Below the pieces are notes generated by a model. It did not search any database and was not told the origin of the DNA. It was given only the letters and a program-made list of their open reading frames with translations. From contig NZ_RQYL01000016.1 of assembly GCF_003860125.1 (NCBI RefSeq), positions 1 to 60,138 of the forward strand: a stretch of DNA of 60,138 bases. The letters are read 5' to 3'. The DNA is from Fretibacterium sp. OH1220_COT-178. Lineage in GTDB: Bacteria; Synergistota; Synergistia; Synergistales; Aminobacteriaceae. Every line of letters begins with the position of its first letter. The stretch's first letter is position 1. A program made the position numbers and the translations under genes. Below are positions 1-60,138 of this stretch, piece after piece.

Positions 1-98
1 TCATCGTTCCGATCGCGATGGAGGAGGGTCTCCGCTTCGCGGTGCGCGAGGGCGGCCACACGGTCGGCGCCGGCGTCGTCACCAAAATTCTTCAGTAG
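1..98 (+). CDS. tuf: Elongation factor Tu, 3' end only
   Basis: This is the last 31 codons of EF-Tu, the GTPase that delivers aminoacyl-tRNA to the ribosome. The frame that ends at TAG 96-98 reads the family C-terminus, with [15 protein letters not shown] followed by [11 protein letters not shown]. The start lies outside the window. It sits 18 bases before rpsJ, the usual str-to-S10 junction. Only the C-terminal part of domain 3 is visible. Confidence 0.95.
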
Positions 99-116
99 AA
101 ACAGAGGGACGAAGCG

Positions 117-422
117 GTGGCTAAAAGAATCCGTATCCGTTTGAAGGCATTTGATCACAGGGTTCTTGACACGTCTGCGTCCCAGATCGCGGAGACGGCG
201 GAGAGCACGGGGGCCAGGGTTTCCGGCCCCATCCCTCTCCCCACCGAGATCAGTAAGGTGACGATTCTGAAGTCGCCTCACAAGGACAAGGACGCGCGGG
301 AACAGTTTGAGATGAGGACGCACAAGCGTCTCATAGATATTGTCGAGCCGACGCAGAAGACGATGGATGCGTTGATGCAGCTCAATCTTCCCTCTGGAGT
401 CGATATCCAGATCAAGCTTTAG
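117..422 (+). CDS. rpsJ: 30S ribosomal protein S10
   Basis: S10 is a small-subunit head protein that also serves as NusE, the NusB partner in antitermination. The 101-residue product is of normal length, starts with [14 protein letters not shown] and ends in the family-typical SGVDIQIKL. The start is GTG 117, eighteen bases after the tuf stop and preceded by GAGGGAC. It is the first gene of the S10 operon, and tuf just upstream suggests read-through from the str operon. Confidence 0.97.
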
Positions 423-498
423 CCCCTTGAAGGGTGTGGAGTGATTCCGAAAGCGGGAATTGGGGAAGCGCTGGAGCTGAAAGGAGAGAAAACGAACG

Positions 499-1125
499 AT
501 GGGTATAGGGATACTGGGGAAGAAGATTGGCATGGCTCAGATTTTCGACGAGCAGGGACAGGCCGTGGCGGTCACGGTGATCGCGGCAGGGCCGTGCCCC
601 GTCGTTGCCATTCGGACCCCCGAACAGAACGGATACTCTGCCGTTCTTCTCGGCTATGGGGCCATCAAGCCGCATAAGCTGTCCAAACCCCTAAAAGGTC
701 TTTTCGACAAACACAAGCTCGAGCCCAAACGGACGCTTCGCGAGTTTCGTCTGGACGCGGTGGACGGGTATGAGATTGGGCAGGAGATCAGGGTGGATTT
801 GTTTGAGACGGGCGAGAAGGTGGACGTCAGAGGAGTCAGCAAGGGCAAAGGCTTCGCCGGAGTCATGAAGCGTTATCACTTCGGCGGCCAGCAGTTCAGC
901 CACGGCACGTCGGTCATGCACCGCCACGGTGGCTCCAGCGGCGCCATCTCCTACCCGGGCCGAGTGTTCCCGGGCAAGCGGATGCCGGGACACATGGGCA
1001 GCGAAAAGGTCACGGTCAAGAACCTGACGATCATGGCCGTCGATCCGGAGAACAACCTCCTCCTTGTCAAGGGGGCCGTACCGGGTGCCAAGAACAGCCT
1101 GGTCACCCTCTACAAGAAGAAGTAA
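499..1125 (+). CDS. rplC: 50S ribosomal protein L3
   Basis: L3 is an early-assembly 23S rRNA-binding protein near the peptidyl-transferase centre. The 208-residue product begins GIGILGKKIGMAQIF and contains the loop region GGQQFSHGTSVMHRHGGSSG (about residues 130-149) that reaches into the catalytic centre. ATG 499 follows a good AGGAGA ribosome site. A 76-base gap separates it from rpsJ, and rplD follows in the standard order. Confidence 0.97.
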   Translation: MGIGILGKKIGMAQIFDEQGQAVAVTVIAAGPCPVVAIRTPEQNGYSAVLLGYGAIKPHKLSKPLKGLFDKHKLEPKRTLREFRLDAVDGYEIGQEIRVDLFETGEKVDVRGVSKGKGFAGVMKRYHFGGQQFSHGTSVMHRHGGSSGAISYPGRVFPGKRMPGHMGSEKVTVKNLTIMAVDPENNLLLVKGAVPGAKNSLVTLYKKK

Positions 1126-1151
1126 GAGATAGGGAAGGAGGGTACAAGAAT

Positions 1152-1775
1152 ATGCCTGCAGTTAAAGTTGTGGATTTCAACGGCCAGGACGCGGGGGAGA
1201 TGAACCTCTCCGATGCGGTGTTTGCCGCGCCCGTGCACATCCCGGCCATGCATCAGGTCGTGGTGGCGCACCTGGCCAACTGCCGCCAGGGCACGCACAG
1301 CACCAAGACGAGGGGCGAGGTCCGCGGTGGCGGAAAGAAGCCTTGGAAGCAGAAGCACACCGGGCGCGCCCGTCAGGGCAGCACGCGCTCTCCCATCTGG
1401 GTTCACGGTGGTGTGGCCCATGGCCCCAAGCCGCGCGACTATCACCAGAAGGTCAACAGGAAAGTACGTCGGCTGGCCATGAAGAGCGCCCTTTCGGTCA
1501 AGGTTCGTGACGAGCTGATGACCGTAGTCAAGGGGATGGAGATGGACAAGCCCTCCACGAAGGCGATGAAGAACTTCATGGAGGCCATCGGGGCGGAGAA
1601 GGCCCTGGTGGTGTGCCATACGAGTGCGGACAGCGTCATGCGTTCGGTTCGCAACATTCCGGGCGCCAAGTTCATCAATATCGCCAGCATCAACGTTTAT
1701 GACCTCATGAACTCCAAGGCGCTGGTCGTGACCCCCGAGGTCGTGGCCCGGCTGGAGGAGGTGTATGCAAGATGA
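1152..1775 (+). CDS. rplD: 50S ribosomal protein L4
   Basis: L4 lines the peptide exit tunnel and in some bacteria represses the S10 operon. The 207-residue product contains the basic tunnel loop ([20 protein letters not shown], around residues 55-75), the best-conserved part of the family. ATG 1152 is preceded by GGAAGGAGGG. Its stop overlaps the start of rplW by four bases (ATGA), suggesting translational coupling. No S10-leader-type control region is visible here. Confidence 0.97.
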
Positions 1776-2068
1776 ATCTGGTCGCGCACGACATTATCAT
1801 TCGGCCGATCGTCACGGAGAAGAGCAGTTCTCTGATGGAGCACAACAAGTACACCTTCGAGGTCCACAGGGACGCAAACAAGATCCAGATCCGTCAGGCG
1901 GTCGAGCAGATCTTCAAGGTCAAGGTCCTGAGCGTCAATACGATCAATGTCAAGGGCAAACCCAAGCGTATGGGAGCCTATTTGGGCAAGACTCGTTCCT
2001 GGAAGAAGGCGATTGTGGCACTGCCGGAGGGGCAACGCATTGAGTTCTTCGAGGGTGCCTCCATCTAG
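1772..2068 (+). CDS. rplW: 50S ribosomal protein L23
   Basis: L23 sits at the tunnel exit and docks trigger factor and SRP. The 98-residue product has the expected [13 protein letters not shown]-terminus and the KGKPKRMG segment typical of the family. ATG 1772 overlaps the rplD stop. Normal length and canonical gene order leave little doubt. Confidence 0.97.
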
Positions 2069-2078
2069 AAAGGGGTAG

Positions 2079-2912
2079 ATGAAGATGTCGATCAAACAGT
2101 TCAAACCCTATACCCCGGGTCGCCGGCAGATGTCCATCCAGGGGCGTGAGGACATCACGGCCGACAAGCCCGAGCGGTCCCTGACCGTCGAGCTGCGGAA
2201 GAGCGGCGGGCGCAACAACACCGGCCGCATCACAATGCGCCATATCGGTGGGGGCCACAAGAGGACCTACCGCATCATCGATTTTCGCCGCGACAAGATC
2301 GGCGTGCCGGGCAAGGTCGCCACGATCGAGTACGATCCGAACCGGAACGCCCGCATCGCTCTGATCCACTATGTGGACGGCGAGAAACGCTACATCCTTC
2401 TTCCCAAGGGATTGAAGGTCGGGGATACGGTTCACGCGGGGCCCGATGCGGACATTACCCCGGGCAACGCCCTCAAGCTGAAGGATATGCCGGTGGGTAC
2501 GGTCGTCCATAATCTCGAGCTCGAGCCCGGCCGGGGCGCCAAGCTGGTGCGCTCGGCGGGGACGTCGGCCCAGCTGATGGCGAAGGAGGGCAAGTACGCC
2601 TTTATCCGGATGCCGAGCGGCGAGCTCCGTCTGATCCTTCTCGAGTGCATGGCCACGGTGGGGCAGGTGGGCAACGAGGATTACGAGAACATCTCCCTGG
2701 GCAAGGCGGGAAAGACCCGTTGGAGCGGTCGCCGTTCCCGCGTGCGGGGCATGGTGATGAACCCGGTGGACCACCCGATGGGCGGCGGCGAGGGAAAGAG
2801 CAAGAGCAACAAGCATCCTGTTTCTCCGTGGGGCACGCCGGCTAAGGGATATCGTACGCGCAAGCGCAAGCCTTCCGACAGGCTCATCGTTCGCCGCCGT
2901 TACGATAAGTAG
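2079..2912 (+). CDS. rplB: 50S ribosomal protein L2
   Basis: L2 is required for subunit joining and peptidyl-transferase activity. The 277-residue product has the OB-type N-terminal and SH3-type C-terminal domains, with the conserved [12 protein letters not shown] motif at about residues 226-237 that carries the functionally important His. ATG 2079 ([17 protein letters not shown]) is used; an in-frame ATG at 2085 is possible. It is followed by rpsS in standard order. Confidence 0.97.
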
Positions 2913-2933
2913 ACGTGAGGAGGGACTTTTAGG

Positions 2934-3215
2934 ATGGCTCGTTCCGCCAAAAAGGGGCCTTTCATCGAGCAGAGGCTCCTGGCCAAGATAGAAGAGATGA
3001 ACATATCGGGGAACAAAAAGGTCCTCAAGACCTGGTCCCGTCGTTCCACCGTGGTTCCGCAGATGATCGGACACACCATCGCCGTCCACAACGGGCGGAT
3101 GCATCTTCCGGTCTATGTCAGCGAGAACATGGTCGGGCACAAGCTGGGGGAGTTCGCTCCGACGCGCAAGTTCGGGCGTCACGCGGGGCAGGAGCGCTCC
3201 ACAAAGGGAAGGTAG
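2934..3215 (+). CDS. rpsS: 30S ribosomal protein S19
   Basis: S19 is a small-subunit head protein that contacts the A-site finger and S13. The 93-residue product starts [15 protein letters not shown] and ends with the classic [14 protein letters not shown] plus a basic tail. ATG 2934 has a GAGGAGGG ribosome site. It lies in the canonical slot between rplB and rplV. Confidence 0.97.
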
Positions 3216-3225
3216 GGGAGACGCT

Positions 3226-3570
3226 ATGGAGTCTAAAACTGTGGCCAAGGCCATGGCGCGCCAGGTGAGGATCTCCCCGACGAAGGTGCGGCAGGTGCTG
3301 GCCCTCATCCGGGGCAAGGATGCCGGCGAGGCCATGACGATCCTGCGCTTCAGCCCTCAGAAGGCCGCGCGGGTCGTCTACAAGGTCCTGCAGAGCGCCG
3401 TGGCGAACGCCGAGCACAATTACGGGATGGATACGGACAAGCTGCATGTTCTCACGGCCTTTGCGGATCAGGGGCCCTCGATGAAGCGCTTTCGTCCCGC
3501 CTCCATGGGAAGAGCCCATCCTTATGTGCACCGCACATCCCATGTGACCGTTACGGTTTCGGAACGTTAG
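3226..3570 (+). CDS. rplV: 50S ribosomal protein L22
   Basis: L22 lines the exit tunnel and its beta hairpin contributes to the macrolide-site constriction. The start is ATG 3226 ([20 protein letters not shown]), ten bases after rpsS and behind AGGGGAGA. The reading frame stays open upstream into rpsS, but that extension is not L22-like. The 114-residue product ends with the tunnel hairpin and THVTV-type beta strand ([13 protein letters not shown]). Confidence 0.96.
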
Positions 3571-3582
3571 GAGGGTTTTTTC

Positions 3583-4257
3583 GTGGGGCAGAAGGTTCAT
3601 CCCGTAGGATACAGGCTTGGAGTTGCGACGGAGTGGGAGTCCAAGTGGTACGCCGGTCGCAAGGAATATGCGAAGAAGCTGCACGAGGACCTCAGGCTTC
3701 GTGAGTGGATAATGAAGAAGTGGGAGGGCGCCGCCATCTCCCGAGTGGAGATCGAGCGCGTGGGGCACGTGGTCCGCTTCACCATTTGGACGGCCCGGCC
3801 CGGAGTGGTCATCGGCCGGGGCGGGGCGGAGATTCAGACGATCAAGGACGAGCTTCAGGCCATGACCGGCGGCAAGGTCATGATCAACGTCCAGGAGATC
3901 AAGAATCCGGACGTGGTCGCTCAGCTGGTCGCGGAGAACATCGCCTCCGCCCTCGAGCGCCGGGTTTCGTTCCGTCGAGCCATGAAGCAGGCCATCTTCC
4001 GTGCGACGAAGGCCGGGGCCCTTGGAATCAAGGCTCAGGTCGCGGGCCGTCTCGGCGGCGCGGAGATCGCCCGTACCGAGTGGTACAACGAGGGGCGGCT
4101 TCCCCTCTCGACGATTCGTGCCGATATCGACTACGGCTTTGCCGAGGCCAATACGATGTACGGCGTGATCGGCTGCAAGATTTGGATTTACCGCGACCGT
4201 GAGAACGAGCGTCCCATGGCGCCTCGCGGTGGCCGCCGTGAAAGGGCAAGGGGGTAG
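3583..4257 (+). CDS. rpsC: 30S ribosomal protein S3
   Basis: S3 forms part of the mRNA entry channel and its helicase activity. The 224-residue product carries a type II KH domain with the GRGG loop in [12 protein letters not shown] (about residues 73-84) and the conserved [14 protein letters not shown] segment. The start is GTG 3583, seven bases after AGGAGGG. The C-terminal basic tail ([13 protein letters not shown]) is short. Confidence 0.97.
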
Positions 4258-4262
4258 TCGTC

Positions 4263-4688
4263 ATGCTTATGCCCAGCAGGGTCAAATACCGTAAATCCCA
4301 CAGATCCCCCCTTAGGGGCGTCTCCAAGGGCGGCACGGCCGTCGCCTTCGGCGACTGGGGAATTCAGGCGCAGGAAAACGCCTGGATCACGGCACGTCAG
4401 ATCGAGGCCACGCGTGTGGCCATCTCCAGAAAGATGAAGAAGGGCGGCAAGATCTGGATCCGTATTTTCCCGGACCGTCCTTACACGAAGAAGCCTTTGG
4501 AGACGCGTATGGGAAAGGGTAAGGGCGCGCCCGAGTTCTGGGTCGCCGCCGTCAAGCGGGGCCGCATTCTGTTCGAGTTTGCGGGAATCCCCCAGGAAGT
4601 CGCGGAGTTGGCCTTCCGGACGGCCTCCCACAAGCTGCCGATCAAGGTACGCATGGTGTCAAGAGAAGGTATGGGTGGTGAAGACTAA
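4263..4688 (+). CDS. rplP: 50S ribosomal protein L16
   Basis: L16 organises the A-site tRNA region of the large subunit. The 141-residue product begins [14 protein letters not shown] and contains the family signature around [20 protein letters not shown] (residues 77-96). It is six bases downstream of rpsC, and its final A overlaps the rpmC start (TAATG), indicating coupling. Confidence 0.97.
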
Positions 4689-4903
4689 TGGATGCGACGA
4701 AACTTCGGGAGCTGAACCTGGAGGAACTCCAGGAGAAGTACCGTCAGTATAAAGAGGAGCTTTTCAATCTTCGTTTTCAGAACGCAGTCGGACAACTCAA
4801 GAATACGAGCCGCATCCGGGATGTCCGAAAGATTATAGCCAGAGTGCTGACCGTCGCGGGCGAGAAGAGCCGCGCGATGGAGGGCTCTGCTGCCAGGAGG
4901 TAG
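4688..4903 (+). CDS. rpmC: 50S ribosomal protein L29
   Basis: L29 is a small two-helix protein beside the tunnel exit. The 71-residue product begins [18 protein letters not shown] and includes the conserved [20 protein letters not shown] segment. The start overlaps the rplP stop by one base. The tail after residue 60 is slightly longer than in many homologues. Confidence 0.96.
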
Positions 4904-4910
4904 GTCGTCC

Positions 4911-5213
4911 ATGGAGGCAAATATGGAGGCGGGGCTCTCCCACCGCAAGGTCCGGGTGGGGATCGTAGTCAGCGACAAAATGGACAAGACGGTCGTCGTC
5001 AAGGTCTCCCGTCTTGCGGAGCATCCTCTCTACGGGAAGCGGATCGAGAGGGCGAAGAAGTATGTGGCTCATGACGAGGAGAATACCTGCCGTGTCGGCG
5101 ACCAGGTACGCATCCGCGAGACTCGTCCCCTGAGCAAGACCAAGAGATGGGAACTGATCGAAGTTATGCGGCGCGCCCCTGTCTTCGATTCTGATACGCC
5201 CGGAGAGGAGTAA
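4911..5213 (+). CDS. rpsQ: 30S ribosomal protein S17
   Basis: S17 is a primary 16S rRNA-binding OB-fold protein. The core ([18 protein letters not shown], from about residue 15, and [18 protein letters not shown]) is unmistakable. At 100 residues it is longer than the usual 80-90: the first 12 residues and the last 12 ([10 protein letters not shown]) are extensions. ATG 4911 lies behind AGGAGG; an ATG at 4923 would remove four residues. Confidence 0.96.
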
Positions 5214-5216
5214 CTT

Positions 5217-5585
5217 ATGATTCAGTTGACGACAGTATTGAACGTTGCTGACAACTCCGGAGCCCGAAAACTTTTCTGCATCCAGGTCATGGGCGGAAGC
5301 CGGCGCAAGTGGGGCACGATCGGCGACGTCATCGTCGCCTCGGTTCGCGAGGCCATTCCCAACAGCAACATCGCCAAGGGGTCCGTGGTCAAGGCCGTGA
5401 TCGTCCGCACCAAGAAGGAGGTCCGCCGTCGGGATGGCTCCTACGTCCGTTTCGACGACAACGCCGCCGTGATCATCGACAACAACGGAGAGCCGAAGGG
5501 GACCCGTATTTTTGGCCCCGTGGGCAGGGAGCTGCGTGCGAAGAAGTACATGCGCATCCTCTCCCTCGCGCCCGAAGTGGTTTAG
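5217..5585 (+). CDS. rplN: 50S ribosomal protein L14
   Basis: L14 forms an inter-subunit bridge and binds silencing factor RsfS. The 122-residue product begins [18 protein letters not shown] and has the conserved [20 protein letters not shown] segment. It begins three bases after the rpsQ stop with a GGAGAGGAG ribosome site inside rpsQ. Length and sequence are standard. Confidence 0.97.
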
Positions 5586-5598
5586 GAGGCGTGGCATT

Positions 5599-5922
5599 AT
5601 GTCCGTAAGAATCAAGAAGAACGACCGCGTCCGCGTCATCTCCGGTAAGGACAAGGGCAAGGAGGGCAAGATCCTGCGCCGTATTCCGGCCCGTGACATG
5701 GTCGTCGTCGAGGGTGTGAACATGGTCTCCCGCCACATGCGGCCCAGCCAGAAGAACCCCCAGGCCGGAATCCACAAGCAGGAGGCTCCCATCTACGCCG
5801 CCAAGGTCATGCTCGTCTGCCCGCAGTGCGGTGCGGCTACGCGCGTCGGTTCCTCCTTCCTGGAGAGCGGCAAGAAGGTCCGCGTCTGCAAGAAGTGCAA
5901 CGAGATCATCGACAGGGCCTGA
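5599..5922 (+). CDS. rplX: 50S ribosomal protein L24, zinc-ribbon form
   Basis: L24 initiates large-subunit assembly. The start is ATG 5599 ([21 protein letters not shown], a KOW motif) behind AGGAGGC; the open frame upstream belongs to rplN out of frame. The 107-residue product ends in a C-x2-C...C-x2-C zinc ribbon (CPQC near residue 74, CKKC near 98), a feature of the cysteine-containing L24 form. Confidence 0.96.
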
Positions 5923-5939
5923 GTGGGGAGGATGCGAAA

Positions 5940-6485
5940 ATGACGCCGCGTATGTTGGAAAAATACAAGACGGAGATCTCTCCCGCCCTGCAGAAGGAGT
6001 TTGGCTACAAGAACGTGATGCAGCTCCCCAGGCTCGAGAAGGTCGTTGTGAACATCGGTGTGGGCGATGCCAAGCTGGACATCAAGTTCATGGATGCAGC
6101 GATTGCGGAGCTTCGTGCGATCACGGGACAGCAGCCCCTGCTCAAGAGGGCCAAGAAGTCCATCGCCGGCTTCAAGGTTCGCGAGGGGATGCCTGTGGCC
6201 TGTTCGGTGACCCTGAGAGGGCGTCGGATGTGGGAGTTTCTGGACCGCCTGATCTCCCTGGCCCTGCCCAGCATCAAGGACTTTCAGGGCGTGTCGAGGC
6301 GCGGGTTCGACGGCCGCGGGAACTACAACCTGGGGCTGCGCGAGCAGCTGATCTTCCCGGAGATCAGCTACGACAAGGTCATCCGGTCCCGGGGCATGAA
6401 CGTCTCGATCGTGACCAGCGCTTCGAGCGACGAGGAGGCCTATGCCCTCCTCAAGGGCATGGGAATGCCCTTCAACAACCGTTAG
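5940..6485 (+). CDS. rplE: 50S ribosomal protein L5
   Basis: L5 binds 5S rRNA and contacts the P-site tRNA. The start is ATG 5940 ([18 protein letters not shown]) after GGGGAGGA. The 181-residue product contains [10 protein letters not shown] and the conserved FPEISYDKV segment near residue 140. Normal length, spc-operon position. Confidence 0.97.
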
Positions 6486-6503
6486 ACAGGGGGCACGGCA
6501 GAA

Positions 6504-6689
6504 ATGGCAAGAAAGGCTATGAGGTACAAGGCGAAACTCCCCCCGAAGTTCGAGGTGCGGCAGCACAACCGCTGCCCGCTGTGCGGCAGGGTGCACGCCT
6601 ACATGCGTATGTTCGATATGTGCCGCTGCTGCTTCCGCAAGCTTGCCCGCGAGGGCAGAATACCCGGCGTCGTCAAGTCGAGCTGGTAG
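6504..6689 (+). CDS. rpsN: 30S ribosomal protein S14, zinc-binding type
   Basis: S14 is a head protein. This 61-residue product is the short zinc-binding form, with CPLC near residue 24 and CRCC near residue 40 forming a four-cysteine site. It lies between rplE and rpsH as expected. No zinc-free paralogue is seen in this window. Confidence 0.97.
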
Positions 6690-6706
6690 CCTAGGGGGGC
6701 AACGGA

Positions 6707-7111
6707 ATGTACGTTAACGATCCAATCGCGGATATGCTCACGAGGGTGCGCAACGCGAACATGATTTACAGCGAGAGCGTGGATGTGCCTGCCAGCAAGA
6801 TGAAGCTGGCCATTGCCCGTATCCTCAAGGAGGAGGGGTACATCAAGAACTTCAAGACGATCACCGACCCGAAGAAGCCCTATGCCTCGATCCGCATCTT
6901 CTTGTCCTACGGTCCCGACCGCGAGCGCGTGATTCAGGGGCTGCGCCGGATCAGCAAGCCGGGCAGGAGAATCTACGTCGGCAAGGACAAGCTTCCGGTC
7001 GTCATGGGAGGGCTCGGTTTGGCCGTGGTTTCGACCTCCCAGGGCCTGAAGACGGGGGCCGAGGCCTCGAAGCTCGGACTGGGCGGAGAAGTTCTCTGCT
7101 ACGTCTGGTGA
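6707..7111 (+). CDS. rpsH: 30S ribosomal protein S8
   Basis: S8 binds the central domain of 16S rRNA; in enteric bacteria it represses the spc operon. The 134-residue product begins [18 protein letters not shown] and ends GGEVLCYVW, with the conserved [13 protein letters not shown] motif near residue 112. ATG 6707 follows AGGGGGGCAA. Confidence 0.97.
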
Positions 7112-7126
7112 GGGGGGCTTTTACAG

Positions 7127-7666
7127 ATGTCTCGAATTGGACGCAAGGCGATCGTCCTTCCCAAGGGGACGACCGTGACGGTTAAAGGGGACAAGGTCGT
7201 GGTGAAGGGGGCCAAGGGCGAGCTGGATACCCCCCTGATGCCCGGAATCGCGGTGGACGTCGCCGAGGACAAGGTTGTCGTCTCCCGCTCGAACGACGAG
7301 AAGCAGACCTGCGCCTGGCACGGGATGACCCGCGCCCTCATCGCCAACATGGTGACCGGGGTGACCGAGGGCTTCCAGAGGACGATGGAGATCGTCGGCG
7401 TGGGCTGGAGGGCCCAGCTTCAGGGCAAGACGCTCGTGATGAACCTGGGCTTCTCCCATCCGGTCGAGTTCACGCCTCCTCAGGGCGTGGAGATCGTGGT
7501 CGAGAACCCCATCAAGTTCGTCGTCAAGGGGATCGACAAGGAGCTGGTGGGGCAGACCTGCGCGCTCATTCGGCAGTATCGTCCGCCGGAGCCCTACCAC
7601 GGCAAGGGCATCCGTTTCCTGAACGAACATATCGTTCGCAAGGCCGGCAAGACCGGCGCGAAGTAG
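7127..7666 (+). CDS. rplF: 50S ribosomal protein L6
   Basis: L6 is made of two similar domains near the factor-binding site. The 179-residue product begins [14 protein letters not shown] and has the C-terminal [23 protein letters not shown] signature in a slightly divergent form. Standard length and location. Confidence 0.97.
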
Positions 7667-7682
7667 TCGGGGTGGACTCGAG

Positions 7683-8048
7683 ATGAAGAAAAAGAGCAGA
7701 AACGATTTGCGCGTCGTGCGCCACGAAAGGCTGCGCCGGACGCTTGCGGGGACGGCCGAGAAGCCGCGGCTGGCGGTTTTTCGGAGCTTGAGCCATATCT
7801 ACGTACAGATCATCGACGACGACCTGGGGCACACGCTGGCGTCGGTCTCGACCTTGGAGAAGGCCGTCAGGGAGGGGCTCAAGGGGACCTGCAACGTCGA
7901 GGCGGCAAAGGCGGTCGGCAAGCTGGCCGCGGAGCGCGCCAAGGCGAAGGGGATCGAGGCAGTGGTCTTCGATCGCGGCGGCCATCGCTATCATGGCAAG
8001 GTCAAAGCTGTGGCCGACGCGGCCCGCGAGGCCGGCCTTAAGTTTTAA
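7683..8048 (+). CDS. rplR: 50S ribosomal protein L18
   Basis: L18 links 5S rRNA to the large subunit. The 121-residue product has [20 protein letters not shown] (about residues 29-48) and the conserved [25 protein letters not shown]-terminus. It begins 16 bases after rplF. Confidence 0.97.
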
Positions 8049-8071
8049 ACATTTAGGAGAGCAGGCTGATC

Positions 8072-8593
8072 ATGATCAAGAAGCGAATCGATGCTAAATC
8101 CCTGGAGCTGAAAGAGCGCGTCGTCGCCATAAATCGTGTGAGCAAGGTCGTCAAGGGCGGTAAGCGCTTCAAATTTGCGGTGCTCGTCGTCGTGGGCGAC
8201 GGGGATCGCTACGTCGGCGCCGGGATCGGCAAGGCCAAGGAAATTTCCGAGGCCGTGCGCAAGGGGATCGACAAGGCGAGCAAGGGGCTCGTCGAGATCC
8301 GAAGGGCCGGCGAGACCATGCCCCACCCCGTCACGGGCAACTTCGGGGCCGCGTCGGTCCTGTTGAAGCCCGCCCCTGCCGGTACGGGAGTCATCGCCGG
8401 CGGCGTCGTGCGCGCCATTATGGAGCTGGGCGGGGTCAAGGACGTCGTCACCAAGGTCGTCGGGCGGACGTCCAACGCCATCAACGTGGCCTGGGCGACT
8501 CTCGAGGCCCTCAAAGAGACCCGTACTGCGGACGAGATCTACAAGCTTCGCGGGAAAAAGGCCCCGGAGTCCGCGGCCGTGTCCGCGGACTAG
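8072..8593 (+). CDS. rpsE: 30S ribosomal protein S5
   Basis: S5 lines the mRNA entry channel and affects decoding fidelity. The 173-residue product has the N-terminal double-stranded-RNA-binding fold (ERVVAINRVSKVVKGGKRF) and the C-terminal alpha/beta domain with KPAPAGTGVIAGGVVRAI. ATG 8072 has an AGGAGAGCAGG ribosome site. Confidence 0.97.
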   Translation: MIKKRIDAKSLELKERVVAINRVSKVVKGGKRFKFAVLVVVGDGDRYVGAGIGKAKEISEAVRKGIDKASKGLVEIRRAGETMPHPVTGNFGAASVLLKPAPAGTGVIAGGVVRAIMELGGVKDVVTKVVGRTSNAINVAWATLEALKETRTADEIYKLRGKKAPESAAVSAD

Positions 8594-8605
8594 GAGGTTT
8601 TTCCG

Positions 8606-8788
8606 ATGGCTAAAATAAGGATCAAATGGGTCAAGAGCGCGATTGGGTTCGCGGAGCGTCAGAAGCGGACTCTCAAGGCCCTGGGCTTCAGGAAATTGCA
8701 GTCGACGGTGGAGCACGAGGATACCCCTCAGATCCGCGGCATGATCGAGCACGTCCGGCACCTGGTGGTCTGGACGAGCGACAACTGA
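8606..8788 (+). CDS. rpmD: 50S ribosomal protein L30
   Basis: L30 is a small alpha/beta large-subunit protein. The 60-residue product has the [20 protein letters not shown] motif and ends HVRHLVVW plus a short tail. It has a GGAGG ribosome site and lies between rpsE and rplO in canonical order. Confidence 0.96.
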
Positions 8789-8802
8789 GGAGGCGGACGG
8801 AC

Positions 8803-9249
8803 ATGAATATTCACGACCTTAGGCCCGCGCCGAACTCCCGCCGGGACGCGAAGCGTCTGGGGCAGGGGATCGCCAGCGGGACGGGCAAGACCGCCGGCAA
8901 GGGGCACAAGGGACACAAGGCCCGCGCAGGCGGCGGCGTCCGTCCCGGCTTCGAGGGCGGACAGATGCCCTTGGCCCGCAGGGTGCCCAAGAGCGGGTTC
9001 AACAACGCACGCTTCGCCAAGGAGTATCAGATCGTGAACCTGTTCTCCCTGGCCGACAAATTCGAGTCGGGGCGCGAGATCGGGGTTCAGGACCTTCTGA
9101 ATGCGGGGTTGATCCGCACGGCATCCCGGCCCGTCAAGGTGCTGGCGAAGGGCGAGCTCGGCAAGGCTTTCACCTTGAAGGTCAACGCCGTCAGCGGGGG
9201 AGCGCGTGCGAAAATCGAGGCGGCGGGCGGGAAGGTCGAGGTGATCTGA
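8803..9249 (+). CDS. rplO: 50S ribosomal protein L15
   Basis: L15 is a late-assembly large-subunit protein. The start is ATG 8803 (MNIHDLRPAPNSRRDAKR), 14 bases after rpmD behind GAGGAGG; the upstream open frame runs out of frame through rpmD. The 148-residue product has the glycine-rich GTGKTAGKGHKGHKARAGGG stretch and the GFEGGQMPLARRVPK signature. Confidence 0.97.
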   Translation: MNIHDLRPAPNSRRDAKRLGQGIASGTGKTAGKGHKGHKARAGGGVRPGFEGGQMPLARRVPKSGFNNARFAKEYQIVNLFSLADKFESGREIGVQDLLNAGLIRTASRPVKVLAKGELGKAFTLKVNAVSGGARAKIEAAGGKVEVI

Positions 9250-9250
9250 C

Positions 9251-10555
9251 GTGCTCGGGTCTTTCGGCGACGCCTTCAGACTGCCCGACCTGAAACGACG
9301 GATTCTCTTCACCCTCGGCGTCCTGTTCATCTTCCGCCTGGGGGCCCACATTCCCACGCCGGGCGTCGACACGGCGGCCATGGCCCAGCTTTTCGGCGGA
9401 AGCGGCGGCGGGGTCCTGGACTTCCTGAACCTTTTCTCGGGCGGAGCGTTGCAGCGTTTCAGCATCTTCTCGCTCGGGGTGGCGCCCTATATCAACTCGA
9501 GCATCGTCATGCAGCTCCTGGTGGTCATCTTTCCCTACCTGGAGAAGATGCAGAAGGACAACACCGAGGGAAGAAAGAAGATCGTCCAGTGGACGCGCTA
9601 CGGGGCGGTGCTCTTCGCCGTGGTGCAGTCCGTCGGCATGACGGCCTGGCTGGGTGGGCTCGGGATCTTCTCGGGCAGCTTTTTTCATGCCCTGCTGGTC
9701 GTGACGACCCTCACGGCGGGTTCCATCGCCGTGATGTGGATGGGCGAGGAGCTCTCCGATCACGGGATCGGCAACGGCATTTCCCTCCTGATCTTCGCCG
9801 GTATCGTCGCGCGGATTCCCGAGGCGATCGTCCAGAGCTGGACCATGGTACGGCTGGGACAGCTCAACCTGCTGGTCCTCCTGCTCGGCCTGGTCCTCAT
9901 GGTCGTTGTCGTCGCAGGCTGTATCCTGCTTCAGGAGGGGCAGCGGAGGCTTCCGGTGCAGTACGCCAAACGTGTGGTGGGCAACAAGGTGTACGGCGGG
10001 CAGAGCACGTTCATCCCCCTGAAGGTCAACCAGGCCGGGGTCATCCCCATCATCTTCGCCTCCTCGATCCTCGTCTTCCCCTACACGGTGGCGAACTTCT
10101 TCAGCGGGAGCTCCGTGGGCCAGTTCGTGCGCGACCTCTTTGCTCCGGGCAGCGTGTTCTACACGCTCTGCTACATCGCCCTGATCATCTTCTTCGCCTA
10201 CTTCTACACGGCGGTCGTCTTCAATCCCTCGGATATCGCCAACAACATGAAGAAGTACGGCGGCTTCATCCTGGGCATCCGGCCGGGGCAGCCGACGGCG
10301 GACTACATCACGAAAGTGATGGAGCGCATTACGCTGGGCGGAGCCGTATTTTTGGCAGTCGTAGCGCTGATCCCCAATTTCATGTCCTCGGTCATGGGAG
10401 TGAGAAGCTTCTACTTCGGGGGAACGGCGGTCCTGATTGTCGTTGGTGTCGCGCTGGACACGGTGCATCAGATCGAGGCGCAGCTTTTGATGCGCCATTA
10501 CGACGGCATCCTGAAGAAATCCGGAGGAAAGTCGGGCAGCCTGCTCCGTATGTAA
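9251..10555 (+). CDS. secY: Protein translocase subunit SecY
   Basis: SecY is the channel of the Sec translocon in the inner membrane. The 434-residue product has ten predicted membrane segments, the IPTPGVD motif near residue 38 and the PYINSSIVMQLL segment of TM2. The start is GTG 9251, two bases after rplO. Position between rplO and adk is standard. Confidence 0.97.
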   Translation: MLGSFGDAFRLPDLKRRILFTLGVLFIFRLGAHIPTPGVDTAAMAQLFGGSGGGVLDFLNLFSGGALQRFSIFSLGVAPYINSSIVMQLLVVIFPYLEKMQKDNTEGRKKIVQWTRYGAVLFAVVQSVGMTAWLGGLGIFSGSFFHALLVVTTLTAGSIAVMWMGEELSDHGIGNGISLLIFAGIVARIPEAIVQSWTMVRLGQLNLLVLLLGLVLMVVVVAGCILLQEGQRRLPVQYAKRVVGNKVYGGQSTFIPLKVNQAGVIPIIFASSILVFPYTVANFFSGSSVGQFVRDLFAPGSVFYTLCYIALIIFFAYFYTAVVFNPSDIANNMKKYGGFILGIRPGQPTADYITKVMERITLGGAVFLAVVALIPNFMSSVMGVRSFYFGGTAVLIVVGVALDTVHQIEAQLLMRHYDGILKKSGGKSGSLLRM

Positions 10556-10576
10556 GGGCATAGGAGGCGAGTCACC

Positions 10577-11230
10577 ATGAGGTTGGTCCTTTTGGGTGCT
10601 CCTGGGTCGGGAAAGGGAACCCAGGCCGCTTTTTTGAAGGAACGCTGTGGTTGCGTCCACGTTTCGACGGGCGATATCTTTCGGAAAAACCTGAAGGAGG
10701 AGACCCCGCTCGGCCTTCTTGCCCGGGAGTACATGGACAAGGGAGCCCTTGTTCCGGACGAGGTCGTCCTGAAGATGGTTTCGGAGCGTCTTCTCGAGCC
10801 CGACGTGAAGTCGGGGTTTCTCCTGGACGGATTTCCCCGTACCATCGCGCAGGCGGAATTTCTCGACGCGTTTCTGGGCGAGCGCGATCTGGGACTGGAT
10901 GTGGTGATCCTCTTCGACATCGAGGATGAGGTTCTGGTGCGGCGCCTCTCGAACCGTCGGACCTGCCGTTCCTGCGGCGGGATCTTCAACCTTCTGACCC
11001 TCGAGGGGGACAAGCACGCCTGTCCCGCTTGCCGCGGTGAGCTCCATCAGAGGGATGACGACGAGGAGTCCGTGATTCGCAATCGTCTGAAGGTGTTCCA
11101 CGAACAGACGCGGCCTTTGGTCGACTGGTATGCGGGCAAGGGACTTTTAAGCTCCGTCGACGCCTCGCGGACGCCCGAGGCGATCTCCGAAGAGATCGCG
11201 GCGATTCTGAAAGAGCATGGTGCATCTTAA
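10577..11230 (+). CDS. adk: Adenylate kinase
   Basis: Converts AMP and ATP to two ADP in the cytosol. The P-loop GAPGSGKGTQ is at residues 7-16, the AMP-binding DGFPRT near residue 84, and a long LID carries four cysteines (CRSC near 130, CPAC near 150), the zinc-type LID. The 217-residue length is normal. The 3' end overlaps map by 14 bases. Confidence 0.97.
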   Translation: MRLVLLGAPGSGKGTQAAFLKERCGCVHVSTGDIFRKNLKEETPLGLLAREYMDKGALVPDEVVLKMVSERLLEPDVKSGFLLDGFPRTIAQAEFLDAFLGERDLGLDVVILFDIEDEVLVRRLSNRRTCRSCGGIFNLLTLEGDKHACPACRGELHQRDDDEESVIRNRLKVFHEQTRPLVDWYAGKGLLSSVDASRTPEAISEEIAAILKEHGAS

Positions 11231-11993
11231 GTCCGAGCAGGAGCTCGTCCGGATGCGCCGGGCGGGCAAGGTGGTGGCGGAGGTTCTGGACCTTCTGAGG
11301 GAGGTCGTCCGACCGGGTGTCTCCACGGGCGAGCTGGATCGCATCGCCGAGGAGCACATTCGATCCTGCGGCGCTTCGCCGGCGTTCAAGGGCTACCGTC
11401 CCTCTCCCTCCATGAGCCCCTTTCCGGGGACGATCTGCGCCTCGATCAACGAGGAGGTCGTACACGGGTTTCCGAGCGACGACCGCAGACTCGAGGAGGG
11501 AGACATTCTGAGCGTGGACGTCGGGGCCTGTCTTGAGGGCTACTATGGAGATGCCGCCTGTACCTACCCCGTAGGGACGATCGGCGGGGCGAGGCAGAAG
11601 CTTCTCGAGGTGACCGAAGAATCCCTGAACCGGGCCATAGCGGCAGCTCTGAAGGGCCGGACGATCGGGGACATCGGTCATGCGGTCGAATCCTTCGCCT
11701 CCCCCCTCGGGTACGGCATCGTCCGGGACTACACGGGGCACGGTGTGGGGAAAAAACTCCACGAGGCGCCCCAGGTTCCGAACTTCGGTCGTCCGGGACG
11801 GGGGGTGACCCTCCAGAGGGGCATGACCCTGGCCATAGAGCCCATGATCATGACAGGGCGCGAGGAGGTCGCGCTCGGACGGGACGGCTGGCTGGTCGTT
11901 ACCGCCGACGGTTCCGATGCAGCGCATTTTGAGCGGTCGATCGCCATTACGGACGATGGGCCGGAGATTTTGACTCCATGGACAAGTCCTTAG
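11217..11993 (+). CDS. map: Methionine aminopeptidase, type I
   Basis: Removes the initiator Met from nascent proteins. The 258-residue product has all five metal ligands in context: two Asp in DVGACLEGYYGDAA, His in GHGVGKKLHE, Glu in AIEPM and Glu in FERSIAI. ATG 11217 lies inside adk and overlaps it by 14 bases; this start gives the normal length. Its own end overlaps the next gene by 16 bases. Confidence 0.96.
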   Translation: MVHLKSEQELVRMRRAGKVVAEVLDLLREVVRPGVSTGELDRIAEEHIRSCGASPAFKGYRPSPSMSPFPGTICASINEEVVHGFPSDDRRLEEGDILSVDVGACLEGYYGDAACTYPVGTIGGARQKLLEVTEESLNRAIAAALKGRTIGDIGHAVESFASPLGYGIVRDYTGHGVGKKLHEAPQVPNFGRPGRGVTLQRGMTLAIEPMIMTGREEVALGRDGWLVVTADGSDAAHFERSIAITDDGPEILTPWTSP

Positions 11994-12286
11994 ACCCCCG
12001 CTTCGGACCCTACAGACTGGGGCAGGTGGTGCGCTCCAGGAGGGGCAAGGACAGGGGAAGCCTTTACGTGATCGTGGGCTTTCCGCAAGAGGACAGATTG
12101 GCCTTGGCGGACGCGGGCAAGTTCAACCTTTCGCGGCCCAAAAGGAAGAATCCGAAGCACGTGCAGCCGACGCTGCGGTGCGCGGCGGAGGTCGCCGACC
12201 TGGTTGTGGCGGGCAAGGACATTGATCGCGGGCGGCTGTGCCAGATTCTGCGGACGCTCGATGGAGATGCGCTGAGCGAAGAATAG
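11978..12286 (+). CDS. KOW-domain RNA-binding protein, L14e-like
   Basis: A 102-residue protein with a KOW-type segment (YRLGQVVRSRRGKDRGSLYV, about residues 12-31). Such proteins occur between map and infA in several anaerobes and resemble archaeal/eukaryotic L14e, so a ribosome-associated role is likely but unproven. The start overlaps the end of map by 16 bases. Residues 45-60 are strongly basic (KFNLSRPKRKNPKHV), fitting RNA binding. Confidence 0.8.
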   Translation: MDKSLDPRFGPYRLGQVVRSRRGKDRGSLYVIVGFPQEDRLALADAGKFNLSRPKRKNPKHVQPTLRCAAEVADLVVAGKDIDRGRLCQILRTLDGDALSEE

Positions 12287-12315
12287 AAAATCGGAACGGA
12301 GAGGCAGGGTAGCGT

Positions 12316-12537
12316 ATGGCAAACAAAGAGGAAGTCATCGAAGCGAGGGGCGTCGTCTCGGAACCTCTCCCGAACGCCATGTTTCGCGTGGAGCTGGAGA
12401 ATGGACATAAGCTTCTGGCGCACGTCTCGGGCAAGATGAGAATGCATTTCATCCGGATTCTTCCCGGGGACAAGGTTCTGGTCGAGGTGTCCCCTTACGA
12501 TCTGACCCGAGGAAGGATCATCTACCGCTATAAATGA
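12316..12537 (+). CDS. infA: Translation initiation factor IF-1
   Basis: IF-1 occupies the A site during initiation. The 73-residue OB-fold product has [19 protein letters not shown] and ends [10 protein letters not shown], both diagnostic. It has a GGAGAGG ribosome site. A 111-base non-coding gap containing a GGGG-T5-CCCC hairpin-like segment (about 12602-12613) follows before rpmJ. Confidence 0.97.
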
Positions 12538-12648
12538 AGGTGCATGTCGTTCCGTCTTCGAGCCCTGTCGCGACGAGCGGCCTGCGGCGGGAGATGGAAT
12601 AGGGGTTTTTCCCCGCTATTACGAGTTTTTTGCTGAGGAGTGGGAACA

Positions 12649-12774
12649 ATGAAGGTGAAACCGTCGGTCAAGCCGATCTGTGAGTTTTGTCGAGTGATCC
12701 GGCGCAACGGCGTCGTGCGTATCATCTGCAGTCGGGACGCGCGTCACAAGCAGCGGCAGGGTGCAAGGAGGTAA
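12649..12774 (+). CDS. rpmJ: 50S ribosomal protein L36
   Basis: A 41-residue gene that size filters easily miss. It begins [20 protein letters not shown] and has the C+ type zinc ligands: CEFC at residues 11-14, Cys27 and His33. The tail is a little longer than the usual 37-38 residues. ATG 12649 lies eight bases after GAGGAGTGG, and rpsM starts four bases after its stop. Confidence 0.96.
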
Positions 12775-12778
12775 GGGA

Positions 12779-13156
12779 ATGGCTCGTATTGCAGGTGTGG
12801 ACATCCCGCGCGAGAAGCGCGTCGAAATTGCGTTGACCTATATCTTCGGGATCGGGCTTCCCTCCTCCAAGAAGATCCTGGCCGCTACGGGGGTCGATCC
12901 GAACGCCCGCGTCAAGGACCTCTCGGAGGCGGACGTCCAGAAGCTGCGCCGCGAGATCGAGGACCACTACCACGTGGAGGGCGACCTGCGCCGCGAGGTC
13001 TCCATGAACATCAAGCGGCTGATCGATATCGGCTGCTACAGGGGCCTTCGTCACAAGCAGGGCCTTCCGGTGAGAGGGCAGCGGACGAAGACCAACGCCA
13101 GGACCCGTAAGGGGCCGCGCCGGACTGTCGCGAACAAGAAGATGGCAGGCAAGTAG
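12779..13156 (+). CDS. rpsM: 30S ribosomal protein S13
   Basis: S13 contacts the P-site tRNA and bridges to L5. The start is ATG 12779 ([16 protein letters not shown]), with AGGAGG inside the end of rpmJ; the open frame upstream is the end of rpmJ out of frame. The 125-residue product has the C-terminal [19 protein letters not shown] signature. A 141-base gap follows. Confidence 0.97.
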
Positions 13157-13297
13157 GCCTGAGCCCGTCGGGCGAGATATTTTGGGCAACGCCCTTTTTG
13201 ATCCAGGGGCCGGGCTGTTGGCGTTCAGGAATTCCATTTCCGGGTCCAATCGATTTTTGACTTTACAGTCTCGAATTTTAGAGGAGGCGAAACACGC

Positions 13298-13690
13298 GTG
13301 GCCAAAAGAACGGTCCGTAGGGGCAAGAAGCGTGAAAAGAAAAATATAAGCTATGGGGTGGCGCACATCTATTCCACCTTCAACAATACGATTCTGTGCA
13401 TCAGCGACCGGGGCGGCAATGTCCTCTCCTGGTCCAGCGGGGGCAACGTGGGCTTCAAGGGTACCCGAAAGTCCACTCCTTTTGCGGCCCAGATCTCGGC
13501 TCAGCAGGTGGCCAAGGGGGCTCAGGAGCATGGTGTTCAGGAGATCGACGTTATCGTGAAGGGGCCGGGGCCGGGCCGCGAGTCCGCCATCCGCTCCCTT
13601 CAGGCGGCGGGCCTTCAGGTCAACCTGATCAAGGACACGACGCCCATTCCTCACAACGGTTGCCGTCCGCCGAAAAGACGCCGCGTCTAA
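13298..13690 (+). CDS. rpsK: 30S ribosomal protein S11
   Basis: S11 lines the mRNA exit site. The 130-residue product has [14 protein letters not shown] and ends [18 protein letters not shown], both diagnostic. The start is GTG 13298 with GAGGAGGCG upstream. rpsD, which usually comes next, is absent; rpoA follows after 89 bases. Confidence 0.97.
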
Positions 13691-13779
13691 AATCGCCCCC
13701 TTGTTTTGGCGGCGAGAAAAGTTTATGGGCGTGACAAGGCTCGATCCTTCGACGTCTGTGAAGAATAGGAGCGTAAATT

Positions 13780-14790
13780 ATGTTGGAAACCTTGGAAATC
13801 TTACGGCCCGCGCTTAAGATAGAGGAGAACACCCCCACTTACGGGCGTCTGGCTTTGGAGCCTCTGGAGCGGGGGTATGGCATGACGCTGGGCAACGCCC
13901 TGCGCCGGGTGCTGCTCTCCTCCATCCGAGGTGCCGCCATTACGTCGGTCCGCATCGAGGGAGTACTGCACGAATTTAGCACCGTCCCGGGCGTACGTGA
14001 GGATGTCATCGAGATTTTGATGAATTTGAAACATGTCCCCGTCCGCTCCAAGAGCAACGAGGTGCGCGTGATCTCCGTGGAGCTCGAGAAGGCTGGGGTT
14101 GTTACGGCCAAGGACATCCAGGTGGACAGCGAGGTGGAGTTCGTCGACCCCGAGTCCAAGATCTGCACCCTGGAGAAGGGGGCCCGTCTCGCCATGGAGC
14201 TCTACGTGGAGCAGGGGACGGGGTATCTTTCCGCAGAGCGTCCCCGGCCGGCCTTCCTGCCGGTGGACGCCTTGCTTACCGATGCCATCTTCTCCCCTGT
14301 GCTCCGCGTGAACTACCGCGTGGAGGCGGCGCGCGTCGGGCAGAGGACGGACTACGAGCGCTTGGTCCTCGATGTCTGGACGAACGGCATCGTCTCTCCG
14401 GACGCAGCGGTGGGCGAGGCTGCGCAGATCATCCGGACCTACTTCGGGCACGTCGTCGCGAACCTCGAACAGTGCCGCGAGGAACACGTTGCGGGCTTCG
14501 AGCTCGCGGGGGAGGACCGGGGGGCGGAGACGAACGTCAAACTGCCTGACGGGAACGAGGAGTTTCTGGCCCGCCCGGTCAAGGACCTCGAGCTCTCCAT
14601 CCGGAGCGAGAATTGCCTGCTTCGCGGAGGCATCCAGACGATAGGGGATCTCCTCCAGAAGACGAGGGAGGATCTCCTGAAGATTCGGAATCTGGGCAAG
14701 ATATCCCTGAACGAGATCGGGGAGAGATTGGACAGCGCGGGCTTGAAGCTGCGCGAGAAAAAAGATATGAAAGCAACCAAGGAGGATTAA
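13780..14790 (+). CDS. rpoA: RNA polymerase alpha subunit
   Basis: Scaffold of RNA polymerase. Residues 1-230 form the dimerising N-terminal domain (PLERGYGMTLGNALRRVLLSS near residue 28). Residues 265-325 form the DNA-contacting C-terminal domain with its helix-hairpin-helix (GIQTIGDLLQKTREDLLKIRNLG). Length 336 is normal. ATG 13780 follows AGGAGCG. rplQ begins four bases after the stop. Confidence 0.97.
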   Translation: MLETLEILRPALKIEENTPTYGRLALEPLERGYGMTLGNALRRVLLSSIRGAAITSVRIEGVLHEFSTVPGVREDVIEILMNLKHVPVRSKSNEVRVISVELEKAGVVTAKDIQVDSEVEFVDPESKICTLEKGARLAMELYVEQGTGYLSAERPRPAFLPVDALLTDAIFSPVLRVNYRVEAARVGQRTDYERLVLDVWTNGIVSPDAAVGEAAQIIRTYFGHVVANLEQCREEHVAGFELAGEDRGAETNVKLPDGNEEFLARPVKDLELSIRSENCLLRGGIQTIGDLLQKTREDLLKIRNLGKISLNEIGERLDSAGLKLREKKDMKATKED

Positions 14791-14794
14791 TGCT

Positions 14795-15154
14795 ATGAGA
14801 CACCGTGTGGATCATAGAACGCTTGGCCGCTACGGCAGCCACAGGAGGGCGATGCTTGCCAATATGGCCGCCAGCCTGTTTCTGAACGGCCAGATCCAGA
14901 CCACCGTCACCCGCGCCAAGGAGCTTCGTCGTGTTGCCGAGAAGCTGATCACCCGGGCGCGCGGCGGCTCCGTCCACGACATTCGCGTCGTGTTCTCCCG
15001 TATGCCCCACAAGGAGGCTGCAACGAAGCTGTTCGACGAGCTGGCGCCGCGCTACGCCTCCTTCGACAAGGGCGGCTATACGCGCATCGTCAAACTGGGG
15101 CACCGTTCCGGCGACGGCGCTCCAATGGCCATGATCCAGCTTATCGAGAGATAG
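14795..15154 (+). CDS. rplQ: 50S ribosomal protein L17
   Basis: L17 sits near the tunnel exit. The 119-residue product has LGRYGSHRRAMLANMAASLF (about residues 9-28) and ends with RSGDGAPMAMIQLIE, as in the family. It is the last ribosomal gene of the superoperon and is followed 25 bases later by the ECF transporter genes. Confidence 0.97.
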   Translation: MRHRVDHRTLGRYGSHRRAMLANMAASLFLNGQIQTTVTRAKELRRVAEKLITRARGGSVHDIRVVFSRMPHKEAATKLFDELAPRYASFDKGGYTRIVKLGHRSGDGAPMAMIQLIER

Positions 15155-15179
15155 GCAGGCCTCCCTTCGTCTTGAAGCT

Positions 15180-16919
15180 TTGAACTTTTCGAAGGAACCT
15201 CCCCTTCTCTCCCTGCGTTCCGTCTCCTTCTCCTACGATGGAGTGCGGCGGGTTCTGGACGATATATCGCTGGAGGTCCGCTCCGGAGAGCGGGTCGCCA
15301 TTCTGGGGCACAACGGTTCCGGGAAGTCGACGCTCGTCAGGATTTTAGGCGCTCTGCAAGTCCCTTTGCAGGGTGCCTATTTCATTTCGGGCCGCAACGT
15401 GACGGATATCCCCTTCGATGAGCTGCACCGAAGGGTTGGGGTCGTCTTCCAGAACCCGGAGAACCAGATCGTGGCGGCCTTGGTCGATGACGACGTCGCC
15501 TTTGCCCCCGAGAACCAGGGGCTCCCGTCCTCCGAGATTCAGGAGAGGGTGGATCGGGCCCTGGAGCGGGTGGGGATGGCGCATAAGCGTTCCGTTCCGG
15601 TCTCGGCGCTCTCGGGCGGCGAGAAGCAGCGGGTGGCGCTGGCCGGGGCGTTGGCCGCCAAGGTCGATTGCCTCGTTTTGGACGAACCCACCGCAATGCT
15701 GGACCCGGAGGGGCGTCTCGAGGTGGCCGAGGCCCTGAGGGCCATCCAGGCCTCGGGAACGACTTTGATTCAAGTCACGCACCAACTGGAGTGCCTGGAG
15801 GATGCGGACCGTATTCTCGTCCTGGAGAGGGGAAGATGGATTTGGCAGGGGGGAACGGACTGCTTCTGGCCGGCTGCTGCGGGGCTGGGCTTCGAGCTCT
15901 CCCCGCTTCGGCGGCTGTCCGCACGGCTCGTCTCGGCCGGAGTTCCGGTTCCCTCGGTCTCCGTCGGGGGGGTCGTCTCGGCGATAGGGGCGCACCTGAC
16001 GGAGACCGCCTCCCCGGAGCCGGAGGACGACCCCGACCCGATACCCCTCTCCGCTCCGATCACGCCCTTTCTGGAGGTGCGGGACCTGACCTTCCGCTTC
16101 GATTCCCCCTCGCAGGGGGGAACGGTTCTGGAGGGCGTAGCCGCGTCCTTTCCGAAGGGACGGTGGACCTCCATCGTGGGGCGCACCGGGAGTGGAAAAT
16201 CGACCCTGGTCCAGCACCTGAATGGGCTTTACAAGATTCAGTCGGGGGAGATTCTTTTGGGGGGAGAGCCCCTGCCCCAGAAGGGGGAGGCCCTGCATCG
16301 GCTTCGCGGAACGGTAGGGCTCGTCTTCCAGTCCCCCGAGGATCAGCTCTTCTCCGCGACGGTGCGGGAGGAGCTCTCCTTTGCGCCGGGGAACGCCGGC
16401 TTCGAGGGCGAGGCCCTGGAAGGGGCCGTTCGCGGGGCTCTGGATGCTGTGGGGCTGGGCGAGGACTTCCTGGCCCGCAACCCGCTCTCCCTCTCCGGAG
16501 GCGAACGCCGTCTGGTGGCCATAGCCTCGGTGCTTGCCGCCGACCCGGAATGCCTGGTCCTCGACGAGCCGATGGCCGGCCTCGACGCGGCCTACCGACG
16601 AAGGATGCTCTCCCTGTTCTCGGAACTGAGGGCCCAGGGACGGACGGTCGTCACCATCACTCACGACCTTGAGATGGCGTTCCGGTTCAGCGACCGGATT
16701 CTCGTCATGGACTCCGGGAAATCGAGGGGGGAGGGGAACGTCGGGGAGGCTCTGTCCTCGCTGATGGAGGTTCTGAGCCCGTCGGTCTGGCCCGAGATCC
16801 TTCAGGTCTCCGGACGGCTGCGAACGCGCTTCCCGGGAATTCCCCTGGCCTGGGACCCGGACGTTCTGTTCGAGTGGCTGACGGGCCGCATGGGATGCTC
16901 CCCGGCCCGACGCGCATAA
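15180..16919 (+). CDS. ecfA: ECF transporter ATPase, fused EcfA1-EcfA2
   Basis: A 579-residue protein with two ABC ATPase domains in one chain. Domain 1 has Walker A GHNGSGKST (about 42-50), signature LSGGEKQRV and Walker B CLVLDEPTA. Domain 2 has Walker A GRTGSGKST (about 338), LSGGERRLV and CLVLDEPMAGLD. Most ECF modules use two separate genes (ecfA1, ecfA2), so this is a natural fusion. It would energise vitamin or metal uptake with EcfT and an S component encoded elsewhere. The start appears to be TTG 15180. Position after rplQ and before ecfT-truA matches the conserved ECF locus. Confidence 0.93.
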   Translation: MNFSKEPPLLSLRSVSFSYDGVRRVLDDISLEVRSGERVAILGHNGSGKSTLVRILGALQVPLQGAYFISGRNVTDIPFDELHRRVGVVFQNPENQIVAALVDDDVAFAPENQGLPSSEIQERVDRALERVGMAHKRSVPVSALSGGEKQRVALAGALAAKVDCLVLDEPTAMLDPEGRLEVAEALRAIQASGTTLIQVTHQLECLEDADRILVLERGRWIWQGGTDCFWPAAAGLGFELSPLRRLSARLVSAGVPVPSVSVGGVVSAIGAHLTETASPEPEDDPDPIPLSAPITPFLEVRDLTFRFDSPSQGGTVLEGVAASFPKGRWTSIVGRTGSGKSTLVQHLNGLYKIQSGEILLGGEPLPQKGEALHRLRGTVGLVFQSPEDQLFSATVREELSFAPGNAGFEGEALEGAVRGALDAVGLGEDFLARNPLSLSGGERRLVAIASVLAADPECLVLDEPMAGLDAAYRRRMLSLFSELRAQGRTVVTITHDLEMAFRFSDRILVMDSGKSRGEGNVGEALSSLMEVLSPSVWPEILQVSGRLRTRFPGIPLAWDPDVLFEWLTGRMGCSPARRA

Positions 16920-16937
16920 GCGAGTGAGGAGATATCG

Positions 16938-17723
16938 ATGTATTTTTCCGCCACCTCCATGGGGCAGTACGTCCCGATCGATTCCCCGGTCCACCGGCTG
17001 GACCCCCGGGCCAAACTCCTCGGGCTCGTGCTCCTGGTGTCCGCCGTGTTCGCCTCGTCCGACCCCCTGTCCCTGGGGATTTGCATCCTGGCCCTGTTCG
17101 GCATCGTCTCCCTCTCCGGCCTTCCCTGGAGGACGATCCTGCGCTCCTCGCGCCCCATTCTCTTCCTGGTCGCCTTCACCCTCGTGTTCAACGTCGTGTC
17201 CGAGCTCTGGATGGGGCGTTCGTTCGGCGGCTCCCTGGCCCGGGGAGGCCTGACGGCGCTTCGGCTGATGGTGCTGATGCTCTTTGCCGTGCTGCTGCCG
17301 CTGACGACGGCCCCCCTGGAGCTGGCCGATGGGCTCGAACGTCTGCTGCGCCCCCTCGCCCGTTTCGGCTTTCCCTCCCACGAGTGTGCCATGATGACGG
17401 GGGTTGCGCTGCGTTTCATCCCTCTTTTGATGGAGGAGACGGACCGCATCATTCGGGCGCAGCTCTCTCGGGGGGCCCGCTTGGACCAGGGGGGGATCGT
17501 CCGCCGCGTCATGGCCTTTTTCCCCGTGTTGATCCCCCTCTTCGTCATCGTCTTTCGCAGGGCCGACGAGATGGCCCTGGCCATGGAGGCCCGTGGCTAT
17601 CGGGGGGGCGAGGGACGGACGAAAAGGCGCCCTCTGTGCTGGAAAAAAAGCGATACAGGCGCTACAATTTGCACCGTGTGTTTCGTCGTTCTTCTCCTCC
17701 TGCTGAGGAGGTTCTGGCTGTGA
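16938..17723 (+). CDS. ecfT: ECF transporter transmembrane subunit EcfT
   Basis: The membrane-embedded coupling protein of the ECF module, joining the ATPase to substrate-binding S components. The 261-residue product has several hydrophobic segments and the two Ala-Arg-Gly coupling motifs expected in the family (SRGARLDQ near residue 178 and MEARGYRGG near 218). It lies 18 bases after the fused ATPase and overlaps truA by four bases (GTGA). Confidence 0.93.
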   Translation: MYFSATSMGQYVPIDSPVHRLDPRAKLLGLVLLVSAVFASSDPLSLGICILALFGIVSLSGLPWRTILRSSRPILFLVAFTLVFNVVSELWMGRSFGGSLARGGLTALRLMVLMLFAVLLPLTTAPLELADGLERLLRPLARFGFPSHECAMMTGVALRFIPLLMEETDRIIRAQLSRGARLDQGGIVRRVMAFFPVLIPLFVIVFRRADEMALAMEARGYRGGEGRTKRRPLCWKKSDTGATICTVCFVVLLLLLRRFWL

Positions 17724-18553
17724 AGGGTTGGAAGTACGCCGCACAGATCGCCTATATGGGCGGCGGCTACTCGGGCTGGCAGCGCCAGAAGGAGGCCCTG
17801 GGCGTCCAGGAGGTTCTGGAGGACGCGTTGTCCCGGCTTTCCTCCGCGCCGGTCCGGGTGATCGGGGCCGGACGGACCGACAAGGGCGTCCACGCGGTGG
17901 GGCAGATGGCCTCCTTCCGTATGGACAGGGAGTGGGCTCCCGAACGCCTGCAGTTGGCGGCCAATTTTTACCTGCCCGAGGACGTGAGGGTCATGAGGGT
18001 CCATCCGGTCTCGGGGGGCTTCAATGCCCGGCGCAGCGCCCTGTGGCGGGAATACCGCTATTTCATCTGGCACGGCTGGGTCTGCCCGCCGCATCTCAAC
18101 GGGCTCGTCTGGTGGTGCAAGGCGCCGTGGTCGCTCGATCGGGCCCGGGCCGCCTGCCGGGTGCTGGAGGGCGAGCACGACTTCAGAGCCTTCTGCAAGA
18201 CGGGCGAGTGTCCGGAGCGAAGCGTCCGGACGCTGGAGCGCGTCCGTTGCCGCCGGTGGGGGCCCATGACCGTCCTGACGGTTCGGGCGCCCTCCTTTTT
18301 GATGAACATGGTGCGCATCATCGTGGGGAACGTCGACGCCGTGGCGAGGGGCAGGCGCTCCTTGGCTTGGCTGGAGGCGCTCCTGTCGGGGGATGCACGA
18401 TCCCGTTCCGCCGTGACCGCGCCCGCCTGCGGGCTCTACTTCTGGCGGGCGGCCTACGCGGAGCTCTTTGGCGGGCGTGCCGCCTCACCCCTCGGAGGCT
18501 GGTCCCCAGGCTTCTGGGGCGCACAGGGCGGGGCCGAGGACTGTGGGATTTGA
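17720..18553 (+). CDS. truA: tRNA pseudouridine(38-40) synthase
   Basis: Modifies U38-U40 in the tRNA anticodon arm. The catalytic Asp lies in GAGRTDKGVHAVGQ (about residues 48-61). The start is GTG 17720, overlapping the ecfT stop (GTGA); the open frame continues far upstream through ecfT but is not TruA-like. The 277-residue product is slightly longer than usual because of a divergent C-terminal tail after about residue 245. Confidence 0.93.
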   Translation: MKGWKYAAQIAYMGGGYSGWQRQKEALGVQEVLEDALSRLSSAPVRVIGAGRTDKGVHAVGQMASFRMDREWAPERLQLAANFYLPEDVRVMRVHPVSGGFNARRSALWREYRYFIWHGWVCPPHLNGLVWWCKAPWSLDRARAACRVLEGEHDFRAFCKTGECPERSVRTLERVRCRRWGPMTVLTVRAPSFLMNMVRIIVGNVDAVARGRRSLAWLEALLSGDARSRSAVTAPACGLYFWRAAYAELFGGRAASPLGGWSPGFWGAQGGAEDCGI

Positions 18554-18574
18554 GGTAAAATAGGAAATGGAAAA

Positions 18575-18611
18575 ACGCGTCCGTCGTAAGCGGGACGGCG
18601 TGTGTTTTTTT
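18575..18611 (+). terminator. Intrinsic terminator after truA
   Basis: Arms 18575-18582 (ACGCGTCC) and 18593-18601 (GGACGGCGT) pair with one bulged G, and a T-rich run follows at 18605-18611. It lies just after truA and before mreB, so it likely ends the ribosomal-ECF-truA transcription unit. Confidence 0.6.
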
Positions 18612-18673
18612 GTGGAAAGCCGCGTTACGACGAGGGAGCGTCCGGGACCTTGACCTCCCGAGGGGGTTTGACG

Positions 18674-19717
18674 ATGTTCGGAACGGATATTGGCATAGAT
18701 TTGGGTACGGCGACGATTCTGATCTTCGAGAAGAGGCGCGGCGTCGTGCTGCGGGAGCCCTCGGTGGTCGCCGTGGATCAGGACACCGGCAACATCCTGG
18801 CCGTCGGGTACGAGGCGAAGAACATGGTCGGGCGTACCCCGGGCAGCATCGTCTCCGTGCGTCCCCTCCGGGACGGCGTCATCGCGAACTACTCGATGAC
18901 CGAGGCGATGCTCCAGCATTTCATGAGGCGCGTCACACGGGGCTGGCAGCGATTTTTTCGGAACAGGGCGATGATCTGCGTCCCCTCCGGGGCCACGGAC
19001 GTGGAGCGCCGGGCCGTCTTGGAGGCGGCGCTGGAGGTCGGGGCCAAGGAGGCCTATCTGATCGAGGAGCCCATGGCGGCCGCCATAGGCGCCAAGCTGA
19101 ACGTGGAGGAGGCCCGCGGCAAGATGGTCGTGGACGTCGGCGGCGGGACCGCGGACATCGCGGTGATCTCGCTGGGGGGCGTCGTCGTCTCCAAATCGCT
19201 CCGGATCGGAGGGGACAAGTTCGACGAGGGGATCATGCGCTACCTCCGCCGGCAGTACAACCTCGCCATCGGCGAGCAGACGGCCGAAAATCTCAAGATC
19301 ATGATCGGGACCTGCATCCCCATGGACGAGGAGCAGCGCATGGTCATCAAGGGGCGGGACCTCGTCCAGGGGCTGCCGCGGCAGATCGAGGTGACGAGCT
19401 CCGCCGTCAACATGGCGATCGGAGAGATGGTCCAGACCCTCGTCGACGGGGTGCGCAACGTTCTGGAATTAACGCCGCCGGAGCTTTCGGCCGATATCAT
19501 AGACAGGGGCATCGTGCTGACCGGGGGCGGATCCCTTTTGAAGGGACTTCCGGAGCTGATCTCCCAGCAGACGGGGATCAACTGCTTTACCGCGGAGAAC
19601 CCGATGGAATGTGTGGCGCTCGGGACGGGCAGGGCCCTGGCGGAGATCGACAAGCTGCGGGGCTCCGGCCGGAGCGGCATTCTGGTGAACGTCCGCAAGG
19701 GACGCAAGCGCCGCTAG
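18674..19717 (+). CDS. mreB: Rod-shape-determining actin homologue MreB/Mbl
   Basis: A cytoskeletal ATPase that directs cell-wall elongation. The 347-residue product has the actin-fold phosphate 1 motif GIDLGTATILIF at residues 7-18, VVDVGGGTADIAVI near residue 152 and the adenosine motif VLTGGGSLLKGLPE near residue 280. The start is ATG 18674 behind AGGGGG. It directly precedes the flagellar rod genes. Confidence 0.93.
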   Translation: MFGTDIGIDLGTATILIFEKRRGVVLREPSVVAVDQDTGNILAVGYEAKNMVGRTPGSIVSVRPLRDGVIANYSMTEAMLQHFMRRVTRGWQRFFRNRAMICVPSGATDVERRAVLEAALEVGAKEAYLIEEPMAAAIGAKLNVEEARGKMVVDVGGGTADIAVISLGGVVVSKSLRIGGDKFDEGIMRYLRRQYNLAIGEQTAENLKIMIGTCIPMDEEQRMVIKGRDLVQGLPRQIEVTSSAVNMAIGEMVQTLVDGVRNVLELTPPELSADIIDRGIVLTGGGSLLKGLPELISQQTGINCFTAENPMECVALGTGRALAEIDKLRGSGRSGILVNVRKGRKRR

Positions 19718-19796
19718 AGGGAGCTTCCGAAGGAGTCCCCTTCGGCGGGTACGTCGGGGGGAGCGTTTCCATCTTTATCGGGGAGGGCGTGATTTT

Positions 19797-20603
19797 TTGC
19801 ACAAAGGGCTTTATGCGGCCTGTTCCGCGATGCTCGTTCAGGAGACGCACCTGGACGTGGTGACGAACAACCTGGCGAACGTCGACACGCTCGGCTTTCG
19901 CCGCCGTGTCCCCGTGAATGCCGAGTTCAGCGCCCATCTGGATCGTATCGAGAGGATCTCGGAGGACGGAGAGACCAAGATCACGACCGCCGTGCCGTTC
20001 ACCATGAACTGGAAGGGCAAGCAGACGATCGGGACCTTGGCCCTGGCCAACGTCTTTTCGGAGAGTGCTATGGACACCGCATCCGGCGCCGTCCGGGTAA
20101 CGGACAATCCTCTGGACCTCCTGATCGAGGGGCCCGGTTTCTTCGCGGTCCAGGATGGTGCGGGCAACACCTTTTACACGCGCCAGGGAAGCTTTGCGCT
20201 CTCGGAGGAGGGCGTTGTCGTTACGCATGACGGCATGACGCTCCAGGGCGACGGCGGGGCGATCGAGGTGGGCGGGGCGACGCGGCTGGTCGTGACGCCC
20301 AACGGGCAGATCCATGCCGACGGGGAGATCGTCGGGACGATCCCTCTCTACACCTTCGAGCGGCCGACCTACCTTCGGCAGGTCGGGAAGAACCTCCTGG
20401 TGCCGAACGAGGCCTCGGGCCCGGCGGAGGCTTCCGAGGAAGTGCGGATCGTGGGAGGTGCCCTCGAAATGTCCAACGTCAGCGTCGTCGAGGAGATGGT
20501 GCGCATGATCGAGGCCCAGCGGGCTTACGAGGGGGCGTCGAAAGCCCTCATGACCCACGACGAGCAGACGGGCAAGCTCATCACCGCCTACAGCAGGGGC
20601 TAG
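19797..20603 (+). CDS. flgF: Flagellar basal-body rod protein FlgF
   Basis: A proximal-rod or FlgG-like structural protein exported by the flagellar type III system. The 268-residue product has the N-terminal rod signature (NNLANVDTLGFRRR near residue 23) and the C-terminal coil EMVRMIEAQRAYEGASKAL. TTG 19797 is the apparent start. FlgF is preferred because flgG follows; the two share their overall architecture and length. Confidence 0.85.
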   Translation: MHKGLYAACSAMLVQETHLDVVTNNLANVDTLGFRRRVPVNAEFSAHLDRIERISEDGETKITTAVPFTMNWKGKQTIGTLALANVFSESAMDTASGAVRVTDNPLDLLIEGPGFFAVQDGAGNTFYTRQGSFALSEEGVVVTHDGMTLQGDGGAIEVGGATRLVVTPNGQIHADGEIVGTIPLYTFERPTYLRQVGKNLLVPNEASGPAEASEEVRIVGGALEMSNVSVVEEMVRMIEAQRAYEGASKALMTHDEQTGKLITAYSRG

Positions 20604-20637
20604 CCCTCTTTTTGTCGTGTCGGGGAGGTATTGGTGA

Positions 20638-21444
20638 ATGTTGAGATCACTCTGGTCCAGCGCCTCGGGCATGATCGCCCAGCAGACCAACCTTGACGTC
20701 GTCGCCCACAACCTGGCGAACGTCAACACCCAGGGATACAAGAAGCGCCGCGCCGATTTCGAGGATCTGCTCTATCAGATCGGAAGGGAGCCCGGGACGC
20801 CGATAGAGCCGAACTCCATGGTTCCGACCGGCGTCCAGGTGGGGTTGGGCACGCGGGTGATCGCGACCCCCAGCTTCATGACCCAGGGGAACTTTCAGAT
20901 CACGGACAACCCCCTGGACTGGGCGATCGCCGGAAAGACCATGGCGGGGCAGAACGCCTATTTTCAGGTGACCCAGATGGACGGGACGATCGCCTACACC
21001 CGTGCGGGGGCGTGGGACGTGGATGCCGACGGGCAGGTCGTCAACCACGACGGGCTGCTGCTGGAGCCCGCCGTCGTCATCCCCCGCGACGCCGTCGCCA
21101 TACAGCTGAGCCCGGACGGCATCGTCTCCGTCAGGATGCCCGGTCAGACGGAGCTGCAGGAGGTCGGTCAGCTGGAGCTTGCGCGTTTCATCAATCCTGC
21201 AGGGCTGAGGGCCGAGGGGAACAGGCTCTTCATCGAGACGGAGGCCAGCGGCCCCGCCATTCTGGGACAGCCCGGAGCGGACGGGATGCCCGAGGTGCGC
21301 CAGGGCGTTCTGGAGATGTCCAACGTTCAGGTCGTCGAGGAGATGGTGGAGATGATCATCGCCCAGCGGGCCTACGAGGCCAACTCGAAAGGCGTCCAGA
21401 CGGCGGACGACCTGCTGAGGATCGCCAACGGGCTGAAGCGTTAG
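20638..21444 (+). CDS. flgG: Flagellar distal rod protein FlgG
   Basis: Forms the distal rod of the flagellum. The 268-residue product begins MLRSLWSSASGMIAQQTNLD, has HNLANVNTQGYKKR near residue 25 and ends EMVEMIIAQRAYEANSKGVQ, matching FlgG closely. It follows flgF by 34 bases with a GGGAGG ribosome site. Confidence 0.92.
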   Translation: MLRSLWSSASGMIAQQTNLDVVAHNLANVNTQGYKKRRADFEDLLYQIGREPGTPIEPNSMVPTGVQVGLGTRVIATPSFMTQGNFQITDNPLDWAIAGKTMAGQNAYFQVTQMDGTIAYTRAGAWDVDADGQVVNHDGLLLEPAVVIPRDAVAIQLSPDGIVSVRMPGQTELQEVGQLELARFINPAGLRAEGNRLFIETEASGPAILGQPGADGMPEVRQGVLEMSNVQVVEEMVEMIIAQRAYEANSKGVQTADDLLRIANGLKR

Positions 21445-21467
21445 TCTTGAAGGGGCTGTCGGATTTC

Positions 21468-22415
21468 ATGTGGCGGAGGGTGCTCCGCCTTTTTTTTATA
21501 GCGCTTCTGGGGGCGGGACTTCCTCTCGGGTTCCCGGGGGAGCTCCGCGCGGAGCGGGGGATCCGGGTCGAGGTCCCCTCGGTCGTGCATGTGGACGCCA
21601 CGGCCTTCATGTTGGGGGACATTGCACGGATATACGGCTCCGACAGCGCTCGGGAGGCTCTGAGTCCTCTGCTTCTCTCGTCGGAGGGGGGCTTCCTGGC
21701 CCGTGAATCGGTGGTTCGGGCCATCGAGGCCAGCGGGCTCGATGGGGTTCGCGTGGAGGTCCGAATGCCCCAAAGGGTACGGGTGCTGCCGGCGGAGGCG
21801 GGGGAGACGAGCTCCCACGAAGCGGGGCTTTCCCCTGACGAAAACCTGTCGTCTGTGATAAAATCACTCGCAGCATGGGACGGCGTCGTCGAGGTCGCCC
21901 ATTCGGGGACGGTCCCTCAGGGGCGGCTCGTCTCCCCGGCCTCCCTGGTTCCGGGGACGCCGGCCGCGACGTTGCGTTTTCGCGACGCCGGGGGGCGGGA
22001 GCGGTCGCTGGGTGTGCGCCTGACCTGGACGCAGAACGTTCTCGTCATGGCGCGGTCCGTGCCCCGGGATCGCCCTCTGGCTGCCGCGGACCTCACGACG
22101 CGCTCGATGCGGATCGCCAGGCCGGGGGTCTATGCGACGCAGGCCTCCGAGGTCGTGGGGCGTTCCTCGCGCAAGCCCCTGCAACAGGGAACGCCCGTGT
22201 TGCTGGAGCTCCTGTCCGAGCCTGCGGTGGCGAAACGGGGCGGTGCGGTCCTGATCGTCGTGCGGCAGGGAGGGCTCACGGCCACCGCCAAGGGCGTGCT
22301 TCTGGACGACGGGGCCGTGGGGGCCGTCGTGAGGGTGCGCCGATCGGACAATAAAAAGGTGGTCCTCAGGGCCCGGGTTTTGGATGGCGATACGGTGGAG
22401 GTGGATGTTCCGTGA
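21468..22415 (+). CDS. flgA: Flagellar P-ring assembly chaperone FlgA
   Basis: A periplasmic chaperone that helps FlgI form the P ring. ATG 21468 gives 315 residues with a signal peptide (residues 1-27, LFFIALLGAGLPLG core). The C-terminal SAF-type domain (VLVMARSVPRDRPLAAADLT, then VVGRSSRKPLQQGTPV) is diagnostic. Its stop overlaps the flgH start (GTGA). The N-terminal half is poorly conserved, as usual. Confidence 0.87.
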   Translation: MWRRVLRLFFIALLGAGLPLGFPGELRAERGIRVEVPSVVHVDATAFMLGDIARIYGSDSAREALSPLLLSSEGGFLARESVVRAIEASGLDGVRVEVRMPQRVRVLPAEAGETSSHEAGLSPDENLSSVIKSLAAWDGVVEVAHSGTVPQGRLVSPASLVPGTPAATLRFRDAGGRERSLGVRLTWTQNVLVMARSVPRDRPLAAADLTTRSMRIARPGVYATQASEVVGRSSRKPLQQGTPVLLELLSEPAVAKRGGAVLIVVRQGGLTATAKGVLLDDGAVGAVVRVRRSDNKKVVLRARVLDGDTVEVDVP

Positions 22416-23008
22416 AAAAAGCGAAGGGTTGGATCCGGACGGCTTTTCTCCTCCTGCTTTTTTGTTGTGCGGCGGTTGGGCCCGCACCTGAGGCGAAGGC
22501 CGCCTCTCTATGGGACGACAGGACGAACTGGATGGCGGACGAGCGCCCGGGGCGTGTGGGGGACATCGTGACGGTGCTGGTCAACGAGCGGACCGACGCC
22601 AAGGACGAGGCGACGATGGACGTGAAGAAGTCCTCGAACAGCTCGGTCAGCGACGGGACGGGGATCCTGAACTTCATCCGCCGCCTGACGCTGACCAGCG
22701 ACAACAGCAGCAAGGGGGACGGCTCCGTGGAGCGCAAGCACCACGCCCGGGCGACCGTGGCCTGCCTGGTCACGGACGTGCTGCCCAACGGCAATTTGGT
22801 GATCGAAGGCACACGCGACGTCCGCACCAGCGAGGAGACGCTGCAGTTCCAGCTGGTCGGCGTGATCCGCCCCCAGGACGTCAACAGCAACAACCAGATC
22901 CGCAGCGAGCTGATCGCAAACGCCGAGTTGGCCGTGAAGGGCAAGGGGGTCATCTCCCGAACCCAGAAGCCCGGCATCATCACTCAGATCCTTCAGGCGG
23001 TTTTCTGA
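22412..23008 (+). CDS. flgH: Flagellar L-ring protein FlgH
   Basis: Forms the outer-membrane L ring, so its presence indicates a diderm envelope. The 198-residue product has a signal peptide, GDIVTVLVNERTDA near residue 50 and the C-terminal strand-rich region (NGNLVIEGTRDVRTSEE) of the family. Start is GTG 22412, overlapping flgA. A Cys pair lies in the signal region (FCCAA), but the lipobox is not canonical, so lipidation is uncertain. Confidence 0.88.
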   Translation: MKKAKGWIRTAFLLLLFCCAAVGPAPEAKAASLWDDRTNWMADERPGRVGDIVTVLVNERTDAKDEATMDVKKSSNSSVSDGTGILNFIRRLTLTSDNSSKGDGSVERKHHARATVACLVTDVLPNGNLVIEGTRDVRTSEETLQFQLVGVIRPQDVNSNNQIRSELIANAELAVKGKGVISRTQKPGIITQILQAVF

Positions 23009-23036
23009 TTTTGTGCTCGGGAGAGGAGTGCGGAAG

Positions 23037-24188
23037 ATGAGGGGTATCGGCATGCCCTGCCGTAGGGTGCTGGGCGCTTTTCTGTCCCTTCTTTGGGTTG
23101 TGTGCGGGGCCGCGTCCGCGGCCGTCGACCTTCGGGACATGGATTTCGGGAGGATTCATCCCCAGGTCCGCATCAAGGACATCGTGGAGATCGAGGGGGC
23201 GCGCGGCAACCAGCTGACCGGCGTAGGGCTTGTGACGGGGCTCGCCGGCACGGGGGACAAGTCGCCCATGGCCACGCAGATGATGCGGAACATGATGCGC
23301 AATTTCGGGGTGACCCTGGACGAGAAGGCGGCCCGGAGCAAGAACGTTGCCGTGGTCTCCCTGACCGCGACGCTGCCGCCCTACGCCCGCCCGGGTCAGG
23401 CCATCGACGTCAACGTCAGCGCGATGGGCGATGCGAAGAGCCTCCAGGGCGGGACGCTCATGCAGTCCCCGCTGAAGGCTGCGGACGGCAAGGTCTATGC
23501 CGTCGCACAGGGGGCCGTTCTCGTGGGCGGATATACGGCGGGCGGTTCGGCCGCGACCCAGACCAAGAACATCCCCACGGCGGGCCGGCTGCCCGGGGGG
23601 GCGATCGTGGAGCGTGACGTGCCCGCGGATTATGCGGTGGGCGGGCAGATGGCCCTGCTTCTTCGGGACCCGGATTTCACGACGGCGCAGCGCATTGCGG
23701 ACGCGATCAACCGGCATTTTGGGGCCGTGGCCTATCCGGTGGATGCGGGGCGGGTCGTGGTGAATCTTCCGGGGCAATATCTCGCGGCGCCGACGGCCTT
23801 CCTGGCGAACATGGAGAAGCTGGAGATCGCGCCCGACAAGGCGGCTCGCGTGGCCGTGAACGAGCGGACCGGGACCGTGGTGATGGGGGGGAACGTCCGC
23901 ATCAGCTCGGTAGCCGTGGCGCACGGCAACCTCACGGTCTCCGTCAAGGAGGATCCGAACGTCGTCCAGCCCAACCCCTTCGGCGGGGGCGAGACCCGTA
24001 CGGAACGACGGACGGACGTGACGGTCGACGAGGATGGAACCAGCATGATAGCGATGCCCTCGACGACGACAGTTCGAGACTTGGTGCGGGTGATGAACTC
24101 CATTGGGGCTTCTCCCCGGGACATCATCGAGATCCTTCAGGCGATCGACAAGGCGGGGGCTTTACACGGCGAACTGGTCAACATGTAG
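23037..24188 (+). CDS. flgI: Flagellar P-ring protein FlgI
   Basis: Forms the periplasmic P ring. ATG 23037 is chosen because GAGAGGAG lies eight bases upstream; a GTG at 23013 is also in frame. The 383-residue product has a signal peptide followed by VRIKDIVEIEGARGNQLTGV and GLVTGLAGTGDKS, and a C-terminus with IIEILQAIDKAGALHGEL, all typical. It sits between flgH and flgJ. Confidence 0.93.
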   Translation: MRGIGMPCRRVLGAFLSLLWVVCGAASAAVDLRDMDFGRIHPQVRIKDIVEIEGARGNQLTGVGLVTGLAGTGDKSPMATQMMRNMMRNFGVTLDEKAARSKNVAVVSLTATLPPYARPGQAIDVNVSAMGDAKSLQGGTLMQSPLKAADGKVYAVAQGAVLVGGYTAGGSAATQTKNIPTAGRLPGGAIVERDVPADYAVGGQMALLLRDPDFTTAQRIADAINRHFGAVAYPVDAGRVVVNLPGQYLAAPTAFLANMEKLEIAPDKAARVAVNERTGTVVMGGNVRISSVAVAHGNLTVSVKEDPNVVQPNPFGGGETRTERRTDVTVDEDGTSMIAMPSTTTVRDLVRVMNSIGASPRDIIEILQAIDKAGALHGELVNM

Positions 24189-24203
24189 AAAGGCGGCCGA
24201 ACG

Positions 24204-24581
24204 ATGCTCGATCCGATAAGAAAGTACAATTTCCGGGTTCAGGAGGCGAAGGTGGACCCGGAGGTCCACAAGACGCCGCAGGCCCGGGAGCTGAAGGAGG
24301 CCTGCCAGCAATTCGAGTCGATCCTCTGGTCGCAGGTCTGGAAGAAGATGCGCAACAGCGCCCGTGCGGTTGGCGGGCCGGAGCGGGAGCGGCCCTGGAG
24401 GCAGATGGAGGACCTTTCGCTGGAGATGGCCTCCGACGACCTGGCCGCGAGCGCCAACGGTCCCGGGCTCTGGAAGATGCTTTACGATCGGATGGTGGTC
24501 GGCCTGGCGGCCGAGAGAACGTCCGTGTCCGCGGAGCGGCTGGCCGAGGACGATACGGAGCTCCCGGAAGCCCTCGAATGA
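24204..24581 (+). CDS. flgJ: Rod-binding protein, FlgJ N-terminal domain type
   Basis: A 125-residue protein corresponding to the rod-scaffold domain of FlgJ (ACQQFESILWSQVWKKMR at about residues 33-50, MEDLSLEMASDDLA near 70). It lacks the muramidase domain of enterobacterial FlgJ, so another enzyme must open the peptidoglycan. Its stop overlaps the next gene by four bases (ATGA). Confidence 0.82.
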   Translation: MLDPIRKYNFRVQEAKVDPEVHKTPQARELKEACQQFESILWSQVWKKMRNSARAVGGPERERPWRQMEDLSLEMASDDLAASANGPGLWKMLYDRMVVGLAAERTSVSAERLAEDDTELPEALE

Positions 24582-25006
24582 GTGCGGGGTCCAGGTGGTG
24601 GAGCCGGGGCGTTCGTTTTTCCTGCGTCGGGTGCGGCCGGTGTTGCCGGGGCGAGCCCGGCGCGATTTTTTTTACCCGCGAGGAGGGAGCTCGGGTGCGC
24701 GAGTTCCTGTCCGTGGATGAGGACGCCTTCCGGCGGCGCTTCGTCACCCTGCGCTGGGGGCGGCCCAGCTTTATCGAACGGTCGAATGGGGACTGCATTT
24801 TTTATCGGGCGGACGAAGCCCGGTGTGCCGTCTACCCCGTCCGTCCGGCCCAGTGTCGGCTTTTTCCCTTCTGGGCCGAGGTGATGCGGTCGGAGGACAG
24901 CTGGAACGCCCACGCCCGGCACTGCCCGGGGATGAACGGCGGCCGTCTTTATTCCGCTCCGGAGATCGAGGCGCTGCTTCGGGAGGAGCGGGGGCAGGAA
25001 GGTTGA
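24578..25006 (+). CDS. YkgJ-family cysteine-cluster protein
   Basis: A 142-residue protein with CVGCGRCC near residue 15, then CIFY, CAVYP, CRLFPFW and a late HCPG. This is the Cys pattern of the YkgJ/FliB-like family, predicted to bind zinc or an iron-sulfur cluster. It is translationally coupled to flgJ (ATGA overlap). Related proteins are sometimes found beside flagellar genes (FliB methylates flagellin lysines), but no methyltransferase domain is visible, so function is open. Confidence 0.7.
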   Translation: MSAGSRWWSRGVRFSCVGCGRCCRGEPGAIFFTREEGARVREFLSVDEDAFRRRFVTLRWGRPSFIERSNGDCIFYRADEARCAVYPVRPAQCRLFPFWAEVMRSEDSWNAHARHCPGMNGGRLYSAPEIEALLREERGQEG

Positions 25007-25043
25007 TGGAAGCGGGACGACGAGGTTCGGAGGGAGGAAAACG

Positions 25044-25457
25044 ATGCTGACGGACGCGATGGGGAGCGGAGCGACGCCGCTCGAGGAAGAGCTGCGGCGT
25101 CTGATGGATACCGAGCGCCTGGTGACGGCGCGCCTGGTGGATTCGGTCCTGCGCACCAGCCGCCTCGCCGGGACGGCGACCCCCGAACTTCAGGATTTGT
25201 TCGGGGATTGGCTCTCGGTGATGGGGGCCCACGTTTTGGAGGAGGTCGACGGTCCGGTCAGGCGCGATGTCGCCTCCTGGGCCGGAAATCTGGGCATTGG
25301 GGAGACGAGCCTTTTCTCCCTGCTGGTCCAGCTGCACCGGTCAGGGGCGGTCCGGATCCGTGCCGTGGAGCTGGAGCCCGGGGATGGGCGTGATGTCGAG
25401 CGGTGCGGTTGTCTGGAGACAGACGCCGACTTGAACGAGGGAGGCGGCAACTCTTGA
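25044..25457 (+). CDS. Uncharacterised cytosolic protein
   Basis: A 137-residue acidic protein that I do not recognise. It is mostly helical by composition (EEELRRLMDTERLVTARLVDSVL), has no signal or membrane segment, and ends with CGCLETDADLN. It lies 37 bases after the Cys-cluster gene with a GGAGGAAA ribosome site, and its stop overlaps the next start (TTGA). It likely belongs to the same transcript as flgF-flgJ. Confidence 0.65.
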   Translation: MLTDAMGSGATPLEEELRRLMDTERLVTARLVDSVLRTSRLAGTATPELQDLFGDWLSVMGAHVLEEVDGPVRRDVASWAGNLGIGETSLFSLLVQLHRSGAVRIRAVELEPGDGRDVERCGCLETDADLNEGGGNS

Positions 25458-25834
25458 GACGCGAACCCGTCAAAGCGGCGGTCTTTGCTTGTCTTGTGGC
25501 GATGTTTTTTCTGGCGGCTCCTCTGGCGGCCGGCGCCGTCGTCCGGGAGGGGCGCATTGAGGGGCGCCCGGGCTTCTCCTTCCGAACTCTGGTCTACAAG
25601 TGGGATCATCTGTCTGTGGACATCGTGAACGGGACCCGAAACAACGCCACCTTCGGCGGCACGATGCTTTTTCTGGACCGCTACGGGAGGACGGTGGCGA
25701 GGGCGGAGCTGCTTCCCGGGAAGATCAAGCGCAAGTCCACGAAGCGCTGGAGGGGCCAGTTCACCGAGGGCAGTGGCGAGGAGGCGTCCAAGGCGGTACG
25801 GCTGATGTGGGTTTTCGACATGAGGGATGAATGA
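25454..25834 (+). CDS. Small exported protein of unknown function
   Basis: The likely start is TTG 25454 (LRREPVKAAVFACLVAMFF), overlapping the previous stop and behind GAGGGAGG. It gives 126 residues with a clear signal peptide (cleavage near LAAGA). The mature part has alternating hydrophobic strands (GFSFRTLVYKWDHLSVDIVN, TMLFLDRYGRTVARAEL), suggesting a small beta fold. No family recognised. It overlaps the next exported protein by four bases. Confidence 0.65.
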   Translation: MRREPVKAAVFACLVAMFFLAAPLAAGAVVREGRIEGRPGFSFRTLVYKWDHLSVDIVNGTRNNATFGGTMLFLDRYGRTVARAELLPGKIKRKSTKRWRGQFTEGSGEEASKAVRLMWVFDMRDE

Positions 25835-26409
25835 TGGGCTGCGTCCGAGGAACGAGTTTTATCCGATGGGGCAAGGGACTTCTTTCGGCCCTTCTTCTGT
25901 TGTGCTTTGCGGCGCCACGGGCATTGGCCGCTCCCGACAGTGCGGAGGCGTTCATGTCCGCCACCTTCGGGCTCTCCTCGAAGCGGACGCAGCTTCGAAT
26001 GGAACGCAGCGGCGCGAAGGCCGTCGGTTTCATCCGCGACGGACGGCTCTCCATGGAGGGGCTCTTCGAGGGACGGCCGGCCTTGTTCGTCTTCGGCTTC
26101 CACCCCAAAAAGGGTTTGAACCACAAGGCCGTCTACCTGACGAGCACCGGCAACGGGGACGAGGACAATGCCCTCTACGGCGCCCTGCGCGATGCCTACA
26201 ACGCCCGCTTCGGAAGGGTGAGGGAGGCCCCGCAGCCCAATGTATGGGCGGAGGGGCGTCTCCTGCTGCACAATGTATGGACTCCGGACCGTTATTCCAC
26301 CATCGTCCTGTCCTACAACCCCGAGGCGACGAACCGTTTCCCCGGAAGTTCGCCGGGAGCGCGGCCGATACACCTGATCTACAGCTACTCCAAATGGCAA
26401 CGGAAATGA
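25831..26409 (+). CDS. Exported protein of unknown function
   Basis: A 192-residue protein with a signal peptide (LLSALLLLCFAAPRALA, residues 16-32). The mature part alternates short strands and ends HLIYSYSKWQRK. No family recognised. The ATG overlaps the preceding stop (ATGA), so the two exported proteins are co-translated and probably act together in the envelope. Confidence 0.65.
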   Translation: MMGCVRGTSFIRWGKGLLSALLLLCFAAPRALAAPDSAEAFMSATFGLSSKRTQLRMERSGAKAVGFIRDGRLSMEGLFEGRPALFVFGFHPKKGLNHKAVYLTSTGNGDEDNALYGALRDAYNARFGRVREAPQPNVWAEGRLLLHNVWTPDRYSTIVLSYNPEATNRFPGSSPGARPIHLIYSYSKWQRK

Positions 26410-26454
26410 CGAGGGCCTGGTGATGGCGAGATTCGATGTTCCCGCGGAAGGAGG

Positions 26455-27555
26455 ATGCGGATGCTGACCTGCCAAAGGTGTTTACGGAACTTTGGGGACC
26501 GGGAGCCCGTCTGGTGCTGTCCCTGCGGGGGAACGCTCCAGCTGAAGGACTGCACCCCTTCAGCCGTCGATAGGCGGGGGATCTGGCGCTACCTGGGCGG
26601 CCTGCCGATCGAACCCGAGCATATCGTCTCGATGGGCGAGGGCGATACGCCGCTGATCGAGCGGGCCGTCGGCGGTCGGTCGGCATGGTTCAAGCTGGAC
26701 TACCTGGCTCCGACGGGATCGTACAAGGACCGGGGTATGTCGGTGCTGGTCAGTTGGCTGAGGTCGGCGGGGATAACGCGCGTGGTGGAGGACTCATCGG
26801 GCAATGCGGGGTCGTCCATGGCGGCCTACTGCGCGGCCGGCGGCGTTGCGTGCGACGTTTACGTTCCGGACTACACCTCCTCGGGAAAATGCGTGCAGAT
26901 CGCGGCCTATGGGGCCAGGCTCGTCCGGGTGCCCGGCACGAGGGAGGACACCACGCGCGCTGCGGAGCGGGCGGGGGCTTCCTGCTTCTACGCCAGCCAC
27001 AATTGGAGTCCCTGGTTCCTGCACGGTATCAAAACGTGGTTTCTGGAGGTTTTCGACGTGCTGCCCGAGGTCCGGAACGTCGTTGTTCCCGTGGGCCAGG
27101 GCAGCGTTGCCCTTGGAGCGCGGCTGGCGATGGAGGAGCTCAGGAAAACGGGGCATCTGGAGCGTCTGCCCCGAATCTTCGCGGTCCAGCCTGCGCACTG
27201 CGATCCTCTGGCGCGGGCCTTCGAGGCCGGTTTGGAGGACCCCGTTCCGATCGAGAAGGAGGATACGGCGGCCGAGGGCATCGCCTCGGCGGAGCCGGTG
27301 CGCGGGACCGAGGTGCTGCGGGCGGTCCGGGACACGGGCGGCGGCTTCGTCACCGTGTCAGAGCCGGAGATCTGGTCTGCGCATGCCGACCTCTGCCGAG
27401 CCGGGCTGTACGTGGAACCGACGTCCGCGGCTGCGGCTGCGGGGTGGAGGAAGCTCTGCGACGCGGGGCGCATCGATGCGGTGGAGCCCACGGTGGTCTA
27501 CCTCTCCGGCATCGGTCTGAAGGCCACGGACAAGATCGCGGAGCATATGCGATGA
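26455..27555 (+). CDS. PLP-dependent threonine-synthase-like enzyme
   Basis: A fold-type II PLP enzyme of 366 residues. An N-terminal zinc-ribbon-like patch (CQRC at 6-9, CCPCGG at 21-26) precedes the lyase fold. The Schiff-base Lys lies in PTGSYKDRGM (near residue 90), the phosphate loop SSGNAGSS follows, and a C-terminal EPTSAAAAAG is present. Best guess is threonine synthase (phosphohomoserine to threonine), but no other threonine gene is adjacent; a related dehydratase or lyase is possible. ATG at 26455 or 26461 could start it, both behind GGAAGGAGG. Confidence 0.75.
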   Translation: MRMLTCQRCLRNFGDREPVWCCPCGGTLQLKDCTPSAVDRRGIWRYLGGLPIEPEHIVSMGEGDTPLIERAVGGRSAWFKLDYLAPTGSYKDRGMSVLVSWLRSAGITRVVEDSSGNAGSSMAAYCAAGGVACDVYVPDYTSSGKCVQIAAYGARLVRVPGTREDTTRAAERAGASCFYASHNWSPWFLHGIKTWFLEVFDVLPEVRNVVVPVGQGSVALGARLAMEELRKTGHLERLPRIFAVQPAHCDPLARAFEAGLEDPVPIEKEDTAAEGIASAEPVRGTEVLRAVRDTGGGFVTVSEPEIWSAHADLCRAGLYVEPTSAAAAAGWRKLCDAGRIDAVEPTVVYLSGIGLKATDKIAEHMR

Positions 27556-27582
27556 GCCCCGCGCGTTGGAGAGAAGCATGAG

Positions 27583-27615
27583 ATCGGCCCCACCGGCCAA
27601 GCCGGTGGGGCCGAT
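27583..27615. terminator. Bidirectional hairpin between convergent genes
   Basis: Perfect 15-bp inverted repeat (arms 27583-27597 and 27601-27615, loop CAA) in the 91-base gap between the PLP enzyme (+) and the cupin gene (-). There is no strong T run on either side, but position and stability suggest termination for both strands. Confidence 0.6.
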
Positions 27616-27646
27616 TGCTTGGGGGCCTTGTTGGAAAGCGCCGGCG

Positions 27647-28507
27647 TTATTTGCCGATCTTCAGAGCGTGGTTCTTCGCGATCAGGTCGATGAAGACCAG
27701 GTCCTCCTCGCCGTCGTTGCGCAGGCCGTGCGATTCTCCGGGGCCGGCGATCGTGACGGACTTGGGCCCGACGACGGTCTCCTTGCCCTGGCTGTCGGTG
27801 AAGATCCCCTGGCCGGAGATGATGATGTAGGTGTCCTCGTTGTCGGTGTGGGGGTGCAGGCCGATGCTGTCGCCCTTCTTCAGCGTCATGAGCCCGATCT
27901 CCTTGATGGCCTGGTCGTCGGTGGCGGCTTCCCTGCGGAAGGCGAACCGGCCGTAGAGCGTGCCGACTCCCGTCTTGCCGGCCTTCTCGACGTTCTTCTC
28001 GAAGAGCTGGTCCGCGGGAAAGACCTGGGCCGTCGGGTTGTTTTTGATGGCGTCGAGGTTGGCACCGGAGTTCTTGGCGATGATGTCGAGGAAGACGAGG
28101 TCCTCCGGGAAGAGGTTGGCCAGACCGTGGGCCTGACCGGGGCGGGCGATGGTCATGTCGCCGGGGCCGACCACCCAGGCCTTGCCGTTGCCGTCGGTGA
28201 AGACCCCTTGACCGGAGATGATCAGGTACGCATCCTCGTTGTCCTTGTGCCTATGGGTGCCGATGAACTCGCCGTGCCGCAGGGTCATCCAGCCGATCTC
28301 CTTGATGGCGTCGTCCTCGAGGGCCGCGTCCCGGGTGAAGGCGAACTCGCCGTGAAGGGTGCCCTTCCCGCCGGCCACGTCCTGCTTGTCGAGCACCGTT
28401 AGCTGCTCCGCGGTGTAGCACTGGCCGTGCTTGACGGGAGCCGCAAGTGCGGAGGTCGCACAAAACAAAAGCCCAAACGCACACAAAACCGCAAAGATCC
28501 TGTTCAT
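27647..28507 (-). CDS. Secreted double-cupin protein
   Basis: ATG at 28507 (AGGAGGGCG ribosome site) gives 286 residues with a signal peptide (LCAFGLLFCATSALA). Two tandem, closely similar cupin domains follow. The first has GTHRHKDNEDAYLIISGQGVF and the second GLHPHTDNEDTYIIISGQGIF, each with His-x-His, Glu and a later His (AHGL, SHGL) as metal ligands. The open frame continues upstream of the ATG but that part is not cupin-like. Substrate unknown. The duplication is recent enough for many identical stretches. Confidence 0.82.
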   Translation of the reverse strand: MNRIFAVLCAFGLLFCATSALAAPVKHGQCYTAEQLTVLDKQDVAGGKGTLHGEFAFTRDAALEDDAIKEIGWMTLRHGEFIGTHRHKDNEDAYLIISGQGVFTDGNGKAWVVGPGDMTIARPGQAHGLANLFPEDLVFLDIIAKNSGANLDAIKNNPTAQVFPADQLFEKNVEKAGKTGVGTLYGRFAFRREAATDDQAIKEIGLMTLKKGDSIGLHPHTDNEDTYIIISGQGIFTDSQGKETVVGPKSVTIAGPGESHGLRNDGEEDLVFIDLIAKNHALKIGK

Positions 28508-28676
28508 GGAACGCCCTCCTGACAAAAATTTTGAAAAATGAGCAACACCGAGAGTATACGTCTCCTCTCTTTGAAACTCAAGGGAATTGCCCCGCCTGAG
28601 GGAGGGGGCGGTTGGTCTTCTCCTCGTCAAATCAGGAGGGATCGGTCCGAGCGAACGAGAAACGCCCTTGCACCCC

Positions 28677-28689
28677 CCACAGATTGTGG
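28677..28689. promoter_or_regulatory. Short palindrome upstream of copper ATPase
   Basis: CCACA-GAT-TGTGG is a perfect 5-bp inverted repeat 76 bases before the copA start, in the 257-base divergent gap between the cupin gene and copA. It could be an operator for a metal-responsive repressor, but no regulator gene is adjacent, so this is weak. Confidence 0.25.
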
Positions 28690-28764
28690 TAAGGTTTGTG
28701 GGATAGAACATGAAGGGGATGCGCTGGGTCAACCTTGGACGCACCCCGAAAGGGCGAGTGAGAC

Positions 28765-30999
28765 ATGACGGAACGCGCGAAGGCGGAAAACGGTTTGGCT
28801 GGGGGAGTGGGGGAAAGGGCTCAGGAGAAGGTCAATCTCTACGTCTCGGGGATGACCTGTGCGACCTGTGCGAAGATGGTGGAGCGGGAGCTGTCGAAGG
28901 TCGAGGGGGTCTCGTTCGCGGCGGTGAACCTGGCGACGGACAGCGCCTTCGTCGTCCTGGAGCGGCCGGTGCCCAGGGAAATTCTGGAAGGAGCCGTGCG
29001 GGAGGCGGGCTATGACATCGGGGAGCCCCCCGGGGAGGGGCGGGAGGAGGAACGCTATCGCGCCGCGAAACGAGGGGTGGTGCTCTCCTGGGCGGTCGTC
29101 GTCCCCCTCATGGTCCTGATGGTGCTGCACATGTACGGCGGAGCTTCGGTGCACGTCGGGGCCATGAAGCGGGTGATGGCGGCCATGCCCTTCATCGAGG
29201 CGGTATGCGGCGCCTTCGTCCTCTTCGGGGTCGGGCGCCACATCTTCAGGAGCGCGTGGATCGCCCTGTCGCACCGTCACGCCAACATGGACGTGCTGGT
29301 CGCGTTGGGGGCCCTCTCCGCCTGGTGTACGGTGTTCGTCTCCTGGGCCAACCCGGCCTTTCCCTCCTTCGGCGCCATATCGACCATGATCGTGGCGCTG
29401 CACCTCACGGGGCGCTACATCGAGTCCCGGCTTCGGGACCGTGCGTCCAAACAGGTGAGGGCACTGTTGTCGCTCTCCGTCCCGACGGCCCGCCTGCAAC
29501 TCTCCGAGGAGGGGGACAAGACGGTCGACGTCCCGATCGAGGCCGTCAAGACGGGGAACGTCGTGGCCGTGCTGCCGGGCGAGCGCATCCCCGTGGACGG
29601 CGAGATCGTCCGGGGGATCACCTCCGTCGACGAGTCCATGCTGACCGGGGAGTCCATCCCCGTCTCCCGGGGCGTGGGGGATGCGGTGACGGGCGGCTCC
29701 ATGAACCTCACGGGGGCGCTGCGCGTCCGCGCGACCTCGGTGGGCGAGGACAGCTTCCTCGCCCGCATGGCGGCCCTCATCCGGGAGGCGCAGGGTGCCA
29801 AGATTCCCATCCAGGCCTTCGCGGATCGCGTGACGAACCGCTTTGTACCCGTCATCTTCCTGCTGGCCGTGTTGGCGGGTGCCTTCTGGTGGATCCTGTA
29901 TCGCGTCTATGGGACGTCCCCCCTGCCCCTGGCCTTCCTGGGGACGGCCAGCCCGGCCAAGGCCCTGAACGCCTTCATCTCCACCCTGGTGATCGCCTGT
30001 CCCTGCGCACTCGGGCTTGCCATCCCCATGGCGCTCGTCGCGGGGACGGGGGCGGCCTCGAAGCGCGGACTGTTGATCCGGAACGCGGAGGCCGTCCAGA
30101 CGGCCAGGGAATTGGGGACCGCGATCGTGGACAAGACGGGGACGCTGACGGAGGGGGCGCCGAAGGTCGTGGAGACGGACCTGGCGCCCGATCTCCTGAA
30201 CGTCGCGGCCTCCATCGAAAAATCGTCCACTCACCCGCTGGCGAAGGCCATCGCTGCGACGGCGTCGGGCGACACCGAGGTCTCGAACCTCAAGGAGACC
30301 GCCGGCGAGGGGGTGAGCGCGTCTGTCGGAGGGCGGGAGTTCTTCATCGGGCGTCCCTTGGACCCGGATCGTTATGGAGCACAGCTCGACCTCGGGCGGA
30401 CGGTCGTCGAGGTGCGCTCGGGCGACGAGGTTCTGGGCTTCATCGCCGTGGAGGACCCCGTCCGTGAGGACACCCCCGAGGCGGTCCGGCGGCTCCGCGA
30501 GATGGGGGTGGAGGTGGTCATGGCCACGGGAGACAACGAGCGCACGGCGCGGAGCGTCGCGGACCGGCTGGGCCTCGGCGACTGCCGCGCAGGCCTGAGG
30601 CCGGACGACAAGCTGACCCTCGTGCGCGACTGGCAGGCACGGGGGAGAAAGGTCCTGATGGCCGGCGACGGGATCAACGATGCGGCGGCCCTGAAGGGGG
30701 CGGATATCGGCGTGGCCATGGGGGCGGGCAGCGACCTGGCCGTGGAGAACGCGGACATCGTGATCGTCAAGGGCGGCGTGTCCCGCGTGGCGGACGCGAT
30801 TTCGCTCTCCCGGCGCATCTTCGAGGTCATCCGCCAGAACCTGTTCTGGGCGTTCGCCTACAACGTCGTGGCGGTGCCGCTGGCGATGCTCTCGCTCCTG
30901 AACCCGATCATCGCGGAAAGCGCGATGGCCGCCAGCTCCATCTCCGTGATCCTGAGCTCCATGCGCATCGCGAGGCATTTTGGGAAGGGGGAATCATAG
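28765..30999 (+). CDS. copA: Copper-type P1B ATPase
   Basis: A heavy-metal export ATPase of 744 residues. One N-terminal HMA domain ([10 protein letters not shown] near residue 29) precedes the membrane domain; [13 protein letters not shown] is the TM6 metal site, DKTGTLTEG the phosphorylation site, and [10 protein letters not shown] the hinge. The TM7 YN and TM8 M-x2-SS motifs ([17 protein letters not shown]) fit Cu(I) specificity. No chaperone or regulator gene is adjacent. Confidence 0.92.
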
Positions 31000-31077
31000 G
31001 CGAGGCGAGGAGATAGACTTTTGTGGGGTATGGTTTGTTTGGATGATGTGATGAAAAGTGACTCGAGGAGGGAGAAA

Positions 31078-31671
31078 ATGCTACCGCTTGAGCCAGCATC
31101 ACGTTTTAAAAGGTGGATTGCCCATTCTATCGATCTCTTTTTGGTATCGATAATTGTTAGGGTTTCATTTCCCTTTCTGGGCAAAAATATCCTTTCGAAG
31201 CTTGTTTTCAGACTTTTTGTGGAGGGTAAGCGGCTCCGTGAACTGAATCTTGAGCCAGCAGTGTTATTCATAAGTGTGGTTTTGCTCGTTTACACCATGA
31301 TTGTCTATGCTCTTTGTAATTCTGCGCTCATGCGGAGGCGTGGGCAGACCGTTGGAAAATGGCTGTTCAACATCCGCGTTGTCAACCTGGATGGGACCTT
31401 GCCTTCGGTCTATACGGGTATCTGGAAAAGGGAGTTGTGTTTTTCCTGTATATTTCCTCTGATTGCCGGAGTATTGCTCTGGCAGTTGGTCTCTCTCGAT
31501 GCTGCAAAGCTAGTGGTCGGGCTGTATTCTCTTATCGATGCCTTGAGTATTTTTTCGGAGGGTGGGCGCTGTCTTCACGATCGGTTTGCAAAGACGATGG
31601 TGTGCAGAATGCCCTCCGTGGAACCTCCTGGAGGGCTTCAGGGAGAGCGGGATGCGGCGGCAGGCGTCTGA
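31078..31671 (+). CDS. RDD-family membrane protein
   Basis: ATG 31078 is preferred (CGAGGAGGGAGAAA just upstream) although the frame opens at TTG 31021. The 197-residue product has an RDD domain: RFKRWIAHSIDLFLV near the N-terminus, GQTVGKWLFNIRVVNLDG in the middle and GGRCLHDRFAKT near the C-terminus, with about three membrane helices. Function of the family is poorly known. The gene is visibly richer in A+T than its neighbours, which may signal a separate origin. Confidence 0.78.
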   Translation: MLPLEPASRFKRWIAHSIDLFLVSIIVRVSFPFLGKNILSKLVFRLFVEGKRLRELNLEPAVLFISVVLLVYTMIVYALCNSALMRRRGQTVGKWLFNIRVVNLDGTLPSVYTGIWKRELCFSCIFPLIAGVLLWQLVSLDAAKLVVGLYSLIDALSIFSEGGRCLHDRFAKTMVCRMPSVEPPGGLQGERDAAAGV

Positions 31672-31721
31672 AAAAAGCTGTCGGAAGGCTTCGACTTGGG
31701 ATGAGTAAATTCGAAAAAAAT

Positions 31722-31750
31722 TTGACAAATTTCTGCTGAGGTGGTATTGT
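31722..31750 (+). promoter_or_regulatory. Sigma-70 promoter of the tyrosine phenol-lyase locus
   Basis: TTGACA at 31722-31727 and TATTGT at 31745-31750 with a 17-base spacer, preceded by an A-rich tract. Expected transcription start is near 31757, giving a leader of about 267 bases before the tpl start. Confidence 0.8.
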
Positions 31751-31761
31751 GTCCCACAATC

Positions 31762-31809
31762 GATCGGGAGGCCCTGCTCTCCCGGTTGGATGGGGGAGAC
31801 GCCCCGATC
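31762..31809 (+). other. 5' leader hairpin upstream of the leader peptide
   Basis: GATCGGG (31762-31768) pairs perfectly with CCCGATC (31803-31809), enclosing an inner CTCTCCC/GGGGGAG pairing. It begins close to the predicted transcript 5' end and ends just before the leader-peptide ribosome site, so it may stabilise the RNA or tune leader translation. Confidence 0.5.
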
Positions 31810-31824
31810 ACGGAGGTTGCGGAC

Positions 31825-31911
31825 ATGTTCACTTGTTTCGGCACGTGCGTCGTTCTGAATGCGTATTATTACTACGGATCTGAGCCCTTTGCGAGGAGGC
31901 TGGAGCCGTAG
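31825..31911 (+). CDS. Tyr-rich leader peptide of tyrosine phenol-lyase
   Basis: A 28-residue open frame with ATG at 31825 behind CGGAGG. It reads FTCFGTCVVLNA, then four consecutive Tyr codons (31864-31875), then GSEPFARRLEP and TAG. It ends 40 bases before an intrinsic terminator and 113 bases before tpl. The final Pro before the stop and the 12-residue distance from the third Tyr to that Pro resemble the Trp12-to-Pro24 layout of the tryptophanase leader TnaC. Four clustered codons for the amino acid that the downstream enzyme degrades are hard to explain by chance. Short size means it is normally unannotated. Confidence 0.75.
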   Translation: MFTCFGTCVVLNAYYYYGSEPFARRLEP

Positions 31912-31931
31912 TTTTCGGCGCGTGTGGAACA

Positions 31932-31994
31932 GGCCTCTAAAAACGTTCGCAAGAGGGCTCTTTACCGGACATCACGGTAAAGGGCCCTTTTTTT
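31932..31994 (+). terminator. Attenuator: terminator with competing antiterminator
   Basis: GGGCTCTTTACCG (31955-31967) pairs with CGGTAAAGGGCCC (31975-31987), 13 pairs with one G-U, extended by A-U pairs into a run of seven T (31988-31994). CCTCT at 31934-31938 can instead pair with AGAGG at 31952-31956, opening the terminator base. GAGGCT at 31896-31901, inside the leader-peptide gene, can in turn pair with GGCCTC at 31932-31937. This 1:2, 2:3, 3:4 arrangement is the classic attenuator design. Confidence 0.75.
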
Positions 31995-32023
31995 ATTCCA
32001 TCATCGTGAAGGGAGTTTTGGGG

Positions 32024-33472
32024 ATGAACGGACAGGTAAAGTTTTTTGGCGGCGAGGTCTTTCCGTTGGAGATGCACAAGGTGCGCATCGTCCAGAAGCT
32101 GACGCTGGTCCCGGTGGAGGATCGCCTTGCGGCTCTGCGCGAGGCGGGGTGCAATACGTTCCTTTTGAAGAACGACAAGGTCTTCCTGGACATGTTGACG
32201 GACAGCGGCGTCAACGCGATGAGCGACCGTCAGCTGGCGGCGATGATGACGGCGGACGACAGCTACGCGGGCTCCATGAGCTTCGAGCGCCTGAAGGCCG
32301 TTGTCGAGGACATCTTCGGCAAACCGTTCCTGTTGCCCGTCCACCAGGGTCGGGCGGCGGAGAACATCCTGGCCAGCGCCCTCGTCGGAAGGGGGAACGT
32401 CGTCCCGATGAACTACCACTTCACGACCACCCGCGCTCACATCGAGCGCAATGGCGGGCGCGTGGAGGAGCTGTTTCTGCCGGAGGCGCTGAATCTCGAC
32501 AGCGCCGATCCTTTCAAGGGGAACATGGACACGAAAGGTCTTGAGGCGTTGCTGAAGCGCGAGGCGGGCAACGTCCCGTTCGTTCGGGTCGAGGCCGGGA
32601 CCAACCTGATCGGCGGCCAGCCCTGGTCGCTGGAGAACCTGAGCGAGACGGCGGAGATCTGCCGTCGGCACAAGGTTCCGCTGGTCCTGGACGCCTCGCT
32701 GCTCGCCGACAACCTGTACTTCATCAAGACGCGGGAGGTGGCGCAGCGCGATGCCTCGATCCGCGAGATCACCCGGCGCATCGCCGATCTTTGCGACATC
32801 GTTTACTTCTCGGCCCGCAAGCTGGGCTGCGCGCGCGGTGGGGCGATCCTTACGGGCGACCGGGCCCTGTTCGAGCGCATGCAGCCATTGATCCCGCTTT
32901 TCGAGGGGTTCCTGACCTACGGAGGAATGTCGGTCCGGGAGATCGAAGCCCTGGCCGTGGGGCTCGAGGAGACGATGGATTTCGACATGATCCGCCATGG
33001 GCCGGAGTTCATCGGTTTTATGGCCGACGCGCTCCACGAGCGGGGGATCCCCGTGGTCCGGCCCGCCGGCGGGTTGGGCTGTCACCTGAACGCACGCGAA
33101 TTTCTGCCCCATGTCCCTCAGGAGCGTTACACCGCGGGAGCCCTCGCGGCGGCGGTCTTCCTGGCGGGGGGCATTCGGGGCATGGAGCGGGGCACGCTGT
33201 CGGAGGAGCGCAGGGAGGACGGAAGCGAGCGGCTGGCCGACGTGGAGTTGCTGCGCCTGGCCCTGCCGCGCCGGGTCTTCACGATGTCGCAGCTCAAATA
33301 CGCCGTCGACCGCATCCATTGGCTCTTCGAGAATCGGGAGCTGGTCGGCGGACTGAAGTGGGTGGAGGAGCCCAAGCTGCTGCGCTTCTTCAGCGGACGC
33401 CTCGAGCCGCTTGGCGACTGGCAGGAGCGACTCTGCGCGAAGTTTCGGGCGGATTTCGGCGACAGCCTGTGA
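32024..33472 (+). CDS. tpl: Tyrosine phenol-lyase
   Basis: Cleaves tyrosine to phenol, pyruvate and ammonia with PLP. ATG 32024 gives 482 residues; the frame is open further upstream through the terminator but that part is leader RNA. Family landmarks are LTDSGVNAMSDRQ (near 58-70), HQGRAAEN, GGQPWSL, the PLP Lys in SARKLGCARGG and YEPK-like EEPKLLRFFSGRL. FTTTRAHIERNGG and GMERG match tyrosine phenol-lyase better than tryptophanase (which has FDTTQ-type and VEIG-type sequence). The Tyr-rich leader supports tyrosine. Tryptophanase remains the main alternative. Confidence 0.82.
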   Translation: MNGQVKFFGGEVFPLEMHKVRIVQKLTLVPVEDRLAALREAGCNTFLLKNDKVFLDMLTDSGVNAMSDRQLAAMMTADDSYAGSMSFERLKAVVEDIFGKPFLLPVHQGRAAENILASALVGRGNVVPMNYHFTTTRAHIERNGGRVEELFLPEALNLDSADPFKGNMDTKGLEALLKREAGNVPFVRVEAGTNLIGGQPWSLENLSETAEICRRHKVPLVLDASLLADNLYFIKTREVAQRDASIREITRRIADLCDIVYFSARKLGCARGGAILTGDRALFERMQPLIPLFEGFLTYGGMSVREIEALAVGLEETMDFDMIRHGPEFIGFMADALHERGIPVVRPAGGLGCHLNAREFLPHVPQERYTAGALAAAVFLAGGIRGMERGTLSEERREDGSERLADVELLRLALPRRVFTMSQLKYAVDRIHWLFENRELVGGLKWVEEPKLLRFFSGRLEPLGDWQERLCAKFRADFGDSL

Positions 33473-33540
33473 TTTGTCCCTGCGGATAAGGAATAAGGAA
33501 GCGGACGTTCCCGTCTTTGACGTCCAAAAACTCGGAACGC

Positions 33541-33571
33541 GAGGGAGACTGGAGAGGTCTCCCTCATTTTG
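33541..33571 (+). terminator. Intrinsic terminator after tpl
   Basis: GAGGGAGAC (33541-33549) and GTCTCCCTC (33557-33565) form a perfect 9-bp stem followed by ATTTTGT. It lies 68 bases after the tpl stop and just before the 3' end of the convergent apbE gene. Confidence 0.7.
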
Positions 33572-33598
33572 TCGTCTTGAGGCTGCAAAGCCAAGGTC

Positions 33599-34792
33599 TC
33601 AAAAAAACTGCAGGGGGGTGGACGGGTCCCTCATCCTCAGGCGCCCCTCCAGGTTCCGGCTCGCCAGGACGACGAGCCCCTTGGGGTCGGACTCGTCCTC
33701 TCCTTCCTTGAGGATGAGGATGGCCCCCAGCTCCGGCCTGTCCTTCAGGAATTTTGTCGACCGCTCGGGTCCCATCACCATGAAGGCGGTTGCCAGGGCG
33801 TCGGCAAGGGTGCCGTCCGGGGTGACGACCGTAGCGGAGAGCAGGGCGTTGCGGACGGGATAGCCCGTCGTGGGGTCGAAGAAGTGGGAGTATCGGACCC
33901 CGTCGATGATCTTGAAGCGCTCGTAGGTGCCGGATGTGACGACGGCCGTATCCGCCGCGGACAATATGGCGATGGGCGCCCCTCCGGACTCGAGAGGGTT
34001 TCGAATGCCGATCCTCCAAGGGGCCCCGTCGGGCTGGGCTCCTACGGCATAGATGTTGCCGCCCAGGTCCAGCAGGGCGGAGGCGATGCCGCGCTCCCGG
34101 AAAAGGTCGGCCAGCCTGAGGGAGGCATAGCCCTTGGCGATGCCTCCCAGGTCCAGCATGCAGCCCTTCTGCCGCAGATAAACGCGATCCGGGCCGTACA
34201 TCTCCAGGTTTTCGGTCCGGGTGAGGGGAAGCAGCGCGTCGATGCTGGCTGCGTCGGGGAGCCGGAACCTCATGCGGGCGTGAAGGTCCGTGCTCTCCGC
34301 CTCGGGGGGCGTTTGCCGGTTGATCCTCCACAGTTTCGTCAGGGGGCCCACCAGAGGGTTGAAGGCCCCGTCCGTCAGGGCGCAGGCCTCCCGGGCGTCC
34401 TCGATGACGGAGAAGACGTCGGGGGAGACGCGAATGGGCTCCACCCCGGCCGCTTCGTTGATTCTGTAGAGGGCGGAGCCCTCCTGAAAGAGGGAGAGCT
34501 GGCCGTTCAGATTATCCAGGAGGGAGAAGGCTTCGCCCAGGACGTCCTCGAGCTCCCGCTTGTCTCCTCCCGTCGCGGAGATGTGGATGGTGGTGTTCAT
34601 GGAGACTCCGCTTCGTGCAACCGTATGGTGCCGCTCGAGCGGTTGGCGCCCCCGGAGAACAAGGAGGGCGGCAACGATCAGGACCAGGAACGTCCCTGCC
34701 CATAGGCGCCGCCGTCCGTCGCCCTTGCGGTCCGCCTCCGCACCGTTCGTTCGAGTGGAGCCGGCGGTTTCCCCCGTCTTTTCTGCTTTCAT
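33599..34792 (-). CDS. apbE: FAD:protein FMN transferase
   Basis: Covalently attaches FMN to Thr/Ser of extracytosolic flavoproteins. ATG at 34792 (MKAEKTGETAG) has AGGGG upstream; it gives 397 residues with an N-terminal basic region and one membrane segment (LWAGTFLVLIVAALLVL), so the enzyme faces the periplasm. Family motifs are LDLGGIAKGYA near residue 207 and DPTTGYP near 300. The divergent neighbour encodes a protein with the ApbE target motif, which is the likely substrate. Confidence 0.9.
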   Translation of the reverse strand: MKAEKTGETAGSTRTNGAEADRKGDGRRRLWAGTFLVLIVAALLVLRGRQPLERHHTVARSGVSMNTTIHISATGGDKRELEDVLGEAFSLLDNLNGQLSLFQEGSALYRINEAAGVEPIRVSPDVFSVIEDAREACALTDGAFNPLVGPLTKLWRINRQTPPEAESTDLHARMRFRLPDAASIDALLPLTRTENLEMYGPDRVYLRQKGCMLDLGGIAKGYASLRLADLFRERGIASALLDLGGNIYAVGAQPDGAPWRIGIRNPLESGGAPIAILSAADTAVVTSGTYERFKIIDGVRYSHFFDPTTGYPVRNALLSATVVTPDGTLADALATAFMVMGPERSTKFLKDRPELGAILILKEGEDESDPKGLVVLASRNLEGRLRMRDPSTPLQFF

Positions 34793-34938
34793 GCTGAGAC
34801 CCCTTTCGGCGTATGTTGATCCTTCCTCAGGATGATACACCTAAGCGCTTCCTTATGGGGCCTTTGGGGAGGATGAATTGCGGGATGGGCGGCTTCTCGC
34901 GGCCGCCGAGCGTTTCGAAGGAGCGGATGATGTTTGCC

Positions 34939-34968
34939 TTGGCGAAACAGGGGAGGAAATGATATGGT
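34939..34968 (+). promoter_or_regulatory. Possible promoter of the FMN-binding protein gene
   Basis: TTGGCG (34939-34944) and TATGGT (34963-34968) with an 18-base spacer, in the 235-base gap between divergent apbE and the flavoprotein gene. Both boxes are imperfect. Confidence 0.35.
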
Positions 34969-35027
34969 ATCATCGGCGGTAGAAATTTTTTTACTTTTAA
35001 GATCGATCGAAAGGGAGAGGATGACTG

Positions 35028-36491
35028 TTGAGGATGACCGATAGTTGGAAGGGGAAGGTTTGGAGGATGCTTGGGGCGATTGCGCTCTTTGCTTTAGCCG
35101 TGGGGACGCTGCCGGGAGAACTGTGGGCCGCGGAACAGCCCCTCGAGATCAACGGCAGCTCGTACATCGATAGGGAGAGCGATGCGGTCGTCGTCAACGG
35201 CCATGTCTTCTCCTACGACGTGATGTCGGGGGCGACCGTGCTGCCGTCCCGCACCGCAGGTAAGGCTCCTATGGACCAGGCCGAGAAGGACCGAAAGATG
35301 TTCTGGACCATCCAGCCCCCGCGCGGGATCATTCGGGGCGAGTATTATCACACCTCGCGCCTTTTCAACGTAGGGAAGGACGGCGGTCTGGGCTATACGG
35401 CCATGATCGACCTCGTCATCGACAAGGGCCGTATCGTTCACGTCGAAATGGATGAGTCCACGCCCTCAAACTACTACTCGGATCTCTGGCGTGCACAGAG
35501 AAAGAGGACGTCCGGGTACGGGTTCTTCCAGGCCTCGAAGGGGCGCACGGACCGCACGCTTGTTACCTTGAACAACGGCCTCACCTTCCTGGAGTGGCAG
35601 ATTCTGAAGGCAAACAGCCTGAACATCGATTTCGACACGGTCTATGGTTCCTCGAACAGCGCGCGGGACGGCTTTATCCCGGCCGTCAAGGAATTGCTCG
35701 AAAAGATCAAGGAACCCTCCGGACGTTATTATATCGGCATCGCGGAGCCCGGCGAGGATGGGGTCACGCCGCGTCTCGAGCTGATCTTTGAGGGGAAGAA
35801 GATCGTCGAGGCCCGTTACAACGAGATCCTCGCGGACCGTCCGGAGGCGATTCGCGACGGCGGGCTGAAGAAGTACTTCCGGCAGAGCAGGAGGGATTCC
35901 GTCTATTACCGTGCGGATACGAAAGGGTCGTTCAACGCTTTCGTGGATAAGCTGACGGCGGCGATCCTGGAGAAGCAGTCACTGGACGTGTCCGTCGAGC
36001 CGGGGTCGCCGGAGGCCGGGAATTACGCTCGTCTGGCCGCGAAAATTCAGCCGGTTGTGGACGAATACCTGGCGCAGGGGTATACCCACGATATCGGAAA
36101 GATCGCGGAGAAGCCGGAGAACTGGACTCCGAAGGGTGGGGCTGGAGATGCCCATCTGAACGATCTGCTTCTTGAGGTGGTCCCGGGGTCTGCGGGCTAT
36201 GATCCCGCCAAAGGGACGTATTCGGTCGCCCTGACAGCAACGAACAAGGGCGAGGGCAACTATGTGGTTCATATGGAATCCTTCTTCCTGAACGTCAAGA
36301 CCCCGGAGAATGCCTGGGATACGGTCGGAGGAGGCGATTCGAGTGTTATTACCCTTGCACCGGGCGAAGTTCGGGAGCTGCGGTTGAATTTTTCCCCCGT
36401 CCTGAAGACCGACACTCAGGTGAGCGTCAAATACCTGAAGTATGCTGGGGTGGACAAGCTCTATTTTACATTCGACCTTCCCAATCCCTAG
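35028..36491 (+). CDS. Exported flavoprotein with FMN-attachment motif
   Basis: A 487-residue exported protein (signal peptide to about residue 35). DVMSGAT at residues 64-70 matches the ApbE target pattern D-x-x-S/T-G-A-T, so FMN is probably linked to Thr70. Two similar beta-rich segments follow (YTAMIDLVIDKGRIVHVEMDE near 124 and TPRLELIFEGKKIVEARYNE near 247), as in FMN_bind-type repeats. The C-terminal 110 residues look like an immunoglobulin-like domain. TTG 35028 is favoured by AGGGAGAGG; ATG 35034 is the alternative. It may serve extracellular or periplasmic electron transfer, which is inference. Confidence 0.75.
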   Translation: MRMTDSWKGKVWRMLGAIALFALAVGTLPGELWAAEQPLEINGSSYIDRESDAVVVNGHVFSYDVMSGATVLPSRTAGKAPMDQAEKDRKMFWTIQPPRGIIRGEYYHTSRLFNVGKDGGLGYTAMIDLVIDKGRIVHVEMDESTPSNYYSDLWRAQRKRTSGYGFFQASKGRTDRTLVTLNNGLTFLEWQILKANSLNIDFDTVYGSSNSARDGFIPAVKELLEKIKEPSGRYYIGIAEPGEDGVTPRLELIFEGKKIVEARYNEILADRPEAIRDGGLKKYFRQSRRDSVYYRADTKGSFNAFVDKLTAAILEKQSLDVSVEPGSPEAGNYARLAAKIQPVVDEYLAQGYTHDIGKIAEKPENWTPKGGAGDAHLNDLLLEVVPGSAGYDPAKGTYSVALTATNKGEGNYVVHMESFFLNVKTPENAWDTVGGGDSSVITLAPGEVRELRLNFSPVLKTDTQVSVKYLKYAGVDKLYFTFDLPNP

Positions 36492-36553
36492 TCTCTGCGT
36501 TGAGGCCAGGAGTTCTGCGGCCGATCCCGCCGTGCCTTGGCGGAAGCTGAGAT

Positions 36554-36590
36554 AAACGAGCGCCCCGGTGCTGCACCGGGGCGCTCGTTT
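36554..36590. terminator. Strong bidirectional terminator
   Basis: Perfect 17-bp inverted repeat (36554-36570 and 36574-36590, loop CTG) with AAA at the left and TTT at the right end of the stem. It lies between the convergent flavoprotein gene and grdD and can end transcription on both strands. Confidence 0.85.
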
Positions 36591-36647
36591 ATTGAATGGT
36601 CACCGACACAGCCTGAGACCGGCCGTCCCGAAGAATCCGGCCGTCCG

Positions 36648-37799
36648 CTACAGGTAACCGTTCTCCTTGAGGATGGCCTTGGCCTTTTCCACGTGCTTCG
36701 CCGGCATCTTGATGACGGGGCCGGTGCAGCCCATAGCGGACTCGGCGTAGATGTTGGCCTTCCAGAGGGCCCGTACCGCGTTCTCGATCTCCAGAACGTC
36801 GATGCCGTGCACCTCGTCGTCCGTGGGCTCCGCAGGAGGGGCCTTGACCTCCTCCATGCATTCCGCCTTGGGCGTCAGAGCCGCTATCTCGTCCTCCAGC
36901 CCCGCCCTCTTGGCGGCAGCCAGCTCGGCGGCCACCTTGTCCGGCAGCCCGCCGCCGACGACCGAGGCGGTGTAGGAGAGCGCGTTGGCGATCACCGGTG
37001 CGCCGGACGCGCGCGAGATGATGGACACGACGTTCCTCCAGCCCTCGCCGCAGGAGGGGCCGTAACCCCATCCCGTGGCCTCGTAGGATCCGCCCGTGGT
37101 GAAGGAGGAGAACATCTTCATCAGAACGTTGCCCGACAGCGTGTCCGTGACGCACACGTCCACGGCTCCGGCAAGGATGTCGTTGCCGCGCAGGACCGCG
37201 CCGCCGTCCTTGCGGACCGAGGCGCCGAAGGTGATGGGATACCCCTTCTCCTTCAGATGGGTGAGTGCGCGAAACACGGGCTGTGCCGTGTCCACGTTGA
37301 GGATGCCGACCGTCGGATTCTCAATGCCCATCGCCTTTGCGGTGGCGATTCCGTAGATCGCATTGCGCAGCATCGCCTCGCCCCGGACCGTGGCGGAGGT
37401 CCCGGTGGTCGAGGCCAGGATCATGGCCTTGCCCTTGCCCGGCGTCATGACGCGACCGATGGTGGTCACGCCCAGCGGAAAGGGGAAGTGGAGGGCGACG
37501 GCCCCGGCGATTCGGCCGTCCTTGAGCGCGGCCTCCAGAGTCGAGGAGATGTCCGCCTCGCAATCCGGGGTCTCGATCCACTCCAGGTCCTCGAACCCGG
37601 CGATACGCGGGCCGATCATGACGGGCTTGACGTTGCCGTAGGTCTCCTGGGCCAGGCGTGCACCGCGCGCCAGCTCCTCGGAGCCCAGTTCGCTGCCGGC
37701 GGCCATCAGCCCAATTTTTGCCTTGGGCCCGCCGCTTTTGGCCGCATCGATGATCTCGGCCAGGGCGGAGCCGACTATTTTCCTGATCTCGTCAGACAT
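36648..37799 (-). CDS. grdD: Glycine reductase component C, alpha subunit
   Basis: Works with GrdC to turn the Se-carboxymethyl group passed from GrdA into acetyl phosphate. The start is ATG 37799 (MSDEIRKIVGSALAEII); the frame is open upstream inside grdC but out of its frame. The 383-residue product has GNDILAGAVDVCVTDTLSGN near the middle, a PlsX-like fold signature, and Cys358 in SAMGCTGP near the C-terminus, matching the acetyl-accepting Cys described for the family. It is the last gene of the operon and ends at a strong terminator. Confidence 0.93.
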   Translation of the reverse strand: MSDEIRKIVGSALAEIIDAAKSGGPKAKIGLMAAGSELGSEELARGARLAQETYGNVKPVMIGPRIAGFEDLEWIETPDCEADISSTLEAALKDGRIAGAVALHFPFPLGVTTIGRVMTPGKGKAMILASTTGTSATVRGEAMLRNAIYGIATAKAMGIENPTVGILNVDTAQPVFRALTHLKEKGYPITFGASVRKDGGAVLRGNDILAGAVDVCVTDTLSGNVLMKMFSSFTTGGSYEATGWGYGPSCGEGWRNVVSIISRASGAPVIANALSYTASVVGGGLPDKVAAELAAAKRAGLEDEIAALTPKAECMEEVKAPPAEPTDDEVHGIDVLEIENAVRALWKANIYAESAMGCTGPVIKMPAKHVEKAKAILKENGYL

Positions 37800-37813
37800 G
37801 AGTTTCCGCCCCC

Positions 37814-39352
37814 TCAGTTCAGCTTTCCGGCGATTTCGGAGAGCGCCTCCAGGATCAGGGACTTGACGTCGTCCTTGCTGACGGCCCCGGCTGCCGAGGC
37901 ACCGCTGGGAGCTTCGATGATGAAGGAGGCCCCGTCGGCCAGATTCGTCAGACGGGCCAGGAACAGGCTGCCCTTGCCGATCACCATGGCGCGCTTCATG
38001 GAGCCGTCGCGGATGGCCTCGCAGGCGAAGCCGACGAACGGCACGCCCGAGGGGATGTGCCCCTGCGTGTGGGCGAAGCCCACCGTACCGTGCTTCTTGA
38101 TGAAGGCTTCCATGTCGGCCTTCTCGATGGCCTTTTTCATGACGGCCAGGGCCGCGATCATCTTGATGTTGGCCAGGGGCACGTCGCCGGCGCCGGCCGG
38201 AAGGGTGATCTCGGGGATATGAAGCTCGGCTGCGAACTTGTCGACGTCCGTGAAGGTCAGGCCCGCGGCCTGGAGCGGCTCGTAGACCAGCACGGAGGTA
38301 ACCGCCTGCGGCGCGGCGCCCGCGCCCACCGTGTGCTTGCCCAGGACGTCGAGACGCATGACCGGATTTTTCCCGTCGTCGGGGACCAGCAGGGCGGCGA
38401 AGCTTCCCATGCAATCCTCGAGAGCCAGCAGACCTTTCTTGACGTGGTCGCGGCTGTTCATGTAGAGCTTGGGGATGGATCCGCCCGCCACGACGACGCA
38501 GTTCTTGCGCGCTCCACTGGCGACCTGGCTGGCTGCGGCGATCATCGCGTTGACGGGCCCGGCGCAGAAGCCGCGCACGTCGCAGCCGGAGGCGTTGGTG
38601 CAGCCGGCGACCTCGGCGATGGCCTTGGCGAAGTTGCCGCCGGCCCTCTGGTTCATGTCGCCGGCGCCCTCCTCCGAGCACTCGATGATGAAATCGATGT
38701 CGGTGGGGGCCAGGCCGCTGTTCTTGATGAGGTGCAGCAGAGAGAGGACCCCCGAGGCCTTGTTGGCCAGGTTCTCCATCAGGACGTGAGCGAAGAGGCA
38801 GTCGTCCACCGCATGGCCGCTGCGAACGCAGCCCACGACTTTGCCGCCGAAACGCAGGTACTCGCCGTGGCGCTCCTTGACCTCGGCCTCGATCGTTGCG
38901 AGGTCCTGCATGTTTTTCGGACGCACCACGCGCTTGACGATCGACTCCGTGATCACGGGGTCCTGGGCCAGCTTGGCGCTGACCGCCTCGGCGAAACCCT
39001 TCTCCAGCCAAACGAGCTCGAACTCGTCGCAGGCCGCCATCAGGCCGAGGAACTCATCCTCCGGCATGATCTCCCCGAACTTGCCGTAGCGTTTCGCGTC
39101 GCCCAGACGGTTCTCGGTCCAGGGCGTCTTGGCGGCCTCGAACTCCTTGTAGCTCAGGCCTCCGATATAGGCCTGGTTGGGTGCAAACTGCATGGCCTGT
39201 TCGTAGGTCTGAAGGTGCTTGGGAAGGGAATCGACGAACTCCTTCTCCTTGCCCTCCCTGCGGGCGTGGTAGGGGGTGGTGCCGTAGTACATTCCCGTCT
39301 CAGGCATGTGGTTCAGACAATAGGCGTAACTTTTGATCCCTACAGTGGACAT
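37814..39352 (-). CDS. grdC: Glycine reductase component C, beta subunit
   Basis: Partner of GrdD in component C, shared by glycine, sarcosine and betaine reductases. The 512-residue product has a ketoacyl-synthase-III-like domain (SGCDVRGFCAGPVNAMIAAA near residue 250). ATG 39352 follows AAGGAGGAC. It lies 14 bases upstream of grdD and is separated from grdB by a terminator-like hairpin. Confidence 0.92.
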   Translation of the reverse strand: MSTVGIKSYAYCLNHMPETGMYYGTTPYHARREGKEKEFVDSLPKHLQTYEQAMQFAPNQAYIGGLSYKEFEAAKTPWTENRLGDAKRYGKFGEIMPEDEFLGLMAACDEFELVWLEKGFAEAVSAKLAQDPVITESIVKRVVRPKNMQDLATIEAEVKERHGEYLRFGGKVVGCVRSGHAVDDCLFAHVLMENLANKASGVLSLLHLIKNSGLAPTDIDFIIECSEEGAGDMNQRAGGNFAKAIAEVAGCTNASGCDVRGFCAGPVNAMIAAASQVASGARKNCVVVAGGSIPKLYMNSRDHVKKGLLALEDCMGSFAALLVPDDGKNPVMRLDVLGKHTVGAGAAPQAVTSVLVYEPLQAAGLTFTDVDKFAAELHIPEITLPAGAGDVPLANIKMIAALAVMKKAIEKADMEAFIKKHGTVGFAHTQGHIPSGVPFVGFACEAIRDGSMKRAMVIGKGSLFLARLTNLADGASFIIEAPSGASAAGAVSKDDVKSLILEALSEIAGKLN

Positions 39353-39459
39353 TCAAAGTCCTCCTTAATAACGTGAAACGAAATGAGCCTGGCTGCAAAA
39401 GCCGGTTGAACAAGGACAAAATCAGGGAAAATCAATCTTGCCGGAGCTGGCGCCTGCTT

Positions 39460-39489
39460 AAAACGAGGCCCAGGCAAGCCTGGGCCTCG
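39460..39489 (-). terminator. Intrinsic terminator between grdB and grdC
   Basis: On the minus strand CGAGGCCCAGG, loop CTTG and CCTGGGCCTCG form a perfect 11-bp stem (plus 39464-39489) directly followed by TTTT (plus 39460-39463). It lies 25 bases after the grdB stop. It should lower grdCD expression relative to the selenoprotein genes or end that transcript. Confidence 0.75.
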
Positions 39490-39513
39490 GGTGAAGCGGA
39501 AACGGACGATCCC

Positions 39514-40818
39514 TTATTCCGTGAAGACGGTCTGCTCGGTGATCTCCGTCTGGAGAGCCTTCAGGCCCCTCTCCACGAGATGCCGGCGCAGCTTCTTCTC
39601 CTCCTCGGGGGTCTTCGTGGGATCCCCGAAGGGGTGGGGGATGGCGATCGTCGGGACGATCCTGTTGGCGCCGACCGTCTGAGAGATCGGGACGATCGTG
39701 CACATGTGCACCACGGGCAGCTTACGCTCGATTTCCTTCAGCATCGATGCACCGCATCGAGTACAGGTGCCTCAGGTCGAGGTGAGGATGACCGCGGTCA
39801 CGCCGTCGGCAACCAGCTTATCGGCGATCTCGGCGCCAAAGCGCTTGGCGCTGGCGACCGCGGTGCCGTTGCCCACGGTGGTGTAGAACTTGTTGTGCAG
39901 CTTCTTGATGATGCCCTCTTTCTCCATGTCACGCAGCACGTCGACGGGAAGCACCCGGTCGGCGTCCTGGTCGGCATAGGTGGCATCGTATCCGCCGTGC
40001 GCCGTGCAGTACTTGTCGGACGTCAGGTCGTTCACGCCGGAGATGTCGTATTCGCCGTACTTGCTGGCGCTCGACGCCTCGATGTGGTCGGGGTTCCCCT
40101 TGGGGCAGATGCCGCCCGAGGTCACCAGCGCGATCACGGCGTTCTTCAGATCCTTGACGGCGGGCTGGGGGGGCACGCGGTCGAAGACCGGCATCTTGTA
40201 CTCGGTCTCGAACGGCTGGCCCTTCAGCTTCGCGACGAACATGTCTACGCAGCGCTCCGCAGCGAGCTTGTCGTAGAACTTGTTCTTGCGGATGCCGCGC
40301 TCGATGTAACCCTCGTCGGCGGGCTTGCCCAGCTTCTCGTTTTTGAGAAGTTTGAGCAGAAGCTTCGCCATGTCGGGGACGGCCTTCTTCATGCCCGCGG
40401 CGCTGTCGGGGGTCTCCACGATGTAGGCGGCCTTCTTGTACATCTCGACACCGGGGTTCTCGGGGTACATGCCGCTGATGACCGGAATGCCCAACTCCTT
40501 GGAGACCGCCTCGCACATGGCGCCGCACGCCGTGCCGTAACGGCCCGCATTGAAGGCCGGGCCGGCCACGAAGGCGTCCGGCTTGTACTTCTTGATCATC
40601 TCGATGATCTCGGAGCTCGCCTTCTCCATATTGGAGGCGAAATAGGAGTCTCCGCAGATGACGGTCGCCACAATCTCGGCTTCGGAGCCCAAGGCCGCCT
40701 TGAGAGCGGCACCGGGACCGACGATGGCCTCTCGGACCTCAGGTTTGTGGTCGGCCTTTTCCTCACCGCCGATACCCGCGTAGAACTGATTGATGTAATG
40801 AACTACACGAAATGCCAA
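39514..40818 (-). CDS. grdB: Glycine reductase component B gamma subunit, selenoprotein
   Basis: The substrate-specific selenoprotein of glycine reductase. The frame from ATG 40818 (MAFRVVHYINQFYAGIGGEE) reaches TGA at 39772-39774 (codon 349) in the context ILTST-Sec-GTCTRCGASM, then continues to the real stop at 39514 for 434 residues. Without Sec decoding it would be called as a 348-residue truncation plus an orphan fragment. The Sec position matches the known family position, and a SECIS-like hairpin follows. It pairs with GrdE to form component B. Confidence 0.95.
39744..39760 (-). promoter_or_regulatory. SECIS-like hairpin in grdB
   Basis: In the mRNA, UCGAUGC and GCAUCGA form a perfect 7-bp stem closed by a GGU loop, starting 11 bases after the UGA codon. 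Distance and a GU-containing apical loop fit bacterial SelB-binding SECIS elements. Confidence 0.75.
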
Positions 40819-40869
40819 TTTTGTCCCACCTTTCTTTGTAAGGTGACAGCAACAATCGCTCGGTATAGG

Positions 40870-41343
40870 TCAGATCGCGTTTTTGCTGTACTGATCGCGT
40901 ATGCCTTTGACCGCGGCTGCCAGCGCTTCGGGGTCGAGCACCATCTCCATCATGCTGATCTGCTCTTCCCAAGCGGCGGGATCGCACTCGTCGCGAATAA
41001 CGGAATCGAAGACGTGATATACAGGGAGTCCCAACGAGACTCCGGCGAGCGGGCCTGCGTAGGTCGGATCACCATTGCTGACGGTCTCGGCGTAGATCTC
41101 CGCGCCCTCGGCGTCGGAGGAACCCAAAACCACGATGCAATCGGTGCCGAACTTCTCAGCGGCGTCCTTGACGCGCTGCTGATTCTGCAGGTCCATCGCT
41201 CCTGCGGCGGTTCAGACAAAACACTCGGTGGCCGAGAAGATAATTTCGGCACCGCTGTCCTTCAAACATGCCTCCATGGCGGGGCCGGGAACGCCATCGC
41301 GCTCGCCGAGAAGCAGGAGCTTCTTGCCAGCCAGTTTGCCCAT
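40870..41343 (-). CDS. grdA: Glycine reductase protein A, selenoprotein
   Basis: Carries the carboxymethyl group on selenium between components B and C and is re-reduced by thioredoxin. ATG 41343 begins [23 protein letters not shown] at 41212-41214 is codon 44, in the context ATECFV[14 protein letters not shown], exactly the GrdA active site (Cys-x2-Sec). The frame continues to 40870 for 157 residues. Ordinary gene calling would see only a 108-residue C-terminal piece starting at an internal ATG (41196). It lies between grdE and grdB. Confidence 0.95.
41187..41205 (-). promoter_or_regulatory. Possible SECIS hairpin in grdA
   Basis: In the mRNA, GCAGG (plus 41201-41205) pairs with CCUGC (plus 41187-41191) around a nine-base loop AGCGAUGGA, starting six bases after the UGA codon. 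The stem is short, so this is weaker than the grdB element. Confidence 0.5.
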
Positions 41344-41399
41344 GTTTGACACCTTCCTTTCGTAAATTTTTTGTTGAAAAATCTCGAGAGAAGCCGGGG

Positions 41400-42692
41400 C
41401 TAAAGCGTATAGGCACCCAGCTTCGTGTAGCCCAGCTCGCTCGTGGCGCCGGTGATGGCCTGAAGCTCCACCGTGATGGTGCCGTCGGCCGCCAGGGAAC
41501 CCTCCCAGCCGCCCGCGATGACGTTGGCCTCCTCGGCGTAGCCGATGACCTTCTTCATCGGGGGCAGGACGATGACCTCGTTGGCGTTGCCCGCCGTGAC
41601 GCAGGCGTCGCCCTCGGGGCAGGAGTCGGCCAGGGACTGGCTCGCGCCGTCCTGTCCGGCGTACTCGTCCGTCAGCAGCGCGGTCTTGATGCCCAGGCGC
41701 TCCGCCTTCCAGCAGTTCATCACCAGGTCGGCGTCCGGATTCCCGAAGCCCTCCTCGGTGATGACCACGCCGTCGAGGCCCAGCATCCCCGCCAGCTTCG
41801 TGGCGTAGCTGGAGCTGCGGCGCTTGTCGGCCAGGGTGACGTTCTCGTTCGTGACGATGCAGGTCACGAAGTTGAAGTCCTTGCCGTGGCGTTTAAGCAT
41901 ATCCGCGATAACGGGGTTGTTCTGGTGGACGTACGTGCTGTTCTTGTCGCAGGCGGAAACGCAGTTGCCCGAAGTGATGGCGCCGTCCATGACCTCAAGC
42001 GGCGACAGGAGCGTGGGAAGGATCTTCTTGACGTCGACGCCGTAAAGGTAGGTGTCGTGCAGCAGACCCTGGGTCTGGAGCATGTAGATGTACCCCACCT
42101 TGGGCAGTTCGGCATGCGCGCCCATGGCGTCCTTGATGTTGACGTGGTCGTAGGTTTCCACCTTGTCGGCCTTGACGTCGGCGCAGCACTTCGCCAGGTA
42201 GGCGGCTGCCTTCAGCCCCGCCATGCGGCAGGCCGTCTCGTAATCGTGCTTGTCCATCTCGGGATCGGACGGCTCGAGTACGAGAACGACGTTGCAGGTC
42301 TGGGAGTAGGGCGTGTAGTCCGCGCCGGGGCCGGACATGTCGATGATGCCCTCCTGGAAACGGACGAGCTTGCCCGCCGTAACGACGGCCGCGCCCGAGA
42401 GAACGAGGGTCTTGCCCTCGCCGACGCTCTCGACGTCGCTCAGCATGCCCGGGAACACTTGGCCCTTGCCCTCGATCTTCCACCGGGGCTCGATGACGTC
42501 CTTGACCGGCATGATGCGGACGCTCTCTCCCGGCATGGCCAGGTCGACGTCCAGGTTCTTGCCCAGGAGCGGGTCCTCCGCGATAAGGGTCAGCAGTTCC
42601 TTCTTGTCGACGGTCAGGGTGCCGCCGGCAAAACCGGTCTTATCTCCGAACTTCAACTGTTTGACGCAAAGCTTATGGAGCTCCAACCTCAA
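41400..42692 (-). CDS. grdE: Glycine reductase component B proprotein
   Basis: The proprotein is cleaved to alpha and beta subunits, creating the pyruvoyl group that binds the glycine amino group. The 430-residue product has the cleavage site Asn243-Cys244 in [13 protein letters not shown]. It lies 34 bases after trxA and 56 bases before grdA. GrdE with this context supports glycine rather than sarcosine or betaine as substrate, although these paralogues are hard to tell apart by eye. Confidence 0.92.
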
Positions 42693-42726
42693 AATGGTAC
42701 TCCCCCTTTCCGAAAAAATAGCCAGC

Positions 42727-43047
42727 CTAGCCGATCAGTTCCTCGACCTTGGCCGTGATGTTCTCGGCCGTCGCGTCGGCGCCGCCCAGGCGGGCGAACT
42801 CCTTGCCGTCCTTCCAGAAGAGGATCGTGGGCAGGCTCATCACCTTGAAGTTGATGGCCACACGCTTGTTCTTCGAGGTGTCCACCTTGCAGAACTTGGC
42901 CTTGCCCTCGTACTTTTCGGCGATCTCCATGTACTTGGGCATCAGCGCCATGCAGGGACCGCAGGCGGGGCCCCAGAAATCCATCACCACGGGAAGCGCG
43001 CTCTCCTTTACCTCGGCGTCGCAGTTGTCCTTGGTCAACTCGATCAT
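42727..43047 (-). CDS. trxA: Glycine reductase-associated thioredoxin
   Basis: A 106-residue thioredoxin that reduces the oxidised Cys-Sec pair of GrdA. The active site is CGPC (Cys29, Cys32) in FWGPACGPCM: the Trp normally next to the first Cys is displaced and Ala occupies that place. The cis-Pro motif is MSLPTILFW near residue 72. Its ATG overlaps the grdX stop by four bases. No thioredoxin reductase gene is in the cluster, unlike many grd operons. Confidence 0.92.
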   Translation of the reverse strand: MIELTKDNCDAEVKESALPVVMDFWGPACGPCMALMPKYMEIAEKYEGKAKFCKVDTSKNKRVAINFKVMSLPTILFWKDGKEFARLGGADATAENITAKVEELIG

Positions 43048-43493
43048 TGCGAATCACCTCCTTTGCTTAAACTGTGTAAGGGAGCGGGGACCAAAACGGC
43101 GGATGCGCTCAGAAGGCCGTACCGCTCCAGACTTTCCCTCATCAACTCCCCGTCGATGAAGGCGTAATCCGCACGTCTATGCGTTTCCAGATCCTCGGGA
43201 AAGAGCAACCTGCCCTCGCAGCTCTTGTAGACGGCGACGGCGTTCTCGATCATGGACAAAGAATCCAAATCGACGAGTTCTCCTGGGAACTCCCGGATCA
43301 GGACGGAACGAAAAGGCTGCTGGTAGGGGCGAAGGTTGCCGCAGAGAGGGTGTGTCAGAAGATGGCTGCCCAAATGAACGGAGTTACGCACGGAAAGGAG
43401 CACATCCAATGACGATCCCTTCACGAAACGCCCTTCCCGAACCCTTTGGCACAGCTCCTCGTTGTTGCTGACGAGCACGGTGTTGTTCTTCAT
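43044..43493 (-). CDS. grdX: GrdX protein
   Basis: A 149-residue protein of unknown biochemical role that marks glycine reductase operons. It begins MKNNTVLVSNNEELCQRV and includes DVLLSVRNSVHLGSHLLTHPLCGNL, in line with the family. ATG 43493 has a CGGAGGG ribosome site at plus 43501-43508. First gene after the glycine riboswitch. Confidence 0.85.
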   Translation of the reverse strand: MKNNTVLVSNNEELCQRVREGRFVKGSSLDVLLSVRNSVHLGSHLLTHPLCGNLRPYQQPFRSVLIREFPGELVDLDSLSMIENAVAVYKSCEGRLLFPEDLETHRRADYAFIDGELMRESLERYGLLSASAVLVPAPLHSLSKGGDSQ

Positions 43494-43600
43494 CGACTAA
43501 CCCTCCGGACTTCCTGCGTTCTGTCGCCGCGCCCCTTATCCCGATGGCAGAGAAAAGGAGGGGGCACCCAACGTGTCGAAACGGCTTCAGAGTCCTGTCC

Positions 43601-43699
43601 GGATACGATCCTTTTGCCTGAGAGTTTCCGTGCCCGAAGCACTTGCCCCTTCGGCGTCCCCTCCGCCCCGTCGGGGCGAATGGGATCTCTCTCATATCC
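43601..43699 (-). promoter_or_regulatory. Glycine riboswitch, single aptamer
   Basis: On the minus strand the RNA has P1 arms GGAUAUG (plus 43693-43699) and CGUAUCC (plus 43601-43607). A GAGAG/CUCUC helix and the conserved core GCCGAAGGGGCAA and AAACUCUCAGGCAAAAGGA identify the glycine aptamer. Only one aptamer is seen; a short helix downstream (about plus 43575-43600) may be the stabilising ghost aptamer. The CCCCCUCC stretch (plus 43557-43564) can pair with the GGAGGG ribosome site of grdX (plus 43501-43506), which suggests control of translation. Confidence 0.9.
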
Positions 43700-43741
43700 T
43701 TCTTTCAGGGTTGCGTTTTTTGTTCGAACTACCGCAAACAA

Positions 43742-43769
43742 ATTATATAGGACTTGCCCGCGCAGTCAA
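43742..43769 (-). promoter_or_regulatory. Promoter of the glycine reductase operon
   Basis: On the minus strand TTGACT (plus 43764-43769) and a perfect TATAAT (plus 43742-43747) with a 16-base spacer. The expected start near plus 43735 gives a leader of about 240 bases that holds the glycine riboswitch. Confidence 0.8.
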
Positions 43770-43823
43770 GGCGAAAACGGCGGGCATGGGGTGCTTGGCA
43801 AAATATAGGACCTGCCGGAGGTG

Positions 43824-44054
43824 TATAATCGTCGTGGAAAAGGGACTTGCTTCCGGTTTGCCGCCTTTTGCGGTTCGGAGTCGGGGGAGGGTTGCCGGGG
43901 GGCGGCAAACGGCAAAGGGTGCCGGTGATGCTCCTATGGATATTTCCCATATTATAAGGCATAGCGTATAGGTTAGGTCGGGTTGGCCTCGACGCATCCG
44001 CTGGGTTCAATCGGTCGGGTTTGCAAGGGCGGTCGTTTGAGGCCGCCTTTTTTC
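43824..44054 (+). ncRNA. Structured leader or small RNA upstream of glmS
   Basis: A TATAAT at 43824-43829 is followed by about 200 non-coding bases rich in pairing: GTTTGCCGCC (43856-43865) with GGCGGCAAAC (43901-43910), then GGCA/TGCC at 43911-43923. It ends in an intrinsic terminator at 44028-44054. No convincing -35 box is seen. Size and ending fit either a free small RNA (6S-like in size) or an attenuated leader of glmS 125 bases further on. It does not show the glmS-ribozyme core. Confidence 0.4.
44028..44054 (+). terminator. Intrinsic terminator upstream of glmS
   Basis: GGCGGTC (44028-44034) pairs with GGCCGCC (44041-44047), seven pairs with one U-G, loop GTTTGA, followed by a run of six or seven T. 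No protein gene ends on the plus strand just before it, so it ends a small RNA or acts as an attenuator. Confidence 0.7.
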
Positions 44055-44179
44055 TCTTTGCCGGATGGAGGTCTTCCGGTTATCATAAAAACGTTCTGCG
44101 GGAGGTTCTACGAATGCCGCGATAGTTGAACCGAACGCGAGAAATATTCCTGAATTTCCTGAAGCGGAGTGATGGCCTT

Positions 44180-46015
44180 TTGTGTGGAATCATGGGATAC
44201 GCGGGAATGCGTCGGGTCGTCGACACCGTCGTCGGGGGGCTGGAATGCCTGGAGTACCGGGGCTACGACTCCGCGGGGGTCGCCGTTGCCGGTCCGGGCG
44301 GAGTGGAGATCGTGAAATGCGTCGGCAGCGTGGCCAACTTGAAAGCGAGGCTCGCGCAGGCGCGTCCGATGGGAGGCGTGGGGATCGGGCACACCCGATG
44401 GGCGACGCACGGCGGGGTGACCGAGGAAAACGCCCATCCTCATTCCGATCCCGAGAAAAAGGTCGTCCTCGTCCATAACGGGATCGTCGAGAACTTTCAC
44501 GAGCTTCGTCAGGAGCTGAGCGCTCAGGGCGTGTCCTTCCGTTCCGAGACTGATACCGAGGTCGCAGCCTGCCTCATCGCACGGCTCTACGCTCGGAGCG
44601 GGGGAGCCCCTCTGGAGGCGCTGCGCGAGGCCTGCCACCGCTTCAAGGGGGCTTTTGCCTTCGTGGTCCTCTTCGCCGATTTTCCGGATCGCTTCTACTG
44701 CGTCCGCAAGGGGCCGCCTCTGGTGCTGGGCGCGGCGGAGGGCGAGGCCTTCTGTGCGTCGGACGTCACGGCCCTGCTGCCCTATACGCGCAGCATACTT
44801 TTCATGGAGGACGATCGGATCGCGGAGCTCTCCGCCTCGGGGATCGTCCTTGCCGACTTCCGGGGCAACCCCTTGCCGGCCGAGATGCGTACGGTGGATT
44901 GGGATCCGGAGATGGCCTCCAAGGGGATGTATCCGCATTTCATGCTCAAGGAGATCGAGGAGCAGGGCGGCGTGCTGCGCCGTACCCTTGCGGGCCGGTT
45001 GTCGGACGGGTCCGTCGACCTGAGCGGGGAGGTTCCTTTGACGGACTCGTTCGTGGGGTCGCTGCGGCGCGTCCAGCTTGTTGCGTGCGGGACCTCCTAC
45101 TATGCCGCGCTTACGGCTGCAGGGCTCTTCGACCGTTTTACGGGACTGGACCTGCGGGTGGAGACGGCCTCGGAGTACCGCTACGGCTGCGTGCCCTGCG
45201 ACGGACGGACGCTCTCCGTATTCGTGTCCCAGTCCGGCGAGACGGCCGACACCCTGGCCGCCGCGCGCGGGGCCAAGGCCAACGGAGCGCACTGCCTGGC
45301 GGTGACCAACGCTTCGGGGTCCTCCCTGGCCCGGGAGCTCGGGGCGGTGCTGGAGCTTCGGGCCGGTCCGGAGATTGGGGTCGCGGCGACGAAGACCTTC
45401 ATGGGGCAGCTCGCGGCGCTGACGCTGCTGGCCCTCTGGGTCGGGAAGCGGTGCGGGAGGCTCTCGCCGCAGGACGAGTCGCGGATCGCCGGAGAATTGA
45501 TGCTTCTGCCCCTCAAATTGGAGGCGCTCATCGCACGAAGGCCTTTGGTCGAGGGGGTCGCCAGGCGTCGCCTAGCGGCCCGCGGTTTCCTCTTCATGGG
45601 GCGCGGGGCGTCCTATCCTGTGGCGCTGGAGGGGGCCCTCAAGCTCAAGGAGATCTCCTACGTCCACGCGGAGGCGCACGCCGCCGGGGAGATGAAGCAC
45701 GGTCCCATCGCGATGCTGGACGAGACGATGCCCGTCGTGGCCCTGCTGCCCCAGGACCGGCTCTTCGAGAAGACCCTCTCCAACGTGCAGGAGGCCCGGG
45801 CGCGAAGGGCGCCGATCATCGCCGTCGCCACGGAGGGGGACCCCGACGTCTCGCGTTTCGCGGACGACTGCATTTTTGTCCCGAGGACGGAGGAGGAGCT
45901 GACGCCCTTCCTGACGGTTGTGCCGCTCCAGTTTTTTGCCTATTGCCTGGCGTCTCTCATGGGGCGGGAGATCGACAGGCCCAGAAACCTGGCCAAGAGC
46001 GTCACCGTGGAATGA
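44180..46015 (+). CDS. glmS: Glucosamine-6-phosphate synthase, isomerising
   Basis: Makes glucosamine-6-phosphate from fructose-6-phosphate and glutamine, feeding peptidoglycan and lipopolysaccharide. The start must be TTG 44180 because the next residue is the catalytic N-terminal Cys (Met-CGIMGYAG); ribosome site GGAG at about 44166. The 611-residue product has the class II amidotransferase domain (residues 1-240, YRGYDSAG, HTRWATHG) and two SIS domains (QSGETADTL near 352, GRGASYPVALEGALKLKE near 472). Normal length. Confidence 0.94.
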   Translation: MCGIMGYAGMRRVVDTVVGGLECLEYRGYDSAGVAVAGPGGVEIVKCVGSVANLKARLAQARPMGGVGIGHTRWATHGGVTEENAHPHSDPEKKVVLVHNGIVENFHELRQELSAQGVSFRSETDTEVAACLIARLYARSGGAPLEALREACHRFKGAFAFVVLFADFPDRFYCVRKGPPLVLGAAEGEAFCASDVTALLPYTRSILFMEDDRIAELSASGIVLADFRGNPLPAEMRTVDWDPEMASKGMYPHFMLKEIEEQGGVLRRTLAGRLSDGSVDLSGEVPLTDSFVGSLRRVQLVACGTSYYAALTAAGLFDRFTGLDLRVETASEYRYGCVPCDGRTLSVFVSQSGETADTLAAARGAKANGAHCLAVTNASGSSLARELGAVLELRAGPEIGVAATKTFMGQLAALTLLALWVGKRCGRLSPQDESRIAGELMLLPLKLEALIARRPLVEGVARRRLAARGFLFMGRGASYPVALEGALKLKEISYVHAEAHAAGEMKHGPIAMLDETMPVVALLPQDRLFEKTLSNVQEARARRAPIIAVATEGDPDVSRFADDCIFVPRTEEELTPFLTVVPLQFFAYCLASLMGREIDRPRNLAKSVTVE

Positions 46016-46112
46016 TGCCGTCCTATCGGAATCGGCCTTGGGCGTTGTTTTGCCTGCCTCGTCCAGGGCTGCGAAAATGATACGGAAAAGAGATGCGAGG
46101 AGGAGAAATCTC

Positions 46113-47639
46113 TTGGAGAATATCGTCATCATCGACTGCGGATCGCAGTTCACCCAGCTGATCGCTCGGCGGGTGCGGGAGATGCGGATTCACAGCGTGG
46201 TTCTGCCCTGGGACGCCCCGCTGGGGCGTGTCGAGGAGCTCGCCCCCCGGGGGATTATCGTTTCGGGGGGGCCGGACAGCGTCAACGATTCCGGCGCCAT
46301 CGCCATCGACCGTGGGATCTTGGACATGGACGTGCCCATTCTGGGGATCTGTTATGGAATGCAGCTCATGGCGAAGTGCCTGGGCGGTGCGGTCGCATCG
46401 GGGGAGCGCCCGGAGTATGGGGTGACGGCCATAGGGCGCAGGGGCAACTCGGCGCTGTTCAAGGACCTTCCGGATGAACTGGAGGTTCTGATGAGCCATG
46501 GGGACCGCGTCGTCGCGCTGCCCTCGGGCTTCCGCGCCACCGCGGAGACCACCCACGGGGTCATCGCGGCCATGGAGGACGAGAGCGGCCGTCGTTTCGG
46601 GCTTCAGTTCCATCCGGAGGTCGTCCATACCCAGCAGGGGGCCAGAATTCTGCGGCAATTTCTGTTTGCGACCTGCGGCTGCAAGGGCGACTGGAATCTC
46701 GGCGACTGGGTCGAGGATGCCGTGGCGGAGATCCGGGAGAAGGTCGGGGAGGGGCGCGTCGTCTGCGGCCTGTCGGGCGGGGTGGACTCGAGCGTCGCGG
46801 CCGCCCTCGTGCATCGGGCGGTCGGTTCTCAGCTCGAGTGCATTTTCGTCGATCACGGGCTGATGCGCCTGAACGAGGCCCGGCAGGTCATGGACTCCTA
46901 CAGCGGCATGGGGCTCTCGGTCCGCCATGTGGATGCCTCGGAGCTCTTCTTGGGCAAGCTGGCGGGGGTGACGGACCCGGAGAAGAAACGGCGGATCATT
47001 GGAGGGCTCTTCATCGAGGTGTTCGACGCCGAGGCGGCCAAGATCGGCCAGGTGGACTGGCTGCTTCAGGGGACGATCTACCCCGACGTCATCGAGAGCG
47101 GGAGCAAGAAGGGCTCCGTGCTCATCAAGTCGCATCACAACGTCGGCGGCCTGCCGGACAAGATGAAGCTCCGTCTTCTGGAGCCGCTGCGGGACCTGTT
47201 CAAGGACGAGGTCCGGGAGCTGGGGCGCATCATCGGCGTGCCCGACGCGATTGTGGACCGTCAGCCCTTCCCGGGGCCGGGGCTTGCCGTGCGCTGCCTG
47301 GGGGACATCACGCGCGCCCGTCTCGACACGTTGCGGGCCGCCGATGCGATCTTCCGGGAGGAGCTGCGGAAGGCCGGGCTCTACGAAAAGATCTGGCAGT
47401 CCTTCTGCGTGCTGCTCCCGGTGCGGACGGTCGGGGTGATGGGGGACGGGCGCACCTACAACGAGGTGCTGGCGCTCCGTGCGGTGGACTCCCAGGACGC
47501 CATGACGGCCGACTGGGTGCGCATCCCGCCGGAGGTCCTGGACGTGACGGCCAAGCGCATCTGCAACGAGGTGCGCGGGATCAACCGCGTGGTGCTGGAC
47601 GTGACCTCCAAGCCGCCCGCAACGATCGAGTGGGAGTAG
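46113..47639 (+). CDS. guaA: GMP synthase, glutamine-hydrolysing
   Basis: Converts XMP to GMP. The start is taken as TTG 46113 (LENIVIIDCGSQFTQLIARR) behind GAGGAGGAG; an ATG at 46077 would add 12 residues. The 508-residue product has a class I amidotransferase domain (GICYGMQ nucleophile, FHPEVVHTQQG His/Glu), an ATP-pyrophosphatase domain (LSGGVDSSVAA near residue 218) and a C-terminal dimer domain ending KPPATIEWE. Confidence 0.94.
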   Translation: MENIVIIDCGSQFTQLIARRVREMRIHSVVLPWDAPLGRVEELAPRGIIVSGGPDSVNDSGAIAIDRGILDMDVPILGICYGMQLMAKCLGGAVASGERPEYGVTAIGRRGNSALFKDLPDELEVLMSHGDRVVALPSGFRATAETTHGVIAAMEDESGRRFGLQFHPEVVHTQQGARILRQFLFATCGCKGDWNLGDWVEDAVAEIREKVGEGRVVCGLSGGVDSSVAAALVHRAVGSQLECIFVDHGLMRLNEARQVMDSYSGMGLSVRHVDASELFLGKLAGVTDPEKKRRIIGGLFIEVFDAEAAKIGQVDWLLQGTIYPDVIESGSKKGSVLIKSHHNVGGLPDKMKLRLLEPLRDLFKDEVRELGRIIGVPDAIVDRQPFPGPGLAVRCLGDITRARLDTLRAADAIFREELRKAGLYEKIWQSFCVLLPVRTVGVMGDGRTYNEVLALRAVDSQDAMTADWVRIPPEVLDVTAKRICNEVRGINRVVLDVTSKPPATIEWE

Positions 47640-47694
47640 AGGACACGACAAAGCCCCGAGCGGGAGGACGCTTCAGGATATCTGCGAAAACGTG

Positions 47695-47734
47695 AGAGGA
47701 GTGCCGGGCGGCCTTGGTCGCCCGGCACTCCTCT
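47695..47734. terminator. Hairpin between convergent guaA and surface-protein gene
   Basis: Perfect 16-bp inverted repeat (47695-47710 and 47719-47734, 8-base loop). It lies 56 bases after guaA and 32 bases before the 3' end of the minus-strand gene. No clear T run on either side; position suggests bidirectional termination. Confidence 0.6.
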
Positions 47735-47765
47735 GTCTTCGCGGACTTGAAGATGCTGTCCGTGA

Positions 47766-49472
47766 CTACGCTCTCCTCCTCGCCAGAAACGCTGCTGCAA
47801 GGGCCAGTGCCAGTACGCCGCCCACCGCGTCGCATCCGCCGCCTCCGCCGCCCGATAAGCTCTTGTCCTTGCCCGGATCGTCATCCGTGGGGCCGGGGTG
47901 GGTTGGGTTGGGGTTTGGGTTGGGGTCGGGCTTGGGGTCGGGCTTGGGATTTGGCTTGGGATTGGGGTTTGGGTTGGGGGTGGGTCTGGGGCCGGGGCCG
48001 GGCTCCTGGGGAAGGGGAAGTTCGAAGTCCAGAACTCCGAAGAAGGGGACGCCCGTCCTCTTGGCCCGTACTCTCAGCTTCGCCCTGTCGCCGGCGAACG
48101 TCACGGTGAACGTGCAGTCCCGATCGGTCCCGACTTTGCCCGCGATGGCCGTCCCCGGATTCAGGGGCAGGACACCCCACGCGGCGGGGTCCACCTTCGA
48201 GTCGGCCCCAATCGTGACCTCGTATTTTTTCCCGCCCAGCGGCTTCAGATCCTCGTCCTTCAGCGTCAACAGGGGGACGTCGATCGTCTCACCCAGAGTG
48301 AGCCGAAGCGTCTTCGTCGCGAGGTCGAATTCGTCTGTCGCCCCGGGAAAGTTGGTGAGGTCGGTATCGATAATTTTATTGCCGGGTGGAATACTGAGAT
48401 CCAGCTCCTGGAGGAGGTCGATCGTCTCTCCCGCCTTCAGGGGGCGGTGCCAGGCGTCTGGGGGATTGAACCTGAGCTGAGTTCCAAGGTCTGGCTCCGC
48501 CCTATTCACCGTCAGCACGGGCTCGGTCGTGGCGGCGGGGACCGTCAGCTCCGAGTCGCTCCTGAACCGCAGCGCCAGACCCTTGTGGGCTCCGCCGGGC
48601 AGTTCCAGCTTCCCTCCGTCCAGAGAAAGGCTCCAGCCCCCCGGTGCGGCGACCGCGCCGAGCTTCAGCATCCCTCCCCCGTTATCGGTGTCGATCCCGG
48701 CTCCGTCCCCGGGCGCCAGGGAGTTGACGATCAGGGTCTTTTTAGTGCCGCCGAAATCAATGTGGCACATCTTGAGCTTGGGGCAGCTCAGGATGCCGAT
48801 ATGGCAGGGCTTATTGGGCAGGCTCATCATCGGCAGGATCGTGACTTCGTCGGCGTTGCCTCCCTCGAGCCGGAGCTCGTTATGGAACGCGTCTGGGATG
48901 CCTGCAAGGACTATTTTAGGGTTGTTGGCGTTTCCCTTGAAGGTGACCCGCTCGGTATTTTTCATCAGGGCCACGGTCGTGCCTGCCGGGGGTTCCAGCC
49001 TCAGATGCCCCGTCACCTTAGCTCCGAGGTCAAGATTGACGGAAGGCACGATGGTCAGCAGCTTGTCGGGGCTGACGGCAATGGTATTCGCATCCCCAAA
49101 CTTCAGCTCGCCATCGATTGTCACGACCGCATTGCCCCGGGAACGAAGCCCGCCGTCCTTGTCGAGCCTCAGCTTCATCTTATCTCCTATCTTCAGCTTC
49201 GTCCCCTCGCCGAACTCCACGATCTTCGCCTTCGCCTTGTCGGTATCGACTCGGAGTTGATCGGCTGGATTGAGGGGATCAAAAGCCCCATCCGGGATGA
49301 TCGCCGTATCCCCCGCCCCCGGGGCGCCTTTATCCCAATTGCCGTCATCTCCCCATGAGTTGCTTGTGTTGCCCGTCCATCGCGTGACCTTCGCCGGAGC
49401 GGCCCCTGCAAAGGCCAGAGCCAGCACCGCCGCCAGCGCGGCCGTGCGTAAAAACCTCCTGCCCGAGATCAT
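47766..49472 (-). CDS. Synerg-CTERM surface protein
   Basis: ATG at 49472 (MISGRRFLRTAALAAVLALA) is preferred because GGAGG lies eight bases upstream; an ATG at 49493 adds seven residues. The 568-residue product has a signal peptide, a strand-rich body that reads like a beta-helix (repeated short strands such as AVVTIDGELKF), then a Pro-rich linker of about 40 residues built of P-N, P-K and P-D units. It ends with Gly6-Cys-Asp, a hydrophobic helix and Arg3, the Synergistota-type sorting signal. Probably anchored or processed at the cell surface. Ligand unknown. Confidence 0.82.
   Translation of the reverse strand: MISGRRFLRTAALAAVLALAFAGAAPAKVTRWTGNTSNSWGDDGNWDKGAPGAGDTAIIPDGAFDPLNPADQLRVDTDKAKAKIVEFGEGTKLKIGDKMKLRLDKDGGLRSRGNAVVTIDGELKFGDANTIAVSPDKLLTIVPSVNLDLGAKVTGHLRLEPPAGTTVALMKNTERVTFKGNANNPKIVLAGIPDAFHNELRLEGGNADEVTILPMMSLPNKPCHIGILSCPKLKMCHIDFGGTKKTLIVNSLAPGDGAGIDTDNGGGMLKLGAVAAPGGWSLSLDGGKLELPGGAHKGLALRFRSDSELTVPAATTEPVLTVNRAEPDLGTQLRFNPPDAWHRPLKAGETIDLLQELDLSIPPGNKIIDTDLTNFPGATDEFDLATKTLRLTLGETIDVPLLTLKDEDLKPLGGKKYEVTIGADSKVDPAAWGVLPLNPGTAIAGKVGTDRDCTFTVTFAGDRAKLRVRAKRTGVPFFGVLDFELPLPQEPGPGPRPTPNPNPNPKPNPKPDPKPDPNPNPNPTHPGPTDDDPGKDKSLSGGGGGGCDAVGGVLALALAAAFLARRRA
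47889..48014 (+). repeat. G-rich degenerate repeat encoding the Pro-rich linker
   Basis: The plus strand consists of TTGGG/TTGGGG-like units for about 120 bases, coding the P-N/P-K/P-D linker on the minus strand. Closely spaced runs of three to four G make it a strong G-quadruplex candidate on the template strand and a likely site of repeat-length change. Confidence 0.7.
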
Positions 49473-49500
49473 GTTCCCGTCCTCCTTCCTCATCGCTCAC

Positions 49501-49534
49501 AGAGCGGCGTGTTCGTGTCCCGACACGCCGCTCT
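49501..49534 (-). other. 5' leader hairpin before the surface-protein gene
   Basis: AGAGCGGCGTG (49501-49511) and CACGCCGCTCT (49524-49534) form a perfect 11-bp stem 29 bases upstream of the ATG, just before the ribosome site. It could stabilise the mRNA or regulate translation; no T run suggests a terminator. Confidence 0.45.
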
Positions 49535-50205
49535 CTCCGGGCACACCTCCCCCCGGCTTCGATGCGGAGGCTTCGCTCCGAGTGGAGGACCGGAGAGGAA
49601 TGAACCTTTGTTCCGCTCTCAGGTTATCACGTCAGAGCGAAAGGGGGTGTTCCATTATTGGTCGTTTGCCGTTCCGTTATTGACTTTTTGCCCTGGCTCC
49701 CCGGACTGCCGGTGTTCTTCGGCAGGAAGAAATCTTCGGTGGTGTTCCGAGCCCCGTTTTTTTGAAAAATATACACGCGAAGCGGCAGGGGTTGAAAAAA
49801 CGCAGAATTTGCCCATCGTGGCAATCGGGAAGTGAAGGGCTTCGGGATGTCGATGAGCCCACCGTTATCTCGTAGAACTCGTAGAATAAGAATAAGTAAT
49901 GTGAAAGCATGTTCTGTGACAAGCTTCTCTACAAAGTGTCTCATTTAGGAAAACCAACAGGAAATCTCCTGGGATAATATCTGAATTAACAAAAATTTCA
50001 TTTTATTGAATAATGCGCGGATGCGTTAAAGGGAAGCGTACAGTACAGAACAGAACAGGGCCGGAGCAATCAAGTGAAAACGGCCTGAAAGCGGTGGAGG
50101 ATTTCTCCCATCGATCTCAGACCGTTCCACGCACTGCAACGGTTGGCTCGGCTCTTCCACCAGTAGCGCTGTGGGGTGGTTAAAGGGCTATTGAACCTGT
50201 AAAGA
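49535..50205. other. Non-coding gap with no supported gene
   Basis: About 670 bases, more A+T-rich than the neighbours, especially 49860-50010. Open frames here have no recognisable domain or ribosome site. The minus frame over 50070-50273 contains WWKSRANRCSAWNGLRSMG, which might be an old gene fragment, but I cannot assign it. The promoter of the surface-protein gene should lie in its left part; no clear boxes were found. Confidence 0.5.
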
Positions 50206-51753
50206 CTAGTGGGTACTACATTGGCGAATGACATCCAGGACGCTGCCGTCGCGCCACTCCACAACCGCGACAATGCGATCTTCCAATTGAGGGGGATTCA
50301 TTGGCCCCGACAGTTTTTGGGCTAGGTCAATCAATTGCTCCATGCTCACAAGAGGCAGGTTCTTCCTGTCGCGAAGACAGTCCATCAGGTCGGTGCGCCT
50401 GGGGTTGATGGTGATGCCATATTCTGTGACCAGGGCATCGACGGCTTCTCCAGGGGTGGTGAGGCTGTGTACGTTTTCGACCACGCAAGGAATGCGTCCT
50501 CTCAAAAGAGGTTGGGCTATGATCGTCAGTTTCGCCCCTGCCGCAGTATCCTGATGCCCGCCCGTTCCGTGAAGAAGGAGACCGTTGGACTCGGTGTTCA
50601 CGTTGACGTTGAAATTTCTGTCGATTTGAGTGGCGCCCAGGACGACCACATCTAACAGATTGACAGCCGCACCGGCGTTCCAGGGGTTTGCATACCAATC
50701 CGCGGAGATCTCCATATGGTTGATGTTGGAGCAAAGGGAGTTGACGGCTGTCAAGTCAAAAGATTGAACGTCCAATAAACGTCTGAGAAGGCCTTGTTGG
50801 AGGAGGGCTACGAAGTGTTCGGTTATGCCGCCCAATCCGAAGTCTCCTTTTACCTTTCTGCGGGTCATGGCTTCCTCCAGAAAGGTCGTCACGGCCAGAG
50901 GAATACCGCCTGCGCCCGTCTGAAACGAAAAATTTTCTTTGAAGTGAGGTGAGAGCTCGATTAAACGGGCGGTGTAGCGAGCTATTAAGAGGCGCAGCGG
51001 GTCCTTGGTGATGATAGTGCTCCCGGAGACAATTCCCTTGGGATCTCCTATATCCGGAAGTTCGACGACAAAGTCGGTGTATGTCTGTGGAATGGATATG
51101 GGGGCCAACAGGCAGGACTCCAGGTGGTCGGTAATTGCAACAACGCAGTTTGCGTACTGCGCGTCCGTGTGCGCGTATCCGATGGAGCCGCAGGCGGATT
51201 TACCGAAACCTCCCGAGAGATTTCCAAATTTATCTGCCGCCGGAGCAGCTATGAAAGCAACGTCAATGGGTGTTTCGCCGGAGATAATTGCTCGTGGACG
51301 ACCTCCGTGGCTTCTCAGTACCACTGGGACCGACATTCCTCCATACGATACGTGCCGACCAATGGCTCCATTCACGGAACCCATGATCCGGCGAATCACT
51401 CCGCTTTTTATATGTTCAATCAGCGGCTCGTGTGTGTCGAACAAAGCTGTCGGGAAAAGTGTAAGGTCGCCTATTCCCATTCGGGCACAAGTGTCGAGAA
51501 CGTGGCAGACGACCTTGTCGCCGTTGCGGAGATGATGGTGAAAAGATACCGTCATCCCATTGCGCAGTCCCGAGGCCCCTATCGCCTCCTCAAGGCTGGA
51601 AAGCAGCTTTTGCGCATGTCGCGAAGGGGTTTTGAGTTTCCTCCCCAGTCCGCGTCCTTCGGGCATCCTGGTTTCCAATCCCCGATAGGGAATGACCGGG
51701 CCATATCCCTCGATACGATCCGGGAGCTTCCGTCCCAGAGAATTTTCCGGCAT
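50206..51753 (-). CDS. citF: Citrate lyase alpha subunit, CoA-transferase type
   Basis: In citrate lyase the alpha subunit swaps the acetyl group on the ACP for citrate. The 515-residue product shows family landmarks VSFHHHLRNGDKVV near residue 70, ETPIDVAFIAAPAADKFGN near 162 and NVNTESNGLLLHGTGGHQD near 385. It is downstream of citD-citE in standard D-E-F order. The true substrate could be another hydroxy tri- or dicarboxylate, given the accessory genes upstream and the lack of citC, citX and citG nearby. Confidence 0.87.
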   Translation of the reverse strand: MPENSLGRKLPDRIEGYGPVIPYRGLETRMPEGRGLGRKLKTPSRHAQKLLSSLEEAIGASGLRNGMTVSFHHHLRNGDKVVCHVLDTCARMGIGDLTLFPTALFDTHEPLIEHIKSGVIRRIMGSVNGAIGRHVSYGGMSVPVVLRSHGGRPRAIISGETPIDVAFIAAPAADKFGNLSGGFGKSACGSIGYAHTDAQYANCVVAITDHLESCLLAPISIPQTYTDFVVELPDIGDPKGIVSGSTIITKDPLRLLIARYTARLIELSPHFKENFSFQTGAGGIPLAVTTFLEEAMTRRKVKGDFGLGGITEHFVALLQQGLLRRLLDVQSFDLTAVNSLCSNINHMEISADWYANPWNAGAAVNLLDVVVLGATQIDRNFNVNVNTESNGLLLHGTGGHQDTAAGAKLTIIAQPLLRGRIPCVVENVHSLTTPGEAVDALVTEYGITINPRRTDLMDCLRDRKNLPLVSMEQLIDLAQKLSGPMNPPQLEDRIVAVVEWRDGSVLDVIRQCSTH

Positions 51754-51819
51754 GACCTTACATTCCTCCGTCCTGTACGACTAACTTTTTCATGAAGCAC
51801 CGTCCTTGTTCAGGAAGAT

Positions 51820-52731
51820 TCATCCTTTATCGGGCGGGACATCGTGGGTATCGCGGCCGTGCATCGGTCCGGCCAGCTGAAGAAGATACTGAGCACGTTT
51901 GATGACGGGGCGATCAACAAGACGTCCGTCGACGCTTACCGCGCCCTGCCCCCGCCGTTCGGCCTCCTCGGCTGCTTGGACGATGCGGAGAGCTTTTCGG
52001 ACTTCTTGGTCCGTCGGTGTGTAGGCCTCGTGGATTATCGGGATCTGGTTTGGATGCAGGACACTTTTTCCGTCAAACCCCAATTGGCGGACAAAAGCCG
52101 TTTGCGTTTTCAGCCCCTCGAGATCGTGAATGTGAGGATAAGCGGCGTCTAGGGCGTCGACTCCAGCGGCACGCGCCGCTACGACGAGCATACGTCGAAT
52201 CCAATCCAATTCGATCTCGTCCTTGGAACGGCTTGTTTTGAGATCGGCTGCGAGGTCCTCGCCTCCGGGTATCAGAGCTGTTACACGTGAGGAGGCCGTA
52301 GCGATATCGAATGCACGCCAGATAGCCGAGGCGCTTTCCAGCAGACAAAAAATGCGAATATGTCCTGGGGGAATATTGCTCTTGTCCTCCAGTTCGGAGA
52401 GCATTTCGTCCAGAACGACGACCTCTTGGGGGGATTCCACCTTGGGGACACGTATACCTGTTATCTGAGGATTGGCTGCTGCTGCATCAAAGATCGCTGT
52501 AATGTCGTCTCGCCAATAATCCGAGTCGGTACCGTTGATGCGTATTGTGAGCTCACAGCCCCCGAAGTCCAGAAAAGATAAGATCTTCCCAACCAGGATG
52601 CGGGCCGCAAGTTTTTCATTGGCCGGAACGGAGTCCTCCAAATCGAAGATCAAGCCGTCGGGCCGGAACAGGTGCCCACGCAGCAACATGTTAGGATTGT
52701 TGCCCGGCAGGTACATCATGGTACGTCGCAT
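51820..52731 (-). CDS. citE: Citrate lyase beta subunit
   Basis: Cleaves the citryl-ACP thioester to acetyl-ACP and oxaloacetate. The 303-residue TIM-barrel product begins MRRTMMYLPGNNPNML and has FDLEDSVP near residue 29 (Mg-binding acid), RINGTDSDYWRDD and GFDGKSVLHPNQI near 218, all typical of CitE. Its ATG overlaps the citD stop by one base (TAATG). Confidence 0.9.
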   Translation of the reverse strand: MRRTMMYLPGNNPNMLLRGHLFRPDGLIFDLEDSVPANEKLAARILVGKILSFLDFGGCELTIRINGTDSDYWRDDITAIFDAAAANPQITGIRVPKVESPQEVVVLDEMLSELEDKSNIPPGHIRIFCLLESASAIWRAFDIATASSRVTALIPGGEDLAADLKTSRSKDEIELDWIRRMLVVAARAAGVDALDAAYPHIHDLEGLKTQTAFVRQLGFDGKSVLHPNQIPIIHEAYTPTDQEVRKALRIVQAAEEAERRGQGAVSVDGRLVDRPVIKRAQYLLQLAGPMHGRDTHDVPPDKG

Positions 52732-53012
52732 TAGGGCTCCCTCTCGTCGGATGCTACCGAATAGCGTAGTAATGCTGTCTCAAGGCGTGCGGACAACACC
52801 GGCTCCAAGGCTCCGCAATCTTGAATGTGCACCTCAATGTCTTGAATGTTGAACGCGCTGAGGGTCCGATTTACGGTATTCACAATAGCACTGTGAAAAA
52901 GCTCCGAGCCGCTGCCTCCAATACTCAATGTAATTCCTGTTCCTGAAGGACGCTCGAAAACAGAAACCATACAATCCATTGATTCCATAGAGCCGGCAAT
53001 GGCCTTACGCAT
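52731..53012 (-). CDS. citD: Citrate lyase acyl carrier protein
   Basis: Carries the phosphoribosyl-dephospho-CoA arm on a Ser. ATG 53012 (MRKAIAGSMESMDCMVSVFE) gives 93 residues; the frame is open further upstream into the TRAP permease gene. The conserved A-G-S/T-x-E-S-x-D context is present (Ser10 here; the second Ser of the usual ESSD is Met). It starts two bases beyond the permease stop and is coupled to citE. Confidence 0.88.
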   Translation of the reverse strand: MRKAIAGSMESMDCMVSVFERPSGTGITLSIGGSGSELFHSAIVNTVNRTLSAFNIQDIEVHIQDCGALEPVLSARLETALLRYSVASDEREP

Positions 53013-53013
53013 G

Positions 53014-54948
53014 TCAGCTCCGAGCCTTTCCCGCACGGATACGGCGTTTTGCGAACAAGCAGAGAAAGACCAGGACTGCAAAACCCAGAAGATCGGTTTT
53101 CCAACCCGGTACAATCATGCTCAGTGCAGCGGCGAAAGCTAGAATTCTTTCGGGCAAGGACATGACATCGAGCAAATATCCCTCGAGGGCTGTTGCAAGG
53201 ATGAACACGCCGAGGAGCGCGGTGAGCAGGGCCTGAAAGAACATGGGCCAAGATTGGACGTTGGGAAGCAGAAGCTCCGGCGAGTAGATGAATACGAAGG
53301 GAATGATGAACCCTGGCAAGGCCATCTTCAGGGCCATGAAGGCGGTCCTGTTGGGGTCGGCTCCGGCTATGCCTGCAGCGGTGTAGGCACCGACGCATAC
53401 GGGGGGCGTCACGGAGGAGAGCACCGCAAAGAAGAAGACGAAGAAGTGAACATCCAGGGCCTTGCAGCCAATTAAAACCAATGCGGGGGCGGCGACGGCG
53501 CTGGCCATCACGTAGCTGGCGGTCGTAGGCATCCCCATCCCCAGAAGCAAAGCGATGCCCATTGTCATAACCAGGGTAGGCATCAGCCTACCAGCCGTAT
53601 AGCCCAGGATCGTGTCCCCGACCCGAAGCGCAATGCCCGTTGCGCCCATCATCCCGATGACGACCCCAACGAGAGTGCATGCGACGGCTACGGACAGAGC
53701 GGACTTGCTTCCGTCCTCCAGCGTTGCGATGAGAGCTTTCAGGTTGAGGCGGTCTTCCTTTCTGACGAAGCTGAGCATCATGGAGGAGGCGATGCCCCAG
53801 CAGGCCGAATAGAGGGGATTGTATCCCTGGACCAGGAAGTAGATGATCACGAAGAGGGGTAAGGACTTGTATCCGCTTTGTCTCAATACGGCCGATACCT
53901 TGGGAAGGGAGGCCTTGTTGAGGCCCTCGAGTCCCAGTTTTGTAGCCTCGAGGCTGAGACAGCACCAGATCCCCCAAAAATAGAGGAGGGCCGGGATCAC
54001 TGAGGTCGACACCACTTTGATGTAGGGAACGCCGATGCTGTCGGCGATGATGAACGCTGCCGAGCCCAGAACCGGCGGCATGATCTGTCCTCCGGTGGAG
54101 GCTGCAGCCTCCACCGCCCCAGCATAATAGGCGGGATACCCGATTTTCTTCATGAGCGGGATGGTAAATGCTCCCGTTGTCGCTACGTTGGCTGAGGTGC
54201 TGCCGCTGATGGTGCCCATACACGCACTGGAAATCACGGCTATTTTCGCAGGACCGCCTTTTTTGTGACCGGTCAGAGCCATGGCCAGATCGTTGAAGAA
54301 AGCGGAAGTTCCCGTAGAGCTCAGGAACGCTCCGAAGAGTATGAACAAAAATATGTAAGTTGCCGAGACACCGGAAACAAGGCCAAAAAGTCCGTCCGTC
54401 GTCAAATAGAGCTCCTCGACGATACGGGGGTAAGAAAGCCCAAAATGCTTCAGTACCCCGGGCATGGAACGGCCGTAGTAGGCGAACAGGAGAAAGAGGG
54501 AACAAAAAATGGGTAGGGGATAGCCCAAGACCCTTCGTGCGGCTTCGAAGGTCAGGGCCAGCATGATCGTTCCCAGATAGAGTTCGTAAGTGGTGTATAT
54601 TCCAGCCCTTCCGGCGATATCCTTGTACATCAGGAAGACGTACAGGGAGCAGATGGCCGACAGTACGGCGCAGACCCAATCGATGGGCGTCGGCTTATTG
54701 AGGGAAGAGCGTTTTGTCGCCGGGTAGAGGAGGAAAACTAAAAACAGGACGAATGCGATATGGAAGCTCCGTTGCTGCATGGCAGGCAACAGTCCGAAGA
54801 CCGATGTGTACAGATGAAACAAGGCCAGGAAAACCGTGACACAGGTGATAAAGGTTTTCAAGCGTCCATCGAACATACGCTTTTTATCGCGTTTGATCGG
54901 CGATATCGCATCGGGTTCGTTCTGTACGTTACAGGCGCTGTCGGGCAT
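53014..54948 (-). CDS. TRAP transporter fused permease, TAXI type
   Basis: A 644-residue inner-membrane protein in which the small (DctQ-like) and large (DctM-like) TRAP subunits are fused. An N-terminal four-helix part is followed by the DctM part with SACMGTISGSTSANVATTGAF near residue 236 and GMGMPTTASYVMASA near residue 475. It imports an organic acid with sodium, using the adjacent TAXI binding protein. It directly precedes citD. Confidence 0.92.
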   Translation of the reverse strand: MPDSACNVQNEPDAISPIKRDKKRMFDGRLKTFITCVTVFLALFHLYTSVFGLLPAMQQRSFHIAFVLFLVFLLYPATKRSSLNKPTPIDWVCAVLSAICSLYVFLMYKDIAGRAGIYTTYELYLGTIMLALTFEAARRVLGYPLPIFCSLFLLFAYYGRSMPGVLKHFGLSYPRIVEELYLTTDGLFGLVSGVSATYIFLFILFGAFLSSTGTSAFFNDLAMALTGHKKGGPAKIAVISSACMGTISGSTSANVATTGAFTIPLMKKIGYPAYYAGAVEAAASTGGQIMPPVLGSAAFIIADSIGVPYIKVVSTSVIPALLYFWGIWCCLSLEATKLGLEGLNKASLPKVSAVLRQSGYKSLPLFVIIYFLVQGYNPLYSACWGIASSMMLSFVRKEDRLNLKALIATLEDGSKSALSVAVACTLVGVVIGMMGATGIALRVGDTILGYTAGRLMPTLVMTMGIALLLGMGMPTTASYVMASAVAAPALVLIGCKALDVHFFVFFFAVLSSVTPPVCVGAYTAAGIAGADPNRTAFMALKMALPGFIIPFVFIYSPELLLPNVQSWPMFFQALLTALLGVFILATALEGYLLDVMSLPERILAFAAALSMIVPGWKTDLLGFAVLVFLCLFAKRRIRAGKARS

Positions 54949-54970
54949 GAGATACCTCCTGAATCAGGAT

Positions 54971-55005
54971 GTTCCTCCCCCAAAAGGAGTTCGAGGGGGA
55001 GGAAC
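54971..55005 (-). other. Intercistronic hairpin between binding protein and permease
   Basis: GTTCCTCCCCC (54971-54981) and GGGGGAGGAAC (54995-55005) form a perfect 11-bp stem, without a T run, in the 79-base gap between the TRAP binding protein and permease genes. Such hairpins commonly stabilise the upstream mRNA so that the binding protein is made in excess. Confidence 0.6.
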
Positions 55006-55027
55006 GTTTTGAGGGAACCGGGGAACC

Positions 55028-55996
55028 TTACTCTTTAATCAAACCCTTCTCGACATAATATTTTTTAGCGCCGGGATGCAGGGGAACAGACATGCCTGCA
55101 AGAGCCATATCCAAGTTGAAGCCATTGAAATAATTCAAACGATCGGAAAGAAATTTATTGTTCTCGTGCAGCATCTTGGTTATCTTGTAAATGGTGTCTT
55201 CAGGCATGTCTTCGTAGGTCAGGAGAGAGCCAACTGCTGCTACGACAGGGATATCCTTATCGTACCCCGGATAAAGTCCGCCCGGTATGACGGCAGGGGC
55301 ATAGTGAGGGAACTTCTCCGTGATCTCTTTGATCTTCTCTTCCTCCAGGCCTATCAAGCCCACCTTTTCGGAACGTATCATCTCCGAGATCTTGGCGTTT
55401 GGGGCATTGGTCGTCCAGATGTGGGCCTGGCTATCGCCGACCTTGAGCGCTTCTTCAACTTCGTTGCGGCCAAAACGTTCGACGCGCACATCGGCCTCGC
55501 TCAGATCGTGCACGGACAGGATCTCTCGGGTGTTGATCTCGATACCCTGCCCTACGGAGCCGAAATCCACACGTTTTCCCTTGAAATCGGCGACGCTTTG
55601 TATTCCAGCGTCCTTGTTGACCAGTATGTGCGCAGGCATGAAATAGATGGCGGTGACATAGCGTAAACTTTTGATTGGAGTTTTGAATGAATTGATGCCA
55701 TTCCAAGCCTCGTTGACCGTGGAGGACTGAACCATTCCCAATTCTATTTCCTTGGTGCCCAAGTTGATACAGTTCTTGATGGAGCCGCCGGTTACGGCGG
55801 TGAAGTTGATTTCCTTCAGTTTCTGCGTGCCCAGTTGCGCAATGGTGTTTCCGATCAGATAAAAGCCTCCTCCGACAGTGCTTGTACCGATTCGGACAAA
55901 AGTTTCTTCGGCAAAGGCAGTCCCGGAAAGGAGCATGGCCAATGCGATTAAGAGCACCCTCATCATAATCATACGAACCTTCATTTGCTGTCCCAT
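55028..55996 (-). CDS. TAXI-family TRAP substrate-binding protein
   Basis: A periplasmic binding protein that hands substrate to the fused permease. ATG 55996 (MGQQMKVRMIMMRVLLIALA) has GGGAGG upstream and gives 322 residues with a signal peptide cleaved near FAEETF. VRIGTSTVGGGFYLIGNTIAQL and the FGSVGQGIEI segment match TAXI proteins, which usually bind dicarboxylates or glutamate-like anions. The likely ligand is the acid degraded by the neighbouring enzymes. Confidence 0.9.
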   Translation of the reverse strand: MGQQMKVRMIMMRVLLIALAMLLSGTAFAEETFVRIGTSTVGGGFYLIGNTIAQLGTQKLKEINFTAVTGGSIKNCINLGTKEIELGMVQSSTVNEAWNGINSFKTPIKSLRYVTAIYFMPAHILVNKDAGIQSVADFKGKRVDFGSVGQGIEINTREILSVHDLSEADVRVERFGRNEVEEALKVGDSQAHIWTTNAPNAKISEMIRSEKVGLIGLEEEKIKEITEKFPHYAPAVIPGGLYPGYDKDIPVVAAVGSLLTYEDMPEDTIYKITKMLHENNKFLSDRLNYFNGFNLDMALAGMSVPLHPGAKKYYVEKGLIKE

Positions 55997-56079
55997 TGTC
56001 TGAATCGCCTCCCCGTCTTTATTTGCGAGTCTAAAAACATGCGAGTCACACACCATGCCACCATACGCCGAGGGCTCTC

Positions 56080-56778
56080 CTAGGGAAAAATGTCGTCTAT
56101 GATCTCACATCCCTTCTCCTGAAGGGTTTTATCGACCCAGGCGCTATCTGCAGTACCCGCTTTGCTGCGATTCAATTTTTCCGCATCCTTGAGAGCGAAT
56201 GTCTGCGCCGCTTTTAAAATTTCGGAAGCGTCGGCAATGGGAATGACAATCACACCATCCGCGTCTCCTACGATGACGTCACCCGGATGGATGCTGATTT
56301 CTCCGCAGGATATCGGGACGTTAATCTCTCCAGGCCCCTCTTTATAGGGGCCTCCCGGAGTCGTACCGTTGGCATAGATGGGGAGCGAGGTTTTGCATAG
56401 GGAGGCGATGTCGCGGACCGGACCGTCGATGACGATACCGGACACGTGTTTTTGTAAGGCGAGAGCGACCATGTTCTCCCCGAGCAGGGACCGAGTTTCA
56501 TCGCCGCCGTTCGCGACGATGAGGATGTCCCCCGCCGTGCACAGGTTGAGTGCCTTGTGTAGCATCAGATTGTCTCCAGAACGGGTTTTGACGGTTAAAG
56601 CGGCGCCAGCCATGACATTTTTCGGCGAGGAAACCAACTTTATCCGGGGATGCAAAGCGCACAGACGCCCCATACAATCCGCGATGCAGGCCGTAGAGAG
56701 TTTTGAATAAGCTTCAATCAGCTCCTCCGGCGGCATCGATCTTTTTAGATAGACCCTGAAGCCAACAGGCACAGCCAA
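56080..56778 (-). CDS. RraA-like pyruvate aldolase family protein
   Basis: A 232-residue member of the RraA / 4-hydroxy-4-methyl-2-oxoglutarate (HMG/CHA) aldolase family. It has VIDGPVRDIASL near residue 117 (Arg-Asp pair that binds pyruvate and metal) and GDVIVGDADGVIVIP near 167, the best-known family motif. Next to a lyase, a dehydrogenase and a TRAP importer, an aldolase or decarboxylase role in acid breakdown is more likely than RNase E control. It follows the dehydrogenase gene by nine bases. Confidence 0.8.
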   Translation of the reverse strand: MAVPVGFRVYLKRSMPPEELIEAYSKLSTACIADCMGRLCALHPRIKLVSSPKNVMAGAALTVKTRSGDNLMLHKALNLCTAGDILIVANGGDETRSLLGENMVALALQKHVSGIVIDGPVRDIASLCKTSLPIYANGTTPGGPYKEGPGEINVPISCGEISIHPGDVIVGDADGVIVIPIADASEILKAAQTFALKDAEKLNRSKAGTADSAWVDKTLQEKGCEIIDDIFP

Positions 56779-56787
56779 TTCCTCCTC

Positions 56788-57684
56788 TCAAGATAGCGCC
56801 TTTTCCTCCCAAAGCTCGTACAAGGCTTCAAACGATTCTGGAGGCACTCCGTTCAATTCTGCCCTCAAGCCTGTGGCCGCAGAGCGTTCGAGACGTGATC
56901 GTGTTGCATCCGCCATAATGGGAACGATGTTGAGTTCCCGCATCAGCCGAATGGACTCGGAGATCTCGTGAGCGCGACGCTCCGAATGGATGGCATCGGC
57001 ACTGCTCATCCGAAGGGCTGTCTTTTCGAAGGGAGTATTATCCAAGGTAGAGGCAAGTGAGTCCAGAATCAGTGTCTCCACTCCGCAACGGCGGGCAAAC
57101 AAAAATGTCTCTACAAAAAGGGCTTCCAGTCCTTTCATAAAAACGCTGCGTACAAGTTTTGTACTGGTTGCCGTCCCGGCCTCTCCTTCGAGCCGCTCCG
57201 CCTTGCCGCCGTGCTGGTTTAGAAAATCACACCAAATCTCCGCTCCGTCGCCGCAGACCAGCATGGGAACCTTATGGGCAAAAATTGGAAGAGGCCCCAT
57301 CATCGCCGCATCGGCGAAACGGACTCCTTTTGCTTGAAAGGAACGTTCAAGCTCCAACTTCGTTCCGGGACCGGCTGTACTGACGTCGACATAACATTGG
57401 TTTGGATGGAGGTGGGACAGAGCGTCAAGTCCAGCTTCGCGTGCAAAATTTGCGGGAATGGCAGCCACTATCAGGTCGGAGGACTGCGCTAAAGAAGCGA
57501 CGGAGTTGCATGCTGTTGCCGAAGCCTCTTCCATGCGTCGGCGTACGGTGTCCCCATAAGTCCCTTTTTGATCCAAGGCAACGTCGTAGGCGAAGAATTT
57601 TAGGTTGCCTTCTTGAGCCAAACCGCGAGCCATATAAAAAGCGGCCTCGCCGAATCCTAAAAAGCCCAGTCGCGAAAGGGGCAT
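56788..57684 (-). CDS. NAD(P)-dependent hydroxyacid dehydrogenase, DUF1932 type
   Basis: ATG 57684 (MPLSRLGFLGFGEAAFYMAR) gives 298 residues; the frame is open upstream inside the lyase gene. The N-terminal Rossmann domain has GFGEAA (residues 9-14), as in 6-phosphogluconate / 3-hydroxyisobutyrate dehydrogenases. A Lys in STKLVRSVFMKG near residue 165 fits the catalytic position, and the C-terminal half resembles DUF1932. It begins four bases after the lyase stop. Likely oxidises or reduces a hydroxy- or oxo-acid intermediate. Confidence 0.78.
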   Translation of the reverse strand: MPLSRLGFLGFGEAAFYMARGLAQEGNLKFFAYDVALDQKGTYGDTVRRRMEEASATACNSVASLAQSSDLIVAAIPANFAREAGLDALSHLHPNQCYVDVSTAGPGTKLELERSFQAKGVRFADAAMMGPLPIFAHKVPMLVCGDGAEIWCDFLNQHGGKAERLEGEAGTATSTKLVRSVFMKGLEALFVETFLFARRCGVETLILDSLASTLDNTPFEKTALRMSSADAIHSERRAHEISESIRLMRELNIVPIMADATRSRLERSAATGLRAELNGVPPESFEALYELWEEKALS

Positions 57685-57688
57685 GGAC

Positions 57689-58579
57689 TCACTCCACGAA
57701 TGCGGGAAGAAATTCCTTTTCGAGTTCGCGAAAGTTTGGGACGCCCACGATATCCTTGAACTCGGCAAAACTGACGACGAGATCCGTGCGGTTCGCTGCC
57801 AGCTTGCCGCCCTTGATTGCCTCAAGGTAATTCATCACCCCGCGCGCAGCGGCAAAGGTGGTCCCGGTCGGTACACTAACGCGAGCGACTCCCATCGATG
57901 CCAGATCGTCCAGGGAGAGCAAGGGTGTTTTCCCCCCCTCGACCAAGTCAAAGAGGTTGATGCTGACCAGACACTGAATCTCTTTTGTAGCTCGCGCTAT
58001 CTCCTCGCGGTCTCGAGGTGCCTCGACGAAGATCATGTCGGCCCCAGCTTCCGCATAGGCGTTGGCCCGCCGAATCGCTTCGTCGATCCCGGCAACTCCG
58101 ATAGCATCGGTGCGTGCATTGATGATGAAATCTGGATCCAGCGAGTCACGAACCTTTTTGCAAGCCTTGATCTTGAGGACCATCTCCTCCAGAGGAATGA
58201 TCGTCTTTCCTTCAATGTGCCCGCAGCGTTTGGGGAAGACCTGGTCCTCGATGTTCATGCCTGCGGCACCGATCCGGATGATCTGTTCCGTGACCCTCAT
58301 GGCGTTGATGGCATTGCCAAATCCGGTATCGGCATCCGCCATAACAGGAATGGCGACGGATTGCACGATATTTTGGGTCAGATGCAGCATTTCCGTATAG
58401 CTCAGAAAAGCCATATCTGGCAAGCCAAGCAAGGTTGCCGCCAAACCGAAACCGCTCACTTGGATAACTTCGAACCCTGCTCTCTCAATAAGTATGGCGG
58501 AAAGGACATCGTGGCATCCGATTGCGGGGACGGCCCTTCTCTGGTTCAGGAGCATGCGTAAGTGTGTTGTATTTTTCAT
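57689..58579 (-). CDS. Isocitrate lyase / PEP mutase family lyase
   Basis: ATG 58579 (MKNTTHLRMLLNQRRAVPAI, ribosome site AAGGAGGG) gives 296 residues. The Mg-binding MADADTGFGN is near residue 80 and the catalytic loop KRCGH, with its Cys, near 118, followed by NARTDA. These match methylisocitrate or 2,3-dimethylmalate lyases, which split a C-C bond to give pyruvate or glyoxylate plus an acid; oxaloacetate decarboxylase is an alternative. First gene of the minus-strand operon, directly downstream of the predicted operator. Confidence 0.82.
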   Translation of the reverse strand: MKNTTHLRMLLNQRRAVPAIGCHDVLSAILIERAGFEVIQVSGFGLAATLLGLPDMAFLSYTEMLHLTQNIVQSVAIPVMADADTGFGNAINAMRVTEQIIRIGAAGMNIEDQVFPKRCGHIEGKTIIPLEEMVLKIKACKKVRDSLDPDFIINARTDAIGVAGIDEAIRRANAYAEAGADMIFVEAPRDREEIARATKEIQCLVSINLFDLVEGGKTPLLSLDDLASMGVARVSVPTGTTFAAARGVMNYLEAIKGGKLAANRTDLVVSFAEFKDIVGVPNFRELEKEFLPAFVE

Positions 58580-58591
58580 GAGCCCTCCTTG

Positions 58592-58608
58592 TTTCCAAAA
58601 TATGGAAA
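58592..58608 (-). promoter_or_regulatory. Predicted IclR-type operator
   Basis: TTTCCA-AAATA-TGGAAA is a 17-bp palindrome 13 bases upstream of the lyase start and downstream of its promoter. TGGAAA/TTTCCA half-sites match the operator style of IclR-family regulators, and an IclR gene lies divergently 159 bases away. Binding here would block the transcript. Confidence 0.6.
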
Positions 58609-58627
58609 TAAATGTTATAATATGGTT

Positions 58628-58657
58628 ATTATACGCGCGCAATTTTTATTCTGTCAA
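58628..58657 (-). promoter_or_regulatory. Promoter of the organic-acid operon
   Basis: On the minus strand TTGACA (plus 58652-58657) and TATAAT (plus 58628-58633), 18-base spacer, both perfect consensus. ATAATA and TATTAT (plus 58619-58634) form a second small inverted repeat over the -10 box. Strength suggests tight repression when the substrate is absent. Confidence 0.8.
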
Positions 58658-58766
58658 CTTCAGGCTCATGGTTTTATAGGGCAGGGTGAATTGGAGACAA
58701 GCAGAGTTCTTGTCTATAAGGGGTTGCTTGCCGATTGGGTAGGCGCCTGGAAAAAAGGTGTCCGAA

Positions 58767-59525
58767 ATGAAAAAAGAAGATGGGACCTCTTCGTTAAGAA
58801 AGGCCATACGTGTTTTGAAGTGTTTTTCTGAGGACAAGCAAAGGCTTTCAATGACAGAGATAGCCCAGGGTCTTGGTTTGCCTGCGGGAACGGCTTCACG
58901 TATTCTGAACGCGTTGGTCGAAGAAAATTTTCTGGAGCGCAACGAGCGAACAAAGCTTTATCAACTCGGGGTGTATTGTCTACGTATGGGCAAAATAGCT
59001 GAGGCATCCGATGCTTTGAGGGTGATGGCCTTGCCTTTTATGGAGAGACTACGTGATCGATTCAACGAGACGGTCAATATGTACATACGAAAAGGGAAAT
59101 TGCGTGTCTGTTACGCTCAATGCGAGACAACCTCTCCATTGAAAAGGTCGGTTCCTTTGGGCTCGGTCTTTTCCCTGGCGGCAGGGGCGGCAGGGCGCTG
59201 TCTGCTTGCTTGGGCTTCCTCGGATTTCATTTTCGAGGTCATCGAAGAACTGCAACCTTTTACAGAAAATACAATAATGGAGCGGAAAAGAATCATGGAG
59301 GCTTTGGAGGAAACAAGACGTAACCTCTACTCCGTCAGCTATGCGGAACGGGAGCGTGGAGTGGTGGCAGTTGCAGTCCCCATATTTGGCTCTCCCGGAG
59401 TACCTTGCGCCAGTATCAGTATTGCTGGTCCGGATGTTCGTTTTACGCCAGAAACAGTTGCTGATATGATTCATGCTCTGAAGACGGTGTCTTTTGAGCT
59501 GTCAAATATTTTGTGCGGCACATGA
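58767..59525 (+). CDS. IclR-family transcriptional regulator
   Basis: ATG 58767 (MKKEDGTSSLRKAIRVLKCF) is chosen with AAAGGTG upstream; a GTG at 58758 adds three residues. The 252-residue product has the N-terminal winged helix (SMTEIAQGLGLPAGTASRILN near residue 28) and the GAF-like effector domain with VPLGSVFSLAAGAAGRCLLA near residue 125 and GVVAVAVPIF near 207. Divergent to the acid-catabolism operon, which it most likely controls. Confidence 0.92.
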   Translation: MKKEDGTSSLRKAIRVLKCFSEDKQRLSMTEIAQGLGLPAGTASRILNALVEENFLERNERTKLYQLGVYCLRMGKIAEASDALRVMALPFMERLRDRFNETVNMYIRKGKLRVCYAQCETTSPLKRSVPLGSVFSLAAGAAGRCLLAWASSDFIFEVIEELQPFTENTIMERKRIMEALEETRRNLYSVSYAERERGVVAVAVPIFGSPGVPCASISIAGPDVRFTPETVADMIHALKTVSFELSNILCGT

Positions 59526-59897
59526 GGGAATGTGCCAAGGGCTGCGTTAGGATTGTTTTTAAGGCCATTTGATTTGAGACACAAGATTCGAAATATATTG
59601 TATTTTGTCAATATCCTGATAACGAAAACAAGGACGACGATCCTGTTCACGGGCGGTGGAGTTTTCCTTGGTGAGATCTTCGGGGACGCAAGAGGGGCTG
59701 GGGCTGCGGAACCCGCACAATATGGCAACTGCGGGAGATGGCCTAGGAAGTTCGGAGAGTATTTCCGCAGAGAATGCAGGGATCTTGATATCCCAAGTCA
59801 AATGAAGGGGATGGAATTTCAGCGCCTTGTCTGGAACACGCTTTAGACATCCCCTACCCCCAATCTTTCCTAGAGGACTGGCTGCGCTTTCCCGGAA
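59526..59897. other. Non-coding stretch, possibly degraded coding remnants
   Basis: About 370 bases after the regulator gene with no intact gene. The plus frame ending at TAG 59844-59846 reads FGEYFRREC and MKGMEFQRLVWNTL, which resembles the DNA-binding entry of O6-methylguanine-DNA methyltransferases but stops before the catalytic region. It may be a decayed fragment. Confidence 0.4.
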
Positions 59898-59990
59898 CTA
59901 CGTTTTTCTTCTCGGCAGAAACGCCGTCATGAGAACCATTACCATCACGCCGACTCCCGCGTCGCCCCTAGATGGTGTCGTCAGGAGATG
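59898..59990 (-). pseudogene. Degenerate Synerg-CTERM tail of a lost surface protein
   Basis: The minus frame ending at TAG (plus 59898-59900) reads RGDAGVGVMVMVLMTAFLPRRKT: the shape of a Synerg-CTERM tail (Cys-Asp-Ala-Gly, hydrophobic helix, Arg cluster) with the Cys changed to Gly. No body of the protein is present upstream; an insertion-sequence end lies there instead, so the gene was probably destroyed. Confidence 0.45.
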
Positions 59991-60138
59991 TTAAAAGGTT
60001 TAGAATATCCTCCAGCAGAATCATTCAGTCAGGGGGAAGTCACTATGGACCAAGGGCACAGAAGGCACGACATTTCGGACAGGGTCTGGGGGTTGCTGGA
60101 ACCTCTTCTTCCGGGTCGTAAGGGTTCCTGGGGCGGGA
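59986..60138 (+). mobile_element. Left end of an IS5-family insertion sequence (partial)
   Basis: The transposase gene at 60045 marks the element; its left end must lie a few tens of bases upstream, placed here at about 59986 by the end of the Synerg-CTERM-like sequence. The inverted repeat cannot be verified because the right end is outside the window. Confidence 0.5.
60045..60138 (+). CDS. IS5-family transposase, 5' end only
   Basis: The first 31 codons of a transposase: MDQGHRRHDISDRVWGLLEP, then LLPGRKGSWGG. HDISDRVW...LLPGRKGxWGG is the N-terminus of IS5-type transposases. ATG 60045 follows AGGGGGAAGT. The gene runs off the window, so intactness cannot be judged. Confidence 0.85.
   Translation, partial: MDQGHRRHDISDRVWGLLEPLLPGRKGSWGG

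Follow-up and report, generated by a model that had tools for sequence, protein, structure and literature searches.

A conserved Tyr-codon leader, probably a ribosome-mediated attenuator, precedes a divergent gene of the tyrosine phenol-lyase/tryptophanase family in Synergistota

Introduction

A leader open reading frame (ORF) with a run of Tyr codons, followed by an intrinsic terminator and then by a gene of the tyrosine phenol-lyase (TPL)/tryptophanase (TnaA) family, raises the question of what signal the leader receives, whether the gene is turned on when tyrosine is plentiful or when it is scarce, and what this says about the reaction of the encoded enzyme. The locus in question lies in the window, as we call the whole stretch of 60,138 nt of Fretibacterium sp. 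OH1220_COT-178 DNA that was analyzed. Here we compare it with homologous loci from Synergistota and other phyla, and consider the regulatory mechanism and the enzyme in turn.

Results

The leader region contains, all on the forward strand, a σ70-type promoter (31722 to 31750; TTGACA and TATTGT separated by 17 nt, with an extended TG), a GGAGG Shine-Dalgarno sequence (31812 to 31816) and a 28-codon ORF (31825 to 31911) that encodes MFTCFGTCVVLNAYYYYGSEPFARRLEP and carries four tandem Tyr codons, TAT TAT TAC TAC, at 31864 to 31875. These are followed by an intrinsic terminator, composed of a hairpin (31951 to 31991; MFE of −27.6 kcal/mol) and a run of seven T (31988 to 31994), and by the controlled gene (32024 to 33472), which begins with an ATG at 32024 and encodes a 482-aa β-eliminating lyase belonging to a third clade of the TPL/TnaA family. 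The promoter, the leader with its four Tyr codons and the seven-T terminator had been correctly located in the initial annotation of this DNA. At a Tyr frequency of 3%, four tandem Tyr codons within 28 have a chance probability of ~2e-5, and a pattern search of the window's own genome found TAYTAYTAYTAY only three times, the other two occurrences not being leaders. Searched with Rfam covariance models, the window leader matched neither the T-box (RF00230) nor any other Rfam family, and a search of a phage collection gave no match.

Loci for comparison were collected by searching the whole genomes of 188 Synergistota and by scanning GTDB contigs. All eight Synergistota homologs possess an upstream ORF with a run of three to six Tyr codons and a terminator in place; exact TTGACA with a spacing of 17 to 18 is found in seven of the eight, and GGAGG or a similar sequence precedes the leader ORF in most. 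Apart from the window, the Synergistota leaders are MHVSGISFVILNAYYYYGTRPFARRLEP (L008, the window's nearest relative), MRRTGTAFVAAAYYYYRTEPFARRSEL (L078), MLKSFVAGFVYAYYYYYESGPVRMPGL (L003), MACVFSFDFANAYYYYETGSFRRPGL (L033), MSSVISVISIVFVYVYYYESGPLRVPGL (L004), MSSAFRAIPSGLYYYYRYRKLDL (L006) and LLKNFVNAVFTYYYYYYERGFFFERTVL (L007). A Tyr-run leader thus precedes the ortholog not only in eight lineages of Synergistota but also in two Chloroflexota, where it reads MRKNTFAYVYYYYYPFHSKQSNWTQRLRQ (L057) and MIPNKPCSYYAYYYPGHPRHPVGTAVV (L058). TAT and TAC are interchanged freely within the runs, and the run is the only feature common to all of the leaders. Their C-termini vary, with a terminal Pro in two of the eight Synergistota leaders (window and L008) and the endings PGL, SEL, LDL and TVL in the others. 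Because the Tyr run is shared while its codons are swapped and the C-terminus is variable, the signal appears to lie in the Tyr codons and not in an arrest peptide whose C-terminus is invariant.

L058 has the Tyr leader and no clear antiterminator. In L057, within the region 155 to 44 bases upstream of the gene, the terminator hairpin and the part of the leader that follows the Tyr run share the palindrome GTCCAATTGGAC, which appears to be a self-complementary route to an antiterminator. The leader of L085 (G579), MLQHYRLHFSFCRNFPTYYYL, lies 184 to 121 bases upstream of its gene, with three Tyr codons adjoining the stop codon; no U-rich terminator was seen behind this YYYL leader, which perhaps acts by translational attenuation and which was excluded from the counts for want of a clear terminator. 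A close homolog, L002/L031, was left unscored because its contig stops at the expected leader position, terminating in a TTTTTA repeat 106 bases upstream of the gene.

Folding and covariation identified two conserved helices, 31871–31877:31906–31912 and 31882–31894:31947–31960, both of which had been missed in the initial annotation. The first, a protector helix, pairs ACTACGG (segment 1, 31871 to 31877), which holds the last Tyr codons, with CCGTAGT (31906 to 31912), the end of the leader ORF including its stop codon. Its counterparts are CTACAG:CTGTAG in L078, the 12-bp TTACGAGTCTGG:CCGGGCTTGTAA in L003 and TTACC:GGTAA in L006, where the motif is retained though it is no longer a stop codon, and the helix is present in the MFE structure predicted without a ribosome for all eight Synergistota leaders. 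The second is the outer helix of an antiterminator, whose 5′ strand (segment 2) is GAGCCCTTTGCGAGGAGGCT (31882 to 31901), as supported by permutation, state folding and covariation, and whose 3′ strands, defined by state folding, span 31932 to 31960 and consist of GGCCTCT (31932 to 31938), TCGC (31947 to 31950) and AGAGGGCTC (31952 to 31960). The last of these doubles as the 5′ arm of the terminator (segment 3). Across the loci, the antiterminator segment begins ~4–7 nt past the Tyr run (~15 nt in L006) and has the terminator 5′ arm as its partner, the core pairing being GAGCCC:GGGCTC in the window, GGACC:GGTCC in L003, L004 and L006, GGATCC:GGGTCC in L033 and GGGTTCTTTTTTGA:TCAAAAAAGAGCCC in L007. 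A pairing proposed earlier as a competitor of the antiterminator, GAGGCT:GGCCTC (31896–31901:31932–31937), does occur; it makes up the inner portion of the antiterminator itself, and its effect should therefore be opposite to the one originally suggested.

Because duplex energies, compared with those of shuffled leader segments, carry little statistical power at a single locus, we relied on pair counts and on a permutation test that asked how well each leader segment fits its own terminator arm relative to those of other species. The fit to the own arm was the better one, with 0 of 20,000 permutations as extreme for 10 loci and values of 0.0001 for the Synergistota and 0.0014 for six diverse loci. 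In the pair counts, based on rows excised and aligned manually from the same sequences that had suggested the helices, the 6-bp core of the protector is 100% paired with both-side changes at three pairs, that of the antiterminator is 94.4% paired with both-side changes at three of six pairs, and for neither helix did any of 500 shuffles reach the observed covariation score. Comparison with upstream regions of other Synergistota, in which the Tyr leaders are conserved and the stems covary, thus establishes the anatomy and conservation of the element, the covariation of both helices and the specificity for tyrosine, and bears out the original view that a tyrosine-sensing attenuator controls this TPL-family gene. 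Promoter and terminator counts in the window alone, by comparison, were no better than those in shuffled sequences, as might be seen if a Tyr-rich upstream ORF merely lay by chance beside the preceding gene's own, unrelated terminator; such a coincidence is extremely improbable when eight Synergistota lineages conserve the element with covarying helices and Tyr T-boxes replace the leader in other phyla (see below). We consider the observation real because leader and terminator are conserved in Synergistota, not because of single-genome counts.

To examine the direction of the switch, we placed a ribosome on either the first Tyr codon or the stop codon and folded the RNA located 3′ of it. In the first of these positions, and before the terminator 3′ arm has been made, the probability of the antiterminator was 0.47–0.88 in the eight Synergistota (−36.0 kcal/mol for the stalled state of the window), as against 0.00–0.02 in the second position and 0.01 for the window without a ribosome. 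On the contrary side, L033, L006 and L007 were modelled with the antiterminator even without a ribosome, and per-locus folding was only modestly better than that of shuffled spacers (p of 0.005–0.21; 0.0005 combined, for the Synergistota). In the full-length RNA at equilibrium the terminator prevails in nearly all states, and the switch must therefore be kinetic, as in known attenuators; attenuation of trp and his has been modelled as a kinetic decision (PMC1183508).

Taken together, these features make it very probable that the window element is a ribosome-mediated tyrosine attenuator of the trp/phe/his type, which sequence comparison predicts to be on at tyrosine starvation. Transcription would begin at the promoter at 31722 to 31750, and a ribosome would translate the Tyr-rich leader. 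When charged tRNA-Tyr is scarce, the ribosome would stall at the Tyr codons and break the protector helix (31871–31877:31906–31912), leaving 31882–31901 free to pair with 31932–31960 as the antiterminator, and polymerase would read into the lyase gene because the antiterminator takes up the terminator 5′ arm. When tyrosine is abundant, the ribosome would reach the stop codon and cover or pass the antiterminator segment, allowing the terminator to form; with no ribosome on the leader, the protector helix would form and transcription would terminate as well. We infer that stalling at the Tyr codons takes place in vivo, and that the switch operates in this direction.

The initial annotation had assigned the opposite polarity, with a TnaC-like peptide that arrests at the stop codon with tyrosine bound, opens the terminator and induces a catabolic TPL. 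Like TnaC of tryptophanase, the leader peptide does precede a TPL/TnaA-family gene, and in two cases (window and L008) it ends in Pro, but the final residue and the C-terminal sequence vary, and residue conservation is confined to the Tyr run, which is maintained with synonymous changes. The activation of enteric tpl genes through TyrR (PMC1173090) also speaks for this scheme; at the present locus, however, a ribosome at the stop codon would remove the antiterminator segment, the covarying segments favoring the terminator there and the antiterminator at the Tyr codons, and the Tyr-specifier T-boxes on homologs have the polarity opposite to that proposed. The CCTCT:AGAGG pairing invoked in the earlier scheme is possible in the window and partly in L008, but it is absent from six of the eight Synergistota leaders and was dropped as not conserved. 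Tyrosine-bound arrest is thus very unlikely, and we rejected the TnaC-like peptide on the grounds of conservation and geometry: the element lacks conserved C-terminal Pro or arrest residues, has an intrinsic terminator and is predicted to respond in the opposite way to TnaC. By every feature tested, it is a ribosome-mediated attenuator, and neither a TnaC-like element nor itself a T-box.

Outside of Synergistota, a T-box (RF00230) identified with Rfam lies directly 5′ of 13 homologs, all 13 with the Tyr specifier UAC. Their scores range from 56 to 131 bits, nine of them over the gathering score of 93: L043 (111 bits), L044 (114), L041 (90) and L093 (88), along with L098, L099, L102, L104, L105, L107 and L108 (106–131 bits) from one order of Clostridia and L100 and L101 (56–60 bits) from that same order. 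T-boxes of the transcriptional type permit read-through when the tRNA is uncharged, and therefore these homologs are likewise predicted to be on at tyrosine starvation. Two unrelated RNA mechanisms are hence predicted to turn on the same lyase gene when charged tRNA-Tyr is short.

Judged from its sequence, the lyase itself falls outside the curated definition of a TPL. It scores 406 bits against the TPL equivalog TIGR02618, below the cut-off of 720.7, and fails the cut-offs of both tryptophanase equivalogs. In a tree of 73 proteins its clade stands apart from TPL and tryptophanase with 100% SH-aLRT support, so that the classical TPL of the initial annotation gives way to a member of a separate, third clade. 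Relatives are 73–89% identical within Synergistota and 53–66% identical in other phyla, whereas TPL and tryptophanase are well separated from it (~35–42% identity). The fold is settled by sequence matches to solved TPLs. In the numbering of Citrobacter freundii TPL, the clade retains the PLP lysine K257 as well as D214, R404, Y71 and N185. The phenol-site residues T124, M379, R381 and F448, in place of which tryptophanases have Asp, Val/Ile, Ile/Val/Leu and His, are kept in every Tyr-controlled homolog and are altered in just one derived subclade. On the other hand, R217L, K256R, H343L and F346H occur in every clade member compared, unlike all TPLs and tryptophanases compared. R217 and H343 are important for TPL catalysis, and with their loss the reaction of the lyase could be something else. 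In the derived subclade (L109–L121, from one order of Clostridia), T124 is replaced by Gly or Cys and F448 by Asn, Gln, His, Ser, Leu or Met; neither a Tyr T-box nor a Tyr leader was found on these genes, TyrA is absent from 13 of 13 of the genomes, and a further change of substrate is likely.

Chorismate synthase, prephenate dehydratase, TyrA and Phe hydroxylase are all missing from the genome of the window, which is 99.96% complete. In a first sample of 43 genomes, TyrA was absent from 11 of 13 with the element versus 2 of 30 without it. This contrast was not repeated in a second sample, 24 genomes of one order of Clostridia selected to test it, in which TyrA was absent from three of nine genomes with a T-box and from 13 of 15 without one. 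Phylogenetically independent pairs were few, at 4 to 0 (p of 0.125). Because the second sample weakened the first contrast, we rejected the absence of TyrA as proof of enzyme function and retain it as suggestive. Operon context was likewise discarded as a clue, the lyase gene standing mostly alone among the loci examined. In G092, one of two Tyr-leader genomes that retain TyrA, a convergent tyrA (prephenate dehydrogenase) gene is found ~0.9 kb downstream of the lyase gene (contig 47, L079; 4139–4984 in gene orientation).

Discussion

The element resembles trpL, pheL and hisL in having a ribosome binding site and a short leader ORF with tandem codons for one amino acid, placed in the 5′ strand of the protector, an intrinsic terminator before the gene, a covarying antiterminator that uses the 5′ arm of this terminator, and a predicted off state without translation. 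It differs from them in its signal, tyrosine, in its phylum, Synergistota, and in its target, a TPL/TnaA-family lyase instead of a shikimate-pathway enzyme. A tyrosine-specific ribosome attenuator has apparently not been described so far: our search of the open-access literature found none, the nearest case being the AroR attenuator located before aroF in Corynebacterium glutamicum, which is also ribosome-mediated and has a Tyr codon in its leader. The AroR run is Phe-Tyr-Phe, unlike the purely Tyr run of the window, and AroR is reported to respond to Phe, not Tyr (reviewed in PMC11802643). Like the Tyr T-boxes of tyrS and those of the tyrosine operon and Phe-4-hydroxylase in the B. cereus group (PMC2494555), the window element would sense the charging of tRNA-Tyr, although through a translating ribosome and not by direct tRNA binding. 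Tyr T-boxes turn on tyrosine-supplying genes, and they are the same class of element that is found on the 13 homologs of the window lyase.

Control that is on at starvation, opposite to that of known TPLs, suggests that this branch of the family makes tyrosine rather than degrading it. The window lyase shares with the TPLs of C. freundii and E. herbicola the fold family, the PLP lysine and the phenol-site residues, but it is ~37% identical to them, belongs to a separate clade and carries R217L/K256R/H343L/F346H; known tpl genes are activated by TyrR, while the window lyase is predicted to be induced by starvation. Since a lyase that destroys tyrosine would be useless at starvation, we infer synthesis from phenol: the enzyme may supply tyrosine from phenol and a three-carbon amino donor (serine, or pyruvate plus ammonia) in the reverse of TPL catabolism, a proposal that we consider about as likely as not. 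Such phenol salvage would be the counterpart of indole salvage by TrpB. An attenuator that is on at starvation would also be compatible with an enzyme that acts on another aromatic compound, by releasing or converting it, or that yields some other product needed at that time. The four substitutions present in every member would fit this alternative, as would the presence of TyrA in several element-bearing genomes and the lack of an operon partner that reveals the pathway, but wherever Tyr control persists, so do the residues that bind the ring of phenol in TPL, and many carriers, the window's genome included, cannot make tyrosine via the shikimate route. We regard it as a reasonable though somewhat doubtful alternative.

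Returning to tyrosine synthesis, we tentatively extend the proposal, with slightly greater reserve, to the third TPL/tryptophanase clade as a whole, which may represent a widespread phenol-salvaging tyrosine synthase, induced by tRNA-Tyr shortage through an attenuator or T-boxes depending on the phylum, and serving bacteria without a shikimate route such as the host of the window. In different phyla, two RNA mechanisms that are unrelated to each other subject one lyase clade to control by tRNA-Tyr, and this shared regulation strongly implicates proteins that are now named tryptophanase or tyrosine phenol-lyase in the supply side of tyrosine metabolism. If the enzyme does form tyrosine from phenol, a protein amino acid would be made without the shikimate pathway; this would explain how some aromatic auxotrophs live, and many genes would need to be reannotated.

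Elsewhere in the window, on the reverse strand, a glycine riboswitch (RF00504; 43596 to 43704) and a bacterial SECIS element (RF01990; 39734 to 39771) were found near reductase-like ORFs (36648 to 39352), which probably constitute a putative selenoprotein glycine/sarcosine reductase operon of Stickland metabolism.
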